Below are positions 1 to 64,000 of a DNA stretch of 64,000 nt, in pieces (position 1 is the first letter of the stretch; every line of letters begins with the position of its first letter). The stretch is taken from the NCBI RefSeq assembly GCF_011516935.1, contig NZ_WOTF01000002.1, forward strand, positions 248,001 through 312,000. The letters run 5' to 3'. Under the pieces are notes generated by a model. That model did no database searches. It had not been told where the DNA came from and saw only the letters and a program-made list of their open reading frames with translations. This stretch comes from Acetobacter farinalis. GTDB taxonomy: Bacteria > Pseudomonadota > Alphaproteobacteria > Acetobacterales > Acetobacteraceae. A program made the position numbers and the translations under genes.

Positions 1-50
1 TCACTGCCGTTCACTAAGGTCTGGCGCGTTTCGCGAGCGAGTCTACAGGG

Positions 51-82
51 CAGGCCGGGTGAATCTCACCCGGCCTGTTTTT
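51..82 (+). terminator. rho-independent terminator ahead of cpoB
   Basis: A perfect 12-bp stem (51-62 with 66-77), a 3-nt loop and a run of five T form a classical intrinsic terminator. It ends the transcript of the gene to the left of the window. Family gene order (tol-pal-cpoB) suggests that gene is pal, but none of it can be identified here; one frame stops at 15-17. cpoB therefore probably has its own promoter or depends on read-through. Confidence 0.85.
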
Positions 83-155
83 GTATTTCCTGTCTTGTTT
101 TTCGGGAAGGAATGATGAAATCCTTGCCCGCTTTTAATGGAAGGGTGAGGTCTTG

Positions 156-1028
156 ATGAAACGCGGGTTGATGACGTCTGTTTCCGCATCGTGGCGTGCT
201 CTGGCCGTGTGTCTGCCTGTTGCAACCGTTCTGGTCGCCGCGGCACCAGTGGCGCATGCACAGGATGTGACCAGCCGGGAAGGGTTGGCTCTTCAAAACC
301 AGATTATGGCGCTCCGGGATGCCGTGAGCCAGCTTCAGGCTTCGGGTGGTGGCGCCATGCCTCCGCCTTCCGCAACCGCAGCACCTGCAACGGCTTCCGC
401 AAATGGAGATCTGACGGCCCAGCTGCTCGACCGCGTGAATACGCTGGAACAGCAGCAGCGCGACATGCGCGGGGAAATTGATCAGCTGACCAATGACCTG
501 CAGCAGAAGACAGCCGCGCTCTCCAAACAGATTGCGGATAATCAGTTTGCAGCCCAGAACGGTGGCGGTGGTGCCGCCGCTGCGGCTCCTGCTGCCGCAG
601 ACGCTGCTGGTGCAGCGGCAGAGGCCGCGCCGCGTGCTGCCCCCACCACACCGGATGCCCTTCTGGCCAGCGGAAAAGCCGCCCTGCAGAAGAAGGATTA
701 CGCCACTGCGCATCAGAACGCAGAGGCTGCTCTTCAGAATGCAAAAGGCAGCTTCAAGGTTGATGCACAGTTTCTGCTGGCTCAGTCTCTGGCGGGGGAA
801 AAGCAGTACCGCCAGTCTGCCGTGGCGTATTACGATGCCTATCGTCAGTCGCCCAAAAGCGCGCGCGCGCCGGATGCCCTGCTCGGTGTGAGTGCCTCCC
901 TGCTGGCGCTGGGGGACAAGAAGGCCGCCTGTCAGGCTCTTGGCAAACTGAAAGCTGAATTCCCGTCTCCGACCCAGCGCGTGTCTCATGCGGCAGAAAT
1001 TTATGCCGGACGAGGCGGCTGCCAGTAA
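156..1028 (+). CDS. cpoB: CpoB/YbgF, Tol-Pal associated periplasmic TPR protein
   Basis: A 290-residue secreted protein. CpoB links the Tol-Pal machine to septal peptidoglycan synthesis in the periplasm. Residues 1-35 form a signal peptide with likely cleavage after AHA (A35/Q36). A heptad-rich coiled coil with many Q, L and D residues spans about 40-115, an Ala/Pro-rich linker follows, and a TPR-like C-terminal domain (about 165-290) contains the LLASGKAALQKKDYATA repeat type. ATG 156 is chosen because GTGAGG lies just upstream; a TTG sits one codon earlier. Its place before tilS and ftsH matches the usual alphaproteobacterial tol-pal neighbourhood. The end is close to, and may overlap, the tilS reading frame. 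Confidence 0.9.
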   Translation: MKRGLMTSVSASWRALAVCLPVATVLVAAAPVAHAQDVTSREGLALQNQIMALRDAVSQLQASGGGAMPPPSATAAPATASANGDLTAQLLDRVNTLEQQQRDMRGEIDQLTNDLQQKTAALSKQIADNQFAAQNGGGGAAAAAPAAADAAGAAAEAAPRAAPTTPDALLASGKAALQKKDYATAHQNAEAALQNAKGSFKVDAQFLLAQSLAGEKQYRQSAVAYYDAYRQSPKSARAPDALLGVSASLLALGDKKAACQALGKLKAEFPSPTQRVSHAAEIYAGRGGCQ

Positions 1029-1140
1029 CGGCTGCCAGGAGCGGTTGCCCTTAAACCCGGTGCAGGGTTCCGGCAGGGGGAGCAGGAGTGGCGGTCTACT
1101 TCTGGCCGCCCTGTCGGACGCACCTTTTTCTGAAGCTCCG

Positions 1141-2403
1141 GTGTCACCGGAGTTTTTCGTGGCCCGGATGCAGGCACTGGGGCCATGGCTGCCGGATGAC
1201 CCGGCCTTGCCGCCCGTGGCTCTGGCCGTCTCCGGCGGGGGTGATAGCCTGTGCCTCGCCTGGCTGGCACGGCATTGGCGTAAAAATCTTCTGGCTTTTG
1301 TGGTGGACCACGGGTTGCGGGCTGAGTCCGCACAGGAAGCACGGCTGACTGTGCAGCGGCTGGCCGATATGGGTGTGCCCGCCCGCCTTCTTACGCTCAC
1401 AACCCTGACCAAAGGCCCGGGCGTGGCCGAGCGGGCGCGGCAGGCGCGCTATGCTGTTCTGGCACAGGCATGCCGGGAGGCCGGGTGCCTTGATCTCCTG
1501 CTTGGCCATCAGGCGGATGATCAGGCAGAAACACTCCAGATGCGCCATCAGGCGGGCAGCGGGCCGGAGGGTCTGGCCGGGATGGCGTGGATGAGCGCCC
1601 TGCCGGATGTGCGGGTCGTAAGGCCTCTGCTGGATGTCTCGCGTCAGGCTTTGCGGAACACGCTGCGGGGTGCCGGGCTGGCTTGGGTGGATGACCCTTC
1701 CAATCAGGATATGCAGGCCGGGCGTGTCCGCGTGCGGCACAGCCTGCGGGAGCAGGATGAGCGTGAGGCGCTGTGGCGTGCAGGTCTTCAGGCCGGTGCG
1801 GCACGGATGCGGCGGGATGACTCTCGGACCATGTCCTTTGCCAGACAGGGCACATTCAGGCCGGAAGGCTGGGTGTGCCTCGGGCCGGTTCTTCCGGAGC
1901 CAGAGGATCTTTCCGTGCTGATCCGGTGTGTGGGGGGCCAGATTTATCCTCCCGCTCCGGCAGCGGTGCGGCGGCTACAGGCCGCAGGGCAGGAGGCCAC
2001 GCTGGCGGGTGTGCAACTGGTGCGCTGGCGGTCTGGCTGGGTTCTGGTGCGCGAAGCCGCAGCTATGGACGCGTATGGTCCGGCATATGCCGGTGCGCGG
2101 TGGGATGGCCGATTTGAACTCTTTCTGCCGTCATCCGTTTCACGGGAGAGTTTGCAGGTTGGCCCGGCGGGGTTCGGGCTTGACCGGACGGTGCGGGGAG
2201 GGTGGCCAGCCCGGTTCTGCGCCACGCTGCCAGCCTTATGGCGGCATGGGCAGCGCGTTGGCATCCCGCATCTGGGGTGGTGGGCGGAAGAGGCACTTCA
2301 GGGGGCCGGTTTTCTGTTCCAGCCCCCGGTTCCTGCAACAGGCGGCGGCGTGTATGGCTGGCCGGAGGCACGGGGCGCATGGTTTGCAGCGCATCACATA
2401 TGA
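1141..2403 (+). CDS. tilS: tRNA(Ile)-lysidine synthase
   Basis: TilS attaches lysine to C34 of tRNA-Ile(CAU), changing its identity from Met to Ile; it is normally essential. The ATP PP-loop SGGGDS lies about 31 residues from the GTG at 1141, followed by the expected VVDHGLR and LGHQADDQAET motifs of the N-type ATPase core. The start is uncertain. The frame is open back to an ATG at 988, which would overlap cpoB by 41 nt and put the PP-loop at residue 82, much deeper than usual. A TTG at 1045 follows an AGGAG. GTG 1141 gives about 420 residues, a normal family length. The C-terminal part is weakly conserved. It lies between cpoB and ftsH. Confidence 0.88.
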   Translation: MSPEFFVARMQALGPWLPDDPALPPVALAVSGGGDSLCLAWLARHWRKNLLAFVVDHGLRAESAQEARLTVQRLADMGVPARLLTLTTLTKGPGVAERARQARYAVLAQACREAGCLDLLLGHQADDQAETLQMRHQAGSGPEGLAGMAWMSALPDVRVVRPLLDVSRQALRNTLRGAGLAWVDDPSNQDMQAGRVRVRHSLREQDEREALWRAGLQAGAARMRRDDSRTMSFARQGTFRPEGWVCLGPVLPEPEDLSVLIRCVGGQIYPPAPAAVRRLQAAGQEATLAGVQLVRWRSGWVLVREAAAMDAYGPAYAGARWDGRFELFLPSSVSRESLQVGPAGFGLDRTVRGGWPARFCATLPALWRHGQRVGIPHLGWWAEEALQGAGFLFQPPVPATGGGVYGWPEARGAWFAAHHI

Positions 2404-2565
2404 TCATAAATCATAAGAATGAGTGATAATAAATGTCATGTGCGGGGTGGGAATATCGGCCCAGCATCCCATTTATGATGGGAGAGGTTGCATTTTCGGG
2501 CGTCTGCCGCTCAGATTGGGGTTCTCCGGCGCTCCGGCACGACTAGGTATGGAAACACAGGCAAG

Positions 2566-4515
2566 ATGAACAATTTAGGCCGCAATTTGGCGCTTTGGGT
2601 CAGCATCATCGTGCTGCTGCTGTTGCTTGTAGATGTTTTCCAGCCGGGGAACACACAGCATGCTGCGCAGCAACTGGCGTATTCTGATTTCATTACAGAC
2701 GTTGATACCGGGCATGTCCGGTCCGTTGTGATGCAGAACCAGAATATTTCCGGCACGCTGACTGATGGCACGGCTTTTGAAACATTTGCGCCGCAGGACC
2801 CGTCCCTTGTTTCCCGCCTGACGGGTAAGGGCGTTGAGGTTGTGGCCAAGCCGCTTGATCAGGAAGGTAGCCCGCTGCTGCGTTATTTCCTGAATGCCCT
2901 GCCCATTATCCTGATGGTTGGTGTCTGGGTGTTCATGATGCGCCAGATGCAGGGTGGAGGTGGCCGGGCCATGGGCTTTGGCAAGTCCCGCGCCAAGATG
3001 CTGACAGAAAAGCAGGGGCGCGTGACCTTTGATGATGTCGCGGGGATTGATGAAGCCAAGGGCGAGCTTCAGGAAATTGTCGACTTCCTGAAAGACCCGC
3101 AGAAATTTACCCGTCTGGGTGGCAAGATCCCCAAGGGCGTGCTGCTGGTTGGCCCGCCGGGCACAGGGAAAACCCTGCTGGCACGCGCCATTGCAGGGGA
3201 AGCCAATGTCCCGTTCTTCACCATTTCCGGCTCTGATTTTGTGGAAATGTTCGTGGGTGTAGGTGCATCCCGCGTGCGTGACATGTTCGAGCAGGGGAAG
3301 AAGGCTGCCCCGTGCATTATCTTTATTGATGAAATTGATGCCGTGGGCCGCCATCGTGGCGCGGGCCTTGGTGGCGGGAATGATGAGCGTGAGCAGACCC
3401 TGAACCAGATGCTGGTCGAGATGGACGGGTTTGAAAGCAATGAGGGTGTGATCCTGATTGCCGCCACCAACCGCCCCGATGTGCTGGACCCCGCCCTGCT
3501 GCGCCCCGGCCGGTTTGACCGGCAGGTTGTGGTGTCGAACCCGGATGTGGCGGGCCGTGAGAAAATCCTGCGCGTGCATATGCGCAAGGTGCCGCTGGCG
3601 TCTGATGTGGACCCGCGCATTATTGCCCGCGGCACGCCGGGCTTCTCGGGCGCGGACCTTGCCAATCTGGTGAACGAGGCCGCTCTGGCCGCGGCCCGTC
3701 TGGGCAAGCGCACCGTGTCCATGCGTGAGTTTGAAGATGCGAAGGACAAGGTTCTGATGGGGGCCGAGCGCCGGTCTCTTGTCATGAATGATGAGGAAAA
3801 GAAGCGCACGGCGTATCACGAAGCCGGTCACGCCATTACGGCGGTGCTGGTGCCGGAGAGTGAGCCCATCCATAAGGCCACCATCATCCCCCGTGGCCGG
3901 GCGCTGGGCATGGTCATGCGTCTGCCTGAGGGTGACCGCCTGTCCATGAGCAAGAAGAACTGCATTGCTCATCTGGTGGTTGCCATGGGCGGCCGCGTGG
4001 CGGAGGAAGTTGTCTACGGGAAAGACAATATCTGCAATGGCGCCATGGGCGACATCCAGATGGCAACCCGCGTGGCCCGCAGCATGGTGACTGAATGGGG
4101 TATGAGCGAAAAGGTTGGCATGATTGCCTACGCCAATGATGATCAGGGCGGTGGCGGCATGTTCTTCGGCGGTGCTGCGAAGAATTTCTCCGAGCACACG
4201 GCCAAGGAAATTGATTCTGAAATCAAGCGTCTGATTGATGAGGCGTATGATCAGGCCCGCACCTATCTGCATGACCATGTGGATGAACTGCACCGTCTGG
4301 CGGAAGCCCTGCTGGAATATGAGACTCTGAGCGGGGAAGATATTCGCCAGATCATGCGTGGCCAGCCGATTGAGCGGGTTGAAACGGATGAGAGCACGCC
4401 GGTCAACCGCCGTTCATCCGTGCCGCAGGTTTCCGGTCCGGAAATCGGCCAGCAGGGTGACAAACCCGAGGGTGGTGAAGGCAGCGGGATGAACCCGGTC
4501 CCGCAGCTGGGCTGA
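2566..4515 (+). CDS. ftsH: ATP-dependent zinc metalloprotease FtsH
   Basis: A 649-residue membrane-anchored AAA+ protease that degrades membrane and short-lived regulatory proteins. Two N-terminal membrane segments (about residues 8-25 and 103-125) flank a small periplasmic domain. The AAA module has Walker A GPPGTGKT (196-203) and Walker B with DEID (255-258). An arginine-finger region with RPGRFDR follows, then the zinc-protease motif HEAGH (418-422), with D496 in GAMGDIQ as the third zinc ligand. ATG 2566 gives the family-typical [11 protein letters not shown] start; an upstream in-frame extension to 2488 lacks family character. About 160 bp separate it from tilS, so it probably has its own promoter; a 6-bp perfect hairpin sits at 2467-2483. 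Confidence 0.97.
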
Positions 4516-4599
4516 GGCCCACGCCAACAGGACGAGCGGAAAGAAACAGGAGGGGCGGCAGCAATGCCGCCTCTTTTGCATTGCGGGAGAGAGGCAGGA

Positions 4600-5634
4600 A
4601 TGGATTTTTGGCGTCTCGCAGAGCCTGCGGGCCTGCTGTATGGCCGTGCGGCGGAGGATGCTGTCAGGCGCGGCCATGCTCTCCCGCTGGCGGGCGGCCC
4701 TGCGGCCTTTACCTGTGTGGACCTGATAGAGGGCGCGACCCATACCGGCTTCATGCCTGTCTCGGCGGTTCCGGCGGACTGGCAGGAGTGTCTGGCGCGT
4801 CTTGTCCGGAAACCGCCTTCCGCCGGAATGCCGGAAGGCGCGCAGGTGATGGGAATTCTGAACGTTACCCCGGACAGCTTCAGTGATGGCGGGCTGCATC
4901 TGGACACCGCACGGGCCGTGCAAGCGGGGCTTGATCTGCATGCCGCCGGTGCGGGCATTCTGGATATTGGCGGTGAGAGCACACGCCCCGGTGCTGCGGT
5001 TGTCACGCCGGAGGAGGAGTGGGCGCGTATCGGGCCGGTGGTGCGGGCGCTGAAACAGGTAGCGCCGGGCGCAACCCTTTCCATTGATACCCGGAACAGT
5101 GCTGTTATGGCGCAGGCTCTGGCGGCCGGTGCCGATGTGATTAACGATGTCTCCGCCCTGACGCATGATCCGCAGGCGCTGCCCCTTCTGGCCCGGGAGC
5201 ACTGCGGTGTTGTGCTGATGCACATGCGTGGCACGCCTGCCACCATGATGGACCATGCTGTTTATGACGATGTAGCGTGCGAGGTGGTGCGCGAGCTGGG
5301 AGTCCGGCTGAATGCGGCCATACAGGCGGGCATTGCGCCAGAGCGCCTGAGTGTGGACCCCGGGATCGGGTTTGCAAAAAATACGGCCCAGAATACGGCT
5401 CTGCTCAGCCGTTTGCCGTTGCTGGCCAATCTGGGGTGCCGGGTGGTGCTGGGGCTTTCCCGCAAGCGGATGATTGGCGAGATAACAGGCATTACGGACC
5501 CCGCCGGGCGGGATGCGGGCACACAGGCGGCCTCTCTTGAGGCCATGGCTCTTGGCCAGAGCGTGTTGCGTGTGCATGCGGTGGAGGGAATGGTGCAGGC
5601 TCTGCGGGTCTGGCAGCACGTTCATGCGGCCTGA
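4600..5634 (+). CDS. folP: dihydropteroate synthase
   Basis: Condenses 6-hydroxymethyl-dihydropterin diphosphate with p-aminobenzoate to make dihydropteroate in folate synthesis. The TIM-barrel signatures are clear: NVTPDSFSDGG (from N88), GGESTRPGA, IDTRNSAVMAQAL, GADVINDVSAL and VDPGIGFAK. At 344 residues it is longer than the roughly 280 usual for DHPS because of an N-terminal segment of about 80 residues (DFWRLAEPAGLLYGR) before the barrel. ATG 4600 follows GAGAGGCAGGA; an in-frame ATG at 4564 with AGGAGG upstream is an alternative. It lies between ftsH and glmM on the same strand. Confidence 0.93.
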   Translation: MDFWRLAEPAGLLYGRAAEDAVRRGHALPLAGGPAAFTCVDLIEGATHTGFMPVSAVPADWQECLARLVRKPPSAGMPEGAQVMGILNVTPDSFSDGGLHLDTARAVQAGLDLHAAGAGILDIGGESTRPGAAVVTPEEEWARIGPVVRALKQVAPGATLSIDTRNSAVMAQALAAGADVINDVSALTHDPQALPLLAREHCGVVLMHMRGTPATMMDHAVYDDVACEVVRELGVRLNAAIQAGIAPERLSVDPGIGFAKNTAQNTALLSRLPLLANLGCRVVLGLSRKRMIGEITGITDPAGRDAGTQAASLEAMALGQSVLRVHAVEGMVQALRVWQHVHAA

Positions 5635-5642
5635 AAAAAGCG

Positions 5643-5672
5643 CCTGAGACCGAACCTTACGGTTCCTTCAGG
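5643..5672 (+). other. imperfect hairpin between folP and glmM
   Basis: Outer arms CCTGA/TCAGG enclose inner arms GAACC/GGTTC around TTAC. There is a short T run only about 20 nt later, so terminator activity is uncertain. The 150-bp gap otherwise shows nothing I recognise. Confidence 0.3.
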
Positions 5673-5784
5673 TGGGAAACCGTTTTAGTGAAGAGAAAAC
5701 AGACATGCGTCAGCACTGCGGGCTCTGGGGAGCAGAAGGGCGGAGAGGGCGCAGACGTCACAAAACAAGATTGGAATAGGCAGG

Positions 5785-7134
5785 ATGAGACGTCTTTTCG
5801 GGACAGATGGAATTCGCGGAACCGCAAACATCGCGCCTATGACAGTCGATATCGCCCTGAAACTGGGGCAGGCCGCAGGGCTGCATTTTACACGCGGAGC
5901 GCACCGGCACCGTGTTCTGCTCGGGAAGGACACACGCCTTTCCGGCTATATGATCGAGAGTGCTCTGGTGGCGGGGTTTCTGTCCGCCGGGATGGATGTC
6001 ACGCTTGTGGGGCCTCTGCCCACCCCCGCCATTGCCATGCTGACACGCTCCCTGCGGGCGGATCTGGGCGTGATGATTTCAGCTTCGCACAATCCGTTTG
6101 GTGATAACGGGATCAAGCTGTTTGGTCCGGACGGGTTCAAGCTGTCTGACCAGAATGAAATTGATATCGAAACCCTGATGGACATGGACCTGACGGACCG
6201 TCTGGCGAAACCCCGCCAGATTGGCCGGGCCTCGCGCCTGAATGATGCCGCCGGGCGCTATGTGGAAAGTGCAAAGGCGTCTTTCCCGCGCAAGCTGCGT
6301 CTGGACGGCATGAAAATCGTGCTCGACTGTGCCAATGGCTCGGCATACCGCGTTGCCCCCACGGCTCTGTGGGAACTGGGCGCGGAGGTGATCCGCATTG
6401 GCTGTGAGCCTGATGGTGTCAACATCAATGAAAAATGTGGGTCCACGCACCCTGAAGCCCTGTGTCAGGCAGTTGTGCAGCATGGCGCGCATCTGGGGAT
6501 TGCGCTGGATGGTGATGCGGACCGCGTCCTGATTGCGGATGAAACCGGAAATCTGATTGATGGAGACCAGATTCTCGCTCTTATCGCCCACTCCTGGGCG
6601 CGTGACGGGCGTCTGGTGGGGCAATCTGTTGTGGCAACGGTGATGTCCAACATGGGGCTGGAGCGTTTTTTGAATACGCTCGATGTGGGTCTGGAGCGGA
6701 CCGCGGTGGGGGACCGCTACGTGGTGGAGCGGATGCGCGAGCTGGGCTGCAATGTCGGGGGTGAGCAGTCCGGCCATATGGTGCTGACAGATTTTGCCAC
6801 AACGGGGGATGGCCTGATTGCCGCCCTGCAGATTCTGGCCGTGCTGGTGGAAGATGGCCGCCCGGCCAGCGAAGTCTGCCGCCTGTTCACGCCGTTCCCG
6901 CAGAAACTGCAGAATGTACGCTTCAGCGGTGTCTCTCCGCTGGAAGCGGAAAGCGTGCAGGCCCGGCAGAGAGAGGTGGAGCAGATGCTTGCCGGCCGCG
7001 GGCGCCTGCTGCTGCGTAAAAGTGGTACGGAACCGCTGGTGCGGGTGATGGCGGAAGCGGAAGATGCTGCTCTGGTGGATGAAGCCGTCAGGCAGATGTG
7101 TGAGGCGCTTCAGGCCGTTAACGTTCCGGCCTGA
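5785..7134 (+). CDS. glmM: phosphoglucosamine mutase
   Basis: Interconverts glucosamine-6-phosphate and glucosamine-1-phosphate, feeding UDP-GlcNAc synthesis for peptidoglycan and LPS. The 449 residues match the family. The phosphoserine is S101 in the [12 protein letters not shown] motif, the Mg-binding loop is DGDADR (242-247), and the C-terminal phosphate-binding loop is [10 protein letters not shown] (from about 411). ATG 5785 gives the typical [12 protein letters not shown] start, with AGGCAGG just upstream. Downstream thiD follows after 24 nt, suggesting co-transcription. Confidence 0.97.
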
Positions 7135-7158
7135 AGCACTGAGGGGTACCGCCAGAAA

Positions 7159-7989
7159 ATGGACATGAAACAGGAAAAACCCGCGCGTGTTCTGTCCATT
7201 GCGGGAAGCGACTCGGGCGGCGGGGCGGGCATTCAGGCCGATATCAAGACCATCACGGCGCTGGGTGGCTATGCCATGACAGCCATCACGGCGCTGACCG
7301 CGCAGAACACGCAAGGGGTGCGGGATATCCTACCTGTGCCAACCGCCTTCCTGCGCGAGCAGATACGCTGTGTGCTGGAGGATCTGGGGGCGGATGCCAT
7401 CAAGACCGGAATGCTGGGCGGGGGTGATGAAATCCAGTGTGTTTGTGAAGAAATTTCCCGCTACCGCACTATGTATGGTGCGTGCCCTGTTGTTGTAGAT
7501 CCGGTAATGGTTGCAAAGGGGGGCGCCAGTCTTCTGGCCGAAGCCGCGTTGTCCGGCCTGAAAACCCGGCTTTTTCCTCTGGCAACAGTGCTGACTCCCA
7601 ATCTGCCGGAAGCGGAAAAACTGACAGGTATGACAGTCACATCTGTTGAACACATGCGCCTTGCCGCGCAGACGCTGCGTGCGGAAAGTGGTGCTGCCGT
7701 TCTGGTTAAAGGCGGACATCTTGCCGGGGAAACGCTGGTGGATGTTTTGCTGGATGATTGTGGCTTCAAAGAGTTTTACGACACGCGTATCGCCACGCGC
7801 CACACGCATGGTACAGGGTGCACGCTGGCCAGTGCACTGGCCACCGGGCTGGCGCAAAAACTCCCGCTGCGCCGGGCGGTCGAGCAGGCCCGTCTTTATG
7901 TGCGGCAGGCAATTCTGGCTGCGCCCGGACTCGGGGGGGGAGCCGGGCCATTATGGCATGCGCACAGATGGTATGAAAAACCTGTTTAA
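7159..7989 (+). CDS. thiD: hydroxymethylpyrimidine / phosphomethylpyrimidine kinase
   Basis: Phosphorylates HMP and HMP-phosphate for the pyrimidine half of thiamine. It is a ribokinase-fold protein: N-terminal GSDSGGGAGIQAD (16-28), the DPVMVAKGG region, and the C-terminal anion hole with catalytic residue in HTHGTGC (C221). Its 276 residues are normal for ThiD. ATG 7159 or 7165 could start it. No TPP riboswitch is visible upstream; the gene is 24 nt behind glmM and probably shares its transcript. It converges with the minus-strand response regulator, leaving 22 bp between stop codons. Confidence 0.94.
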   Translation: MDMKQEKPARVLSIAGSDSGGGAGIQADIKTITALGGYAMTAITALTAQNTQGVRDILPVPTAFLREQIRCVLEDLGADAIKTGMLGGGDEIQCVCEEISRYRTMYGACPVVVDPVMVAKGGASLLAEAALSGLKTRLFPLATVLTPNLPEAEKLTGMTVTSVEHMRLAAQTLRAESGAAVLVKGGHLAGETLVDVLLDDCGFKEFYDTRIATRHTHGTGCTLASALATGLAQKLPLRRAVEQARLYVRQAILAAPGLGGGAGPLWHAHRWYEKPV

Positions 7990-8011
7990 ATCAGAGTATT
8001 TTTCTAAAAAA

Positions 8012-8770
8012 TCAGTCTCCTACAGCCTGAAACTGCTGGTGTTCAATCATGGCGGGCATCGGGATTATCTGTCCTGCTGGAAGAGACGCCTTTCTGGCTT
8101 TTGGGTCATGCAGGATATAGCCTCGGCCCCATACGGTTGAAATCAGGTTATCAGCGCCAGCAGCCTGAAGTTTTTTCCGAAGCTTGCAGATGAAAACATC
8201 AATGATCTTGATGTCCGGTTCATCGCGCCCTCCGTACAGATGGTTGAGGAATGTTTCCTTGGTCTGCGCGACACCTTTGCGCAGAACCAGCAGCTCAAGG
8301 ATGGAAAATTCCTTGCCTGTCAGATGTACGGGCTGGTCGTGCACGGTTACGGTATGGCTGTTCAGGTCCAGCCGGAGGTCTCCCACCTGGGTAACGGGGT
8401 GCGCAAAGCCGCTGGAACGGCGCAGAATGGCCTGAATCCGGGCAACAAGTTCGGCTGGGTCAAACGGTTTGATCAGATAATCATCCGCCCCCATGGAAAA
8501 AGCCCGGATTTTTGCATCCGGCTGGTCCAATGCCGAAAGGATGATGATAGGCGTTGAAATTTTCAGTAAACGCAGAGAACTGATGACTTGATAGCCATCC
8601 ATATCCGGCAGATTCAGATCAATAACGGCAAGGCCGTAATCATAGTTCCGCAGCATTTCGATGGCGTTTCTGCCAGAACGCGCCAAATCAGCAGAAAGTC
8701 CGGCTTTTTTCAGTGTTGGCAAAAGCAGGCGAGCAGACGCTGCTTTGTCTTCAGCAAACAGGATACGCAT
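8012..8770 (-). CDS. CtrA-family response regulator (OmpR/PhoB type)
   Basis: A 252-residue transcription factor. The receiver has the acid pair E7-D8, phospho-acceptor D51 (VIDLNLPDMDG), and K101 in YLIKPFD. The winged-helix domain carries a stretch nearly diagnostic for CtrA: LTGKE, FLNHLYGG, DEP and KIIDVFICKLRKKL, ending in TVWGRGYILHDP. The receiver half is much more diverged from well-known CtrA sequences than the DNA-binding half, so it may be a paralogue rather than the cell-cycle master regulator itself. ATG 8770 follows GGGAGGGAA. A perfect TTAA-N7-TTAA box lies about 100 bp upstream. It is alone on its strand between thiD and an AT-rich spacer. Confidence 0.9.
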   Translation of the reverse strand: MRILFAEDKAASARLLLPTLKKAGLSADLARSGRNAIEMLRNYDYGLAVIDLNLPDMDGYQVISSLRLLKISTPIIILSALDQPDAKIRAFSMGADDYLIKPFDPAELVARIQAILRRSSGFAHPVTQVGDLRLDLNSHTVTVHDQPVHLTGKEFSILELLVLRKGVAQTKETFLNHLYGGRDEPDIKIIDVFICKLRKKLQAAGADNLISTVWGRGYILHDPKARKASLPAGQIIPMPAMIEHQQFQAVGD

Positions 8771-8824
8771 CGGGTTCCCTCCCCCTTGGGAAGCGCGTGA
8801 CACCTTATAGTTGTATCCGCGCAT

Positions 8825-9541
8825 AGAAATCTATTTTTACGTGCCTTCTTGGAAAGATAAACAGAAATTAACCATTTTTTAACCCCAAAGATGATTGGCG
8901 TCTGGTGATTACGTTTTCTGGTTGTGTGCTCAGAAAAAAGCAATCACTGGTTGAAAATAATAACGGCTGATTTTCATTTTGCTATCGGGAATGAATAAAT
9001 TTTTTATGAAAATGAGACAAAAAAGTGGTGTATTTATAAAAATAACATAATTATTTCCCAATCATTAAAATAATATCATCAATGCAAATTCTAGAAGAGT
9101 TTCAATATAAAATAGTAATGTAATGCGTATTAGGTTCATAAAGAAAATAGGAAATAAAATTCTTCTATAAATTACAAGAATTTAACAAACTTAAACCTTA
9201 ACAAATTTTGGTGACATCAAGGCTATTATGCATATTACTGAATTATAATTTCTCTTTTGTGCTGCCGTGCATGTGTAATTATGCAGATCATAAATATTTT
9301 TTCATACTGAAATCCTTACGGATATCAGTTTTATTTCAAAATCTGCGTGACCTAAAAAAGCATATGTCTATTACTATAAAATATAAATATGGGTTATAAA
9401 TTCATTATTATCATAAATGGAAAAATAATTCTCGTTCTTCGCTGCTCAGGATGTAGTGTTCCGGTGTGTCTGGTCATCGCCTCCTGTTTCCAACTGCAGT
9501 AATATGTGAAGAAGGAAGCAGGGGTTCTTGCAGGAGGCTGG
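8825..9541. other. very AT-rich non-coding spacer
   Basis: About 700 bp between the CtrA-family gene and tsaE with no convincing gene. A hand count of 9001-9240 gives 54 G/C of 240 (22.5%), against roughly 60% in the neighbouring genes. It contains the CtrA box, three more TTAA half-sites at 9182-9201, many A/T runs, and a 63-codon open frame (9208-9399) with no ribosome-binding site or family resemblance. No canonical DnaA box was seen. It may hold promoters for both flanking genes, a small RNA, or decayed foreign DNA. Confidence 0.7.
8868..8882. promoter_or_regulatory. CtrA box, TTAA-N7-TTAA
   Basis: TTAA at 8868-8871 and TTAA at 8879-8882, separated by exactly seven bases, match the full CtrA consensus. 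The site is 98 bp upstream of the start of the CtrA-family gene, so autoregulation is the simple reading. The surroundings are AT-rich, which raises the chance of a random match. Confidence 0.55.
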
Positions 9542-10012
9542 ATGACACACATCACACGGGTTCTGGAGAGTGAAGAAGGAACCGTGCAACTGGCGCGTGT
9601 GCTGGCGGTGCTGGCACGGTCGGGCGATGCCCTGTTGCTTTCCGGCCCGTTGGGAGCGGGAAAAAGTGTTTTTGCACGCGCTTTTCTGCGCTGCTTTTGC
9701 GGGAACGATGCGCTGGAAGTGCCCAGCCCGACCTATACACTTGTACAAACCTATGAAGCACCTGCCTATACTGTGTCACATTTTGACCTCTGGCGGCTGG
9801 GCGGCCCGGAGGAACTGGAAGAACTGGGATGGGATGACGCGCGGGAAGGTATTGTGCTGGTGGAATGGCCGGAGCGGCTGGATGACCTGACACCGCCTGA
9901 TGCCTTACATCTGGTGCTGAGTGTGGATGCGCAGGGCGTGCGCACGGTTCGCCTGCAGGGCTGGGCGGACAGGCTGGATGAGCAGAGTCTGTCCCCCCGC
10001 TTTCCGGCCTGA
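9542..10012 (+). CDS. tsaE: tRNA threonylcarbamoyladenosine biosynthesis ATPase TsaE
   Basis: The ATPase partner of TsaB/TsaD in making t6A37 on ANN-decoding tRNAs. It has 156 residues, normal for the family. Walker A is GPLGAGKS (35-42); PSPTYTLVQTYE and the HFDLWRL and EWPERL motifs are typical of TsaE. ATG 9542 has a strong CAGGAGG seven bases upstream; the frame extends back to a GTG at 9506 without such a site. Only 15 bp separate it from addB, so the two are probably co-transcribed. Confidence 0.93.
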   Translation: MTHITRVLESEEGTVQLARVLAVLARSGDALLLSGPLGAGKSVFARAFLRCFCGNDALEVPSPTYTLVQTYEAPAYTVSHFDLWRLGGPEELEELGWDDAREGIVLVEWPERLDDLTPPDALHLVLSVDAQGVRTVRLQGWADRLDEQSLSPRFPA

Positions 10013-10027
10013 AGGACATCGTGTGAC

Positions 10028-13000
10028 ATGACCATCGCGACGATTCCCGCACATCTGCCGTTTCTGGATCAGCTTGCGGCCCGCTGGCTGGCTGCTGCCG
10101 GGCATGACCCGGAGCGTATTGGAGAGGGGACAATCATTCTGCCCGGGCGGCGGGCCGCACGAGGGCTGACGGAAGCGTTCCTGCGGCAGATGGAAGGCCG
10201 TGCGATGCTGCTGCCTCGCATTTTGCCCGTCAGCGCGCTGGATGAGGCTGAACTGGGCCTCTCTTCGGACATGGGCGGGGCAGCGGGATTTGATAGTCCT
10301 CCCGCCGTTGCCGGCATGACGCGCCTTGCGGTGCTCACACGCCTTGTCCTGCAGGCGGAAGGAGCCTTTGGCACCCGGCCGACGCTGGATCAGGCGTGGC
10401 CATTGGCGAAGGCGCTGGCTGACCTGATGGATGAAGCCGAATGGGCGGATGTGGATCTGGCGGCGCGCCTGCCCGAGGCCGTGCAGGAGAATTTTGCGGA
10501 ACATTGGCAGGTTATCCTGAAATTTCTGGAAATCGTGACCCGTGCCTGGCCGAAGTGGCTTGCAGACCAGCAGGTGATGAACCCTGTTGCGCGTCAGGTC
10601 CTGCTGCTGCGGGCGCAAGCAGCCCTGTGGCGCAGGCAGGCGGAGCAGGGTGATGAAAAACCTTTATGGGCAGCAGGGTTTACCAACATCATGCCGGCCA
10701 CGGCGGAAGCCCTTCGGGCGGTGATGGCCTGCCCGGGCGGATGCGTTGTTCTGCCGGGTCTGGATCTGGAGATGCCGGAAGAGACATTCGGGTACCTGCC
10801 TGACAGTCACCCTCAGGCGGGATTGAGCCATCTCCTCGCGGCACTGGATGTTGTGCGGGCGGATGTGAAACTCTGGGATAGCGCTGGAGGATTTCCGGAG
10901 CGCGCACAGGTGCTTTCTCGCGCTCTTCTTCCGGCGTCTGCTCTGGAAAACTGGGCTGTGCAGGGAGCGGTTGATCTGCCCTATGTGACCCGACTGGACG
11001 CGGCGGACCAGCAGGAAGAAGCCGTGGCGATTGCCATGATTTTGCGGAATGGCGTGGAGGTGCCGGGCAGGCGGGTGGCGCTTGTCACACCGGACCGCGC
11101 CCTGGCGGCGCGTGTGGCGACAGAACTGGCCCGGTGGGGCGTTCTGGCGGATGACAGTGCCGGTGCCTCCCTGCTCGACACACCCGGTGCCGTGTTGCTG
11201 CGACTTGTGGCGCAGATGATCGAGTCCCGGTTTTCTCCGGTCTCGGTCTTGTCTGTCCTGAAACATCCTCTGGTGGCCTGCGGGCTTTCCATGGGCGTAT
11301 GTCGCGCCTCGGCGCGCCTTCTGGAGCGGACTGTGCTGCGTGGTCCGGCTCCGCCGCCCGGGTTTGAAGCCCTGAGGGCAGCGGTTGCGGCGGTTCTGGC
11401 CGATCAGGCGCAGGATGAGCGTGCCTCGGCCCGTGCGGAAGGCGGGGCGGAAGCTGATCGACCCTATGGGCCCGAGCCTCTGGACGCCTTCATGGCGCGG
11501 CTGGCGGTGTGTCTGGAGCCGGTCCTGCATTGGGATGCCGCAGCGTCCGGCGGTGGAGAGCAGGGAGCCCCCGGCGAGCCGGTGCCGGATCTGCTGGCGG
11601 CCCTGATTCAGGCCGTGGAACGTCTTGTGAAAACTGAAGATGAGGACGCGGCAAAGCGCCTCTGGAGCGGTGAGGACGGGAATCTTCTGGCCAGCCGCCT
11701 GACAGATCTGATGATGGCGGCGGATATTCTGCCCCCCCAGCCCCCCGCCGTGCTGGATGGCTTGCTGACAGCGGTTCTGGCTGAAGAACGGGTGGCGGCG
11801 CGGCGCGGCGCGGAGCATGTGGCGCTGCACCCGCGGGTGCTGATCTGGGGCTTGTTCGAGGCCCGCTTGCAGACGGCGGATACGGTTGTTCTGGGCGGGC
11901 TTGCGGAAAATATCTGGCCTCCCGCAGCCGATGCCGGACCGTGGATGAGCCGCCCCATGCGGCAGCGGGTGGGCCTGCCCTCACCGGAACAGGCGGTGGG
12001 GCAGGCGGCCCATGATTTTTATGCCTGCGCGGCGGCAGCGGGTGAGGTCGTGCTGTCCTGCCCCCGGCGGCGGGATGGTGCCCCGGTGGTGCCTGCGCGC
12101 TGGATTTCCCGGCTGGATGCGTTTTTGTCCGGGCGGGGCATGGCTGTGCCGCCTCATCCGGCTCTGGGCTGGTTGCAGGTGCTGGACCGGCCCGATGGCC
12201 CGGCGCGCCCCGTGGCGCCCCCCCGACCGATGCCGCCGGTGGGCCTCCGTCCGCGCCGGTTGAGCGTGACGGAAATCGAGACATGGATGCGTGACCCGTA
12301 TGCCATTTATGCCCGCCATATTCTGCGGCTTCAGCCCCTGCCGGAGCTGGAGGAGGCCGCTGATGCCTCGGATTACGGGATGATTGTGCATGAGGCGCTG
12401 GAGGACTGGTTCCAGACACACGGCACGGCATGGCCACCGCAGGCTGAAGCGGGATTACAGGCGGCGTTCCGCAAGGCGCTGGGTGCCCGCACCCTCCGCC
12501 CGGCCCTGCGGGCCTGGTGGGAGCCGCGCCTGATGCGGATTGCCTCCTGGGTGGCGCAGGCGGAAGAGGCCCTGCGTGCGGAGGCAGCCACCCCTGCGGC
12601 CATCCGCACGGAATCGCGCGGGCGGGTGGATATTCCAGATGCGCCTCAGGGCCTGTTCCGGCTGGTGGGGCGTGCGGACCGGATTGATTATGATGCCGAA
12701 GGCCGCGTGATTGTGCGGGACTATAAAACCGGCACATTGCCCTCTGTGCGGGATGTTCGCTCAGGCTGGAGCCCACAGCTTCCGCTGGAAGCCGCAATGC
12801 TTCTGCGGGGTGGCTTTTCCGGCCTGACAGGCACAACGGACATTGCCGGTCTGGTGTACTGGCGGCTGACAGGGGGAGCGGAGCCGGGTGAGGAAGTTGC
12901 GGTGAAACCGGAGGAGGAGGCCTCCCTCACAGCGCTGGCGGAACAGACATGGGAGCGCCTGCGCGAGCGGATCTGCGCGTATGATAATCCGGATCAGCCC

Positions 13001-13105
13001 TACCTGTCTCACCCGCATCCCGGGCAGGAGCCACGCTTTGCGGATTACGCGCGTCTGGCGCGGGTGCCGGAGTGGAATACGGCGCGCGTGGAGGATGATG
13101 CATGA
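10028..13105 (+). CDS. addB: double-strand break repair protein AddB
   Basis: The B subunit of the AddAB helicase-nuclease that resects double-strand ends for RecA. The 1025-residue protein has the AddB-type degenerate helicase body, with no good Walker A motif, as expected for alphaproteobacterial AddB. A C-terminal RecB-like nuclease carries GRADRID (D884) and RDYKTG (D898, K900). The C-terminal SYLSHPHPG-like and RFADYARLARV region is also typical. ATG 10028 lies 15 bp after tsaE. It overlaps addA by 4 nt (ATGA), indicating translational coupling of the two subunits. Confidence 0.95.
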   Translation: MTIATIPAHLPFLDQLAARWLAAAGHDPERIGEGTIILPGRRAARGLTEAFLRQMEGRAMLLPRILPVSALDEAELGLSSDMGGAAGFDSPPAVAGMTRLAVLTRLVLQAEGAFGTRPTLDQAWPLAKALADLMDEAEWADVDLAARLPEAVQENFAEHWQVILKFLEIVTRAWPKWLADQQVMNPVARQVLLLRAQAALWRRQAEQGDEKPLWAAGFTNIMPATAEALRAVMACPGGCVVLPGLDLEMPEETFGYLPDSHPQAGLSHLLAALDVVRADVKLWDSAGGFPERAQVLSRALLPASALENWAVQGAVDLPYVTRLDAADQQEEAVAIAMILRNGVEVPGRRVALVTPDRALAARVATELARWGVLADDSAGASLLDTPGAVLLRLVAQMIESRFSPVSVLSVLKHPLVACGLSMGVCRASARLLERTVLRGPAPPPGFEALRAAVAAVLADQAQDERASARAEGGAEADRPYGPEPLDAFMARLAVCLEPVLHWDAAASGGGEQGAPGEPVPDLLAALIQAVERLVKTEDEDAAKRLWSGEDGNLLASRLTDLMMAADILPPQPPAVLDGLLTAVLAEERVAARRGAEHVALHPRVLIWGLFEARLQTADTVVLGGLAENIWPPAADAGPWMSRPMRQRVGLPSPEQAVGQAAHDFYACAAAAGEVVLSCPRRRDGAPVVPARWISRLDAFLSGRGMAVPPHPALGWLQVLDRPDGPARPVAPPRPMPPVGLRPRRLSVTEIETWMRDPYAIYARHILRLQPLPELEEAADASDYGMIVHEALEDWFQTHGTAWPPQAEAGLQAAFRKALGARTLRPALRAWWEPRLMRIASWVAQAEEALRAEAATPAAIRTESRGRVDIPDAPQGLFRLVGRADRIDYDAEGRVIVRDYKTGTLPSVRDVRSGWSPQLPLEAAMLLRGGFSGLTGTTDIAGLVYWRLTGGAEPGEEVAVKPEEEASLTALAEQTWERLRERICAYDNPDQPYLSHPHPGQEPRFADYARLARVPEWNTARVEDDA

Positions 13106-16100
13106 GCACCCCCCGGACTATCCCACCCGCCCCGGCGTTTTCCGAGGCCATTGAGCAGGCCAACCGGCAGCAGGCGCTGGCGTCTGACCCGGCGGCGTCC
13201 GTCTTTGTTTCGGCCTCGGCGGGGAGTGGCAAAACCAAACTGCTGATTGACCGCCTGCTGCGCCTGATGCTGCCCCGGCATGCTCCGGCAGGGCAGGATG
13301 CGTTTATTCCGGGCAGCCCGCCCGCGCGGATTTTATGTCTGACCTTCACCAAGGCCGCCGCTGCGGAAATGGCGATTCGCCTGCAAACGCGGCTTGGCCG
13401 CTGGGTGACGCTGCCGGACGCCAGACTGGATGCCGAGCTTCAGGCCCTCTCCGTGCCCTGCACACCGGAAACGCGCCGCCGTGCGCGGGCGCTGTTTGCA
13501 GAGGTGCTGGATCTGCCGGGCGGGATGCGTATTGGCACCATTCATGCCTTTTGCCAGTCCCTCCTGCGGCGCTTTCCGCTGGAAGCGGCCATGAACCCGC
13601 ATTTCACCGTCATGGAGGAAACCGACGCCGCGCTGGCCCTGCTCGGCTGTGTGGAAACGGTGCTGGGGGAACGCCCCGAAGGCAGCATCGCGCCGCTGGC
13701 CGGGCAGATTGCTTTAGGGGATTTTGTCACTCTGGCCGGGGCGCTGCGGCGCAATGCCCGGGCGGAAGCCATCCTGGAGCGGGCGCTTGAAACACCTGCC
13801 GTGGTGCCCACGGTCCTGTGCCGCGTGCTCGGGCTGCCGCAGGATGCCCTCAGCAGGAGTGATGCCGCAGAGCGGGAAGCCGCCTGCACGGCGTTTCCGG
13901 GGGAGGAGGACCTGCGCGCACGTCTCCCCATTCTGGTGTCAAAAGGCACCCCGGCTATCAAAGCAACGGCGTATCGCCTGCTGGACTGGCTGGCGCTGGC
14001 GCCGGCGGAGCGGGCGGCACAGTGGGATGTCTGGCGGAATGGGCTGCTGACAAAAAGCGGAACACTCCGCAAAACAGGTTTGATCAGCACCAAACTTGCG
14101 CAGGACCACCCTGAGCTGGTCACGGCGCTGGAGCGGGAGGCCGCGCGCATTGCGGAGGTGGAGGAGGGCTTGCGGGCCAGGCGTCTGGCGCGGCTTGGCC
14201 TGGCCCTGCTGAAAACAGCGGCCCCGGTGGCGGCCCTCTATGCCACGCGCAAAAACCAGCGCGGGCTGGTGGAGTATGATGATCTGATCCGGCGCACTCT
14301 GGGGCTTTTGCAGCAGCCGGGTGCGGCATGGGTGCTCTACAAGCTGGATGGCGGGATTGATCACCTCCTGCTGGATGAAGTGCAGGATACCTCACGCGAG
14401 CAGTGGCGCATTGCGGAAGATCTGACAGCGGAATTCTTCGTGGGGGAAGGAACACACACGCAGGAACAGGGGCCGCGCACCGTGTTTGCCGTGGGGGATT
14501 ATAAACAGTCCATCTACGGCTTTCAGGGGGCGGACCCGGAGGCGTTCCGCACATCGCGGCGGGAGTTCAAGCAGCGCGCGGCGTTCGCGGGGCTCCCGTG
14601 GCAGGAGCCGGACCTGACAGTTTCCTTCCGCTCCACCGCGCCGGTTCTGGCGCTGGTGGATGCCGTGTTCTCCCATCCGGATGCGGCACGCGGCGTTGCG
14701 GAGGAAGATGGGCGGCCCATGCGCCATCTGACAGCCAGACCGGGCGAGGGCGGGCGCGTGGAGCTTTGGCCTCTGGCCGAAACACAGGCAGAGGAGCAGG
14801 ACGCCCCCAGCCCGTGGGAGCCGCCAACCGCCAACACCACCCGCCAGACTCCGCAGCAGAAGCTGGCGGATACTCTGGCGCGCTTTATTGCCCGCCATCT
14901 GAAAGCCCCGCCGGAAGAGGGCGCGGCCCCGCTGACACCGGGGGATGTGCTCGTGCTGGTGCCGCGCCGCTCCGCGTTTGTCACGGCGCTGGTTCGTGCG
15001 CTGAAAACAGAAAACATACCTGTCGCGACACTGGTGCGCACGGGGCTTGCGGACCAGCTTGCCGTGCAGGATCTGATGGCCCTGTGTGGCGCATTGCTGC
15101 TGCCGCAGGATGATCTGACACTTGCCTGCGTGCTGACATCCCCTCTGGGTGGATTGTCGGATGACAGCCTGATGGCGCTGGCCACCGGGCGCGGCAAGGC
15201 GGAGCCGCTGTGGTCCGCCTTGCGGGAGCAGCATGCCCGGCAGCCCGACTGGGCGCAGGCCTGGCGGATGCTGGATGGTCTGTTCCGGCGCGTGGATTAC
15301 CTGACACCGCATGAACTGCTCTCCGAGGCGCTGGGGCGCTGGGGCGGGCGGGCGCGGCTGCTGGCGCGGCTGGGGCCGGAGGCGGCCGAATCGATAGATG
15401 AACTGCTCTCGGCCGCCTTGCGCTATCAGGACATGCATCCGCCTTCCCTGCAGGGCTTCCTGCACTGGCTGCGCAATTCGGAAGAAAGTGTGAAGCGCGA
15501 GGCTGAAGCCGGGGGGGATGCCGTGCGTGTCATGACCGCGCACGGGGCCAAGGGATTGCAGGCGCGGCTGGTCATTCTGCCCGATACGGTCGGGACACCC
15601 CGGTTTGAGGATCGTCTGTTCTGGGTGAAGGACACGCCAACCGGGCTGGATGTACCGCTGTATGTCCCGCGCGGCGCGCTGGCGGTGACTGTAACGCAGA
15701 AGCTGCGTGCCGCGATGCAGGCCAGTGCGTTTGAGGAATATAACCGGCTGCTCTATGTGGCGCTCACACGGGCGGCGGAGCATCTGGTGATATGCGGCTG
15801 GAAGCCGGGGCGCATTGTGCCGGAGGAAAGCTGGTACGAACGGTGCCGCAAGGGGTTTGAAGCCGTTGGGGCTGTGCCGCAGCCGTGGGAGGCTGGCGGC
15901 TGGACGGGTGAGATGCTGGTGCTGGAAGAAAAACCCGCGCCGCGTGTGCCGCCAAAAAACCCGCCGCCGGCTCAGTCCGCGCATACAGACAGGGCTCCGG
16001 CAGAGGCGCTCCCCGCGTGGCTGGGGCGCGCGCCGGCATGGCAGGGGGTGCCGCCGGTGCCGGATGCTCCGCTGGCCCGGCCACTGGCCCCCAGCCGCCC

Positions 16101-16683
16101 GGATGACGCCATGCTGGGGCCGCTTCCGCCCGTGCGCTCCCCTCTGGATGTGGCCACAATAACACCCGCCGCCGCGCGGGAAGCAGCATTCCGGCGCGGC
16201 ACGCTGGTGCATGCCCTTTTGCAATATCTGCCTGCCTGCCCGCCGGAGCAGTGGGCGGAAAGGGCTCATGGCTGGCTGGCCCGGCCCGCCAGCGGCCTGA
16301 AGCCGGAAGAAGCGAAGACTCTGGCAGAGCAGGTGCTGGCTGTGCTGGCATTGCCTGATCTGGCTCCACTGTTTTCCCCGCACGCCCGTGCCGAGCAGCG
16401 TCTGGCCGGGGTGGCGGGCGGACAGGTGATTGTGGGGCAGGTGGACCGCCTGCGCGTGCTGCCGGACACGGTGCTGGTGTGTGATTTCAAAACCGGGCGG
16501 CACACGCCGCGCACCGTTGCGGGCACACCTGTGCTGTACCTGCGCCAGATGGCGGCCTACCGGGCTTTGTTGCAGGGGCTGTATCCGGGCAGGCCGGTGC
16601 GCTGCGTGCTGGTGTGGACAGAAGCTCCGCGTGCGGATGTGCTGCCTGATACCCTGCTCGATGCCCATGCGCCAGGCGGGTAA
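13102..16683 (+). CDS. addA: double-strand break repair helicase AddA
   Basis: The UvrD-type helicase and nuclease subunit of AddAB, 1193 residues. SF1 motifs in order: Walker A SASAGSGKT (37-45), motif II LLLDEVQDTS (D425), motif III GDYKQSIYGFQGADPE, motif IV VSFRST, motif V MTAHGAKGLQ, motif VI LLYVALTRAAEHL. The C-terminal nuclease has GQVDRLR (D1115) and CDFKTG (D1128, K1130). It starts inside the addB stop (ATGA). A Pro/Ala-rich linker near residues 950-1000 separates helicase and nuclease. About 150 bp of unassigned sequence separate it from trxA. Confidence 0.97.
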   Translation: MSTPRTIPPAPAFSEAIEQANRQQALASDPAASVFVSASAGSGKTKLLIDRLLRLMLPRHAPAGQDAFIPGSPPARILCLTFTKAAAAEMAIRLQTRLGRWVTLPDARLDAELQALSVPCTPETRRRARALFAEVLDLPGGMRIGTIHAFCQSLLRRFPLEAAMNPHFTVMEETDAALALLGCVETVLGERPEGSIAPLAGQIALGDFVTLAGALRRNARAEAILERALETPAVVPTVLCRVLGLPQDALSRSDAAEREAACTAFPGEEDLRARLPILVSKGTPAIKATAYRLLDWLALAPAERAAQWDVWRNGLLTKSGTLRKTGLISTKLAQDHPELVTALEREAARIAEVEEGLRARRLARLGLALLKTAAPVAALYATRKNQRGLVEYDDLIRRTLGLLQQPGAAWVLYKLDGGIDHLLLDEVQDTSREQWRIAEDLTAEFFVGEGTHTQEQGPRTVFAVGDYKQSIYGFQGADPEAFRTSRREFKQRAAFAGLPWQEPDLTVSFRSTAPVLALVDAVFSHPDAARGVAEEDGRPMRHLTARPGEGGRVELWPLAETQAEEQDAPSPWEPPTANTTRQTPQQKLADTLARFIARHLKAPPEEGAAPLTPGDVLVLVPRRSAFVTALVRALKTENIPVATLVRTGLADQLAVQDLMALCGALLLPQDDLTLACVLTSPLGGLSDDSLMALATGRGKAEPLWSALREQHARQPDWAQAWRMLDGLFRRVDYLTPHELLSEALGRWGGRARLLARLGPEAAESIDELLSAALRYQDMHPPSLQGFLHWLRNSEESVKREAEAGGDAVRVMTAHGAKGLQARLVILPDTVGTPRFEDRLFWVKDTPTGLDVPLYVPRGALAVTVTQKLRAAMQASAFEEYNRLLYVALTRAAEHLVICGWKPGRIVPEESWYERCRKGFEAVGAVPQPWEAGGWTGEMLVLEEKPAPRVPPKNPPPAQSAHTDRAPAEALPAWLGRAPAWQGVPPVPDAPLARPLAPSRPDDAMLGPLPPVRSPLDVATITPAAAREAAFRRGTLVHALLQYLPACPPEQWAERAHGWLARPASGLKPEEAKTLAEQVLAVLALPDLAPLFSPHARAEQRLAGVAGGQVIVGQVDRLRVLPDTVLVCDFKTGRHTPRTVAGTPVLYLRQMAAYRALLQGLYPGRPVRCVLVWTEAPRADVLPDTLLDAHAPGG

Positions 16684-16834
16684 GCAGACAGTGCATCTTG
16701 ACCGGATGCGCGGGCCCCTTAAGTGTAGAGAGACACGCTTGCAGATGGGCAACCGTTTGCAGGCAAACCGTTCAAGGCCTTATCAGGCGCGTTGCCTCAC
16801 GGCGTCCGCCCGTTAAATCAGGAAGAGAAAATCC

Positions 16835-17161
16835 ATGAGTGAACATACGCGTGCTGTTACAGATTCCAGCTTTGAAGCCGATGTGCTCAAGGCCTCCGGT
16901 CTGGTTCTGGTTGATTTCTGGGCGGAATGGTGCGGCCCGTGCAAAATGATCGGCCCGGCTCTGGAAGAGCTTGGCAAGGATTTTGCAGGCAAGCTGACAG
17001 TCGCCAAGATCAATATTGATGATAACCCGGTTTCCCCCAACACCTACGGCGTGCGCAGCATCCCCACCCTGATGCTGGTGCGTGATGGCCAGGTGCTGGA
17101 CACCAAGGTGGGCGCACTGCCCAAAAGCCAGCTTAAAGCCTGGGTTGAAGGCGCTCTGTAA
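16835..17161 (+). CDS. trxA: thioredoxin
   Basis: A 108-residue cytosolic disulfide reductase substrate of thioredoxin reductase. The active site is WCGPC (C33, C36), with the conserved GVRSIPTLML cis-proline loop. ATG 16835 is preceded by AGGAAGAG. The addA-trxA order is common in alphaproteobacteria. The 150 bp upstream (16684-16834) contain a 6-bp perfect palindrome (GTTTGC-AG-GCAAAC) but no clear promoter that I can assign. Confidence 0.97.
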   Translation: MSEHTRAVTDSSFEADVLKASGLVLVDFWAEWCGPCKMIGPALEELGKDFAGKLTVAKINIDDNPVSPNTYGVRSIPTLMLVRDGQVLDTKVGALPKSQLKAWVEGAL

Positions 17162-17182
17162 CGGGTGCTGTCTGCCCTGGGC

Positions 17183-17220
17183 CGCCGTTCTGCCGGGCCA
17201 TAATGCTTGGCAGGACGGCG
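17183..17220. other. stable hairpin between trxA and accD
   Basis: Twelve-base arms (17183-17194 and 17209-17220) pair with one G-T wobble around a 14-nt loop. No T run follows directly, so it may act as a factor-dependent terminator or an mRNA-stabilising structure at the trxA 3' end. Confidence 0.4.
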
Positions 17221-17291
17221 CAAGCAGCGTAAGGCACGCGCAACAGGGTTCTGTTTCCCTTTTTTGATTTATCGCAGTTGCAGGGTTCAAG

Positions 17292-18212
17292 ATGAGCTGG
17301 ATCACCGAATACGTCCGTCCCAAAATTCGCGGCCTTCTGCGTCGTGATGTGCCGGATAATCTGTGGACCAACTGTGAGTCCTGCGGTCAGATGATTCTGA
17401 CCAAGGAACTGCGCCGCGCCATGAATGTCTGCCCGCATTGCGGGCACCACATGAAGGCTCTGGTGCCGGACCGTCTGGCCTGGACGTTTGATAACGGGGA
17501 ATGCACCCGTATCGAACTGCCCCCCGCCCCGGTGGACCCGCTGGGCTTCCGTGACCAGAAAAAATATACCGATCGCCTGAAAGACGCCCGGGCCAAGAGC
17601 CATCTGGATGAATCCCTGATTGTGGCGCACGGCACCATTGGCGGATACCCGGCCGTGGTGGGTGTGATGGCGATTGAATTCATGACAGGCACCATGGGCG
17701 CTGCCTTTGGGGAACGGTTTGTGGCGGCGGCCCGTCTGGCCGTGCTGCAGAAATCCCCTCTGGTGGTTTTCACGGCATCCGGCGGTGCCCGTATGCAGGA
17801 AGGCGTGATCAGCCTGATGCAGATGCCGCGCACCACCATTGGTGTGCAGATGCTCAAGGAAGCAGGCCTGCCCTATATTGTGGTGCTGACCAACCCCACC
17901 ACAGGCGGTGTCACGGCCTCCTTCGCCATGCTGGGGGATGTGCAGATTGCCGAACCCAATGCCCTGATCGGCTTTGCAGGCCCGCGCGTGATTGAAGACA
18001 CCGTGCGTGAAAAACTGCCGGAAGGCTTCCAGCGGTCTGAATATCTGCTGGATCACGGCATGCTGGATATGGTGGTGGACCGTAAGAACATGCGCGAAAC
18101 GCTGGCCCGCGTGATCGGCCTGCTGATGCGCGCGCCAGCTAAGCCGGAGGGTGAAAAAGCGACTCAGTCCGTGGCTGAGTCCGGCGCTGCCCAGACTTCC
18201 CCTGCCGCCTGA
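17292..18212 (+). CDS. accD: acetyl-CoA carboxylase carboxyltransferase subunit beta
   Basis: The beta subunit of the carboxyltransferase that moves CO2 from biotin to acetyl-CoA, giving malonyl-CoA for fatty acid synthesis. The N-terminal zinc ribbon has C28, C31, C47 and C50 (CESC and CPHC). The crotonase-type core shows GGARMQEG and NPTTGGVTASFAMLGD, then GFAGPRVIE. Its 306 residues are normal for the family. It is 11 bp ahead of the folC frame, the usual accD-folC pair of proteobacteria. Confidence 0.97.
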   Translation: MSWITEYVRPKIRGLLRRDVPDNLWTNCESCGQMILTKELRRAMNVCPHCGHHMKALVPDRLAWTFDNGECTRIELPPAPVDPLGFRDQKKYTDRLKDARAKSHLDESLIVAHGTIGGYPAVVGVMAIEFMTGTMGAAFGERFVAAARLAVLQKSPLVVFTASGGARMQEGVISLMQMPRTTIGVQMLKEAGLPYIVVLTNPTTGGVTASFAMLGDVQIAEPNALIGFAGPRVIEDTVREKLPEGFQRSEYLLDHGMLDMVVDRKNMRETLARVIGLLMRAPAKPEGEKATQSVAESGAAQTSPAA

Positions 18213-18223
18213 GCGCTCCGGGC

Positions 18224-19588
18224 GTGACGTCTTTTTCGCACGGCGCTTCGCCGATGGCTGAGTTTTCCGGTCGCACCGGAGAAGTGCTGGAACGGCTGAA
18301 CAGGCTTTATCCAGCGCTGATCGACCTTTCTCTGGGGCGGCTGGAAGCCTTGCTGGCCAAGCTGGGTCACCCGGAAGAAAAACTGCCGCCCGTCATTCAT
18401 GTTGCGGGCACCAACGGCAAGGGCAGCACCTGCGCCACATTGCGCGCCATTGGTGAGGCCGCGGGCTGGCGCGTGCATGTCATGACCTCTCCGCATCTGG
18501 TGGATGTCACGGAGCGGTTCCGCATTGCGGGTACGCTGGTGAGCGAGGCCGAACTGGTCTCGACTCTCGAGGAAATTGAACGGGTTAACGCAGGCGCGCC
18601 CATCACCGTGTTCGAGGTGCTGACAGCGGCTGGCTTCCTGCTGTTCTCCCGCCATCCGGCCGAGCTGGCCATTATCGAGGTCGGTCTGGGTGGCCGCTGT
18701 GATGCCACCAATGTGCTCAGGCACCCTGCGGCCTGTATCGTCACCTCTGTTTCCATGGATCATGAAGCGTTTCTGGGGAACACGCTGGAGGCGATTGCCG
18801 CGGAGAAAGCCGGGATTTTCAAACCCGGCGTGCCAGCGGTCACCGGGGCTCAGCCGGACGCCGTGCGGCGTGTGCTGGAAGCGGAGGCCCGCAAGGCAGG
18901 CGCGCCGCTCGCCTGCCGGGGGGATGCCTGGCAGGTTGCGCCCGCAGCACCAGAAGCCTTGGCAGGAGCTGATTCGGCTGCACCGGAAGGCGGGCTGATT
19001 TTTACCGATTCACAGGGCACACTCACGCTGCCTGCTCCAGCACTTGTTGGCCCGTGGCAGATGGAAAACGCGGGGCTGGCTGTGGCTGCCCTGCGGGTGT
19101 CTGGTCTTGATGTGCCGGAGGCGGGCTGGCAGGGCGTGGGGCGTGTGTCCTGGCCTGCACGGATGCAGCGCCTGCACGGGCATCTGGCCGCACGCCTGCC
19201 TGCGGGGTGGGAACTGTGGCTGGATGGCGGGCACAACCCCGGCGCGGGCCATGCGCTGGCACAGGAATTGCAGAAATGGGGGGATGAACCCCTGCACCTG
19301 CTGGTAGGCATGAAGCAGACCAAGGATGCCACGGGTTTTCTGAGCCCGGTCCTGCCCTGCGCCACAACGCTCTGGGCAATCAGTGAACCCACGCAGCATC
19401 TGGCCCTGCCGGTGGACGCGATTGTGGAGGCCTCGGCAGGCAAGGCGCAGGTTGGCCCCACGCTGGTCCGGGCGCTGGACGCTCTTGCCGCACAGTCAGA
19501 CGGCCGGCCGGCCCGTGTGTTGATTTGCGGGAGCCTGTATCTGGCAGGCGTGGCGCTCACGCAGGATGGCTGGACGCCGGGGGCGTAA
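18224..19588 (+). CDS. folC: bifunctional folylpolyglutamate / dihydrofolate synthase
   Basis: Adds glutamate to dihydropteroate and to reduced folates, completing the pathway for which folP is also in this window. The Mur-ligase fold is shown by the P-loop HVAGTNGKGST, the folate-binding TSPHLVDVTERFRI, and EVGLGGRCDATN. SVSMDHEAFLGNTLEAIAAEKAGIFK and LDGGHNPGA follow. Its 454 residues are typical. The start is either GTG 18224 or ATG 18254; neither has a strong ribosome-binding site, and coupling to accD 11 bp upstream is likely. Confidence 0.95.
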   Translation: MTSFSHGASPMAEFSGRTGEVLERLNRLYPALIDLSLGRLEALLAKLGHPEEKLPPVIHVAGTNGKGSTCATLRAIGEAAGWRVHVMTSPHLVDVTERFRIAGTLVSEAELVSTLEEIERVNAGAPITVFEVLTAAGFLLFSRHPAELAIIEVGLGGRCDATNVLRHPAACIVTSVSMDHEAFLGNTLEAIAAEKAGIFKPGVPAVTGAQPDAVRRVLEAEARKAGAPLACRGDAWQVAPAAPEALAGADSAAPEGGLIFTDSQGTLTLPAPALVGPWQMENAGLAVAALRVSGLDVPEAGWQGVGRVSWPARMQRLHGHLAARLPAGWELWLDGGHNPGAGHALAQELQKWGDEPLHLLVGMKQTKDATGFLSPVLPCATTLWAISEPTQHLALPVDAIVEASAGKAQVGPTLVRALDALAAQSDGRPARVLICGSLYLAGVALTQDGWTPGA

Positions 19589-19597
19589 ACAGAGCCG

Positions 19598-19635
19598 CTC
19601 CCGCCCGTTCAGGACAGGCGAGGGAGTCTTTAAAA
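19598..19635. terminator. probable terminator between folC and tRNA-Thr
   Basis: CTCCCGCC (19598-19605) pairs with GGCGAGGGAG (19617-19626) with one bulged base, followed by TCTTTAAAATTT. It could end folC transcription on the + strand and tRNA-Thr transcription on the other strand. Confidence 0.45.
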
Positions 19636-19653
19636 TTTAAAGAAGAGAAAGAA

Positions 19654-19728
19654 TGGTGCCCCCATTCAGATTTGAACTGAAGACCTACCGCTTACAAGGC
19701 GGTTGCTCTACCACTGAGCTATAAGGGC
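19654..19728 (-). tRNA. tRNA-Thr(UGU)
   Basis: Read on the minus strand, the 75-nt gene folds with acceptor GCCCTTA/TGGGGGC (two G-T pairs), D arm GCTCAGTGGTAGAGC and anticodon stem CCGC/GCGG. The anticodon loop is CTTGTAA, with anticodon TGT at 19694-19696, and the T arm contains TTCAAAT. The CCA end is encoded (19654-19656). The anticodon reads ACA and other ACN threonine codons. Confidence 0.95.
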
Positions 19729-19862
19729 ACAGCACGCTGAGTGCAGGGCCGGATTAAAACTGTAAAACGCGCGGCGCGTCAAGGTCCGGTTTTCAATCCC
19801 GGTGCAGTTTTTTGGTTGGGCGGATATTGCATCGAACCACACGCTGGCGCATCTAGTCGCTT

Positions 19863-21257
19863 ATGTCGCACTCTGCCTCAGCCCCACCGTCAGCCTCTTT
19901 GCAAACGCCTGTCGCAGCGCTCTCTCTGCACGATAGCCAGCGCCGCATGACCGTGCCATTCACACCGCTCGATCCGGAGCATGTGAAGGTCTATTATTGT
20001 GGACCCACGGTCTATGATCTGGCCCATATTGGTAACCTGCGGGCCATGCTGACAGCGGATGTGCTGGTGCGGTTCCTGCGCCATGCCTATCCGCGCGTGA
20101 CCTTTGTGCGCAACATTACGGATGTGGATGACAAGATCACCGCGCGGGCGCGTGAAAACGGGGAAGATATTGCCTCCCTGACGCAGCGGACAACGGAGGA
20201 ATTCCATCAGGATCTGGCTGCCATGAACGTGCTGCCGCCGGATATTGAACCGCGCGCCACCCATAATATTGGCGAGATGCAGGCCCTGATCGCACGGCTG
20301 ATTGAAAACGGTCACGCATATGAGGCCGCGGGCCATGTGCTGTTCTCGGTTGCGTCTTTTCCGTCCTACGGCGCGCTTTCGGGCCGGGACCCGGAAGATC
20401 TGGTGGCCGGTGCCCGTGTGGACGTGGCGACCTACAAGAAAGACCCCGGTGATTTTGTGCTCTGGAAGCCCTCCGATGCGGAGCAGCCGGGCTGGGAAAG
20501 CCCCTGGGGCCGGGGGCGGCCGGGCTGGCATATTGAATGCTCCGCCATGTCGCACCGCTATCTGGGGGAGAGTTTTGATATTCATGGGGGCGGGTCGGAC
20601 CTTCTGTTCCCGCACCATGAAAATGAGCGCGCCCAGAGCCTGTGCTGCTTCCCGCAGGGCAAGTTTGCCAATTACTGGGTGCATAACGCCATGCTTCTCG
20701 TTGAAGGCGAGAAGATGTCGAAATCACTCGGCAACTTCCTGACGATTCGGGATGTGCTGAAACAGGCCCCGGCTGAGGCCCTGCGCCTGCTGCTGCTGGG
20801 GGCGCATTATCGCTCTACGCTGAACTATACGCAGGCAGGCCTGCAGGATGCCCGGAAAGTGCTGGACCGGTTCTACAGGGCACTGGCCGCAGGCCCCGTG
20901 CCGGAGGTGGCACCGCCGGAGGCTGTGGTGATGGCGCTGGCGGAAGATCTGAACACGCCAAAGGCGCTGGCGGAACTGCATGTTCTGGCCGGGCAGGCCC
21001 TCGCAGGGGATAGAGAGGCCGCCGGTGCCCTGAAAGCCGGGGCGGGCATGCTCGGGCTTTTGCAGGATGACCCGGAAAAATGGTTCAAGGGTGATGCCTC
21101 GGAGGAGGATGCGGCCATTGATGCCCTGATTGCCGAGCGTGCGGCCGCCAAGAAGGCGCGTGATTTTGCACGGGCCGATGCCCTGCGTGACCAGCTTCAG
21201 GGGCAGGGTATTGTGCTTGAAGATACAAAAGACGGCACCATCTGGAGGCGCGCATGA
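19863..21257 (+). CDS. cysS: cysteinyl-tRNA synthetase
   Basis: A class I aminoacyl-tRNA synthetase charging tRNA-Cys, 464 residues. The zinc and cysteine-binding C46 is in VYYCGPTVYD, the HIGH-type motif is HIGN (55-58), and the signature loop is KMSKS (284-288). HIECSAMS and HGGGSDLLFPHHENE supply the other zinc ligands. There is a roughly 28-residue N-terminal lead-in before the core. The 3' end overlaps the next gene by 4 nt (ATGA), implying coupling with the trmJ-like methyltransferase. Confidence 0.97.
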   Translation: MSHSASAPPSASLQTPVAALSLHDSQRRMTVPFTPLDPEHVKVYYCGPTVYDLAHIGNLRAMLTADVLVRFLRHAYPRVTFVRNITDVDDKITARARENGEDIASLTQRTTEEFHQDLAAMNVLPPDIEPRATHNIGEMQALIARLIENGHAYEAAGHVLFSVASFPSYGALSGRDPEDLVAGARVDVATYKKDPGDFVLWKPSDAEQPGWESPWGRGRPGWHIECSAMSHRYLGESFDIHGGGSDLLFPHHENERAQSLCCFPQGKFANYWVHNAMLLVEGEKMSKSLGNFLTIRDVLKQAPAEALRLLLLGAHYRSTLNYTQAGLQDARKVLDRFYRALAAGPVPEVAPPEAVVMALAEDLNTPKALAELHVLAGQALAGDREAAGALKAGAGMLGLLQDDPEKWFKGDASEEDAAIDALIAERAAAKKARDFARADALRDQLQGQGIVLEDTKDGTIWRRA

Positions 21258-22021
21258 CCGGGCGTGACGGCGGCGCACCGCTGGAACCTGTTGGCAACAC
21301 GCCGGTTGTTATTCTGGTGCGCCCGCAGCTTGCGGAAAATGTTGGCACCACGGCACGGGCCATGGCCAATGGCGGCCTGTTTCACCTCCGGCTTGTCAGC
21401 CCTCGGGATGGCTGGCCGCAGGAACGGGCCTGGCGTGCGGCCTCCGGGGCGGACCGGATTCTGGATGCCGCCACGGTGCATGAGAGCGTGGATGATGCCA
21501 TTGCCGACCTGCACCATGTGTACGCCACCTGCCCGCGCCCGCGCCATATTGTCAAAACCGTGATGACGGCGCGTGGCGGGGCAGCGGAATTACGGGCAGC
21601 CACCAGCCGTGGGCTGAAGGTTGGCCTGCTGTTCGGCCCGGAACGCGCCGGGCTGGATAATGAGGATATGGCGCGGGCGGATGCGCTGATCCGCTACCCG
21701 CTGAACCCGGCCTTCATGTCGCTCAATCTGGCGCAGGCCGTCATGATTATGGCCTATGAATGGTGGGTGGCGGCGGACCAGACAGAACCGCGCACGCTCA
21801 TGACCAATGAAACCCATGTGGCAACCAAGGGTGAGTTGGAAAACTTCATGGGGCATCTTACCCGTGAGCTGGATGCGTGCGGTTTTCTGCATAATGAGCA
21901 GAAACGCCCCGGCATGGTCCGCAACCTGCGGCATTTTTTCAATCGTGGGGAAGTGACGGAGCAGGAACTGCGCACGCTGCATGGCGTGGTGCGGGAACTG
22001 GCGCACCCGCGCAGAAAATAG
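21254..22021 (+). CDS. trmJ: TrmJ-like tRNA 2'-O-methyltransferase (SPOUT)
   Basis: A 255-residue SAM-dependent SPOUT methyltransferase. TrmJ methylates the ribose at position 32 of certain tRNAs. VVILVRPQLAENVGTTARAMANGG is the N-terminal family motif (NVG..AR). GLLFGPERAGLDNED and YPLNPAFMSLNLAQAV supply the knot and SAM-binding loops. The C-terminal extension is of TrmJ type. It starts within the cysS stop codon region. Assignment to TrmJ rather than another TrmH-family member rests on the N-terminal motif and length. Confidence 0.85.
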   Translation: MTGRDGGAPLEPVGNTPVVILVRPQLAENVGTTARAMANGGLFHLRLVSPRDGWPQERAWRAASGADRILDAATVHESVDDAIADLHHVYATCPRPRHIVKTVMTARGGAAELRAATSRGLKVGLLFGPERAGLDNEDMARADALIRYPLNPAFMSLNLAQAVMIMAYEWWVAADQTEPRTLMTNETHVATKGELENFMGHLTRELDACGFLHNEQKRPGMVRNLRHFFNRGEVTEQELRTLHGVVRELAHPRRK

Positions 22022-22077
22022 CGGATATCCGGATAATCACCTGAGAGCCGCGGCCCGTCTGCCCTGTGCGGGCCGGT

Positions 22078-22115
22078 ATGCAGGGGCAGACCTGCGGAGT
22101 GCCTGCCCCTCGCAT
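22078..22115. other. hairpin between converging trmJ and hydrolase genes
   Basis: A stem of about 12 bp, ATGC-AGGGGCAG paired with CTGCCCCT-C-GCAT (one bulge), lies between the two converging stops. A second 7-bp stem (CGGCCCG/CGGGCCG) precedes it. A-rich sequence follows on the + strand, so neither direction has a classical T run; a bidirectional terminator is plausible. Confidence 0.4.
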
Positions 22116-22125
22116 AAAAAAGAAG

Positions 22126-22791
22126 TCAGTCAGCCGCCAGTGGCATATGGCGCTGGGCCATGGCGGTTGTCACATGGTCTTCCAGAGCGGCGGTCACCTT
22201 ATCGGCCTGCTTGGCAAAAATATGGTCTGCATCCGCGAAGACGCGGTAGTCCACTGTAACGCCCTTCTGGGTGTTCAGCTTGTCCACCAGTTTATGGATG
22301 GCGGGTTCCGGTGCCATGTCATCCTTGCCGCCTGCAATCATCAGGCCGCCGCAGGGGCAGGGAGCCAGAAAGCCGAAATCATAATAGGTGGCCGGAGGTG
22401 CCACGCTGATCCAGCCGGTAATTTCCGGACGGCGCATCAGCAACTGCATGCCCACAAAAGCCCCGAAGGAATATCCGGCAATCCACAGACCGCTGGCGTT
22501 CGGGTTGACCATCTGCATCCAGTCCAGCGCGGCGGCGGCATCGGAAATTTCACCAATCCCACCGTCATACCGGCCCTGAGAGCGCCCGACACCACGGGAG
22601 TTGTAGCGCATGACCGAAAAGCCCATTTTTTCAAAGGAGCGGTACATGGCGTAGGTAATGCGGTTGTTCATTGTGCCGCCGTGCAGCGGGTGCGGGTGCA
22701 ACACAAGAGCAAGGGGCGCATTCGGCTGGTTGGAGTGGTGGTAACGTCCTTCAAGACGCCCGTCCGGGCCGGCAAACATAACCTCAGGCAT
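22126..22791 (-). CDS. alpha/beta hydrolase
   Basis: A 221-residue alpha/beta hydrolase of the small COG2945-type group; the substrate is unknown. HPHPLHGGTMNN is the oxyanion-side family motif, GYSFG holds the nucleophile S108, and the acid is D157 or D158 (GGKDD). The histidine is H190 (ADADHIF). ATG 22791 gives the natural MPEVMF start; the frame extends upstream to 22836. It is alone on the minus strand between trmJ and the cysteine desulfurases. No signal peptide is visible, so it is probably cytosolic. Confidence 0.85.
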   Translation of the reverse strand: MPEVMFAGPDGRLEGRYHHSNQPNAPLALVLHPHPLHGGTMNNRITYAMYRSFEKMGFSVMRYNSRGVGRSQGRYDGGIGEISDAAAALDWMQMVNPNASGLWIAGYSFGAFVGMQLLMRRPEITGWISVAPPATYYDFGFLAPCPCGGLMIAGGKDDMAPEPAIHKLVDKLNTQKGVTVDYRVFADADHIFAKQADKVTAALEDHVTTAMAQRHMPLAAD

Positions 22792-23294
22792 TCGGGTTCC
22801 GCATGGTTTTGAAATGCGCCCGTGGGCATGGCGCATCCCGGTTTGGCAGATGCTCCGGCAGGGGGCGATGCCACGCTACAAGCCGGTGCACGCGGGTCAG
22901 GCGGCCCGCAAAACAGACAGACAACAGGCCATTCACTGCCGTGTGCTGGAGCGGGGCGGCAGGAAAGCTCTGTCTATGGACATGGTATCATGCAGGAGGC
23001 AGGAAAAGGGGGAGGACGCAAAATCCGAGATTGACCTTGCCGCTGGCAGAGGCATACTGCCCCTGTGCTGTTCTGTGGCCACCAGAGACACCGGGAAACA
23101 GAAAGCCCATGCTGGCCCCACCTTGCTGCACTGTATGGTTTTGACCATGAGCCCCTCTATAAGGGGTGTACGGTCATAATTTCCACATAAATCGTTCTGA
23201 TGGCTGTTTTGTGCCCCGTGCAGGGGAAGATGCGCGCATTCGGGATAAAAAACAGAGACGAACAGTAAACAGGAGCGGGACTGAGGTGCGGCGC
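22792..23294. other. 500-bp intergenic region without a convincing gene
   Basis: It separates the divergently transcribed hydrolase and the first cysteine desulfurase. Open frames on both strands here resemble no family and have unnatural composition. A CCCCT-CTATA-AGGGG hairpin lies near 23150-23166. It presumably holds the promoters of both genes. Confidence 0.5.
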
Positions 23295-24458
23295 ATGATC
23301 TATCTGGATGCCAACGCGACAGAACCCCTGCGGCCCGAGGCGCGGGAAGCCATGCTTGCTGCGGCGGACCTCGTGGGTAACCCTTCATCCGTGCATCAGG
23401 CCGGGCGCATGGCGCGGGCCATGCTGGAAGAGGCGCGGGATCAGGTTGCAAAAACCCTTGGTGTAGCCCCGCTGAATTGTATTTTCACATCCGGTGGCAC
23501 GGAGGCCAATGTGCTGGCCATGCATGGGCTGGGGCAGGGGCGGCGCTTTCTGGTCGGGCAGACGGAGCATGATGCCGTGCGCAGGGGCGCGCCCGCAGGA
23601 GCCCCGCTCACATGGCTGCCGGTGGAAAGAAACGGGCAGGTGCGGCTGGATGTGCTGGAAGCCGAACTGGCGCGGGATGGGCTGCCCGCGTTTGTCTGCC
23701 TGATGCTGGCCAATAACGAGACCGGTGTTCTGCACCCCATGGCGGATATTGTGCGGCTTTGCCGGAAATACGGGGCGCATCTGCATGTGGATGCCGTGCA
23801 GGTGGCGGGCCGCATGGCGCTGAATGTTGAAGAGATGGGCATGGAGAGTCTGGCGCTTTCCGGCCACAAGATGGGCGGGCTGAAAGGGGCCGGTGCCCTG
23901 CTGCTGCGCGGCCCGGCGCCTGCGCGGCTGGCGCCGATGTTTGAAGGGGGCGGGCAGGAACAGGGCCGCCGGGGGGGGACTCCGCCGCTGCCCGCGCTGG
24001 CAGGCCTAGCCGCGGCTTTGCAGGCCTCTCTGGCGCACCCGACGCAGTCCGTGGCCACCCTGCGGGACAGGCTGGAACAGGCCGCTGTTGCGGCAGGAGC
24101 AGTTGTGAATGGGGGGGATGCCCCCCGGCTGGCCAACACAACGAGTCTGGCCCTGCCGGGGCGGCGTGCGCAGGGGCAGTTGATGCGGCTTGATCTGGCG
24201 GGGGTTTGTGTTTCAGCAGGGTCCGCCTGTTCTTCCGGCAAGGTGGCGTCGTCCCATGTTCTGGAGGCCATGGGGCTTGGAGATCTGGCTGGCGAGTCCC
24301 TTCGTGTCTCGCTGCCCTGGACGGTGACGGAAGAGGACGTAACCCTGTTTATCGCGGCCTACAGCGCCATGGCGCAAGGTGGTGCCCCGGCTGGTGTTGC
24401 CTCAATCGGTGCATCTGGTAGAGCGCCCATTGGCACCCCGACGACCGGCGAGGCCTGA
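23295..24458 (+). CDS. cysteine desulfurase, diverged NifS/IscS paralogue
   Basis: A 387-residue PLP enzyme of the class V fold. It retains the PLP lysine K192 (SGHK), the aspartate in HVDAVQ, a histidine in TEHD, and a catalytic cysteine C312 in GSACSSGK on the mobile loop. It should release sulfur from cysteine as a persulfide. It departs from IscS where that family has HK-x-YGPKG (here HKMGGLKG) and a C-terminal GRFT (here LPWTVTEED). ATG 23295 is preferred; GTG 23286 is possible after AGGAG. It is followed 13 bp later by a second, more canonical desulfurase. Confidence 0.85.
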   Translation: MIYLDANATEPLRPEAREAMLAAADLVGNPSSVHQAGRMARAMLEEARDQVAKTLGVAPLNCIFTSGGTEANVLAMHGLGQGRRFLVGQTEHDAVRRGAPAGAPLTWLPVERNGQVRLDVLEAELARDGLPAFVCLMLANNETGVLHPMADIVRLCRKYGAHLHVDAVQVAGRMALNVEEMGMESLALSGHKMGGLKGAGALLLRGPAPARLAPMFEGGGQEQGRRGGTPPLPALAGLAAALQASLAHPTQSVATLRDRLEQAAVAAGAVVNGGDAPRLANTTSLALPGRRAQGQLMRLDLAGVCVSAGSACSSGKVASSHVLEAMGLGDLAGESLRVSLPWTVTEEDVTLFIAAYSAMAQGGAPAGVASIGASGRAPIGTPTTGEA

Positions 24459-24471
24459 CCGGAGGAGCGAG

Positions 24472-25662
24472 ATGATGGACGAACTCTATTTCGATCATGC
24501 CGCCACCACCCCGTGTGACCCGCGCGTGCGCGCCGTGATGCTGGCCGCGCTGGAGGGGGAGGACGGGAACCCGCACAGCACCACACATGCCGCGGGCCGC
24601 AAGGCGGCGCAGGCGGTGGAGCAGGCGCGGGCGGAGGTTGCCGCCCTGATCGGGGCGGACCCGCGTGAGATTATTTTCACATCCGGTGCGACTGAAGCCA
24701 ATAACCTTGCCATCAAGGGGGCCGCGCGGCATCTGGCCGCGCTTGGCAGCCCGCGCCGCCGGGTGATTACCTGCGCCACGGAACATAAATGCGTTCTGGA
24801 AAGTGTGCGGGATCTGGCTCAGGAGGGATTCGAGCCGGTTATTCTGCCCGTGAATGCCGATGGGCGGGTGAACCCCGACTCCCTGCGTGCGGCGCTGGAG
24901 GTGCCAACCGCTCTGGTCTCCCTCATGGCGGCCAATAACGAAACCGGCGTTTTGCAGGATCTGGCAACGCTTGCGCCATTGGTGGAACAGGCCGGTGCCC
25001 TGCTGCATTCCGACCTTGCACAGGCGGCTGGCAAGATACCGGTTGATGTCAGGCGGATGGGGCTGGCTCTGGGCTCACTCTCTTCACACAAGCTCTATGG
25101 CCCGAAAGGGGCCGGGGCGCTGTTTGTGCGGCGTCGGCCACGGGTGCGGTTAAGCCCGCTGTTTTCGGGAGGCGGGCAGGAGCGCGGTCTGCGGTCCGGC
25201 ACGCTGCCGGGCTTTCTGCTGGCCGGATTCGGGGCCGCCTGCCGCATTGCGCGGGAGGAAGGGCCGAAGGATGCCGCGCATCTTGCGCACCTGCGGGATA
25301 TCTTTCTGGCGCGGATACGGCTGGGGCTGCCGGGGGCTGTGGTCAATGCCGAGGCCGCCCCGCATCTGCCCGGCCTGTTCAGCCTGCGCCTGCCGGAAGG
25401 CCTTGGGGCGCAAGATGTGATTGCGGCCATGCCGGGGCTTGCCGTCTCTCTGGGTTCAGCCTGTTCCTCGGCGGAGATTGCGCCGTCTTACGTGCTGGAA
25501 GCCATGGGGCTGGGGCGTGATGAGGCCGGAAGAAGCTTGCGTCTCTCCCCCGGACGTTTTACCTCAGCCGCCGAGGCGGAGCGCGCGGCGGATATGCTGG
25601 TGCAGGCCGCCGCAGAGGTGCGAGGGCATGCCCGCGCACCGGAAACCGTAGCAGGCGGGTGA
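24472..25662 (+). CDS. iscS: cysteine desulfurase, IscS-like
   Basis: A 396-residue class V PLP enzyme close to IscS. It has YFDHAATTP at the N-terminus, [16 protein letters not shown] and [10 protein letters not shown]. The PLP lysine is K207 in [10 protein letters not shown], the loop cysteine is C331 in GSACSSAE, and SPGRFTS is near the C-terminus. Two adjacent ATGs (24472, 24475) follow GGAGGAGCGAG. It sits directly upstream of a 2Fe-2S ferredoxin and mnmA, with no iscU scaffold in between, so sulfur delivery for tRNA thiolation is a likely job; a role in Fe-S assembly cannot be excluded. Confidence 0.92.
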
Positions 25663-25703
25663 AAACCCGTGATAAAAGACAGCCTTGGCAGGATAAAAAA
25701 CGA

Positions 25704-26018
25704 ATGCCCCAGATGACGTTTGTTGAACAGGATGGAACCGAACGTACGGTCGATGCGCCGCTCGGTCTTTCCGTGCTTGAAATTGCCCACAAGCATGGCA
25801 TTGATCTTGAAGGAGCCTGTGAAGGTTCTCTGGCATGCGCAACCTGCCATGTGGTGGTAGACCCCTCCTGGGCACCCAAGCTGGAAGCCGCCACGGATGA
25901 TGAAGAAGATATGCTGGACCTGGCGTTCGGGCTGGAAAAAACGTCTCGTCTGGGGTGCCAGATCGTGATGACGGAAGCGCTGGATGGTCTGGTTGTGCGG
26001 CTGCCGCACACAGCCTGA
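25704..26018 (+). CDS. fdx: ISC-type 2Fe-2S ferredoxin
   Basis: A 104-residue adrenodoxin-like ferredoxin. The cluster ligands are C39, C45, C48 and C85, in [10 protein letters not shown] and [21 protein letters not shown] is typical of the ISC ferredoxin. ATG 25704 gives MPQMTF; a longer frame back to 25659 overlaps iscS and lacks family support. It lies between the IscS-like gene and mnmA, so it probably supplies electrons for sulfur transfer or cluster assembly. Confidence 0.93.
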
Positions 26019-26058
26019 ACCGGGCTTATAACCTTAAAGATATAAAGGGGACGCGCCG

Positions 26059-27141
26059 ATGCGCATTCTTGTGGCCATGTCCGGGGGGGTGGACAGTTCC
26101 GTGGTTGCCGCCCGCCTTCAGGCAGAAGGGCACGAGGTCATCGGGGCGACCCTTCAGCTTTATGATGCCCGTGGCGCCGCCAAAAAAGGTGCGTGCTGTG
26201 CCGGGCAGGATATTCGGGATGCCCGCGCCGTGGCGGACCGCCTCGGGTTTCCGCATTACGTGATTGATGCGGAACGGCGGTTCAAGGACAGCGTGATCGA
26301 ACGGTTTGCTGATGCCTACGCGGCGGGCGAAACCCCGGTGCCCTGTGTGGCCTGTAATCAGGGCGTGAAATTTACCGATCTTCTGGGGCTGGCAAAGGAA
26401 ATCGGGGCGGACGCCATGGCAACCGGCCACTATGTGCGCCGTGTGGAAGGCCCGACCGGTGCGGAACTGCATCGCCCTGTTGATCAGGCGCGGGACCAGT
26501 CATGGTTCCTGTTCGCCACCACGCGGGAGCAGCTTGAGTTCCTGCGCTTCCCGCTGGGGGATATGCCGGACAAGGCCGCTGTGCGGGCGGAAGCGGAGCG
26601 ATTCGGGCTGATTGTGGCGGGCAAGCCGGATAGTCAGGACCTCTGTTTTGTCAGCGATGGATCGTATGTCGATCTCGTGGAAAAAATGCACCCCGAAATG
26701 GCTGGCCCCGGCGAGATTGTGGACAGCACCGGGCGTGTTGTGGGCCAGCATGAAGGCGTGATGCGCTTTACCGTGGGGCAGAGCAAACGGCTGGGCAATG
26801 CGGCCCGGCTGGATGGCGAGCGCCAGATGGTGGTGGGTGTGGAGCCGGGCCTCAAACGCGTGGTGATCGGCCCGCGTGAGCGCTCTTTTGTCAGCACCCT
26901 CTCTGTCCGGGATGTCAACTGGCTGGTGGATGCCCCGCCGGAAGGGCTGGCCTGCCGTGTGCAGATGCGCGCGCGTGAAGAACCTCGCCCGGCCCGTGTG
27001 GTGCCAACTGCGGAGGGGGCCTCCGTTCTGCTGGAAGAACCAGCCATGCCCGCCCCCGGTCAGGCCTGTGTGTTTTATGAAGGTAGCCGTATTCTGGGCG
27101 GTGGCTTTATTCGCCGGGCGGAGGCAACTCCGGCGGCCTGA
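26059..27141 (+). CDS. mnmA: tRNA-specific 2-thiouridylase
   Basis: Makes s2U34 in tRNAs for Lys, Glu and Gln. The ATP PP-loop is SGGVDSS (8-14). The two catalytic cysteines are C99 (VACNQGVKF) and C196 (DSQDLCFV). GHYVRR and DQSWFLF are further family signatures, and the C-terminal barrel has RYRERP-like sequence in diverged form. Its 360 residues fit. It follows fdx by 40 bp, and the desulfurase genes before it can supply the persulfide sulfur. Confidence 0.96.
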   Translation: MRILVAMSGGVDSSVVAARLQAEGHEVIGATLQLYDARGAAKKGACCAGQDIRDARAVADRLGFPHYVIDAERRFKDSVIERFADAYAAGETPVPCVACNQGVKFTDLLGLAKEIGADAMATGHYVRRVEGPTGAELHRPVDQARDQSWFLFATTREQLEFLRFPLGDMPDKAAVRAEAERFGLIVAGKPDSQDLCFVSDGSYVDLVEKMHPEMAGPGEIVDSTGRVVGQHEGVMRFTVGQSKRLGNAARLDGERQMVVGVEPGLKRVVIGPRERSFVSTLSVRDVNWLVDAPPEGLACRVQMRAREEPRPARVVPTAEGASVLLEEPAMPAPGQACVFYEGSRILGGGFIRRAEATPAA

Positions 27142-27153
27142 AGGAGAGAGCGT

Positions 27154-27825
27154 ATGGCAGACGGACGGCTTGTTATTGGAACGCAGCGCTATTCTTCATG
27201 GTCTCTGCGGGGCTGGCTTTCTGTCCGGCTGGCCGGGCTGGATGTCGCGATTGAGGTTGTGCCGCTGGCGGGTGGCGGCAAAACAACCGCGCTGAAATCT
27301 CTCTCTCCCAATGGATGTGTGCCCTATCTGGAGCATCACGGTGCCGTGGTGTGGGATTCGCTCGCCATTGCCGAATATTGCGCCGAGCAGGACCCGGACC
27401 TCTGGCCCGCCGAGCGCTGCGCCCGTGCCGTGGCCCGGTCCATTTCTGCTGAAATGCATTCCGGTTTCCGGGCGGTGCGCTCTGCCCTGCCCATGAATCT
27501 GGGCCGTGACAAACGCCCGCCCGCCACGGGGTTTGATGAGGATGTGCGCCGCGACATCACCCGGATTGATGCCCTGTGGGCGGATGCCCGCACGCGCTAC
27601 GGGCAGGGTGGCCCGTTTCTGTTCGGGGCCGGGTTTGGCAATGCGGATGCAATGTATGCTCCGATTGTGGCGCGGTTTCTGTCCTATGATGTGCCGGGTC
27701 TTTCCGACGTATCCCGCCAGTATATGGAAGCTGTGCGCCAGCATCCGCTGGTGCGGGAGTGGTATGATCAGGCCGCGCTGGAGCCAGAGGGCTGGCATCT
27801 GGACGTTTATGAAACTCTGGCCTGA
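27154..27825 (+). CDS. glutathione S-transferase family protein
   Basis: A 223-residue two-domain GST. The N-terminal thioredoxin-like domain has YSSWSLRGWL, where the serines are candidates for glutathione activation. NGCVPYLEHHGAVVWDSLAIAEY supplies the cis-proline and the glutathione-binding D-S pair. The C-terminal helical domain (about 90-223) has FGNADAMYAP, the GST N-capping box region. The substrate is unknown. It starts 12 bp after mnmA and may be co-transcribed. Confidence 0.88.
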   Translation: MADGRLVIGTQRYSSWSLRGWLSVRLAGLDVAIEVVPLAGGGKTTALKSLSPNGCVPYLEHHGAVVWDSLAIAEYCAEQDPDLWPAERCARAVARSISAEMHSGFRAVRSALPMNLGRDKRPPATGFDEDVRRDITRIDALWADARTRYGQGGPFLFGAGFGNADAMYAPIVARFLSYDVPGLSDVSRQYMEAVRQHPLVREWYDQAALEPEGWHLDVYETLA

Positions 27826-27852
27826 CCGGGGCTGCCTTTCCATGTTGGCCAG

Positions 27853-29037
27853 ATGGGCATGATGCGCGCACAGGGCCGGAGCGGGCAGGGTGGCGCGTCT
27901 GCCAGCCCCGTCGGGCGCTCTGTAGGGAGCCTTGGGGCGCCCTTGCGTGTCTTGACGGTGCTTCCCCCAAGGGAACGGTTTGCCGCAGGGGAAGCCGGAG
28001 CCATTGCGCTGCTGGTGCGGCGTATGGCGGGCGATGCCGAAACCGTGGTGGGGCTTCCCCCGGCCGGCGCGCCGTTTGCCGATGTGCGCTTTGCGCCTGT
28101 GGCGCCGGTTTTCCGGCCGTTCAGCCGGATTCAGCGTTATGTAGCGGGTGTGAGGCGTCTTGCTCTTTCCATCCGGCCCGATCTTGTTGAAGTGCATAAC
28201 CGGCCGGATGTTGCGCTGGCCCTGCGCAAAGCCTGCCCCGGTGTGCCGATTGTGCTCGTGCTGCATAATGACCCGTGCGGGATGCGCCGCGCCCGCACGG
28301 CGTCCGAGCGTGAGCAATTGGGGCAGGCGGTGGCTGTGGTGGCCGTGTCCGAATGGGTGCGGGCGCGCTTTATCAGTCAGGGTGTGACAGCCTGCGTGCG
28401 GGTGCTGCCCAACAGTCTGGATCTTGCCGCCTTGCCGCCTGCTGAGGTGGAGCGTGAGCCCCTGCTGCTCTTTGCCGGGCGCATTGTGGCGGACAAGGGG
28501 GCAGATGCCTTTGTGGCGGCCTGCGCCCAAGTGTTGTCGCGCCATGCGGGCTGGCGCGCGGAGATGATCGGTGCGGATCGCTTTGGTCCCGACTCTCCTG
28601 AAACACCGTTTCTCGCGGCCTTGCGCCCACAGGCCGAGCAGGCAGGCGTGACCCTGCGGGGGTATCTGCCTCATGAGGCTGTGGTTCAGGCCATGAGCCG
28701 GGCTGCTGTGGTGGTGGTGCCCAGCCGCTGGCCGGAGCCATTTGGCATGGCGGCGCTGGAGGCCATGGGGTGTGGCGCGGCTGTGGTGGCCTCACATCGT
28801 GGTGGCCTGCCCGATGTAGTGGGAGAGGTCGGTTTGTATGCGGACCCGGATGATCTGGAAGATCTTGTCGCCACCCTGGAGCGCCTTGTGACAACGCCGT
28901 CCCTGCGGGCAGAAATCGGGCAGGCGGGCCATATGCGGGCCAGACTGTTTGATGCCTCCGCCGTGCGCGAAAAACGTAGCCTGCTGCATGAAGATGTTGT
29001 GCGGGAATGGCGCTGGAAAGGGCTTTTCCGGGCGTAA
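27853..29037 (+). CDS. GT4-type glycosyltransferase
   Basis: A 394-residue GT-B glycosyltransferase. The C-terminal half has LLFAGRIVADKG and a nucleotide-sugar motif, with PSRWPEPFGMAALEAMGCGAAVVAS as the E-x7-E-like region. The first about 30 residues are low complexity and could be dispensable, so the true start may be later. Donor and acceptor are unknown. It runs towards the rluA-like gene and is not adjacent to the rhamnose cluster. Confidence 0.85.
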   Translation: MGMMRAQGRSGQGGASASPVGRSVGSLGAPLRVLTVLPPRERFAAGEAGAIALLVRRMAGDAETVVGLPPAGAPFADVRFAPVAPVFRPFSRIQRYVAGVRRLALSIRPDLVEVHNRPDVALALRKACPGVPIVLVLHNDPCGMRRARTASEREQLGQAVAVVAVSEWVRARFISQGVTACVRVLPNSLDLAALPPAEVEREPLLLFAGRIVADKGADAFVAACAQVLSRHAGWRAEMIGADRFGPDSPETPFLAALRPQAEQAGVTLRGYLPHEAVVQAMSRAAVVVVPSRWPEPFGMAALEAMGCGAAVVASHRGGLPDVVGEVGLYADPDDLEDLVATLERLVTTPSLRAEIGQAGHMRARLFDASAVREKRSLLHEDVVREWRWKGLFRA

Positions 29038-29040
29038 TGA

Positions 29041-29060
29041 CCTGAGCGGGGTGGCTCAGG
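29041..29060. other. hairpin between converging genes
   Basis: A perfect 7-bp stem CCTGAGC/GCTCAGG with a 6-nt loop lies in the 32-bp gap between the converging glycosyltransferase and pseudouridine synthase stops. It has no T run. Confidence 0.35.
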
Positions 29061-29069
29061 GGTCCGGTG

Positions 29070-29741
29070 TCAGGACTCCTGCCACCCACAGGCCCGGAGT
29101 GCGGCTTTCATGCCTGTGCGTGGTGGTGCCGTGGCGGACACAGGGGGTGCCAGCGGCAGGGTCAGGCTGCGGGCCAGAAGATGAAGCCCGTCCGGATGCG
29201 GGTGGCCGTAGAGCGTGTCCCCCAGAATCGGCCAGCCCATGGCGGCGCAATGCACGCGGGCCTGATGCGTGCGGCCAGTGTGTAATGTCAGCTCCAGCCA
29301 GCACAGGCCTTCCGCACGGCCCAGCACGCGCCAGTCCGTGCGCGCCGGAACACCCTCTGGTGCCGGGATCATGCGCCAGCCGGAGGGAGCCGTTTTTTTT
29401 GTGAGCGGCAGGACAATTTCACCCCGTTCTGCCTCCGGCCCGCCTTCAACTACAGCCCAGTAGGTTTTACGGGCTGTCTTGTCGGCAAAGGCGTTCTGCA
29501 TGGCCAGAAGGGGCTGCTTGCGCAGGGCTATGGCCAGACAGCCGGAGGTTTCCGCATCCAGCCGGTGGGCCAGCCATGGGCCGTCTTTCCGGCGGGAGAG
29601 CAGGGGGAAGCAGTCTTCCACACTGGGTCCGCCCCGTGGGCCGGGGTGGACCGGCACCCCGGCGGGTTTATCCAGAATCACCACATGCTGGTCCTGATAC
29701 AGCAGGGTGAGCGGGAAGGGGCAGGGTGGCCGGTCGCTCAT
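29070..29741 (-). CDS. RluA-family pseudouridine synthase
   Basis: A 223-residue RNA pseudouridine synthase. [12 protein letters not shown] and the catalytic-Asp motif [14 protein letters not shown] are clear, as are ARKTYWA and [23 protein letters not shown]. No S4 domain precedes the catalytic core, so it is of the short RluA/TruC-like kind; the target uridine cannot be told from sequence. It starts inside the ftsK stop (4-nt ATGA overlap), so it is translated from the same message. Confidence 0.88.
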
Positions 29742-32335
29742 TCCTCGCGGTTGGGCCCTGTCAGCACCTTGCGGCGGCCGACATGGTCCGCCCGGCTGAT
29801 AATGCCTTCCCGTTCCATCTGTTCAATCAGCTTTGCCGCGCGGTTGTAGCCAATGGAGAGGTGCCGCTGCACGAAGGAGGTCGAAGCCTTGCCTTCCCGC
29901 GTTACAATGGCCACCGCTTCATCATACATATCGGCTTCGCCGCTTTCGGCTCCGTTCCCGCCTGATTTTCCGCCACTGGCCGGGGCATCTTCCAGAGCTT
30001 CGGCCAGAACATCATCATCATAAATCGGTTCGCCCTGCTCCTTGAGGAAGTTGACGACCTGTTCAACCTCATTATCCGCCACAAAGGGGCCGTGGACGCG
30101 GGTAATGCGGCCTCCCCCCTGCATGAACAGCATGTCCCCCTGCCCGAGAAGCTGCTCGGCCCCCTGCTCACCCAGAATGGTGCGGCTGTCGAACTTGCTG
30201 ATCACCTGAAAGGAGATACGGGTCGGGAAGTTGGCCTTGATGGTGCCGGTAATCACGTCCACGGAGGGGCGCTGCGTGGCCATGATGACGTGAATCCCCG
30301 CCGCACGGGCCTTCTGGGCCAGACGCTGCACGCAGGCGTCAATTTCCTTGCCGGCTGTCATCATCAGGTCCGCCATTTCATCGATAATCACGACGATATA
30401 GGGCATCGGGTCGAGCGTGACGGACTGTTCCTCAAACACCGGATTCCCGGTTTCGGGGTCAAACCCGGTCTGCACGCGGCGCACGACCACCTCACCATCC
30501 GCACGGGCTTCCGCCGCGCGGGCGTTGTACCCGGCAATGTTGCGCACCTGAAGATGCGCCATGGTGCGGTAGCGGCGGTCCATTTCCCGCACAACCCATT
30601 TCAGGGCGTTCACGGCCTTGGGCGGTTCGGTCACAACCGGGGTGAGCAGGTGCGGGATGCCATCATAAATGGAGAGTTCCAGCACTTTCGGATCGATCAT
30701 GATCAGACGGCACTCATCCGGGGAAAGCCGGTAGAGCAGCGAGAGAATCATGGCGTTCACACCAACCGACTTACCGGAGCCGGTGGTGCCTGCAACCAGC
30801 AGATGCGGCATGCGCGCCAGATCACTGAAGACCGGTTCCCCGGCGATATCCTTGCCCAGCGCCAGGGAAAGATGCGCCGGGTCATTCTGCCAGTCCGGCT
30901 GGTTGAGCAGTTCAGAGAGGTAAACGGTCTCCCGCTTCCTGTTCGGCACTTCAATACCGATCACATTCCGGCCCGGAACGGTGGCAATACGCACGCTCAA
31001 CACGGAGAGGGAGCGGGCGATATCATCCGCCAGACCAATCACGCGGGCGGAGCGGATGCCTGCTGCGGGTTCCAGCTCATACAGTGTGACAACCGGCCCG
31101 GCACTCATGCCGACAATGCTGCCCTGTACGCCGTAATCAGACAGAACCTGTTCCAGCAGACGGGCTGTTTTGGCCAGATCTTCTTCTGAAAGGCCGGTCT
31201 GTGTGTTGGCCGGAGCGGGTTTGAGCAGGCTGAGCGGCGGGAGATCCCACCCGCCTTTGCGGGCGGGAGATGCAGCTTTTGCGGCTTTGGTTGCCGTGCC
31301 GGGAGCCGGGGCGTCCTTGCCGGTAAACAGGCGGCCAAGAAGGCCGTTACGCCCCTGCGGCGCCGAAGCGGAGGGAGCGGGCTCCAGCTTCAGGCCGGAC
31401 CCGGATGCCGTGGCAGCCTCTTCCCTGATGTGGGATGTAGCCGGGGCCGAGGCAGACTCTCGTGCTTCAGGCGCATGGAGGGGGGCGCCAGATCTGGCCG
31501 GGCTCAGGGTGTCGTAATCCTCGTCGTCCTCATCATCCTGAAACAGGCTGTGGGCAGAGCCGGTGCCGGAACCGTAGAGCGTGGTCTCATCCCCTGTGGC
31601 GTATCCGCCCAGAGGGCCGGTGGCTTCTGCTGTCTGGGGCTTGCGGCTTGCATAATAGCGCACAAACTTCAGGCCGAGGCGTCCGGGCAGGCGAATGAGC
31701 ACCGTCAGACCACGCCAGAGAGTCAGCCATTCCTCCCGGCGCAGGCCGGTGCACAGGGCTGTGAGCAGGGCCGCCAGCAGAATACCCAGAATCCAGACCA
31801 CCATACCCCCGGCTGGCCCGATAGCGGCTGTGCCGGCGGAGAGAGATGTCTGGGCAATGGAGAAGCCTATGCCGCCGCCAAGGCCAGCCTGCGTGGGCCA
31901 GTGGACGGGGGGCAGGGCGGTAAACAGAAGCGGGATAGCCGCCAGCAGCGCCCCGGCCACGGGCAGCAGGCAGATCAGCGCCACAGCACGCAGGGCGAAC
32001 ACCATGGGGGCTTCATGCCCGAGCAGGCGGTGGCTCAGGAAGCGCCAGCCCCATGCCATCAGAATCAGGGAGGGCAGGATAGCGGCCAGCCCGATACCTT
32101 GCAGAAGCGTGTCGGACAGCACGGCCCCGGTCATGCCCAGAAGGTTGGTCGGGGGCTGGCCGGTTGCCGTGTTGAAAGAAGGATCGTTGGAATTGTACGT
32201 CACCAGTGCGGCCAGCAGGGCGCAGGCAAGCAGACACAGCAGAATCCCCCCACCTTCTTCAAGACGCAGACGGAATGCGCTTTTGTAAGGGGAGAGAGCG
32301 TAATCGGAAGATCGTGAATGGCTTGCGCGCGCCAA
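29738..32335 (-). CDS. ftsK: DNA translocase FtsK
   Basis: A septal DNA pump that clears chromosomes from the division plane and activates dimer resolution. About 865 residues: four N-terminal membrane segments (about 30-190), a Pro/Ala-rich linker, then the RecA-like motor with Walker A GTTGSGKS (516-523) and [14 protein letters not shown]. The DNA-reading gamma winged helix lies at the C-terminus ([14 protein letters not shown] to HVGRRKVL). No in-frame ATG or GTG is found near the start: TTG 32335 has AGGA nine bases upstream, and TTG 32356 is an alternative. A well-placed ATG at 32364 is in another frame. Confidence 0.94.
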
Positions 32336-32513
32336 GGGTCTGGATCCTGACTCCAAAAGGCCATCAGCTTTCTCCCCCGGAAGAGGGAAAAGACCGGTGA
32401 CGGGTCGTTAGTGATACGTGTTTCAGTATGAAACGCTCTGTGAGCCTAGCGTGAACTCGTGTCCTAAAGAAGGTTTGACGGGCACTCTTTCCGCAAAACA
32501 CGGGAACAAATGT

Positions 32514-33455
32514 CTATCCCAGTAGAAACCACACACGGAAAACCAGCTGTTCGAGCATTTTGTGGCGTCTGAGCTGCGGGAGTTTGCGCAAGGCTGAGAA
32601 TCGGGAGAGGTGGCCGCGCCATCCCGGCTGCTGTGCGGCCTGCAGAACACGCAGGCTGCGGATGGTGTCTGGTGTCAGCAGCGGCTGGCGCTCAAGCAGG
32701 TAGAGGACACTGGAGCGGAAGATTGTCATGAAAACAGAGGGTCCCCGCTTCAGGGCTGCCAGGGCACGGTGGAGAAACAGCGTGGGGGCTCCCACGGCAT
32801 TCTGCCCGTGCTGGCGGTAAAACAGGGCGGGCTGGTTATCTGTCAGGACACGGCCGCCTGCACCGGTGACCATAAGATACGCCCACCAGTCATGCAGCAG
32901 GAAGGTGGGGGCAGGCATGGCCTGAAGCAGGAGGGCACGGGCCGCAGGGGACAGCATGAGTGTGCAGCCTGTTGCAATATTCTGCGTCATGGCGGCCAGA
33001 AAACAGGATTTCTCCGGCAGGCGGGGGGAGAGCCCTTTGGGCTTTAACGTCCCGTTTGTCAGGGTCTGCCGTGCGCAATACAGGGCCGGGATGTGCCCGG
33101 GCACGGAGGCCAGCGCGCTCAGCCCGCGCGCCAGCTTGTCTGGAAACCAGACATCATCCTGATCACAAAAGGCAATGGCTGAGCCGGGCGGCGTGTGGGC
33201 GAGCAATGCGGCGTAGGACGCCGTCACCCCCATATGCTCGCCATTATGAGCGGCAAGCTCCACGCAACGCTTCTCCCCCACCTGTTCGGTAAACTGGCGC
33301 ATGAGGGCGATGCTGGCATCCGTAGAGCCATCATCCCGCCAGTAAAGGGTCCAGTCTGCCCGGGTCTGCTGCAAGAGCGAAGCAAGCTGCTGCTGCAGGT
33401 AAGGCGCGCCATTATAGAGGGAAAGAAGGATGGCAACGGAAGAGCGAGCATCCAT
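32514..33455 (-). CDS. GT2 glycosyltransferase, candidate PolE
   Basis: A 313-residue GT-A glycosyltransferase. SLYNGAPYLQQQLASLLQQ, WRDDGSTD and FCDQDDVWFPDKL are typical of GT2 enzymes that often transfer rhamnose. ATG 33455 follows AGGATGCGTCC; a GTG at 33518 would extend it. It is the fifth gene after rfbB, rfbA, rfbC and rfbD, 131 bp behind rfbD. This matches the order polA-polB-polC-polD-polE reported for Acetobacter pellicle polysaccharide. A run of six C lies in the coding strand (33023-33028). A rhamnosyltransferase role is inference from position. Confidence 0.85.
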   Translation of the reverse strand: MDARSSVAILLSLYNGAPYLQQQLASLLQQTRADWTLYWRDDGSTDASIALMRQFTEQVGEKRCVELAAHNGEHMGVTASYAALLAHTPPGSAIAFCDQDDVWFPDKLARGLSALASVPGHIPALYCARQTLTNGTLKPKGLSPRLPEKSCFLAAMTQNIATGCTLMLSPAARALLLQAMPAPTFLLHDWWAYLMVTGAGGRVLTDNQPALFYRQHGQNAVGAPTLFLHRALAALKRGPSVFMTIFRSSVLYLLERQPLLTPDTIRSLRVLQAAQQPGWRGHLSRFSALRKLPQLRRHKMLEQLVFRVWFLLG

Positions 33456-33586
33456 GGACGCATCCTGACTGCCGGGAGTCAGGCTGTGTGCGTCTTTGCT
33501 CTGGCTGGTCTCCTGCACCTGCTAGGCTCTTCCTTCGCCGTGTATAAAAAATGAGATCGCGTGGATCTGGTCGCGTCTATGCAGTT

Positions 33587-34492
33587 TTACGGCGTGTGTG
33601 CAAAGATCTGATGAACAGTTTTTTTCACACTGTCCCGCCACGCAGGCATCGTAACGCCGAAAACGCGCTTCAGCTTGCTGTTATCCATGCGGGAATCGGC
33701 AGGCCGTTTGGCGGGAGTGGGCCAATCTTCCGTGCGGATGGCGGTGACATCCGGCATGGTCTGGCCATGTGTCGCAGCGTCCTGCAGGGTGGCTACAGCC
33801 AGCCCGTGCCAGGTTGTCTCTCCTGTGCCGCAGGCGTGGTAAATGCCTGCAAACTCTTCTTTCCAGCCGTCTTTTTCAAGAATGGCCAGAATGGAGAGAA
33901 TGGCCTCGGCCAGATCATCCGAACTGGTCGGGTTGCCTTGCTGGTCTCCCACCACTTTCAGGGCCGGGTTTTTGGCCCCGGCATTGAGCATGGTGCGCAC
34001 AAAGTTCTTCCCGTGAGCGGAATAGACCCATGAGGTCCGCAGCACGATGGTGCGGGGGTTGGCGGCCAGAGCCCGGCTTTCCCCATCGGCCTTGGTGCGG
34101 CCATAGACAGTTTCAGGGGAGACAGGGTCTGTCTCCACATAGGGTGCCCCTTTATCTCCCGCGAACACATAGTCCGTGGAAATATGGATCAGCGGGATGC
34201 CGCGCTGCGCGCACAGGCGGGCCAGCTCTTCCGGACCGGTTGCGTTTGCACGGGCAGCGCCTTCCAGCTCACTTTCCGCCAGATCAACCGCTGTCCATGC
34301 CGCGGCATTCACCACGGCCACAGGCTTGATTGCCTCCAGTGTGGCGGCGAGTGTTTCCGGCTTGTCAAAATCAAAATCAGGCCGACCAACACAGTGAATG
34401 CGCGGCCCACCCAGATTGACCAGAGAGGTGGCAAGCTGGCCTTTACCGCCTGTGACCAGAACCGGGCCACCGGCCTGTGCGAGAATGCTCAT
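33587..34492 (-). CDS. rfbD: dTDP-4-dehydrorhamnose reductase
   Basis: The last step to dTDP-L-rhamnose, an NAD(P)H-dependent reduction. A 301-residue extended SDR: nucleotide-binding VTGGKGQLA near the N-terminus, HISTDYVFAGDKGAPY, and the catalytic YGRTK. It is followed by RTSWVYSAHGKNFV, and GIYHACGTGETTW is a family motif. It lies 15 bp after rfbC and corresponds by position to polD. Confidence 0.95.
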   Translation of the reverse strand: MSILAQAGGPVLVTGGKGQLATSLVNLGGPRIHCVGRPDFDFDKPETLAATLEAIKPVAVVNAAAWTAVDLAESELEGAARANATGPEELARLCAQRGIPLIHISTDYVFAGDKGAPYVETDPVSPETVYGRTKADGESRALAANPRTIVLRTSWVYSAHGKNFVRTMLNAGAKNPALKVVGDQQGNPTSSDDLAEAILSILAILEKDGWKEEFAGIYHACGTGETTWHGLAVATLQDAATHGQTMPDVTAIRTEDWPTPAKRPADSRMDNSKLKRVFGVTMPAWRDSVKKTVHQIFAHTP

Positions 34493-34507
34493 GGGGTACC
34501 CTCCAGA

Positions 34508-35065
34508 TTACAGGTGAAACCAGCCTTTTGCGGCGGAAAACTCCGGTGCTTCCAGATCTTTTTCAGAAAGAACGGCGTCTTCGGCTTTAATGGGCCAGTC
34601 AATGGCCAGATCTTTGCTGTTCCAGATAACAGCCCGCTCAGAGGCTTTGTTATACAGGCCGGTGCATTTGTACTGCACTTCCGCATCTTCTGTCAGGGTG
34701 CAGAACCCATGCAGGAACCCCGGCGGAATCCAGAGCTGGGACCAGTTTTCTTCAGAAAGTTCAGCCGCAACCCACTTTCCATAGGTCGGGGAGCCTGTAC
34801 GGGCATCCACGGCCACATCCCAGATGGCTCCCTTGGTGCATCGCACCAGCTTGCCCTGTGCGTAGGGCGCAAGCTGGCAATGCAGGCCACGGATCACGCC
34901 CTTCTGGCGGGACAGACTCTGATTGTCCTGCACGAACGGCTCGGTAAGGCCTGCGTCCCGCATCCGGTCAACATTGTAGGTTTCAGAGAAAAATCCGCGA
35001 TTATCCTGAAACCGGGGGGGCGTGAGCAGAATCACGTCCTGAATGGCAAGGCGTTCGACTTTCAT
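34508..35065 (-). CDS. rfbC: dTDP-4-dehydrorhamnose 3,5-epimerase
   Basis: A cupin-fold epimerase acting on dTDP-4-keto-6-deoxyglucose, 185 residues. DNRGFFSETYN, QDNQSLSRQKGVIRGLHCQ with the catalytic histidine, KLVRCTKGAIWDVAVD and IPPGFLHGF are all present. ATG 35065 has AAGGAG ten bases upstream; the longer open frame to 35143 would overlap rfbA. It corresponds by position to polC. Confidence 0.96.
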   Translation of the reverse strand: MKVERLAIQDVILLTPPRFQDNRGFFSETYNVDRMRDAGLTEPFVQDNQSLSRQKGVIRGLHCQLAPYAQGKLVRCTKGAIWDVAVDARTGSPTYGKWVAAELSEENWSQLWIPPGFLHGFCTLTEDAEVQYKCTGLYNKASERAVIWNSKDLAIDWPIKAEDAVLSEKDLEAPEFSAAKGWFHL

Positions 35066-35114
35066 GAACGGGAAACTCCTTCTGCAAAACGGTGGAGAAA
35101 AGAAAAAGGGAGGT

Positions 35115-36026
35115 TCAGCGTGCGGGCTGAACCGTATTGGCAACCTGCATCAGGAGGCGCCCCAGTTCTGTTTTCCCCATGCGTGAGGCATGTGCGCGGA
35201 GCTGGTCCGCATCAATAAAGCCCAGCCGGAACGCCACTTCTGCCGGAGAGCCCACCAGCATGCCCTGACGCGCCTGAATGGTGTGCACGAACTGGGCAGC
35301 TTCCATCAGACTGTCGGGGATTCCTGCATCCAGCCAGGCGCAGCCACGGCCCAGACGGTCAACCTGCAGGGAGCCTTCTTCCAGATAGAAGCGATTGAGG
35401 TCGGTAATTTCCAGCTCACCACGGGCGGAGGGTTTGACCTGCTTTGCAAAGTCGAGAACGCGATTGTCATAAAAATACAAACCCGTAACGGCCCAGTTTG
35501 AAACGGGTTCGGTCGGCTTCTCGACAATACTCAGGGCACGACCGGTTTCGTCAAAAGAGACAACGCCATACCGCTCAGGGTCACGGACCTGATACGCGAA
35601 AACAGTAGCTCCCGTCGGGCGCTGGGCGGCGGATTGCAGGGCGGTGCTGAGATGGTCTGCAAAAATCAGGTTATCACCCAGCGCCAGCGCGCAGGGGGCG
35701 TTGCCCAGCCAGTCTTCAGCAATCAGGAATGCCTGCGGAATACCATCCGGCGCAGGCTGAACGCGATATTCGAACCGGACGCCATACTGGGACCCATCTC
35801 CGAGCAGGCGTTTGAACTGGGGCAGATCCGCCGGCGTGCTGATGATCATGATGTCCCGGATTCCCGCCAGCATCAGCGTGGAGAGCGGATAATAGATCAT
35901 CGGCTTGTCATACACGGGCAGAAGCTGCTTGCTGGCCGCCAGTGTCATGGGGTACAGGCGCGTGCCTGAGCCGCCAGCCAGCAGAATGCCCTTCATTTCT
36001 GTATGAACTGCAGGTTTTTGAGTCAT
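35115..36026 (-). CDS. rfbA: glucose-1-phosphate thymidylyltransferase
   Basis: Makes dTDP-glucose from dTTP and glucose-1-phosphate, the first committed step. It has 303 residues with [13 protein letters not shown] (nucleotide-binding loop), [29 protein letters not shown] and [20 protein letters not shown] 36026 overlaps the rfbB stop by 4 nt, showing translational coupling; the first ten residues before MKGILLAGG are extra. It corresponds by position to polB. Confidence 0.97.
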
Positions 36027-37081
36027 TCTACTGTGCTTCCCAGTCGTTTGCCTGTGTAGCGGCGGGCGCGAATACCTTCCCACCATTCCCGGTTATCAAG
36101 ATACCATTGAACAGTGCGGCGAATGCCGGTTTCAAATGTGTGCTTTGCTTTCCAGTCCAGCGCTTTTTCAGCGTGGGACGGATCAATTTCATAGCGGAAA
36201 TCGTGGCCGGGGCGGTCTGTCACAAACCGGATCAGGCGTGTGCGCGGGCCAGCCGGGTCGGGTATCAGCTCATCCAGAACCGTGCAGATGGCTTCCACAA
36301 CCTCAAGATTGGTGCGGGGCTGGCGGGCGCCGATGGCGTAGGTTTCTCCGGGCACGCCCTTTTCAACAGCCTTGACCAGTGCTTCGGCGTGGTCTTCCAC
36401 AAACAGCCAGTCGCGGACATTTTTGCCATCACCATAAACCGGCAGATCCTTGCCTTCGATGGCGTTGATGGTGATCAGCGGGATCAGTTTTTCCGGGAAG
36501 TGCCAGATGCCGTAATTGTTCGTGGTATTGGTCACGAACGTGGGCAGGCCATAGGTGTGGTGCCAGGCCCGGACCAGATGATCAGAAGAGGCCTTGCTGG
36601 CGGAATACGGGCTGCGGGGGTCGTAAGGGGTGGTCTCGGTAAAGGGTGGATCGTTGGGTTCCAGCGCACCGAAGACTTCATCTGTGGAAATATGGTGGAA
36701 GCGGAAGGTTTCGCGCTCAGCCTTGTCCAGTGTCAGCCAGTATTTGCGTGCGGCTTCCAACAGGGAATAGGTGCCCACCACATTGGTCTGGATAAACACG
36801 CCGGGGCCGTCAATGGAGCGATCGACGTGGCTTTCTGCCGCCAGATGCATGACGGCCTGCGGGCGGAACGTTTCAAACAGGCGGCTCAACTCGGTCCCAT
36901 TGACAATATTCGCCCGGGCGAATTCATAACGCCCGCTTTCAGCGGCATTTTCCACGGTTTCTTCCGAAGCCGCATAGGTCATGCAATCAACGTTCAGGAC
37001 AGAATGGGTCGTGTCCCGAATAATATGGCGAATCACAGCAGATCCAATAAATCCGCACCCGCCTGTTAATAAGATACGCAT
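36023..37081 (-). CDS. rfbB: dTDP-glucose 4,6-dehydratase
   Basis: Converts dTDP-glucose to dTDP-4-keto-6-deoxyglucose. A 352-residue extended SDR with [13 protein letters not shown] at the N-terminus, [12 protein letters not shown], the catalytic STDEVFG and [10 protein letters not shown], and [15 protein letters not shown] 37081 is chosen; an in-frame TTG at 37105 is less likely. It is the first gene of the minus-strand rhamnose cluster and is divergent from the PLP-fold gene, with about 180 bp between starts that must hold both promoters. It corresponds by position to polA. Confidence 0.97.
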
Positions 37082-37264
37082 TGATATCCCGTTCTTCTGG
37101 GTCAAAACAAACGATCAAAATCTCCAGTCTTCGGGCATAGCCCAGAAGAGCACTCTTCACCAGCAATCTTGACAAATTTGCGGTTTTCTTGAGGTCGGTT
37201 GTATGAAAAGCGGAGAGTATAGGCAGGTTGCAACGGTGGGTGTCAGGACGTTGAAAGTGGAAAA

Positions 37265-39436
37265 ATGTTTGCCAGAAACCTGACGGAAACCCTGCTGCAC
37301 GTGCTGGACCGCCCGGAACTGCGCCTGCTGGCGGCTGAATGCCGGATTGTGCTGGACCCCTCCGTGGCCCATCCGTTTCATGTCAGGGGGGGCGGGCAGA
37401 TCGTGCTGGGTGCGCCCTGTCTGGGGGAGCGGCGGGTTGTGGCGTTCCACCTGCGCCATGCACTGGAACTGGCCGTCCTGTCCGGCCACGAAACACCGGA
37501 TCTGGCGCAGGCGGTTAAAATTTCTTTCTCTGCGGCCAGAACAGCCGCCCGGTTCTGGATGCTGGATGCACCGGCAGGCCTCCCTGCTCCGGAGGCATGG
37601 GTCCGGGCATGCGCCAGCCGCACGCCACCAGCGAGAGAGGATCTGCCCCAGCTTTTTGCGGTGCTGCGGCCCTTGCTCACTGTTCTGGATGGCCGTGCTG
37701 ATGAGGCACTATGGGCTGATGTACATATGTGGCTTGTTCAGGCATGGCCCCTTATTGGCCCGGTTGAGGCCTTGATGGCCGAAGGGGGTGATGCCCGGCT
37801 GACGATTGATGCGCGGACTGGCCTGAATCATTACGGGTGTTCGCACCGCCCGCGCCCCTGGGCGGTAACGTTTGCGTCCTCAACCGCGTCGTCCCTGTCT
37901 GAGCGGGGTTTTGGGGGGGGCGAGATGGCGCGTATTGCGCTGGCCCGGGCTGTGGTGGAGGGGCGCGCACCGCAGATGTTGCAGGATCTGGCCCTTGAAG
38001 TTCGGGGTTTTCTGGCCAGCTGGTATGGGCTGCTGGGGCCGGACCATGTGGTGCTTGCGTCCTCCGGGACAGATTGCGCACTGGGGGTGCTGGCCCTCTC
38101 CATCCTTCAGGGGCAACCGGTGACAACGGTGCTGACAGCCCCGGAAGAAACCGGCAGTGGTGTTCCGCTGGCGTCTCATGGTCGGCATTTTGCTCAGGAA
38201 ACAGCCCTTGGCGCGTCAGTCTGCAAGGGGGATCTGGTGGCAGGATTCCCCGATGATACGCGCTGCCTGACTCTCCCCTTGCGGGACGAGCATGGCCGCC
38301 TGTTGCCAGATGCCGAGGTGATGGCCGCCTGCGCGGAATACATCAGGACAGAGCTGGCGCAGGGGCGGCGTGTTCTGCTGCATGTGCTGGATCTGTCCAA
38401 AACCGGTTTGCTGGCACCTGATCTGGATGCTCTTGCCACATTATGTGCTGCGTATCCCGGGCAGGTGGATGTGGTGGTGGATGCCTGTCAGGCGCGGGTC
38501 ATGCCAGAACGGGTTCAGGCTTATCTGGCCCACGGCTGGGCCGTGATGGTGACAGGCTCCAAGTTTTTCACGGGGCCTCCGTTCTGCGGGGCGCTGCTGC
38601 TGCCGGAATGCTGGAAAAAGCGGCTGGATCAGGGCGCATTGCCGGAGGGGCTTGCTGCCTATGCCAATCAGTGTGAATGGCCTGCCAGTCTGGCGTGCCG
38701 GGGGCTTGCCGCAGGGTTTAATCATGGTCTTCTGCTGCGCTGGCGGGCGGCGCAGGCGGAAATGGCGGCCCTTGGCGCAATTCCCCCGAGACTCGTCGCA
38801 GAACGGCTGAACCGCTTTCTGGCGGCTGTCACGCAGGGGATTGAGGAGAATGCTGACCTTCAGTTTCTCCCGCAGCCTGCTCCGCAGCGTGTGGTGCTTC
38901 CGGAGGATTGGGACCGCCAGCAGACCATTCTTTCTTTTCTGGTGCGCGCTCCGGAAGGGCGTGCGGGCATGGTGCCGCTGGATCTGGCGCGATGTCGAAA
39001 GCTCTATCAGTGGCTGAATGCGGATGTTTCGCCCTATGTCCCACAGAACAGGAAAGCTCTTGCCGCACTGCTTTGCCATATCGGCCAGCCCGTTTCCGTT
39101 CCCTGCCGGGAGGCCGCCGGAGGGGTGGCGGGTGCGCTCAGAATCTCTGCCGGAGCACGGCTTGTCTCAGGGGAACCGTCTCATGAAGGGCTGGATGCCA
39201 CGGCCCGCATGTCGCGCGAAATTCAGGATGCTCTCAGGGTTCTGGAGAAGATCAGCCTGATTCTGGCTCATTGGGACGCTATCGCTCAGGCTGACCCGCT
39301 GCCGTCTTATGCTCCGTGTGGGGCCTTTGAAGAGGGCGGGGACGAGTCTCTCTGGTCACAGGGGTCGGGTCCGGAGCCGAAAAGGCCAGATGTGGTCAGG
39401 CGTGCCATTTCCGCTCTTGCGTTGGGCGGTTCCTGA
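37265..39436 (+). CDS. large PLP-fold (class V aminotransferase-like) protein of unknown function
   Basis: A 723-residue protein I cannot assign to a known enzyme. The middle resembles fold-type I PLP enzymes. ASSGTDC (265-271) fits the phosphate-binding loop, VVVDACQ supplies D406 and Q409, and TGSKFFTGPPFCGALLLP supplies the putative Schiff-base lysine K433. A RISAGARLVSG element near the C-terminus fits the small domain. About 190 residues precede the PLP core and resemble no domain I know. There is no signal peptide or membrane segment. ATG 37265 follows a weak site. A histidine phosphatase follows 16 bp downstream. Confidence 0.75.
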   Translation: MFARNLTETLLHVLDRPELRLLAAECRIVLDPSVAHPFHVRGGGQIVLGAPCLGERRVVAFHLRHALELAVLSGHETPDLAQAVKISFSAARTAARFWMLDAPAGLPAPEAWVRACASRTPPAREDLPQLFAVLRPLLTVLDGRADEALWADVHMWLVQAWPLIGPVEALMAEGGDARLTIDARTGLNHYGCSHRPRPWAVTFASSTASSLSERGFGGGEMARIALARAVVEGRAPQMLQDLALEVRGFLASWYGLLGPDHVVLASSGTDCALGVLALSILQGQPVTTVLTAPEETGSGVPLASHGRHFAQETALGASVCKGDLVAGFPDDTRCLTLPLRDEHGRLLPDAEVMAACAEYIRTELAQGRRVLLHVLDLSKTGLLAPDLDALATLCAAYPGQVDVVVDACQARVMPERVQAYLAHGWAVMVTGSKFFTGPPFCGALLLPECWKKRLDQGALPEGLAAYANQCEWPASLACRGLAAGFNHGLLLRWRAAQAEMAALGAIPPRLVAERLNRFLAAVTQGIEENADLQFLPQPAPQRVVLPEDWDRQQTILSFLVRAPEGRAGMVPLDLARCRKLYQWLNADVSPYVPQNRKALAALLCHIGQPVSVPCREAAGGVAGALRISAGARLVSGEPSHEGLDATARMSREIQDALRVLEKISLILAHWDAIAQADPLPSYAPCGAFEEGGDESLWSQGSGPEPKRPDVVRRAISALALGGS

Positions 39437-39452
39437 CAGCACAAAATAGCCC

Positions 39453-40148
39453 ATGACGATTACCTTCTCATCCCCCGCCGTCCAGCACGCAAATCAGGGT
39501 AATTTTCTTGATACCCCACAGTTGGCGCCCGGTATTACGCGGTTCTGGCTGATCCGCCACGCGCTGGTGGAACAGAATGCGCGCCTGCGCCTGTATGGGG
39601 CGCTGGATGTGCCGCTTTGCCCGGATAGCCTGATTGCCCAGCGCCCGATGTATGAAGCGCTTGCGGCACGCCTGCCCAAGCAGGCCCGGTGGCTTGTCAG
39701 CCCGCTTTCCCGCACGCGGCGCACGGCACAGGCCATTCAGGACGCAGGCTACGGGCCTGTGAGCATGGATGTGGAACCAGCCCTGATCGAACAGAATCTG
39801 GGGGACTGGCATAACCTGCCGCATCGTGACCTGTCGCAGCATCTGCGTCTGGCCCCGCATCCGTTCTGGTCTGTCTCGGCAACGGAATGCCCCCCCGGTG
39901 GGGAGAGTATGCTGGATGTGTGCGGGCGTGTTGGTGTGGCGCTGGACCGCCTTGCGGAGGCGTATGCGGGGCAGGATATTGTGGCTGTCAGCCATGGCGG
40001 AGCCATCCGGGCGGCTTTGGCGCATGCCCTGCGGGTTCACCCGGAAACTGCCCTGCATTTCTCCATCCAGAACCTGTCTCTCACTATTCTGGAACGGCTG
40101 GATGTGGGCTGGCGCGTTGTCACGGTGAACGAGCTTCCCGGCATCTGA
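39453..40148 (+). CDS. histidine phosphatase family protein
   Basis: A 231-residue phosphoglycerate-mutase-like phosphatase. The nucleophile motif is LIRHALVEQN, with RHA where most members have RHG. The second arginine is in SPLSRTRRTAQA, the acid in LIEQNLGDW, and the second histidine in VSHGGAIRAALAH. The substrate is unknown; the length and the GDW motif are compatible with small-molecule phosphatases of the CobC/GpmB type. It lies 16 bp after the PLP-fold gene, so the two are probably one operon. Confidence 0.85.
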   Translation: MTITFSSPAVQHANQGNFLDTPQLAPGITRFWLIRHALVEQNARLRLYGALDVPLCPDSLIAQRPMYEALAARLPKQARWLVSPLSRTRRTAQAIQDAGYGPVSMDVEPALIEQNLGDWHNLPHRDLSQHLRLAPHPFWSVSATECPPGGESMLDVCGRVGVALDRLAEAYAGQDIVAVSHGGAIRAALAHALRVHPETALHFSIQNLSLTILERLDVGWRVVTVNELPGI

Positions 40149-40221
40149 GGCACCAGCTTTCAGACTCCGGAGAGCAGCGCCTCCGGAGTGACCGGGGCCG
40201 CAATCTCTCCCCCTACAGGCT

Positions 40222-42519
<2,298 letters not shown>

Positions 42520-42747
42520 AACTGTCTTTCGTCTGGCTGCGGCGGAGTGCGGGGCGCGCCGGGGAGAAAGGCCGAGGCATCCAGCCTGTCACAGGCGCTG
42601 AACAGGCTCAGGCCCCGTCTCCCGTCATCAAACAGAAACGATGAAACCTCTTGCGGGTTTTGTGGCAACACTTAACTGTTTATGCTCTGTCCGCTCTGCC
42701 GGGAGAACCCGCTACCCGGAGCCGTAGTCCTGTCAGGAGTTTTGTCC

Positions 42748-44205
42748 ATGTCATCCATTCCTTCAAGCCCTGGCGCTCTGGCGGTCACAGACCAGATGTT
42801 TTTTGAAAGACCCGGTGCCCTGCTGGATCGCGCGGATGCGGAAGCCCTGACCCGCAAGGCGCTGGACGGCATGGATGATGGTGAACTGTTTCTGGAATAC
42901 CGGGAGAGCGAAGGGATTGCGCTGGATGATGGTGTGATCCGCTCCGCCTCCTTTGACACCACCAGCGGGTTCGGCCTGCGGGCGGTGCTGGGGGAAGAAA
43001 CCGGGTTTGCCCATTCGGATGATCTGAGCCGCTCTGCTCTGGCGCGGGCGGGAGATGCGGTCAGTGCTGTGCGCGGCGGGCGGTCCGGCACGATGGCGGA
43101 GGCTCCCCGCTCCACCAACCTGCGGCTGTATACGGATGCCAACCCGCTGGGGGAGACAGATTTTGCCGCTCGCTCCGGCCTGTTGACCCGGATTGACGCG
43201 TTTGCCCGTGGGCAGGACCGCCGTGTGGTGCAGGTCATGGCGTCTCTTTCCGGTGAATGGCAGGCCGTGCAGATTATCCGTGCCGATGGCGCGCGGGTGG
43301 CGGACCTGCGCCCGCTGGTGCGACTGAATGTGTCTGTTGTGGTGGAGCAGGACGGCCGGCGGGAAAGCGGGAGCTACGGGCTTGGGGGGCGGTATGAGAT
43401 CAACCGCCTGCTGGAAGAGGAAACCTGGCAGGGTGCGGTGAAGGAAGCCCTGCGGCAGGCTCTGGTGGCGCTGGAAGCCCGGCCTGCTCCGGCGGGGGAG
43501 ATGGAAGTCGTGCTGGGGGCGGGCTGGCCCGGTATTCTGCTGCATGAAGCGGTGGGGCATGGGCTGGAAGGGGATTTCAACCGTAAGGGAACATCTGTTT
43601 TTGCCGGACGGATGGGCACGCGCGTTGCGGCCCCCGGTGTGACGGTGATTGATGATGGCTCTCTGCCCGACCGCCGTGGCAGCCTGACCATTGATGATGA
43701 AGGCACCCCCACAGGCCGCACCACGCTGATTGAGGATGGAATCCTGAAAGGCTACCTGCAGGACCGCCTGAACGCCCGCCTGATGGGCGTGGCCCCAACG
43801 GGCAATGGCCGCCGCCAGTCCTATGCGCATATGCCGCTCCCGCGCATGACCAATACGCTCATGCTGCCCGGTGAGGCCTCCACGGAGGAGATGATCAGCT
43901 CCATGAAGCGTGGCCTGTATGCCGTGCATTTTGGCGGCGGGCAGGTGGATATCACCTCCGGCAAGTTCGTGTTCTCCGCCTCCGAAGCCTATTTGGTGGA
44001 AGACGGCAGGATTACAGCACCCGTTAAAGGAGCCACGTTGATTGGCAATGGGGCGGAGGCCATGCAGCACGTTTCCATGATCGGGAAGGATATGGAGCTT
44101 GATCCGGGGATTGGCACCTGCGGCAAGGCGGGGCAGGGCGTGCCCGTTGGGGTGGGGCAGCCCACCCTGAAAATGACAGGCCTGACGGTGGGCGGCACGG
44201 CCTGA
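42748..44205 (+). CDS. tldD: metalloprotease TldD
   Basis: The catalytic subunit of the TldD/TldE(PmbA) peptidase that degrades unfolded peptides and matures some modified peptides. It has 485 residues with the zinc motif HEAVGHGLEGD (H266 and H271), GTPTGRTTLIEDGIL, RMTNT and the C-terminal VSMIGKDMELDPGIGTCGK. ATG 42748 has CAGGAG about ten bases upstream; the frame is open to 42682. No TldE partner is nearby. It is followed by tyrS after about 165 bp. Confidence 0.95.
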   Translation: MSSIPSSPGALAVTDQMFFERPGALLDRADAEALTRKALDGMDDGELFLEYRESEGIALDDGVIRSASFDTTSGFGLRAVLGEETGFAHSDDLSRSALARAGDAVSAVRGGRSGTMAEAPRSTNLRLYTDANPLGETDFAARSGLLTRIDAFARGQDRRVVQVMASLSGEWQAVQIIRADGARVADLRPLVRLNVSVVVEQDGRRESGSYGLGGRYEINRLLEEETWQGAVKEALRQALVALEARPAPAGEMEVVLGAGWPGILLHEAVGHGLEGDFNRKGTSVFAGRMGTRVAAPGVTVIDDGSLPDRRGSLTIDDEGTPTGRTTLIEDGILKGYLQDRLNARLMGVAPTGNGRRQSYAHMPLPRMTNTLMLPGEASTEEMISSMKRGLYAVHFGGGQVDITSGKFVFSASEAYLVEDGRITAPVKGATLIGNGAEAMQHVSMIGKDMELDPGIGTCGKAGQGVPVGVGQPTLKMTGLTVGGTA

Positions 44206-44370
44206 CACCGTCAGGGTCGCCACGGTAGCGGGCACAGCTCCAGAGCAAGTTCATATCAGGTGCCAGCACAGGGGCGGGCAGAGGTTCTGCCGGGCCTGCG
44301 CTCATGCTAGAGCGTGGGCCGGGCAGCCTTTTCCAGCGGCAGGCAGAGGCGTAAACAGGAATTAAAGAGA

Positions 44371-45630
44371 ATGGTCGAAAACGGGTTTCAGAGTTCCTTC
44401 ATGCAGGAAGCCGCCGCGCGTGGCTTCATTTTCCAGTGCACGGACCCCGTTGCACTGGATGAGGCAATGGCGAAGGGTTCTGTAGCGGCCTATATCGGGT
44501 TTGACCCCACGGCAGACAGCCTGCATGTGGGCAGCCTGATCCAGATCATGATGCTGCGGCTGCTGCAGAAGCACGGGCACCGGCCTGTGGCTCTGGTGGG
44601 CGGTGGCACAGCCAGAATTGGGGATCCGTCTTTCCGTGAGGAAGCCCGGCGGCTGATGACGGAAGAGACCATCCGCACCAATCTGGCCGGTATTGAAGGA
44701 TGCCTGCGCCAGTTCCTGACCTTTGGTGAGGGCACATCAGAAGCCATTCTTGTCAACAATGCCGACTGGCTGGACAAGCTGGCCTATATTGATCTGCTGC
44801 GGGATGTGGGGGTGCATTTTTCCATCAACCGCATGCTTTCCTTTGAGTCCGTCAAGAACCGTCTGGACCGTGAGCAGGGTCTGACTTTTCTGGAGTTCAA
44901 TTACTCCATTCTTCAGTCCTATGACTTCCGGGAGTTGAACCGCCGCCACGGGGTGACACTTCAGCTTGGCGGGTCTGACCAGTGGGGCAATATCGTCTCC
45001 GGTGTGGATCTGGTGCGCCGCACGGAGCAGAAAAGCGTGATGGGCCTGACCACGCCGCTGCTCACCACGTCTTCCGGCGCCAAGATGGGCAAGACCGCCA
45101 ATGGCGCTGTCTGGCTTTCTGAAGCGCGGCTGCCGGTGTTTGATTACTGGCAGTTCTGGCGGAACACGGAAGATGCCGATGTCGGCCGCTTTCTGCGCCT
45201 GTTTACAGACCTCTCTCTGGAAGAATGCGCCCGGCTGGAAGCCTTGCAGGGGGCTGAGATCAACGAAGCCAAGAAAATTCTGGCAACGGAAGCCACAGCG
45301 CTGTGCCACGGTCGGGATCTGGCTCAGGCGGCGGCGGAAGCGGCCCGCCAGACGTTTGAGGAAGGCCGGGTTGCCGCGGCGGATCTGCCTGTGCACATCG
45401 TGCCGCAGGCCCTGCTGGCGGAGGGTGTGCCGGTGTTCCGCCTGTTTGTGGAAGCCGGTCTGGTCAAAACCAACGGAGAGGCCCGTCGGCTGGTGCGCGG
45501 GGGCGGTGCCCGTGTGAACAATGCCGTGGTGCAGGATGAAAACTGCGTGATTTCTGAAAAAGACATGGTGGAAGGGGCCATTCGCCTCTCTTCTGGCAAA
45601 AAGCACCATGTTCTGGTCAAAATCGGGTAG
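44371..45630 (+). CDS. tyrS: tyrosyl-tRNA synthetase
   Basis: A class I synthetase charging tRNA-Tyr, 419 residues. The HIGH motif is HVGS (52-55), the signature loop is KMGKT (238-242), and [10 protein letters not shown] is the tyrosine-binding helix. The C-terminal S4 RNA-binding domain contains [18 protein letters not shown] 44371 is preferred; the open frame reaches back to 44314. The small lipoprotein gene follows about 40 bp later. Confidence 0.97.
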
Positions 45631-45672
45631 TTTCCTTACCAAAATCAATCAAGGGAGACAGGAGTGAGCCTC

Positions 45673-46041
45673 ATGAAACGTGCCTCTCTGATTACAGGCT
45701 GTATTGGGCTCATACTTGTCGGCACGCTGTCTGGTTGTGCGGGCCGGGTTTATAGCCGTGGCTATAACTATTATGGCTATACCCCGGCTTATAGCGGGTA
45801 TGACGAGTATTACGGCTATGGTTCCGGCCCCCGCTGGGGCTACTATGCCGCGCGTCCGGTCCGTCCGTATCCTGTCTATCGGCCCGGCATCGGGCATCGT
45901 CCGGGTGGTTGGCACGGTCGCCCCCCCGGTCGTCCCGGTGGGTGGCGCCCTGGTGGTGGGGGCCGCCCCGGTGGCGGACCCGGTGGTGGTGGACACGGGC
46001 CCGGAGGTGGGCACGGCGGAGGTGGCCGACCGGGCCACTGA
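45673..46041 (+). CDS. small glycine-rich lipoprotein
   Basis: A 122-residue protein of unknown function. The signal peptide ends in the lipobox LSGC (C22), so it is predicted to be lipidated. The mature part is Tyr/Gly-rich (SRGYNYYGYTPAYSGY) and then becomes a Pro/Arg/Gly/His-rich disordered tail. ATG 45673 follows CAGGAG; GTG 45664 is an alternative start. An intrinsic terminator lies 28 bp downstream. The opposite strand is also open here but looks like a shadow. Confidence 0.75.
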   Translation: MKRASLITGCIGLILVGTLSGCAGRVYSRGYNYYGYTPAYSGYDEYYGYGSGPRWGYYAARPVRPYPVYRPGIGHRPGGWHGRPPGRPGGWRPGGGGRPGGGPGGGGHGPGGGHGGGGRPGH

Positions 46042-46068
46042 TCAGAAGTCAGAATTCTGTTTGAAAGA

Positions 46069-46095
46069 GGGGGCTGTGATGCAGCTCCCTTTTTT
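46069..46095 (+). terminator. intrinsic terminator after the lipoprotein gene
   Basis: A nine-pair stem (46069-46077 with 46081-46089, including G-T wobbles), a 3-nt loop GAT and six T. Confidence 0.75.
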
Positions 46096-46124
46096 ATGCC
46101 CGGTTTTTACGTCCGGTTCGGGAG

Positions 46125-46173
46125 GGGCGCGGGTATCTGAGGCCATCCACGCCTGTGCCAATACCCCGCGCCC
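46125..46173. other. long intergenic hairpin
   Basis: About 12 bp of arms, GGGCGCGGGTAT and ATACCCCGCGCCC with one bulge, around a 24-nt loop. There is no T run. The function is unknown; it stands between the terminator and the DnaA boxes. Confidence 0.45.
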
Positions 46174-46253
46174 ATGCGTCAGCCAGATGGCATGGGTGGG
46201 CCTGAAGGGCGCTGCGCTACGAGAGTCCTGTAAATATAAAGAAATCCAGTGAA

Positions 46254-46262
46254 TTATCCACA
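46254..46262 (+). promoter_or_regulatory. DnaA box 1 (TTATCCACA)
   Basis: A perfect match to the high-affinity DnaA consensus, in the non-coding region between the lipoprotein gene and tRNA-Thr. A short AT-rich stretch (46231-46243) lies just before it. Confidence 0.6.
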
Positions 46263-46317
46263 GGGGTTGGAGTCGCTTTTCAGGGGTTTTCTGAGTCGTG
46301 CACCGAGGTTGCGCCCG

Positions 46318-46326
46318 TTATCCACA
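46318..46326 (+). promoter_or_regulatory. DnaA box 2 (TTATCCACA)
   Basis: A second perfect box in the same orientation, 64 bp from the first. The rest of the gap 46042-46606 has no gene that I can support. Confidence 0.6.
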
Positions 46327-46606
46327 GATTTACCCACGAATCCGGAAACGGCCTGACTGGAACGCCCCTGCCGGGCAGGCTTGCGGGTCTCACAGGAGCG
46401 GAAAGCCCCTCAGAGTAGCCGCAGGGGAGGGCATGGAGCCGTGATGTGGCGGGATGTTCTGAAAACTGGAGCGCCATCCATGTGGCCCGGCTGCGATGCT
46501 GCGCGTGTGTTCCGCTCGGCATAGGCGCACGGGCATGGCAGATCCGCTTTCCACACCCTTCATACAGGCGATGGATGAAGCGGGATTATATATAAGGAGA
46601 AAAGCG

Positions 46607-46681
<75 letters not shown>

Positions 46682-46746
46682 CCGCTGGCGGCGTTCTAGC
46701 TGTTCGTGCCAAACGCCGCAAGTCTGTTTCCGCCTAAAAAGCGGAA

Positions 46747-47160
46747 TTAATCGTCGCGGTGGGTTTTTTCCATCCGTTCATGCTGTTCCTGTGCCTCAAT
46801 GGACAGGGTGGCAATCGGGCGGGCTTCCAGCCGACGCAGGGTGATGGGCTCACCCGTGTCTTCACAATAGCCGTAGGAGCCGTTCTCAATGCGCTGAAGA
46901 GCAAGGTTGATCTTGCCGATCAGCTTGCGGGCGCGGTCCCGTGTGCGGAGTTCCAGAGCGCGGTCTGTTTCCACACTGGCGCGGTCTGTAATATCGGCTT
47001 CATGAATGCCGCCCTCAGACAGACTGGCAAGCGTATCTCCGGCCTCTTTGAGGAGTTCAGCGCGCCATTTCAGAAGTTTCTGTCTGAAATACTCAGTCTG
47101 AAGAGGGTTCATGAACTCTTCATCTTCTGACGGGCGATAATCTGGCGGTAGCGTAATCAT
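46747..47160 (-). CDS. dksA: RNA polymerase-binding regulator DksA (zinc-ligand-poor type)
   Basis: Binds the RNA polymerase secondary channel and works with ppGpp in the stringent response. It has 137 residues: a coiled coil about 25-90 with D57 (EADITDRAS) at the tip region, then a C-terminal finger. Of the four usual zinc cysteines only C99 is kept; the others are T102, S120 and A123. This pattern is the one known for Pseudomonas DksA2, which does not need zinc. ATG 47160 is chosen; the frame is open to 47310. It is 65 bp upstream of tRNA-Thr on the same strand. Confidence 0.93.
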   Translation of the reverse strand: MITLPPDYRPSEDEEFMNPLQTEYFRQKLLKWRAELLKEAGDTLASLSEGGIHEADITDRASVETDRALELRTRDRARKLIGKINLALQRIENGSYGYCEDTGEPITLRRLEARPIATLSIEAQEQHERMEKTHRDD

Positions 47161-47361
47161 GTCAGTTGTCAGCCTTTGCAATGACAGGACACCTGCCTTG
47201 AAAGAATGACGGGGCTTATAGCGGGGTGAACACAGAACGCCAAGAACATTATGGGATTTCAGGGGAAGAAAAAGGACAGCATAGGCATGCAGCCAGCGTG
47301 ATATGGTCAAGAAATCACGTGTTACGCCGAGATGAATAACGGGAAATATTTCAGATTTCTT

Positions 47362-48663
47362 TCAAGCCGCCCCGGTGCGTTTCCCGGCAGGCGGATTTGC
47401 TGCAGCAGAGGCCGCCAGCATCCATCCGGCAAACAGGGAAACCCACCCTGCCGTGGGGAAAGAGAACAGGGCGCTGGTGGAGGTAATCGGCCACCACAGC
47501 ACACAGCACATGACAAACAGCATGGCCTGCTGCGGGTTTTGCACAGGGGCCAGAGCCCGCAAGCCGGTGCGAAACCAGCACGCCACCATCAGCCCGAACG
47601 CCACCAGCCCAGGCAGACCGGCGGTTGTGGCCACCTGTAGATAGTAATTATGCGGGTGAATATTGCAGCCCTTGCCGGTGTCACTGTCCAGGGGGGGCAG
47701 GCCGAGGCCTTTCAGGGCATCGGTGTGGAATGGGGTGTGGCAGAAATGCCTGAATCCATCCATGCCCAGCCCTACCCAAGGGTGTGAGACAATCATGGTC
47801 AGGGCTGTGCGGTAAAGCCTGCCGTAATCGCTCTGGGCAAAGTGATGGAGCTGGCTGGAAAACTTCAGGACCAGCTTGGCGTATGTACGGGGGGAGATGA
47901 CCGGCAGGCTGGCCACCAGCCCCGCCATACCCACCAGCATCACCACAAAGGGCAGGCGGAAGCGGGGGACCATCAGCGCTGTCAGCGTCAGGCCGAACAG
48001 CATCAGTACGGTGCTCATCCGCTGCCCGATCAGCACCATGGTCGCCACGGCCAGAGCTAGCAGGAGGCCGCCTCCCATCCATGCGGAAAGGTGCCTGGTG
48101 TAAAGGGCGCGCAGGACAAGCGGCATCAGGGCGGGGAAGATGAGCATGAGCAGTGTGAAACCTGCCCGCGGCTTCATGAACGGGCCTGTCAGCGCGCCAT
48201 CATCCGCCGGGGAGAAGCCCATCAGGTTGGTGCCGGTCAGATACTGTTCCCAGCACTGGCAGATCAGCCAGAGAGCCAGCGCGCACAGAATGGCCGCCAG
48301 CGCCCGCCTGTGGGTGGCGGGCACAAGAATCCAGCTCTCCAGTGCCGCTGTAAAGAGGATAAGCCGGGGCAGGCAGAGTGCCTGCACCCATGCGGCCTGC
48401 AAGCCGATATGGAAGGAGGAGAGCAGGCACAGCAGGCAGAACACCACTGCCGGGCGCAGCCATACGTGCCGCGTCCATTGCCAGTCTCTTCGCAGGGCCG
48501 AGTGAAGCAGGAACAGGCAGGCCACCAGTGTGGCCGCCACATCACTCAGGGCCCGGCTGTAGAACAGCAGGAGGGGGAGAAGGAGGGTGCTGCCCGTTCC
48601 GCACAGAGTGAGCGCTGTGGCGATGCGCTCGGAAAGGCAGGGGGCAGAAGGGGAGTTGACCAT
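47362..48663 (-). CDS. O-antigen ligase / polymerase family membrane protein
   Basis: A 433-residue polytopic protein with about 10-12 hydrophobic segments. It has a large loop holding SHPWVGLGMDGFRHFCH and NIHPHNYYLQVATTAGLPGL, the hallmark of the Wzy_C/WaaL family that joins or polymerises polysaccharide at the periplasmic face. The acceptor and whether it is a ligase or a polymerase are unknown. It lies on the minus strand between ssb and dksA, 10 kb from the rhamnose cluster; it could act on the same glycan. Confidence 0.85.
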   Translation of the reverse strand: MVNSPSAPCLSERIATALTLCGTGSTLLLPLLLFYSRALSDVAATLVACLFLLHSALRRDWQWTRHVWLRPAVVFCLLCLLSSFHIGLQAAWVQALCLPRLILFTAALESWILVPATHRRALAAILCALALWLICQCWEQYLTGTNLMGFSPADDGALTGPFMKPRAGFTLLMLIFPALMPLVLRALYTRHLSAWMGGGLLLALAVATMVLIGQRMSTVLMLFGLTLTALMVPRFRLPFVVMLVGMAGLVASLPVISPRTYAKLVLKFSSQLHHFAQSDYGRLYRTALTMIVSHPWVGLGMDGFRHFCHTPFHTDALKGLGLPPLDSDTGKGCNIHPHNYYLQVATTAGLPGLVAFGLMVACWFRTGLRALAPVQNPQQAMLFVMCCVLWWPITSTSALFSFPTAGWVSLFAGWMLAASAAANPPAGKRTGAA

Positions 48664-48744
48664 CTACGGGAAAAGCGTGCCGAGAAAGCCGTCAGCCCCC
48701 CGGCGTAGAACCGGGGGAGGGGCTATTCAGCGCACGCAACCTGT

Positions 48745-49350
48745 TCAGAACGGAATTTCGTCGTCAAGATCGCTGTTGCCCGGAGCATCCCAGCCGCCAT
48801 TGCCGCCACCAGCATTGCCGCTGTTCGAGCCACGGGCCGGAGCATTCTGGCGCGGTGCGGAGGAACGACCGAAATCTCCCCCCATGTTGCCGCCGCCATA
48901 GCCGCCACTGCTCCCGCCTTCGTAGCCGCCGCCCGCGTTTCCGCCGCCGTAGCTGCTCCCGCCACCATAACCGCCGGACTCTTCGCCATCACCACCGCTG
49001 CGGCTGTCGAGCAGAACCAGTTCCCCACGGAAGCGCTCAACAATCACTTCAGTCGTATAGCGTTCCTGGCCGGACTGGTCGGTCCATTTCCGGGTTTGCA
49101 GAGCGCCTTCAAGGTAGACCTTGCGCCCCTTGCGCAGGAAGCGTTCCGCCACATCGGCCAGACGTTCATTGAACACCACCACGCGGTGCCATTCCGTGCG
49201 CTCCCGGCGTTCACCGGAGGCGCGATCGTTCCATGTGTCACTGGTGGCGATGGAAAAAGAGACAATTTTCATGCCGTTCTGGCTGGTGCGGACTTCCGGG
49301 TCCTTGCCCAGATTGCCGACCAGAATAACCTTGTTGACGCTGCCAGCCAT
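48745..49350 (-). CDS. ssb: single-stranded DNA-binding protein
   Basis: A 201-residue SSB. The OB fold occupies about 1-115 ([42 protein letters not shown]). A Gly/Ser/Asn-rich linker follows, and the acidic tip DDEIPF, which recruits repair and replication partners, ends the protein. ATG 49350 gives MAGSVNKV. It is upstream of the O-antigen-ligase-like gene by about 80 bp. Confidence 0.97.
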
Positions 49351-49507
49351 CAGTGACCCCGTTTTCTAGAACAATAAAAAGAGTGTCTCGCCCGTGTAGC
49401 GCACTCTTGCGCCCCCCGCCAGTTCCCTGTGTGTTCCATGCGGAAAATGATGCAACAGGAAAGGGTAAGCCGGGCGGCGCAAGTTCCGGGGAGGTTTGGT
49501 CTGGCTC

Positions 49508-50140
49508 TTACAGCTTCCAGACTGAAAGCCGCGCCGCGCCGTGGCGGCGTTCCGCCAGCAGAAGGCCTGCATAGGCGGGGGGAGGCGGCGTGTCCTCATC
49601 GCTTTCCGGCGCGATGTCGGGGGGGAGTTCCGTGCCATCAGGCGCTTTCTGCCGGAGTGGCAGCGGTTCCTGCGCTGCGGTTTCAATCACCGCAATGGCG
49701 CCGGGGGCAATCCACCCCTGTGCGTTCAGGGCCGCCAGGGTACGGGCGGGCAGATCCTGCCGGTAGGGCGGGTCCAGAAACAGCAGGGAACACGGCGCGT
49801 GGGCGTGGATGGGCTTTGTCACATCCCGGGGGATCACCTTGCAGCGGTCCCCCCAGTTGCACCCGGCAATATTGGTGCGCAGGGCGGCAAGAGCCGCGCG
49901 GTCTGTTTCAAAAAACGTGGCGTGCTCTGCCCCGCGTGAGAGAGCCTCAAGTGCGAGCGCCCCGGTGCCGGCAAAGGCATCCAGCACGCGGGCGTTTGTC
50001 AGCAGGTCCGGCCCTCCCCATGGAGCATGGAGAAGGATGTCAAACATGGCCTGCCGCACCCGGTCCGCCGTAGGCCGTGTTGTTGTGCCCGTGGGGGCGG
50101 CCAGCATGCGGCCTTTGCGTGCGCCTGCGATAATCCGCAT
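49508..50140 (-). CDS. rsmD: 16S rRNA (guanine(966)-N(2))-methyltransferase
   Basis: A 210-residue SAM-dependent methyltransferase. MRIIAGARKGRML is the typical N-terminus, DAFAGTGALALEALSRGA the SAM-binding motif, and DPPY (123-126) the catalytic motif. A Pro-rich insert lies near 175-190. It starts 2 bp after the RluB stop, so rluB and rsmD form one transcript. Confidence 0.94.
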   Translation of the reverse strand: MRIIAGARKGRMLAAPTGTTTRPTADRVRQAMFDILLHAPWGGPDLLTNARVLDAFAGTGALALEALSRGAEHATFFETDRAALAALRTNIAGCNWGDRCKVIPRDVTKPIHAHAPCSLLFLDPPYRQDLPARTLAALNAQGWIAPGAIAVIETAAQEPLPLRQKAPDGTELPPDIAPESDEDTPPPPAYAGLLLAERRHGAARLSVWKL

Positions 50141-50142
50141 GG

Positions 50143-50928
50143 TTAGCGGGTCCGTCTGGCAGCCGTGCCGGAGGCCGGTTTGCGCGGAGCGGTCTTGTCT
50201 GTGGCTTTGGGCATCTGTTCGCGCAGGATCTTGCCCGGCACTTCCTCCAGCTCACCCCGTTGCAGGGTGCCAAGCTGGAAGGGGCCGTAACTGGTGCGGA
50301 TCAGGCGGCTGACATGCAGGTTCAGGCCCATCATCACCTTGCGGATCTCACGGTTCTTGCCTTCGCGCAGCGCCACGGTCAGCCAGGCATTATCTCCCTT
50401 GCGAGAGTCGAGGCCCGCTTCAATCGGCCCGTACCGAACGCCATCAAACACGCTGCCATGGGCGAGGGAGGCCAGACGGGCTTCATCCACCACGCCAAAA
50501 ACGCGCACACGGTAGCGGCGCAGCCAGCCATTGGTCGGCAGTTCCAGCCTGCGGGCCAGTTCGCCATCATTGGTCAGCAGCAGCAGCCCTTCACTGTTCA
50601 GGTCCAGCCGACCAACGCTGATCACGCGGGGCATGCCTTCGGGGAGGGAGGCAAAAACGGTCGGGCGGCCTTCCGGGTCCTTGTGTGTGGTCACCAGCCC
50701 GTCCGGCTTGTGGTAGCGCCACAGGCGGGTGCGCTGCGGCTGGTCCACAACGGTGCCATCCACCTGCACCACATCCTGCGCGGTGATGAACGTGGCGGGA
50801 TGCGTAACGGGCTGGCCGTTCAGCTTCACGCGCCCGTCTTCAATCATCCGTTCTGCATCACGGCGGCTGGCCACACCAGTCCGGCCCAGCCATTTGGCGA
50901 TGCGTTCCCCACGCGTATCCTGCGTCAC
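50143..50928 (-). CDS. rluB: RluB/RsuA-family pseudouridine synthase
   Basis: A 261-residue pseudouridine synthase. The N-terminal S4 domain has GERIAKWLGRTGVASRRDAERMI, and the catalytic-Asp motif is GRLDLNSEGLLLLTND. EGKNREIRKVM is a family motif, and a basic Lys/Arg tail follows. RluB modifies 23S rRNA helix 89; RluE/RluF-type targets cannot be fully excluded. Its start overlaps the PuuD-like stop by 4 nt. Confidence 0.88.
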   Translation of the reverse strand: MTQDTRGERIAKWLGRTGVASRRDAERMIEDGRVKLNGQPVTHPATFITAQDVVQVDGTVVDQPQRTRLWRYHKPDGLVTTHKDPEGRPTVFASLPEGMPRVISVGRLDLNSEGLLLLTNDGELARRLELPTNGWLRRYRVRVFGVVDEARLASLAHGSVFDGVRYGPIEAGLDSRKGDNAWLTVALREGKNREIRKVMMGLNLHVSRLIRTSYGPFQLGTLQRGELEEVPGKILREQMPKATDKTAPRKPASGTAARRTR

Positions 50929-51653
50929 ACTGTTTCTCCTGCTGCCTGTACAAAGGCGCTTAAAATGCTCCGGTCACCCGGGTCTATGCCAAATTCCGGA
51001 TGCCATTGCACCCCAAGGCAGAAAGGAAGAGAGGGGTCTTCCACCCCTTCAATCACCCCATCTTCCGCCACGGCGTTCACAACACCCCGCCCCGCAGTGC
51101 GGACAGCCTGATGATGGGAGGAGTTCACGGCCATGCGCGGCCGCCCCACACAGCGGGCCAGCAGGGTGTCCGGCTCAAGGAGCACGGCATGGCTGGCTTC
51201 ATCTCTGGGGTTGGGCTGTTCGTGCGGAAGGGCGTCGGGGCGGGCATCCGGGATATGCTGGATCAACGTGCCGCCAAGGGCCACGGCCAGAAGCTGCATA
51301 CCCCCGCAAATGCCCAGAACCGGCATCCTGCGTTGCATGGCGGCGGCCAGATAAGCCTGCTCGGCTGCCGTGCGCACCGGGCGCAGGGTCACGCTGCTGT
51401 GGCGCTCGGTCTCGCCATACAGGGCGGGGTCAATATCAAACGCGCCGCCGGTAATCAGCAGCCCGTCAATCCGCTCCATGAAATCGGGGGCAAGCTGCGG
51501 GAAGAGGGGAAGGGCCATGGGCAGGCCACCAGCCGTGGCAATGGCCGACATGTAGTTTTCCCGCAAGGCATACCAGGGGAAGCGGGAATAGCGGTCTGGT
51601 CCGCCCGCCTCGTGGTCAAGCGTAATGCCGATAACAGGGCGGCGTGCGGTCAT
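50925..51653 (-). CDS. gamma-glutamyl-gamma-aminobutyrate hydrolase family (PuuD-like)
   Basis: A 242-residue class I glutamine amidotransferase-like hydrolase. The nucleophile C116 is in LGICGGMQLL, and H218 and E220 are in GVQWHPEF. PuuD-type enzymes cleave gamma-glutamyl-GABA in putrescine catabolism, but no other puu gene is in the window, so the substrate is open. It overlaps rluB by 4 nt and heads the minus-strand rluB-rsmD unit. Confidence 0.85.
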   Translation of the reverse strand: MTARRPVIGITLDHEAGGPDRYSRFPWYALRENYMSAIATAGGLPMALPLFPQLAPDFMERIDGLLITGGAFDIDPALYGETERHSSVTLRPVRTAAEQAYLAAAMQRRMPVLGICGGMQLLAVALGGTLIQHIPDARPDALPHEQPNPRDEASHAVLLEPDTLLARCVGRPRMAVNSSHHQAVRTAGRGVVNAVAEDGVIEGVEDPSLPFCLGVQWHPEFGIDPGDRSILSAFVQAAGETV

Positions 51654-51783
51654 AAACTCGGGTGTCTTTTTCAGAAAAATGTAAGGTCTGTGTCAGGTGC
51701 CACACCCTGTGCCGGTTTGCACGAGGATTATACAGACCTCACCCCGGCAAACCGCCCTGCCTGTCTGTGCCGAAAAGTAGGCT

Positions 51784-51912
51784 TCAGCCCGGCAGCAGGG
51801 ATACAGGACGGTGGTGGGATGTCGCCGGTGCCGGTTCGTTCACCGTCCGGTCTGCAACGGCAAGCCCAAGGCCGATTGCCGCCGCAGCGAGGATAAGAGA
51901 CAGACTATGCAT
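51784..51912 (-). CDS. possible 42-residue membrane peptide
   Basis: ATG 51912 has AAGGGA eight bases upstream. The product begins with a hydrophobic helix (LSLILAAAAIGLGLAVA) followed by a polar tail rich in Pro and His. No family is recognised. An inverted repeat TCTGTT-ACAG-AACAGA lies 65 bp upstream of its start. The gene could also be chance. Confidence 0.4.
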   Translation of the reverse strand: MHSLSLILAAAAIGLGLAVADRTVNEPAPATSHHRPVSLLPG

Positions 51913-51976
51913 TGTACCAATCCCTTCCGCTCTCCGGGTCAGGCGAGGCGCCTGACACTGTGGTCCCAACCAGATG

Positions 51977-51992
51977 TCTGTTACAGAACAGA
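51977..51992. promoter_or_regulatory. 16-bp inverted repeat, possible operator
   Basis: Perfect 6-bp arms TCTGTT and AACAGA around ACAG, upstream of the small membrane peptide. It fits neither the alphaproteobacterial LexA pattern nor a known box. Confidence 0.3.
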
Positions 51993-52019
51993 TCATGGCA
52001 TCTATAAGGCATGATGACA

Positions 52020-52057
52020 GAGAAGAGCGCGCATTTGCAAGAAAAAACGCTCTTCTC
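52020..52057. repeat. perfect 10-bp inverted repeat with 18-nt loop
   Basis: GAGAAGAGCG (52020-52029) pairs perfectly with CGCTCTTCTC (52048-52057). No T run follows in either direction. It lies in the gap between the small membrane peptide and tadA (51913-52206), which otherwise shows no gene. Confidence 0.5.
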
Positions 52058-52206
52058 AATTAAGGCAGGCTGCCTGATTTTCCTGAACAGCGTGTGAGGT
52101 GTGAAATAATGCGTGATTTCGGGTTTCAGACCAGTGGCACAGGCCGGATTTCGATAGGGTCATGCCGGGCGGCAGGGGAAAAACAGGGGTGAAGAAAGAC
52201 ACACCA

Positions 52207-52686
52207 ATGGCAAGCGGGATGGAACTGGCGCTCATGGAAGCGCGGTACGCGGCGGAACGGGGGGAAGTGCCGGTTGGTGCCGTGGTACTGGGGCCGGATG
52301 GGGCGGTGCTGGCGCAGGCGGGAAACCGGGTGGAAGAGCTGAATGACCCGTCCGCCCATGCGGAAATGCTGGTGATGCGCGCGGCCCTTCAGGCGCGCGG
52401 TGGCCAGCGGCTGGCAGACTGCACGCTGGTTGTCACGCTCGAGCCGTGCCCCATGTGTGCGGCGGCGCTGGCGCATTTCCGGGTGGGGCGGGTGCTTTTC
52501 GGGGCGTATGACCCTAAAGGCGGCGGTGTTGAGCATGGTGCGCGGCTGCCTTTCCGGGCCGAGGCCCTGCACAGGCCCGAAATTATTGGCGGCGTGCGGG
52601 AGCGCGAGTCCGCTGCGCTGCTGAAGAGCTTTTTCCAGAACTTGAGGCAGCCGGGAGCCGGAGAGGAAAGCGGGAGGGGCGGGTAA
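52207..52686 (+). CDS. tadA: tRNA adenosine(34) deaminase
   Basis: Deaminates A34 to inosine in tRNA-Arg(ACG). A 159-residue cytidine-deaminase fold protein: zinc ligand H51 and proton shuttle E53 in HAEM, and zinc ligands C81 and C84 in PCPMC. DPKGGGVEHG is a typical TadA loop. ATG 52207 is chosen, giving MASGMELAL; the frame extends to 52162. The C-terminal end is Gly/Glu-rich. Confidence 0.94.
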   Translation: MASGMELALMEARYAAERGEVPVGAVVLGPDGAVLAQAGNRVEELNDPSAHAEMLVMRAALQARGGQRLADCTLVVTLEPCPMCAAALAHFRVGRVLFGAYDPKGGGVEHGARLPFRAEALHRPEIIGGVRERESAALLKSFFQNLRQPGAGEESGRGG

Positions 52687-52773
52687 ATTCTGGCTTTCCC
52701 GCACAGGGCTCTTTTGTTTTTGTCAGCAGGGAACCATGTTAGTCACAGAAGCGTATGATACCCGGCAGAGGGT

Positions 52774-52794
52774 CCGGCTTTGCAAGAAAGCCGG
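52774..52794. other. perfect hairpin upstream of degP
   Basis: CCGGCTTT and AAAGCCGG pair over 8 bp with loop GCAAG. It may be in the degP leader or end the tadA transcript, although no T run follows. Confidence 0.35.
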
Positions 52795-52871
52795 GGCACA
52801 GGCCAGAGTGGTACGCCCCGGCAGGGATAGCCCTTGTCGGCAAGAGTTTTTAGGGAACAGTCGGAATCGTG

Positions 52872-54464
52872 ATGTCGGAAAAATCTGTATCCAAGTTTTT
52901 CGGGCGGACTAGCCGCAAGACACTTCTGGCCCTTCTGGCTGGTGCAGCCGTTGTCGGGGCTTCAGGCGGAGGGCCGGTAGGCTTTTCTTCCGCCAGAGCG
53001 GAAGATGTCGGGGCGATCAAACCCAGCAGCCCGGTCCAGACGCTTCCAAATTTTGTTAATCTGGTCAAACAGGTCAAACCAGCCGTTGTGTCCATCACCT
53101 CCATGATCAAGGCGGATGCCGTTGAGGGTGAAGGCGGCGGAAACATGGGGGGTGGTGGCATGGGTGGAATGGGCGGCATGCCCTTTCCGTTCCCGTTTCC
53201 GTTCCAGATGGCACCGCAGCAGTCCCGGCAACTGATTGAAGCGCGCGGGTCGGGCTTCCTGATTTCTTCCGATGGCTACGTGGTGACAAACAACCACGTC
53301 GTCAAAGGGGCGACCAAGGTCACAGTCACGCTGGATGATGGCACGGCACTGCCTGCCAAGATCATCGGGCGTGATGGCAAGACGGATCTGGCGCTGCTGA
53401 AAGTGACATCACCCCAGAAGCTGCCCTTTATCGAGCTGGGTGAGTCTGATGATGTGCAGCCCGGTGAATGGGTGATTGCCGTTGGCAATCCGTATGGTCT
53501 GGGTGGCACGGTCACCGCCGGGATTGTTTCCGCCCGCGGGCGTGACATCAATGAAGGTCCGTACGACAACTTCATTCAGATTGATGCCCCCATCAACCGT
53601 GGGAACTCGGGCGGCCCGCTCTTCACGCAGGATGGCAAGGTGGTGGGGGTCAATACGGCCATCCTCTCTCCGTCCGGCGGGGGGTCTATTGGTATCGGCT
53701 TTGCCATTCCGTCTGACACGGTCCGTAGCGTGATCAGCCAGCTCCGCAAAACCGGCCATGTGGTGCGTGGTTATCTGGGTGTGAACGCGCAGGTGATTTC
53801 TCCCGCCATGGCCAAGGCGCTGAACATGCCGGTTCCGGTTCCGGGGGCACCGCCCGCCGGGGCTCTGGTGGCCAGTGTCAGCCCGGACAGCCCGGCCGAG
53901 AAGGCTGGCCTGAAGGCGGAAGATATCATCACGGACTTCAACGGCCAGAAAGTGACCTCTCCGCATGATCTGGCGGTGCGTGTTGCCTCTGTTGCACCCG
54001 GTTCAGACGTCAAGATCGGTTATCTGCGTGCAGGTGCCGCACAGAGCCTCACGGTCAAGATCGGCAATCTGGGCAAAGCGTCCAATGATGGCGGACTTGG
54101 CGGAAGTGCTGCATCCGGCCAGCATCTTGGTGTGTCTCTCACACCGTTGAGTGCGGACCTCCGCCGCCAGCTCGGGCTGGGGAGCGATGTGCATGGTGTG
54201 GTGGTGAATGATGTGCAGCCCGGCTCCGCCGCGGATCAGGCCGGTATTCGCCCTGGCGATGTGATCCAGTCTGTTGGCAATCAGGCGGTTGAGTCTCCGC
54301 GTGCGGCTGTGACAGCCGTCCGGAGCGCCCTTGCGGCCAAAAAGCCGGTTCTGCTCCGTATCCTGCGGGATGGGCAGTCCCTGTTTATTGCCATCTCTCC
54401 GGATGGTTCGGGTGATTCCTCGGGTTCCACCCCCGATACCGGCGAGGATGGTGACGACCAGTAA
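52872..54464 (+). CDS. degP: DegP/HtrA-type serine protease
   Basis: Periplasmic quality-control protease and chaperone, 530 residues. A signal peptide runs to about residue 43 (SSARA). The catalytic triad is H142 (NNHVV), D172 (TDLALLK) and S246 (GNSGGPLF). PDZ domains follow at about 280-390 and 410-500. Residues 86-113 form a Gly/Met-rich then Phe-Pro-rich insert (GGMGGMPFPFPFPF) in the region of the DegP LA loop. ATG 52872 is preceded by a GTG codon. A strong terminator follows. Confidence 0.95.
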   Translation: MSEKSVSKFFGRTSRKTLLALLAGAAVVGASGGGPVGFSSARAEDVGAIKPSSPVQTLPNFVNLVKQVKPAVVSITSMIKADAVEGEGGGNMGGGGMGGMGGMPFPFPFPFQMAPQQSRQLIEARGSGFLISSDGYVVTNNHVVKGATKVTVTLDDGTALPAKIIGRDGKTDLALLKVTSPQKLPFIELGESDDVQPGEWVIAVGNPYGLGGTVTAGIVSARGRDINEGPYDNFIQIDAPINRGNSGGPLFTQDGKVVGVNTAILSPSGGGSIGIGFAIPSDTVRSVISQLRKTGHVVRGYLGVNAQVISPAMAKALNMPVPVPGAPPAGALVASVSPDSPAEKAGLKAEDIITDFNGQKVTSPHDLAVRVASVAPGSDVKIGYLRAGAAQSLTVKIGNLGKASNDGGLGGSAASGQHLGVSLTPLSADLRRQLGLGSDVHGVVVNDVQPGSAADQAGIRPGDVIQSVGNQAVESPRAAVTAVRSALAAKKPVLLRILRDGQSLFIAISPDGSGDSSGSTPDTGEDGDDQ

Positions 54465-54510
54465 GGCTGGTTTCACCGCCCGTAACCGGGGGAAACCCCG
54501 GACAGACAAG

Positions 54511-54541
54511 ACGCCGACTCTGAAAAGAGCCGGCGTTTTTT
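54511..54541 (+). terminator. intrinsic terminator after degP
   Basis: Eleven-base arms (54511-54521 and 54526-54536) with one mismatch, loop GAAA, then a T run. Confidence 0.85.
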
Positions 54542-54842
54542 CTTGCTCGGGTCTCAGCCTTTGTTTGCCAAAACTGAGGAAAACAGCCGCTGAGGGAAAG
54601 GGTTGCTTCGAACGATTATAAAATTTTGATTAAATTCCTTTTTTTGCAGATGAATTTTCCCATGCGATCGGTTTAATGCTTCCAGCGCAACAAAGCCGGA
54701 CTGATTTCTAATTGTCATTACAGCGTTTTTCTGGCGATGTTCGCCGTTCTTTCAGGTGTGGTGTGCAGCGGCTTTTCAGCGTGTTGACACCAGACCCGAG
54801 CGGGTATCTCCTGCGCGGTCAAAAAGGGGGGTGCATCGCCCG
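54542..54842. other. intergenic region upstream of the metal RND operon
   Basis: About 300 bp, AT-rich in its first half (54610-54720). A TTGACA lies at about 54783, but no well-spaced -10 element is clear. It presumably holds the promoter of the efflux operon; no regulator gene of the CzcRS or MerR kind is next to it. Confidence 0.5.
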
Positions 54843-55967
54843 ATGAGAGTGAGTCTTTTTCCCGGTTGGGGCCGTTTTTCCGGTTGGGGCATGCCCGGCC
54901 TCCTGTGCACGGCCCTGTGTCTGGCCAGTGCGCCAGCGTGGGGCAAGACCTCCGTTGTCGTGGGGAAAGATGGCAGCCTGAATGTCCCTGAAGGCTCTCC
55001 GTTGCGCACTCGGCTGGAAGTACAGCCCGTTCAGGTTGTGGTCCCCAAGGATACGCTCTCTGTCCCCGGTGCGATTGTCGCGGAACCCGCGCGGCATGTT
55101 TCGATTTTTGCGCCGGTGGTCGGCCGTATCATGACATTGAGCGTCGTGCCCGGGCAGCATGTCAGGCAGGGGGATACCCTGGCGATGCTGTCTACAGGGG
55201 ATACCGCTCAGGCATCCACGGATGAAGAAAAGGCTCACGCCGGTCTGGTGCTGGCGCAGAAGGCTCTGGCGCGTGCCCAGCAGGTCCGGCAGGCGGGCGG
55301 TGCCGCCACGCGTGATGTTGAGGTTGCACAGGCCGCTCTGGCGCAGGCGCAGGCGGAAGAACGCCGTGCGCAGGCCCGTCTGGCGGCGCTGGATGATTCC
55401 GTGGGCGAGGGCGGAAAACTGGTGCTGCGCTCCCCGGTGAATGGCGTGGTTTCTGCCGTTAACATGGCTCCGGGCCAGAATGTGACAGATGTAACGGCCC
55501 CCCTGCTGAGTGTGGAAGATCTCTCGGAAGTCTGGGTTGTGGCGGATGTGGCGGAAGCCGGCGCGGACCAGATTCATGTTGGTCAGGCGGTGTCTCTCAC
55601 CCTGCCCGCGCGGGATGGTGTGGTGCTGTATGGAGAAATTGCAGCGGTTGAACCGGACCTGAGGCCCGATACGCGCCGCGTGCGCGCCATGATCCCGCTG
55701 CCCAACCCGGATGAAAACCTGCGCCCCAACATGTTCGCAACTGTCAATGTGCAGCTCAAGCAGCCGCCGGGGCTGATGGTGCCGCAGTCGGCCCTGCTGA
55801 TGAACAATGACAACGTGACCGTTTTTGTTGAGACCGCCCCCTGGACGTTCATGCGGCGCAAGGTGGGCATTTCTTATGACGAAGGCGAAGATACACGGGT
55901 TTTGAGCGGCCTGAGTGCCGGAGACCGCATCGTGACACGCGGTGGGGTTCTGCTGAACGATGATTGA
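54843..55967 (+). CDS. RND efflux periplasmic adaptor (CzcB/CusB-like)
   Basis: A 374-residue membrane-fusion protein. An N-terminal signal (ending SAPAWG) is followed by a barrel and lipoyl halves (APVVGRIMTLSVVPGQHVRQGD and LRSPVNGVVSAVNMAPGQNV) around an Ala/Gln-rich coiled-coil hairpin at about 125-190. A membrane-proximal domain ends the protein. It connects the RND pump to the outer-membrane channel. ATG 54843 is chosen. The gene overlaps the pump gene by 8 nt. Confidence 0.9.
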   Translation: MRVSLFPGWGRFSGWGMPGLLCTALCLASAPAWGKTSVVVGKDGSLNVPEGSPLRTRLEVQPVQVVVPKDTLSVPGAIVAEPARHVSIFAPVVGRIMTLSVVPGQHVRQGDTLAMLSTGDTAQASTDEEKAHAGLVLAQKALARAQQVRQAGGAATRDVEVAQAALAQAQAEERRAQARLAALDDSVGEGGKLVLRSPVNGVVSAVNMAPGQNVTDVTAPLLSVEDLSEVWVVADVAEAGADQIHVGQAVSLTLPARDGVVLYGEIAAVEPDLRPDTRRVRAMIPLPNPDENLRPNMFATVNVQLKQPPGLMVPQSALLMNNDNVTVFVETAPWTFMRRKVGISYDEGEDTRVLSGLSAGDRIVTRGGVLLNDD

Positions 55968-58900
55968 ACGGATTATTGCGGCCTGCCTGCGGGAGCGCCG
56001 GATTGTTTTTGTCGCCATGGCGGTACTGGCCCTGTGGGGCGGGTGGGCATGGAAGGATATGCCCGTTGAGGCGTATCCCGACCTCGGGGCCGTGTCCGTT
56101 CAGATCACAACGCAAAGCTCCGGCCTTGCCGCGGAGGAGGTGGAGCAGCAGATCACCATTCCGCTGGAGCGCCAGCTTGCCGCCACGCCCGGGCTGGCGA
56201 ACAGCCGGTCCAGCAGCACGTTCGGCCTGTCCCTCATCACCCTGATCTTCCGGGATGGGGTGAATGTTTATGCTGCCCGCCAGCGGGTAACGGAACAGTT
56301 GGCGCAGGTTACGCTGCCGCCGGGGGTTACGGCCAGCCTCGGGCCGGTGACCAGCCCTTCAGGTGAAATTTACCGCTACACGCTGGAATCAGACAGCCTG
56401 AACCTGATGCAGCTTTCCGAAATCCAGCGCTGGATTGTGATTCCGGCCCTCACCAAGGTGCAGGGCGTGGCGGCTATCAACAATTTTGGTGGCTTCACGC
56501 GGGAATACCAGCTTCTGCTGGACCCGGCGGCTCTCTACCGTTTCCATGTGGGTGTGAATGACATTCTGGCGGCTATTACCAGCAGCAGTGTCAATTCCGG
56601 CGGGGGTCGCGTAGCGCGAGGCGAGCAATCCTATATCGTGCGCGGCGTGGGGATGATCCATTCTCTGAAGGAAATGGGCGATATCCCGGTCAGCCAGCAT
56701 GATGGTGTGCCGGTTTTCCTGCGGGAACTCGGGCAGATGCAGCTTGGGCATCAGGTGCGCGAAGGGATTCTGGGGAAAGACGGAAACCCGGATACCATTG
56801 AAGGCATTGTCAGCATGGTCACGGGGGAAAACGCCTCGAACGTGCTGAACCTGCTGCATGCCCGTGTGGAACAGTTGCAAAAGCAGCTCGCACCACAGGG
56901 GGTGCGGATTGTACCTTATATTGACCGCGACAATCTGGTGAACGCCACCACGGACAAGGTGACGCATACGGTGCTGGAAGGCGTGGGGCTGGTATTTGTC
57001 ATCCTCATCCTGTTCCTTGGCAGCCCGCGCAGTGCGCTGGTGGCGGCGGTAACAATTCCGCTGGCGCTGGCCACGGTTTTTCTTCTCATGAGCCTGCTCG
57101 GCATGCCCGCCAACCTGTTCTCCCTCGGTGCGATTGATTTCGGGGTGATTGTGGATGGCGCGATTGTGGTGACGGAATCCATCCTGCGCCTGCGGGAGGA
57201 AGAGCCCGGCCACACCATGACTCTGGATGATGTGCGGGGCCTGACGCAGCATGTCGGGCGCGCCATCGTGTTTGCCACACTGGTGATCATTGTGGCCTAC
57301 AGCCCGCTCTTTGCGTTTGAAGGGGCGGAGGGGCGGCTGTTCCGGCCTATGGCCTTTACGGTCAGCTTTGCTTTGCTGGGGGCGCTGCTCAGCGCCATTG
57401 TGCTCACGCCGTCTCTGGCCTTTCTGGCCATGCGCAACCCGCACAAGATTTTCCATAACAAGCCGCTGGAAAAGCTGCACCACCTGTATCATGACGGTCT
57501 GGCGCATGTCATGCGCAGGCCGCTGCTGGCCTATATCGGGGCGATTGTGGCCTTTGTGCTGGTGGTGGTGCTGGGCATGAGGACCGGGCGGGAGTTCCTG
57601 CCGGAAATGGATGAGGGCGCCCTGTGGCTTCAGGTCCAGCTGCCTTCCGGCCTTTCTCTGGAAAAAGCCGGGGCCATGGCGGATGAAGTGCGCCATGCGA
57701 TCTATACGTTCCCCGAAACCTCTTACGCCGTGACCCAGCTTGGCCGGAACGATTCCGGCACGGACCCCTGGACCCCCTCACATATTGAAGTGCCGGTGGG
57801 CCTCAAGCCCTACAGCTCCTGGCCGCATGGCGAGACAAAAGCCCAGTTTGTCACCAAGCTGCATGAGCGTCTGGCTAAAATTCCCGGCATTAGCTTCGGC
57901 ATCAGCCAGCCGATTGCCGATGGGATGAATGATCTGGTCGGCGGGGCGCATTCCGCGCTCGTGCTGCGCGTTTACGGGAATGATCCGCGTGAGATCCGGC
58001 GGATTGGCACGCAGATTGTGAATATTCTGAGAACCGTGAAGGGCACAACCGAAGCCTCCATCTTTCAGGAGCCGGAAATTCCCGAACTCAATATCGTGGC
58101 GGACCGCCCCGCTGCGGCGCGCTACGGGATTTCCGTTGCGGATATCATGGCTGTGGTGGGGAATGCTGTTGGTGATGGCCCCATTTCCCAGATCTATATC
58201 GCGGACCGCACATATAATATGACGGTGCGCGTGCCGCCTGCCACGGCGAGCAATCTGCGCTCACTGGCGCATCTGCCGCTGACAGCCGCCAATGGTGCGC
58301 AAATTCCTCTGGAGCGGGTCGCGCAGATCAGCCTGAAAACCGGTGAGGGCACGATCTCGCATGAAATGACGGAACGGCAGATCACCCTGCGGGTGGATAA
58401 CGGCAAACGGCCTTTGTCCGAATATATGGCGGAAGCCCAGAAGAAAATTGCCGATCAGGTGCATTTCAACCCCAGCCTGTATCGTTTGCAGTGGGCCGGT
58501 GCGTTTGAGCAGCAGCAGCGTGCCCAGGCGCGCCTGACGGTTGCTCTGGGCATCATGCTGGTGGTCATGCTGGTTCTGCTGTTTGCGGAATTCCGCGTGA
58601 TGCGGCAGGCCGTGCTGATTCTGGCCGTGGTGCCACTTGCCCTTCTGGGTGGGCTGGTTGCGCTGCAGGTCAGGGGAGACACCCTGAACGTGGCAACGGC
58701 CGTGGGCTTTATCGCGCTGTTCGGGGTGGCGGTGCAGAACGGGATTATCATGATCTCCAACATCAACCGGCACCGGGCGCAGGGTGTGTGGCTGTATGAT
58801 GCTGTTCTGGAAGGGGCTGGCGAGCGTTTCCGCCCGGTGCTGATGACAGCCACAGTTGCCAGCATGGGCATGCTGCCCGCAGCACTGGCCACCGGTATCG

Positions 58901-59049
58901 GGACCGACGTGCAGCGTGGGCTGGCCACTGTGGTGGTTGGCGGTCTGGGGATTGCGACGTTGCTGACGCTGTTTATCCTGCCGACGTTTTATTATGAGAT
59001 GGAAGCCTGGTGCGAGCGCCGCGCTGCCGCGAAGGAGCCTGCACCATGA
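55960..59049 (+). CDS. heavy-metal RND efflux pump (CzcA-like)
   Basis: A 1029-residue inner-membrane proton-driven exporter with the RND repeat: 12 membrane segments and two large periplasmic loops. TM4 carries GAIDFGVIVDGAIVVTES, with D393, D399 and E406 at the same 6- and 7-residue spacing as D402, D408 and E415 of CzcA. This points to divalent cations such as Zn, Co, Cd or Ni rather than Cu/Ag. It lies between its adaptor (8-nt overlap) and the outer-membrane gene (4-nt overlap), in order B-A-C. Confidence 0.93.
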   Translation: MIERIIAACLRERRIVFVAMAVLALWGGWAWKDMPVEAYPDLGAVSVQITTQSSGLAAEEVEQQITIPLERQLAATPGLANSRSSSTFGLSLITLIFRDGVNVYAARQRVTEQLAQVTLPPGVTASLGPVTSPSGEIYRYTLESDSLNLMQLSEIQRWIVIPALTKVQGVAAINNFGGFTREYQLLLDPAALYRFHVGVNDILAAITSSSVNSGGGRVARGEQSYIVRGVGMIHSLKEMGDIPVSQHDGVPVFLRELGQMQLGHQVREGILGKDGNPDTIEGIVSMVTGENASNVLNLLHARVEQLQKQLAPQGVRIVPYIDRDNLVNATTDKVTHTVLEGVGLVFVILILFLGSPRSALVAAVTIPLALATVFLLMSLLGMPANLFSLGAIDFGVIVDGAIVVTESILRLREEEPGHTMTLDDVRGLTQHVGRAIVFATLVIIVAYSPLFAFEGAEGRLFRPMAFTVSFALLGALLSAIVLTPSLAFLAMRNPHKIFHNKPLEKLHHLYHDGLAHVMRRPLLAYIGAIVAFVLVVVLGMRTGREFLPEMDEGALWLQVQLPSGLSLEKAGAMADEVRHAIYTFPETSYAVTQLGRNDSGTDPWTPSHIEVPVGLKPYSSWPHGETKAQFVTKLHERLAKIPGISFGISQPIADGMNDLVGGAHSALVLRVYGNDPREIRRIGTQIVNILRTVKGTTEASIFQEPEIPELNIVADRPAAARYGISVADIMAVVGNAVGDGPISQIYIADRTYNMTVRVPPATASNLRSLAHLPLTAANGAQIPLERVAQISLKTGEGTISHEMTERQITLRVDNGKRPLSEYMAEAQKKIADQVHFNPSLYRLQWAGAFEQQQRAQARLTVALGIMLVVMLVLLFAEFRVMRQAVLILAVVPLALLGGLVALQVRGDTLNVATAVGFIALFGVAVQNGIIMISNINRHRAQGVWLYDAVLEGAGERFRPVLMTATVASMGMLPAALATGIGTDVQRGLATVVVGGLGIATLLTLFILPTFYYEMEAWCERRAAAKEPAP

Positions 59050-60584
59050 TGCGGAGAAAATCGGCGCTCTGGGCGGCAACGACACTGGTCCTGAGCGGCT
59101 GCGCCGTGGGGCCGAATTTCAGGAAGCCAGCCCCCCCGGCCCCTACGGATTATGGGCAGGCGGGAAAAGGTCAGGCCACGCAGGCTGTGTCCGGTGCGGC
59201 TGAACGGGCCGCCGGTGGGCCGCAGAGTGTCGTGCAGGTGTTTCATCCGGGGCAGGATATCCCCGCACAATGGTGGGCGCTCTTCCACTCCCCGGAGCTG
59301 GACAAATTGGTGCGCCGCGCGCTGGACCAGAATCCTTCGCTCGAATCCGCGCGGGATGCGCTGGCGGCGGCCAACGAAAACCGTCTGGCCCAGCAGAGTG
59401 CGCTGTATCCGTCTATTTCGGGCAGCTACAACCCAACCCGTAACAAGACATCCCGCACCTATTCTGCCGTGCCGAACAGCAACGCATGGCTCTACACCGT
59501 GCATACGGCCCAGTTGAATATCTCGTATGTGCCGGATCTGTGGGGCGGGGTGCGCCGTGGCGTGGAAGCCGCGAAGGCCATGCGTGATGCCCAGCGCGAC
59601 CAGCTTGAGGCGGTTTACCTCACCCTCACATCCTCCGTGGTGCAGGCGGCTATTGATTATGCGGCTCTGAATGCGCAGCTCGAGGCCACAAATTCACTGG
59701 TTGCCGTGCAGCGCGCGGTGCTGGCTTCGGCTGAGCGGCAGGAGCAGGTGGGGCAGTTCTCTCGGAACAATGTGGCCATGCAGCGCGCCTCTCTGGCGCA
59801 GAATGAGGCCAGTCTGGCTCCGCTGCAAAAGCAGCTTGAGCAGCAGCGGCACCTGATTGCAGCCCTTGTGGGGGATGCGCCGGATGCGCCGGAACCGACA
59901 TTCACGCTGGAGAGCCTGACACTCCCGGTTGATTTGCCACTCACTCTGCCTGCCCGGCTGGTTGAGCAGCGCCCGGATGTTCGTACCGCGCAGGATAACT
60001 GGCATGCAGCCTGTGCACGGGTGGGTGTGGCCGTTGCGAATCGTCTGCCCAATGTGCAGCTTGGCGCAACGCCGGGGTTTGCCGCGGCCTCCATCGCGCA
60101 GATGGCAACACCGGGTTTCGGGCAGTGGGAAATTGCCGCCATGGTCACGCAGCCGCTGTTTGACGCCGGTTTGCTGCGGCATCAGGAAAACGCGGCGCGT
60201 GCGGCGTATGATCAGGCCACGGCGGATTACCGCACCGCGCTTATCAGCGCCCTGCAGGATGTGGCGGATACCCTGACAGCCATCCGGTCAGATGCTGTGG
60301 CGCTGGGGGCCAATGCCTCCGCCGCAACGGCCGCGGCGGAAAGCTGGCATATTGCTCAGGCGCAGTATCGACTTGGGGATGTGAGCGAAGTCACCATGCT
60401 GCAGGCCCAGCAGACCCAGCTTCAGGCCCAGCTTGCTCTGGCGCAGGCCAGAGCGGGCAGACTGTCAGATACAGTCGCCCTGTTTCAGGCTCTGGGTGGC
60501 GGCTGGTGGAACCGGAAAGAGTCAGTGGCTCCTCACGCGCCGTCCTGGCACCCGGATAAAGGCCTAGCGGTTATCCTGCCCTGA
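59046..60584 (+). CDS. outer-membrane efflux lipoprotein (NodT/OprM family)
   Basis: A 512-residue TolC-like channel of the lipoprotein kind: lipobox LSGC with C19, then CAVGPNFRKP, the hallmark N-terminus. DQNPSLESARDALAAANENR and DLWGGVRRGVEAAKA are repeat-domain motifs, and LVEQRPDVRTAQ is near the middle. It starts in the pump stop (ATGA overlap), so the three genes form one coupled operon. A few residues at the C-terminus after GGGWW overlap the facing fnr-like gene by 21 bp. Confidence 0.92.
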   Translation: MMRRKSALWAATTLVLSGCAVGPNFRKPAPPAPTDYGQAGKGQATQAVSGAAERAAGGPQSVVQVFHPGQDIPAQWWALFHSPELDKLVRRALDQNPSLESARDALAAANENRLAQQSALYPSISGSYNPTRNKTSRTYSAVPNSNAWLYTVHTAQLNISYVPDLWGGVRRGVEAAKAMRDAQRDQLEAVYLTLTSSVVQAAIDYAALNAQLEATNSLVAVQRAVLASAERQEQVGQFSRNNVAMQRASLAQNEASLAPLQKQLEQQRHLIAALVGDAPDAPEPTFTLESLTLPVDLPLTLPARLVEQRPDVRTAQDNWHAACARVGVAVANRLPNVQLGATPGFAAASIAQMATPGFGQWEIAAMVTQPLFDAGLLRHQENAARAAYDQATADYRTALISALQDVADTLTAIRSDAVALGANASAATAAAESWHIAQAQYRLGDVSEVTMLQAQQTQLQAQLALAQARAGRLSDTVALFQALGGGWWNRKESVAPHAPSWHPDKGLAVILP

Positions 60585-61343
60585 GGCGAGGTCTTCCAGA
60601 CGGGAGACCGCGAGCACGCGAATCCCGTGATTATCCGTGCCGGTAATGATTTTTTCGCGGCGCAATGCGCTGAGGGTACGGCTGACGGTTTCAATGGTCA
60701 GGCCAAGATAATCGGCAATATCAACCCGTGTCATGGGCAGGGACACCATCTGCCCTTCCACGGCGGAGTCGGCATGGGGGGAGGGGGGCATCATGCGGGC
60801 CAGCAGGAAGCTGGCAATGCGCTCCCGTGCGGTCTTGCGGCCCAGAAGCAGCATCTGTTCCTGCGCTTCCGCCAGTTCTCCGGTGATTTCTGTCAGAAGC
60901 CTGCGCTCGAAAAGCGGGTAGTCCGTCAGCAGGGTTTCAAGCTGAGGGCGAAGAAACCGGCAGACCTGCACGGTATCAACAGTTTCCGCCCCGAAGGAAT
61001 AGGTTCTGGCGTTGGTCAGCCCGAGAAAGTGGCCCACATCCGCAAAGCCGGTTATCTGGCGGCGGCCATCGGGAAGGGATTTGAAGAGCTTGACCGTGCC
61101 TTTGGTGACATTGAAGAAAGCAATGGCAGGAGAGCCTTCTTCAATCAGGGTTGTTGCCGGCGGAAAAGTCAGGCGGCTGGAGGCCTGCGCCAGAATTTCC
61201 AGTTCCTTGTCATTGATGGCGTTGCAAATGCTTTGCCCGCGAATGCCACAGACAGTGCAGCGCTGAAGCTCCATACCTGTGTCTTGTAAGAACCTGCGCC
61301 TGAGCGGGAGGGGCGCTGTCCGTGGATGATCTGTAAGGGACAT
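60564..61343 (-). CDS. FNR-type Crp-family regulator
   Basis: A 259-residue Crp/Fnr protein. Candidate Fe-S ligands are C29, C32, C40 (CTVCGIRGQSIC) and C128 (VQVCRF), as in oxygen-sensing FNR. The C-terminal helix-turn-helix has IADYLGLTIETVSRTLSAL, where the E-x2-SR pattern matches FNR residues that read TTGAT. ATG 61343 is used; an in-frame ATG at 61274 is just before the cysteines. A perfect FNR box lies 96 bp upstream, suggesting autoregulation. It faces ompW-hemN. Confidence 0.9.
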   Translation of the reverse strand: MSLTDHPRTAPLPLRRRFLQDTGMELQRCTVCGIRGQSICNAINDKELEILAQASSRLTFPPATTLIEEGSPAIAFFNVTKGTVKLFKSLPDGRRQITGFADVGHFLGLTNARTYSFGAETVDTVQVCRFLRPQLETLLTDYPLFERRLLTEITGELAEAQEQMLLLGRKTARERIASFLLARMMPPSPHADSAVEGQMVSLPMTRVDIADYLGLTIETVSRTLSALRREKIITGTDNHGIRVLAVSRLEDLASGQDNR

Positions 61344-61438
61344 AGAGGTACGGATCCGGTAAAGCCGACTCTTGCGGAGTATGGAACTGTCCGGAAAAGC
61401 CTGAGGCAGGAAAATCTGCCGTAAATATTAGGTCATTG

Positions 61439-61452
61439 TTGATATAAATCAA
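61439..61452. promoter_or_regulatory. FNR box, TTGAT-N4-ATCAA
   Basis: A perfect palindromic FNR/FixK site upstream of the FNR-type gene (96 bp from its start) in the divergent region. Confidence 0.75.
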
Positions 61453-61561
61453 CGACAAGTCTTAAAATTCCAATCCTGCAGGGGTATTTTAAGAGAATGT
61501 CAGCATTGTGCAGTACGCTGTGGTGTAAATGGCACACCCTTCTGCCGATCGTAGTTTGTGT

Positions 61562-61575
61562 TTGATCTAAATCAT
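61562..61575. promoter_or_regulatory. FNR box upstream of ompW, TTGAT-N4-ATCAT
   Basis: One mismatch to the palindromic FNR consensus, 68 bp before the ompW start codon, a fitting place for an activator site. Confidence 0.65.
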
Positions 61576-61642
61576 GGTGGCTGGTCTCTGCGCGTGATTT
61601 TTGCGTCTCATGAATTACAGCGCAGTTGGAAGAGTAACAGGT

Positions 61643-62440
61643 ATGGTCAAGCTTCGTTCCTTATTTGCAGCCCTTGCGGCAGGTGTGGCAGCCGTGTCCG
61701 GTGCCACTGCGGCTCAGGCTCAGGTTGCGGCTCCGGCATCTTCGAATGCGGCCTATGTCAATGCTCCGGTTGTCAGCCAGATTCCGGCGGCTCCCCGTCA
61801 AGGCGGCGGGCATTGCGGCCTGTTTGAAACCTGCGCCAGCACCAAGATCGGTCTGGGGAAAGGTGACTTCCTCATCCGTCTCTCCGCTCTGGGCGTCATG
61901 CCTGAAGATCGGGACAGCAAGCTCTGGCTGAACGGCAATGTCCTTCCGGGCCGCGTGAAGACCACACGCCAGGTGATGCCGGAACTGACGTTTGAATATT
62001 TCTTCACGGATAACGTGTCTATTGACCTGATTGCTGCCAGCACCCGTCATGAAGTGGCGGCTGAAGGCACGCCGCTGGGCAAGATTGACGTTGGCAGCGC
62101 ATGGGTTCTTCCGCCGACGGTCACGCTCGCATGGCACTTCCGTCCGCATAAACGCTTCAACCCGTATCTGGGCGTGGGTGGCACGCTGGCATGGTTCCAT
62201 AACGTGTCCCCCGCTGGTGGCGTTGTGCAGAAGCTGAACGTGGGTGTTACGGGTGGTCCGTCTGTCAACGCAGGTTTTGATTATCAGCTCGTCGGCAACT
62301 GGTTCTTCAACTTTGATGTGAAGCAGATGTTCATGAGAATGCACGCCTGGGCGAACGATCGTGACTCCAAGGCCTTCATCAAGGCGCATGATTCTCTCGA
62401 CCCGACCGTGGTCGGCGCTGGTATCGAATACCGGTTCTAA
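61643..62440 (+). CDS. ompW: OmpW-family outer membrane protein
   Basis: A 265-residue beta-barrel. The signal peptide ends at about residue 25 (ATAAQA). KGDFLIRLSALGV is followed by LTFEYFFTDNVSIDLIAAS, LPPTVTLAWHF and FNPYLGVGGTLAWF, which are typical OmpW strands. The protein ends in a C-terminal aromatic (EYRF). It has about 45 extra residues between the signal and the barrel. ATG 61643 is chosen. hemN follows after 4 bp. In enterobacteria ompW is FNR-activated, which suits the FNR box upstream. Confidence 0.9.
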   Translation: MVKLRSLFAALAAGVAAVSGATAAQAQVAAPASSNAAYVNAPVVSQIPAAPRQGGGHCGLFETCASTKIGLGKGDFLIRLSALGVMPEDRDSKLWLNGNVLPGRVKTTRQVMPELTFEYFFTDNVSIDLIAASTRHEVAAEGTPLGKIDVGSAWVLPPTVTLAWHFRPHKRFNPYLGVGGTLAWFHNVSPAGGVVQKLNVGVTGGPSVNAGFDYQLVGNWFFNFDVKQMFMRMHAWANDRDSKAFIKAHDSLDPTVVGAGIEYRF

Positions 62441-62444
62441 TGGC

Positions 62445-63824
62445 ATGAGCGCGGCGTCTTTATCGGATCTGGTTCTTCGTTACGGCGGGAACCTGCCGCG
62501 CTACACCAGCTACCCGACCGCTGCCAGCTTTACGGAGGCGGTCGGGCCTGCGCAGGCCGAACAGTGGCTGCGCGCCCTCCCGGCGGATGAGCCGGTTTCT
62601 CTGTATTTCCATGTCCCGTTCTGTGATGAGCTGTGCCGCTTCTGCGGGTGCAACACATCAGTCATGCGCCATGAAGACGGGCGTATGGCGTATGGGGATC
62701 TGCTGCGGGAAGAACTGCGCCGGATTGTGGCGCTGGTGGGAAGCGGGCGGCGTGTCAGGCACCTTCAGTTCGGGGGCGGCACGCCCTCCACTCTGCCGGC
62801 GGCCTCTCTCCGGCAGGTTCTGCGCAGTGTGCGCCAGTTTTTCCGCATAGACCCGGATGCCGAGCTGGCCATGGAGCTGGACCCCCGGCATGTGCCTTCC
62901 GGATATCCGGAACTGCTGGGGGCGCTTGGTTTCACGCGTATCAGCATTGGTGTGCAGGATCTGGAAGAAAAGGTGCAGGAGGCTTGTGGCCGGCATCAGT
63001 CTTTTGCCCAGACGGAAGCCTGCCTCACCGCAGTGCGCAATGCCGGTGTTTCCGGCGTGAATGTCGATCTGATTTATGGCCTGCCCTACCAGACAGAAGA
63101 GAGTGTGGCGGCCACGGCGCGCAAGATTGCGTCCCTCCGGCCCAGCCGTCTGGCGGTGTTTGGCTATGCGCATGTGCCCTGGAAGCAGAAGCGTCAGCGC
63201 CTGATCCCCGAGGAAGCCTTGCCGCTCCCGGTTGAGCGCCTGCGCCAGCGCGCCCGTATGGAAGAGGTCCTGTGCGAGGAAGGCTATCTGCCCATCGGGC
63301 TGGATCATTACGCCCTGCCGGATGACCCGCTGGTGAAAGCCGCACAGGCAGGCACGCTTCGCCGCAATTTTCAGGGCTATACAACCGATTCGTCGGCTGT
63401 GTTGCTGGGCATGGGGGCTTCCGCCATTTCCATGCTGCCGGGCGGGTATACGCAGAATATCACGGCGGTTGCGCCCTATGCCCGCGCCTTGGCAGATCAG
63501 CCGGGCCTGCCGGTTGCCCGTGGCGTGGCCCGCACAGCGGATGATACGCTGCGGGGCCGTCTGATTGAGGAACTGATGTGCACCATGCAGCTCGACCTTG
63601 AGGCCGGGCCAGCAAAAGGGCACGATTTTTCTGCTGAATATGCAGCCCTCAAGCCACTTGTGCAGGATGGGTTTGTGGTGCTGGACGGTGGTTCCGTAAG
63701 GGTCACGCCGGAAGGGCGGCCTTTCCTGCGTCATGTGGCGGCGGTGTTTGATACACGGCGCAACGCCCTGCCTGTGGCAGACTCCGGCGCTACGCCTCAA
63801 CCCCGGTTTGCAACGGCACTTTAG
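62445..63824 (+). CDS. hemN: oxygen-independent coproporphyrinogen III oxidase
   Basis: A radical SAM enzyme that decarboxylates coproporphyrinogen III without oxygen. It has 459 residues; the 4Fe-4S cysteines are C60, C64 and C67 in HVPFCDELCRFCGCN, and the length and N-terminus (LPRYTSYPTA) are those of true HemN. QFGGGTPS, ISIGVQD and VDLIYGLPYQT follow the family. It starts 4 bp after ompW, so oxygen control through the upstream FNR box is likely. Confidence 0.95.
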   Translation: MSAASLSDLVLRYGGNLPRYTSYPTAASFTEAVGPAQAEQWLRALPADEPVSLYFHVPFCDELCRFCGCNTSVMRHEDGRMAYGDLLREELRRIVALVGSGRRVRHLQFGGGTPSTLPAASLRQVLRSVRQFFRIDPDAELAMELDPRHVPSGYPELLGALGFTRISIGVQDLEEKVQEACGRHQSFAQTEACLTAVRNAGVSGVNVDLIYGLPYQTEESVAATARKIASLRPSRLAVFGYAHVPWKQKRQRLIPEEALPLPVERLRQRARMEEVLCEEGYLPIGLDHYALPDDPLVKAAQAGTLRRNFQGYTTDSSAVLLGMGASAISMLPGGYTQNITAVAPYARALADQPGLPVARGVARTADDTLRGRLIEELMCTMQLDLEAGPAKGHDFSAEYAALKPLVQDGFVVLDGGSVRVTPEGRPFLRHVAAVFDTRRNALPVADSGATPQPRFATAL

Positions 63825-63845
63825 AACCTCGGCTGGCCGCCACCG

Positions 63846-63871
63846 TGCAAGCATAAGTTGCAAGCATCAGT
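63846..63871. repeat. tandem 13-bp direct repeat
   Basis: TGCAAGCATAAGT followed at once by TGCAAGCATCAGT, one mismatch. It lies in the intergenic region after hemN, possibly a regulator site for the next gene. Confidence 0.5.
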
Positions 63872-63893
63872 TGATTGCGGGGTGATTTTGGCG

Positions 63894-63915
63894 CATGGAG
63901 AGAAAGCTTTCCATG
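63894..63915. repeat. inverted repeat CATGGA-N10-TCCATG
   Basis: Perfect 6-bp arms, 74 bp before the next putative start codon; possible operator. Confidence 0.3.
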
Positions 63916-63988
63916 CCCGGATGCCATGAAAAAGAACGGCATTCCTGTTAAGGGCAGGAACCCGCATCACAGCTGAAGGACAGGACAG

Positions 63989-64000
63989 ATGCGTTCTGAC
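63989..64000 (+). CDS. 5' end of a gene running off the window
   Basis: ATG 63989 with AAGGA about nine bases upstream; only four codons are visible, so nothing can be said about the product. Confidence 0.35.

Follow-up and report, generated by a model that had tools for sequence, protein, structure and literature searches.

A sole CtrA orthologue with an intact phosphorylation site in Acetobacter farinalis, within a ChpT-less clade where that site is mostly replaced

We find that the regulator encoded at positions 8012-8770 (minus strand) of the Acetobacter farinalis DNA analysed here, a stretch of 64,000 nt that we call the window, is the orthologous and only CtrA of its genome, and that it retains a complete phosphorylation site and a conserved effector domain in a group of bacteria that has lost the relay to CtrA and in which most relatives have altered the site. 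The reading that we favour, and consider probable, is that this CtrA has been freed of a lost CckA-ChpT phosphorelay, the site being replaced in most relatives, and that here it can be phosphorylated by a donor other than ChpT. The preliminary description of this DNA had offered either a second CtrA-like regulator or the only CtrA of the organism with a changed input; our results support the latter and extend it, ChpT and SciP being absent and a canonical CckA not being found by the searches given below.

The 252-residue protein, read from the ATG at 8768-8770 down to 8012, is an OmpR-type regulator consisting of a receiver and a winged helix. The first in-frame ATG is at 8824; the conserved start MRILFAED at 8770 is kept in relatives, preceded by a GGGGAACCC leader. 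The receiver (REC) domain (residues 1-118, 8417-8770; PF00072 match at residues 3-113) has all of its catalytic residues: the acidic pair E7-D8 (8747-8752), of which D8 is gone in many ChpT-less relatives; the phospho-acceptor Asp51 (codon GAT, 8618-8620), which is Glu, His, Thr, Asn or Ser in most of them; Ser79, the Ser/Thr of the receiver switch (8534-8536); and Lys101 (8468-8470). The winged-helix DNA-binding domain (residues 125-224, 8099-8398; PF00486) carries the CtrA recognition segment DEPDIKIIDVFICKLRKKL, and is followed by a C-terminal extension (residues 225-252, 8015-8098), all of these features lying on the minus strand. Domain order, recognition segment, single copy and conserved phosphorylation site are as in Caulobacter crescentus CtrA; unlike Caulobacter CtrA, the A. 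farinalis protein lacks the terminal Ala-Ala expected of a ClpXP-degraded CtrA and ends in QAVGD. Its conserved neighbours, both on the plus strand, are the convergent thiD (phosphomethylpyrimidine kinase, 7159-7989) and, past an AT-rich intergenic region, the divergent tsaE (9548-10012).

The best NCBIfam match of the protein is CtrA (NF045991, 311.5 bits; next family 172.8 bits), and no other gene of its genome scores above 170.7 bits with the CtrA model. The score lies below the curated NF045991 cut-off of 350 bits, in a model named for Rhodobacterales-type CtrA; because most ChpT-less CtrAs, and some from ChpT-bearing Acetobacteraceae, also fall under that cut-off, it does not define the orthologue here. 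Of the 37 genomes searched in this genus, taken broadly, 34 had exactly one CtrA gene, and a profile search at E 1e-60 found none in the other three, the small G012 and G016 (1.5-1.7 Mb) and the 2.6-Mb G020. Genomes of g32 and g50 in the family are likewise without CtrA at this threshold. The DNA-binding half had been described as near to CtrA, and this is borne out, effector identity being 58-65% to CtrAs of other Alphaproteobacteria and 26-36% to the eight closest OmpR paralogues of the same genome. The accompanying remark that the receiver is much diverged holds for overall identity (42-48% to the CtrAs of other Alphaproteobacteria, unlike the 68% which those share among themselves), but not for the catalytic residues. 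Trees of the receiver alone and of the effector alone, both of which included the eight paralogues, group the A. farinalis protein squarely with all orthologous CtrAs (support 89 and 99), and the paralogues all fall apart from them. The gene order glmM-thiD-ctrA-tsaE-addB is conserved in Acetobacter and in a Komagataeibacter-like genome (a label assigned in our analysis on sequence and genome size, and not a taxonomic name from the records), and in Gluconobacter glmM, often with thiD, is still beside ctrA. The nearest CtrAs are those of an uncultured Acetobacter (91%) and of A. persici, A. orleanensis, A. cerevisiae and A. malorum (84-86%). In A. orientalis (L094) and A. papayae (L106) the ctrA frame is broken and the match falls in two segments, reflecting a pseudogene or an assembly error.

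A second CtrA-like paralogue, working alongside a canonical CtrA at shared sites, could appeal to the NCBIfam score under the CtrA cut-off and to the strongly diverged receiver. We rejected this reading, to which we give next to no credence: the searched congeners that have CtrA have one such gene each, both domain trees and the orthologous position agree, and no other gene passes 171 bits with the CtrA model in an assembly of 74 contigs with a stated completeness of 99.99%. The preliminary description had named as grounds for refutation a place for the protein among orthologous CtrAs in a tree, or a box not conserved in related species, and on those terms the reading of a second regulator is refuted.

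The partners of CtrA in the Caulobacter CckA-ChpT-CtrA phosphorelay tell a different story, A. farinalis being without ChpT and SciP and having no recognisable canonical CckA; of the genes that the preliminary description had proposed to search for, a genome search returned one ctrA, the gene discussed here. With PF10090, ChpT was found in none of the 37 genomes of the genus and in 78 of 200 order-ring genomes (E 0.001). Because Acetobacteraceae ChpTs score low with PF10090, a tuned profile was built from 15 of them and run against those 200 genomes. Scores were about 100-249 bits for genera with ChpT and no more than 37 bits within the genus of A. farinalis, where the match falls in the kinase domain of a hybrid kinase of about 750 residues (768 in A. 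farinalis itself). None of the 37 genus genomes has SciP, and all 37 have GcrA. The best match to the CckA model is 360-566 bits in most other Alphaproteobacteria with CtrA, at most 254 bits in the genus and about 202 bits in A. farinalis; the scores in the genus do not exceed those of paralogous hybrid kinases, and CckA may have diverged past recognition there. The A. farinalis genome does have two CckA-like hybrid histidine kinases, one being the 768-residue protein (PAS-HisKA-HATPase-REC) and the other (REC-PAS-HisKA-HATPase-REC) adjoining another REC-kinase gene; these genes are at L162 (G000:C1:471-473k), L170 (C1:469-471k) and L174 (G000:C2:67-70k, the 768-residue kinase). The CtrA-less G020 retains GcrA and both of these kinase types, so the presence of the kinases does not depend on CtrA. 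The chpT gene of many ChpT-bearing Acetobacteraceae is separated from ctrA by only about 2-7 kb (for example in G167:C1, G173:C8, G080:C37 and G094:C8), unlike the arrangement at the locus of the acetic acid bacteria. A 226-residue open reading frame in genus g55 (G193:C9:308-895) gives a weak, 33-bit, near full-length match to the ChpT profile and is possibly a highly diverged ChpT.

The absence of chpT from this part of the Alphaproteobacteria has been reported before: Brilli et al. 2010 (PMC2877005) record it for ‘cluster D’ Rhodospirillales in which ctrA, gcrA and ccrM are kept, and PMC8116508 gives low frequencies of chpT and cckA in Rhodospirillales, both from orthology searches. In the available parts of the two papers there is no account of an accompanying change of the CtrA phosphorylation site, whether lost or replaced, nor of an exception in which it is intact.

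To follow the site across the family, CtrAs were gathered from named loci and about 120 genomes, numbered as A. farinalis E7, D8, D51, S79 and K101. In ChpT-bearing Acetobacteraceae it is intact in 52 of 52 distinct CtrAs (23 genera), D51 and K101 being present in every one and D8 in all but one, which has Glu. Among 70 distinct CtrAs from ChpT-less genomes (18 genera) the whole site is kept in six and altered in 64. The six belong to the A. farinalis group (G000, G009, G010, G024, G034), a small group comprising A. orleanensis, A. cerevisiae, A. malorum, A. persici and A. farinalis, and to a further family member, G110. Residue 51 of the 70 is Glu in 38, Asp in 14, Thr in 8, His in 5, Ser in 3 and Asn in 2. 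Glu replaces Asp51 in Gluconobacter (D-S-E-S-K at positions 7-8-51-79-101), Neokomagataea (E-S-E-S-K) and Komagataeibacter-like genomes (E-D-E-S-K); in other Acetobacter the replacement is His, Thr, Asn or Ser, frequently together with loss of Lys101 or Asp8, the site reading E-N-H-S-D in A. pasteurianus, E-D-T-S-E in A. syzygii and relatives and E-D-S-S-H in A. peroxydans. Some Acidisoma CtrAs (L111, L112), and also L113, have sites DNDSR or DTDSR versus the intact EDDSK of Acidisoma L108, a possible independent loss of the site.

On the tree, label counts give two changes of ChpT and one informative independent pair. Because there is about one ChpT loss on the tree, its association with site loss is not statistically independent, and amounts in essence to a single evolutionary event after which the site changed many times. 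ChpT loss permits site loss without forcing it, because the site is kept in G110, and in two or three other Alphaproteobacteria in which ChpT was undetected (G053, G054 and the incomplete G060).

Laboratory work in Caulobacter uses D51E as a phosphomimetic form of CtrA (PMC12186491), and the same substitution occurs naturally in Gluconobacter, Neokomagataea and the Komagataeibacter-like genomes where, unlike the laboratory allele, it is evolutionarily fixed over whole genera. We found no report of a natural D51E CtrA in the literature searched, and a search on CtrA in acetic acid bacteria returned nothing relevant. A. farinalis CtrA is itself without D51E, and its functional link to this substitution is indirect because its own site is intact. 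The CtrAs of A. pasteurianus and of A. syzygii and its relatives are of the aspartate-less receiver (ALR) type surveyed in PMC4395418, the main text of which does not mention CtrA or the acetic acid bacteria; unlike the changes in that survey, the change of Asp here is within one orthologous master regulator.

Conservation falls most in the ChpT-less clade at positions that include 80, 8, 55, 51 and 101 (the phosphorylation site), and at 70-80% effector identity the receivers are 54.6% identical in ChpT-less genomes versus 68.6% in ChpT-bearing ones and 66.8% in other Alphaproteobacteria. The altered receivers are nonetheless not dead weight and are still functional, because their dN is well below dS. 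For residue 51, tree label counts give nine changes over all states, four of them between Asp and Glu. Parsimony leans towards Asp51 having been regained in the A. farinalis group, Asp being nested within a Glu51 background; the replacement codons of the sister group (CAY, AAC, ACC and AGC) end in a pyrimidine and can be reached from an Asp codon in one or two steps, an argument for Asp51 in the common ancestor. That D51E locked the CtrA of acetic acid bacteria in an active form, set by its level, and that the A. farinalis group then regained Asp under a new, non-ChpT phosphodonor, is a scenario that we put forward only tentatively.

Upstream of ctrA lies a 730-nt AT-rich region (68% AT) in which a textbook CtrA box had been noted. 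The box is there, as TTAACCATTTTTTAA at 8868-8882, an exact TTAA-N7-TTAA 98 bp before the start codon, in this respect like that upstream of Caulobacter ctrA, and it is the only one in the window (0.06 expected). The significance attached to it was not borne out: under a first-order Markov model the probability of one or more boxes arising by chance in the 730-nt region is about 0.15, the box is not enriched genome-wide (18 sites versus 36 for the reversed control pattern), and it is missing at the aligned position in six of the six closest relatives, which mostly have TCAAAATAAGATAAAT there. Most close relatives (L064-L069) have upstream of ctrA a palindrome, AAGATAAA-TTTCTG-TTTATCTT, corresponding to 8854-8876 of the window; in A. 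farinalis its right arm TTTATCTT is at 8854-8861 (minus strand) and its left arm is overwritten, where half of the CtrA box sits. GANTC (CcrM) sites are absent from the 300 bp upstream of ctrA in A. farinalis and variable in relatives.

Among 69 ChpT-less genomes, nine have TTAA-N7-TTAA upstream of ctrA, versus 0-5 for the other spacings from 2 to 13, in counts that include related sequences and so are not independent; autoregulation is plausible because spacing-7 boxes are over-represented in this way across ChpT-less relatives. A TTAA-N7-YNAA sequence stands upstream of ctrA in 18 of 18 named Gluconobacter loci, at -127 to -129 and with a varying interior (in the 17 loci listed singly; L085-L105), and is a likely CtrA autoregulatory site, in species with a natural Glu51 CtrA. 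As a pointer to autoregulation the box is weak in A. farinalis and better supported across the wider clade.

How the input to CtrA changed could be explained otherwise. The receiver may have drifted in relaxed decay after ChpT was lost, so that D51E would carry no phosphomimetic meaning, CtrA would act unphosphorylated or through residual protein contacts, and the A. farinalis group would merely have yet to lose its site. Replacements as unlike as His, Thr, Asn, Ser and Glu, the loss of K101 and D8 as well, and the sister-group codons that suggest Asp in the common ancestor would all fit such decay, as would the fact that unphosphorylated CtrA is active in other Alphaproteobacteria, for example Rhodobacter. 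Against it, Glu accounts for most of the replacements (38 of 56 non-Asp residues), well ahead of any other residue, Glu51 is stable across whole genera while D8 is lost, and purifying selection persists on the receivers; we regard decay as possible, though unlikely.

Alternatively, the relay could be intact but too diverged to recognise, with CckA represented by a hybrid kinase such as the 768-residue protein and an unrelated phosphotransfer protein taking the place of ChpT. The two CckA-like hybrids of the A. farinalis genome would fit such a relay, and substitute phosphotransferases were suggested by Brilli et al. 2010 (PMC2877005). The retention of both kinases by G020, which has no CtrA, speaks against it however, and a conserved relay to CtrA is implausible in most relatives because their residue 51 is unable to accept a phosphoryl group; we judge this alternative improbable.

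We therefore return to a sole CtrA released from its relay. On this proposal the CckA-ChpT phosphorelay feeding CtrA would have been lost at, or close to, the root of the lineage that joins the acetic acid bacteria with their nearest kin, with CtrA retained as a DNA-binding regulator (as shown by the conservation of effector domain and locus) outside phosphorelay control. The phosphorylation site would then have been replaced in most lineages, most often by D51E, a mimic of the phosphorylated state, or broken outright. In the altered lineages CtrA would presumably work without phosphorylation, governed by its own amount, including through autoregulation, and in the Glu51 lineages it may be locked in an active-like state. 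In the A. farinalis group, where a phosphorylatable CtrA with non-ChpT input is most likely because the full site is present, the phosphoryl group could come from a histidine kinase acting directly, perhaps one of the two CckA-like hybrids, or from a small phosphodonor.

CtrA is a textbook master regulator switched by phosphorylation. The ChpT-less clade offers a natural experiment on whether CtrA phosphorylation is dispensable and on how a master regulator gets rewired: across a clade in which the relay has gone, the switch residue has been replaced, in many cases by exactly the mimic that geneticists use for the ‘on’ state. The A. farinalis group, with its intact switch and no known relay, is the place in which to seek a replacement input.
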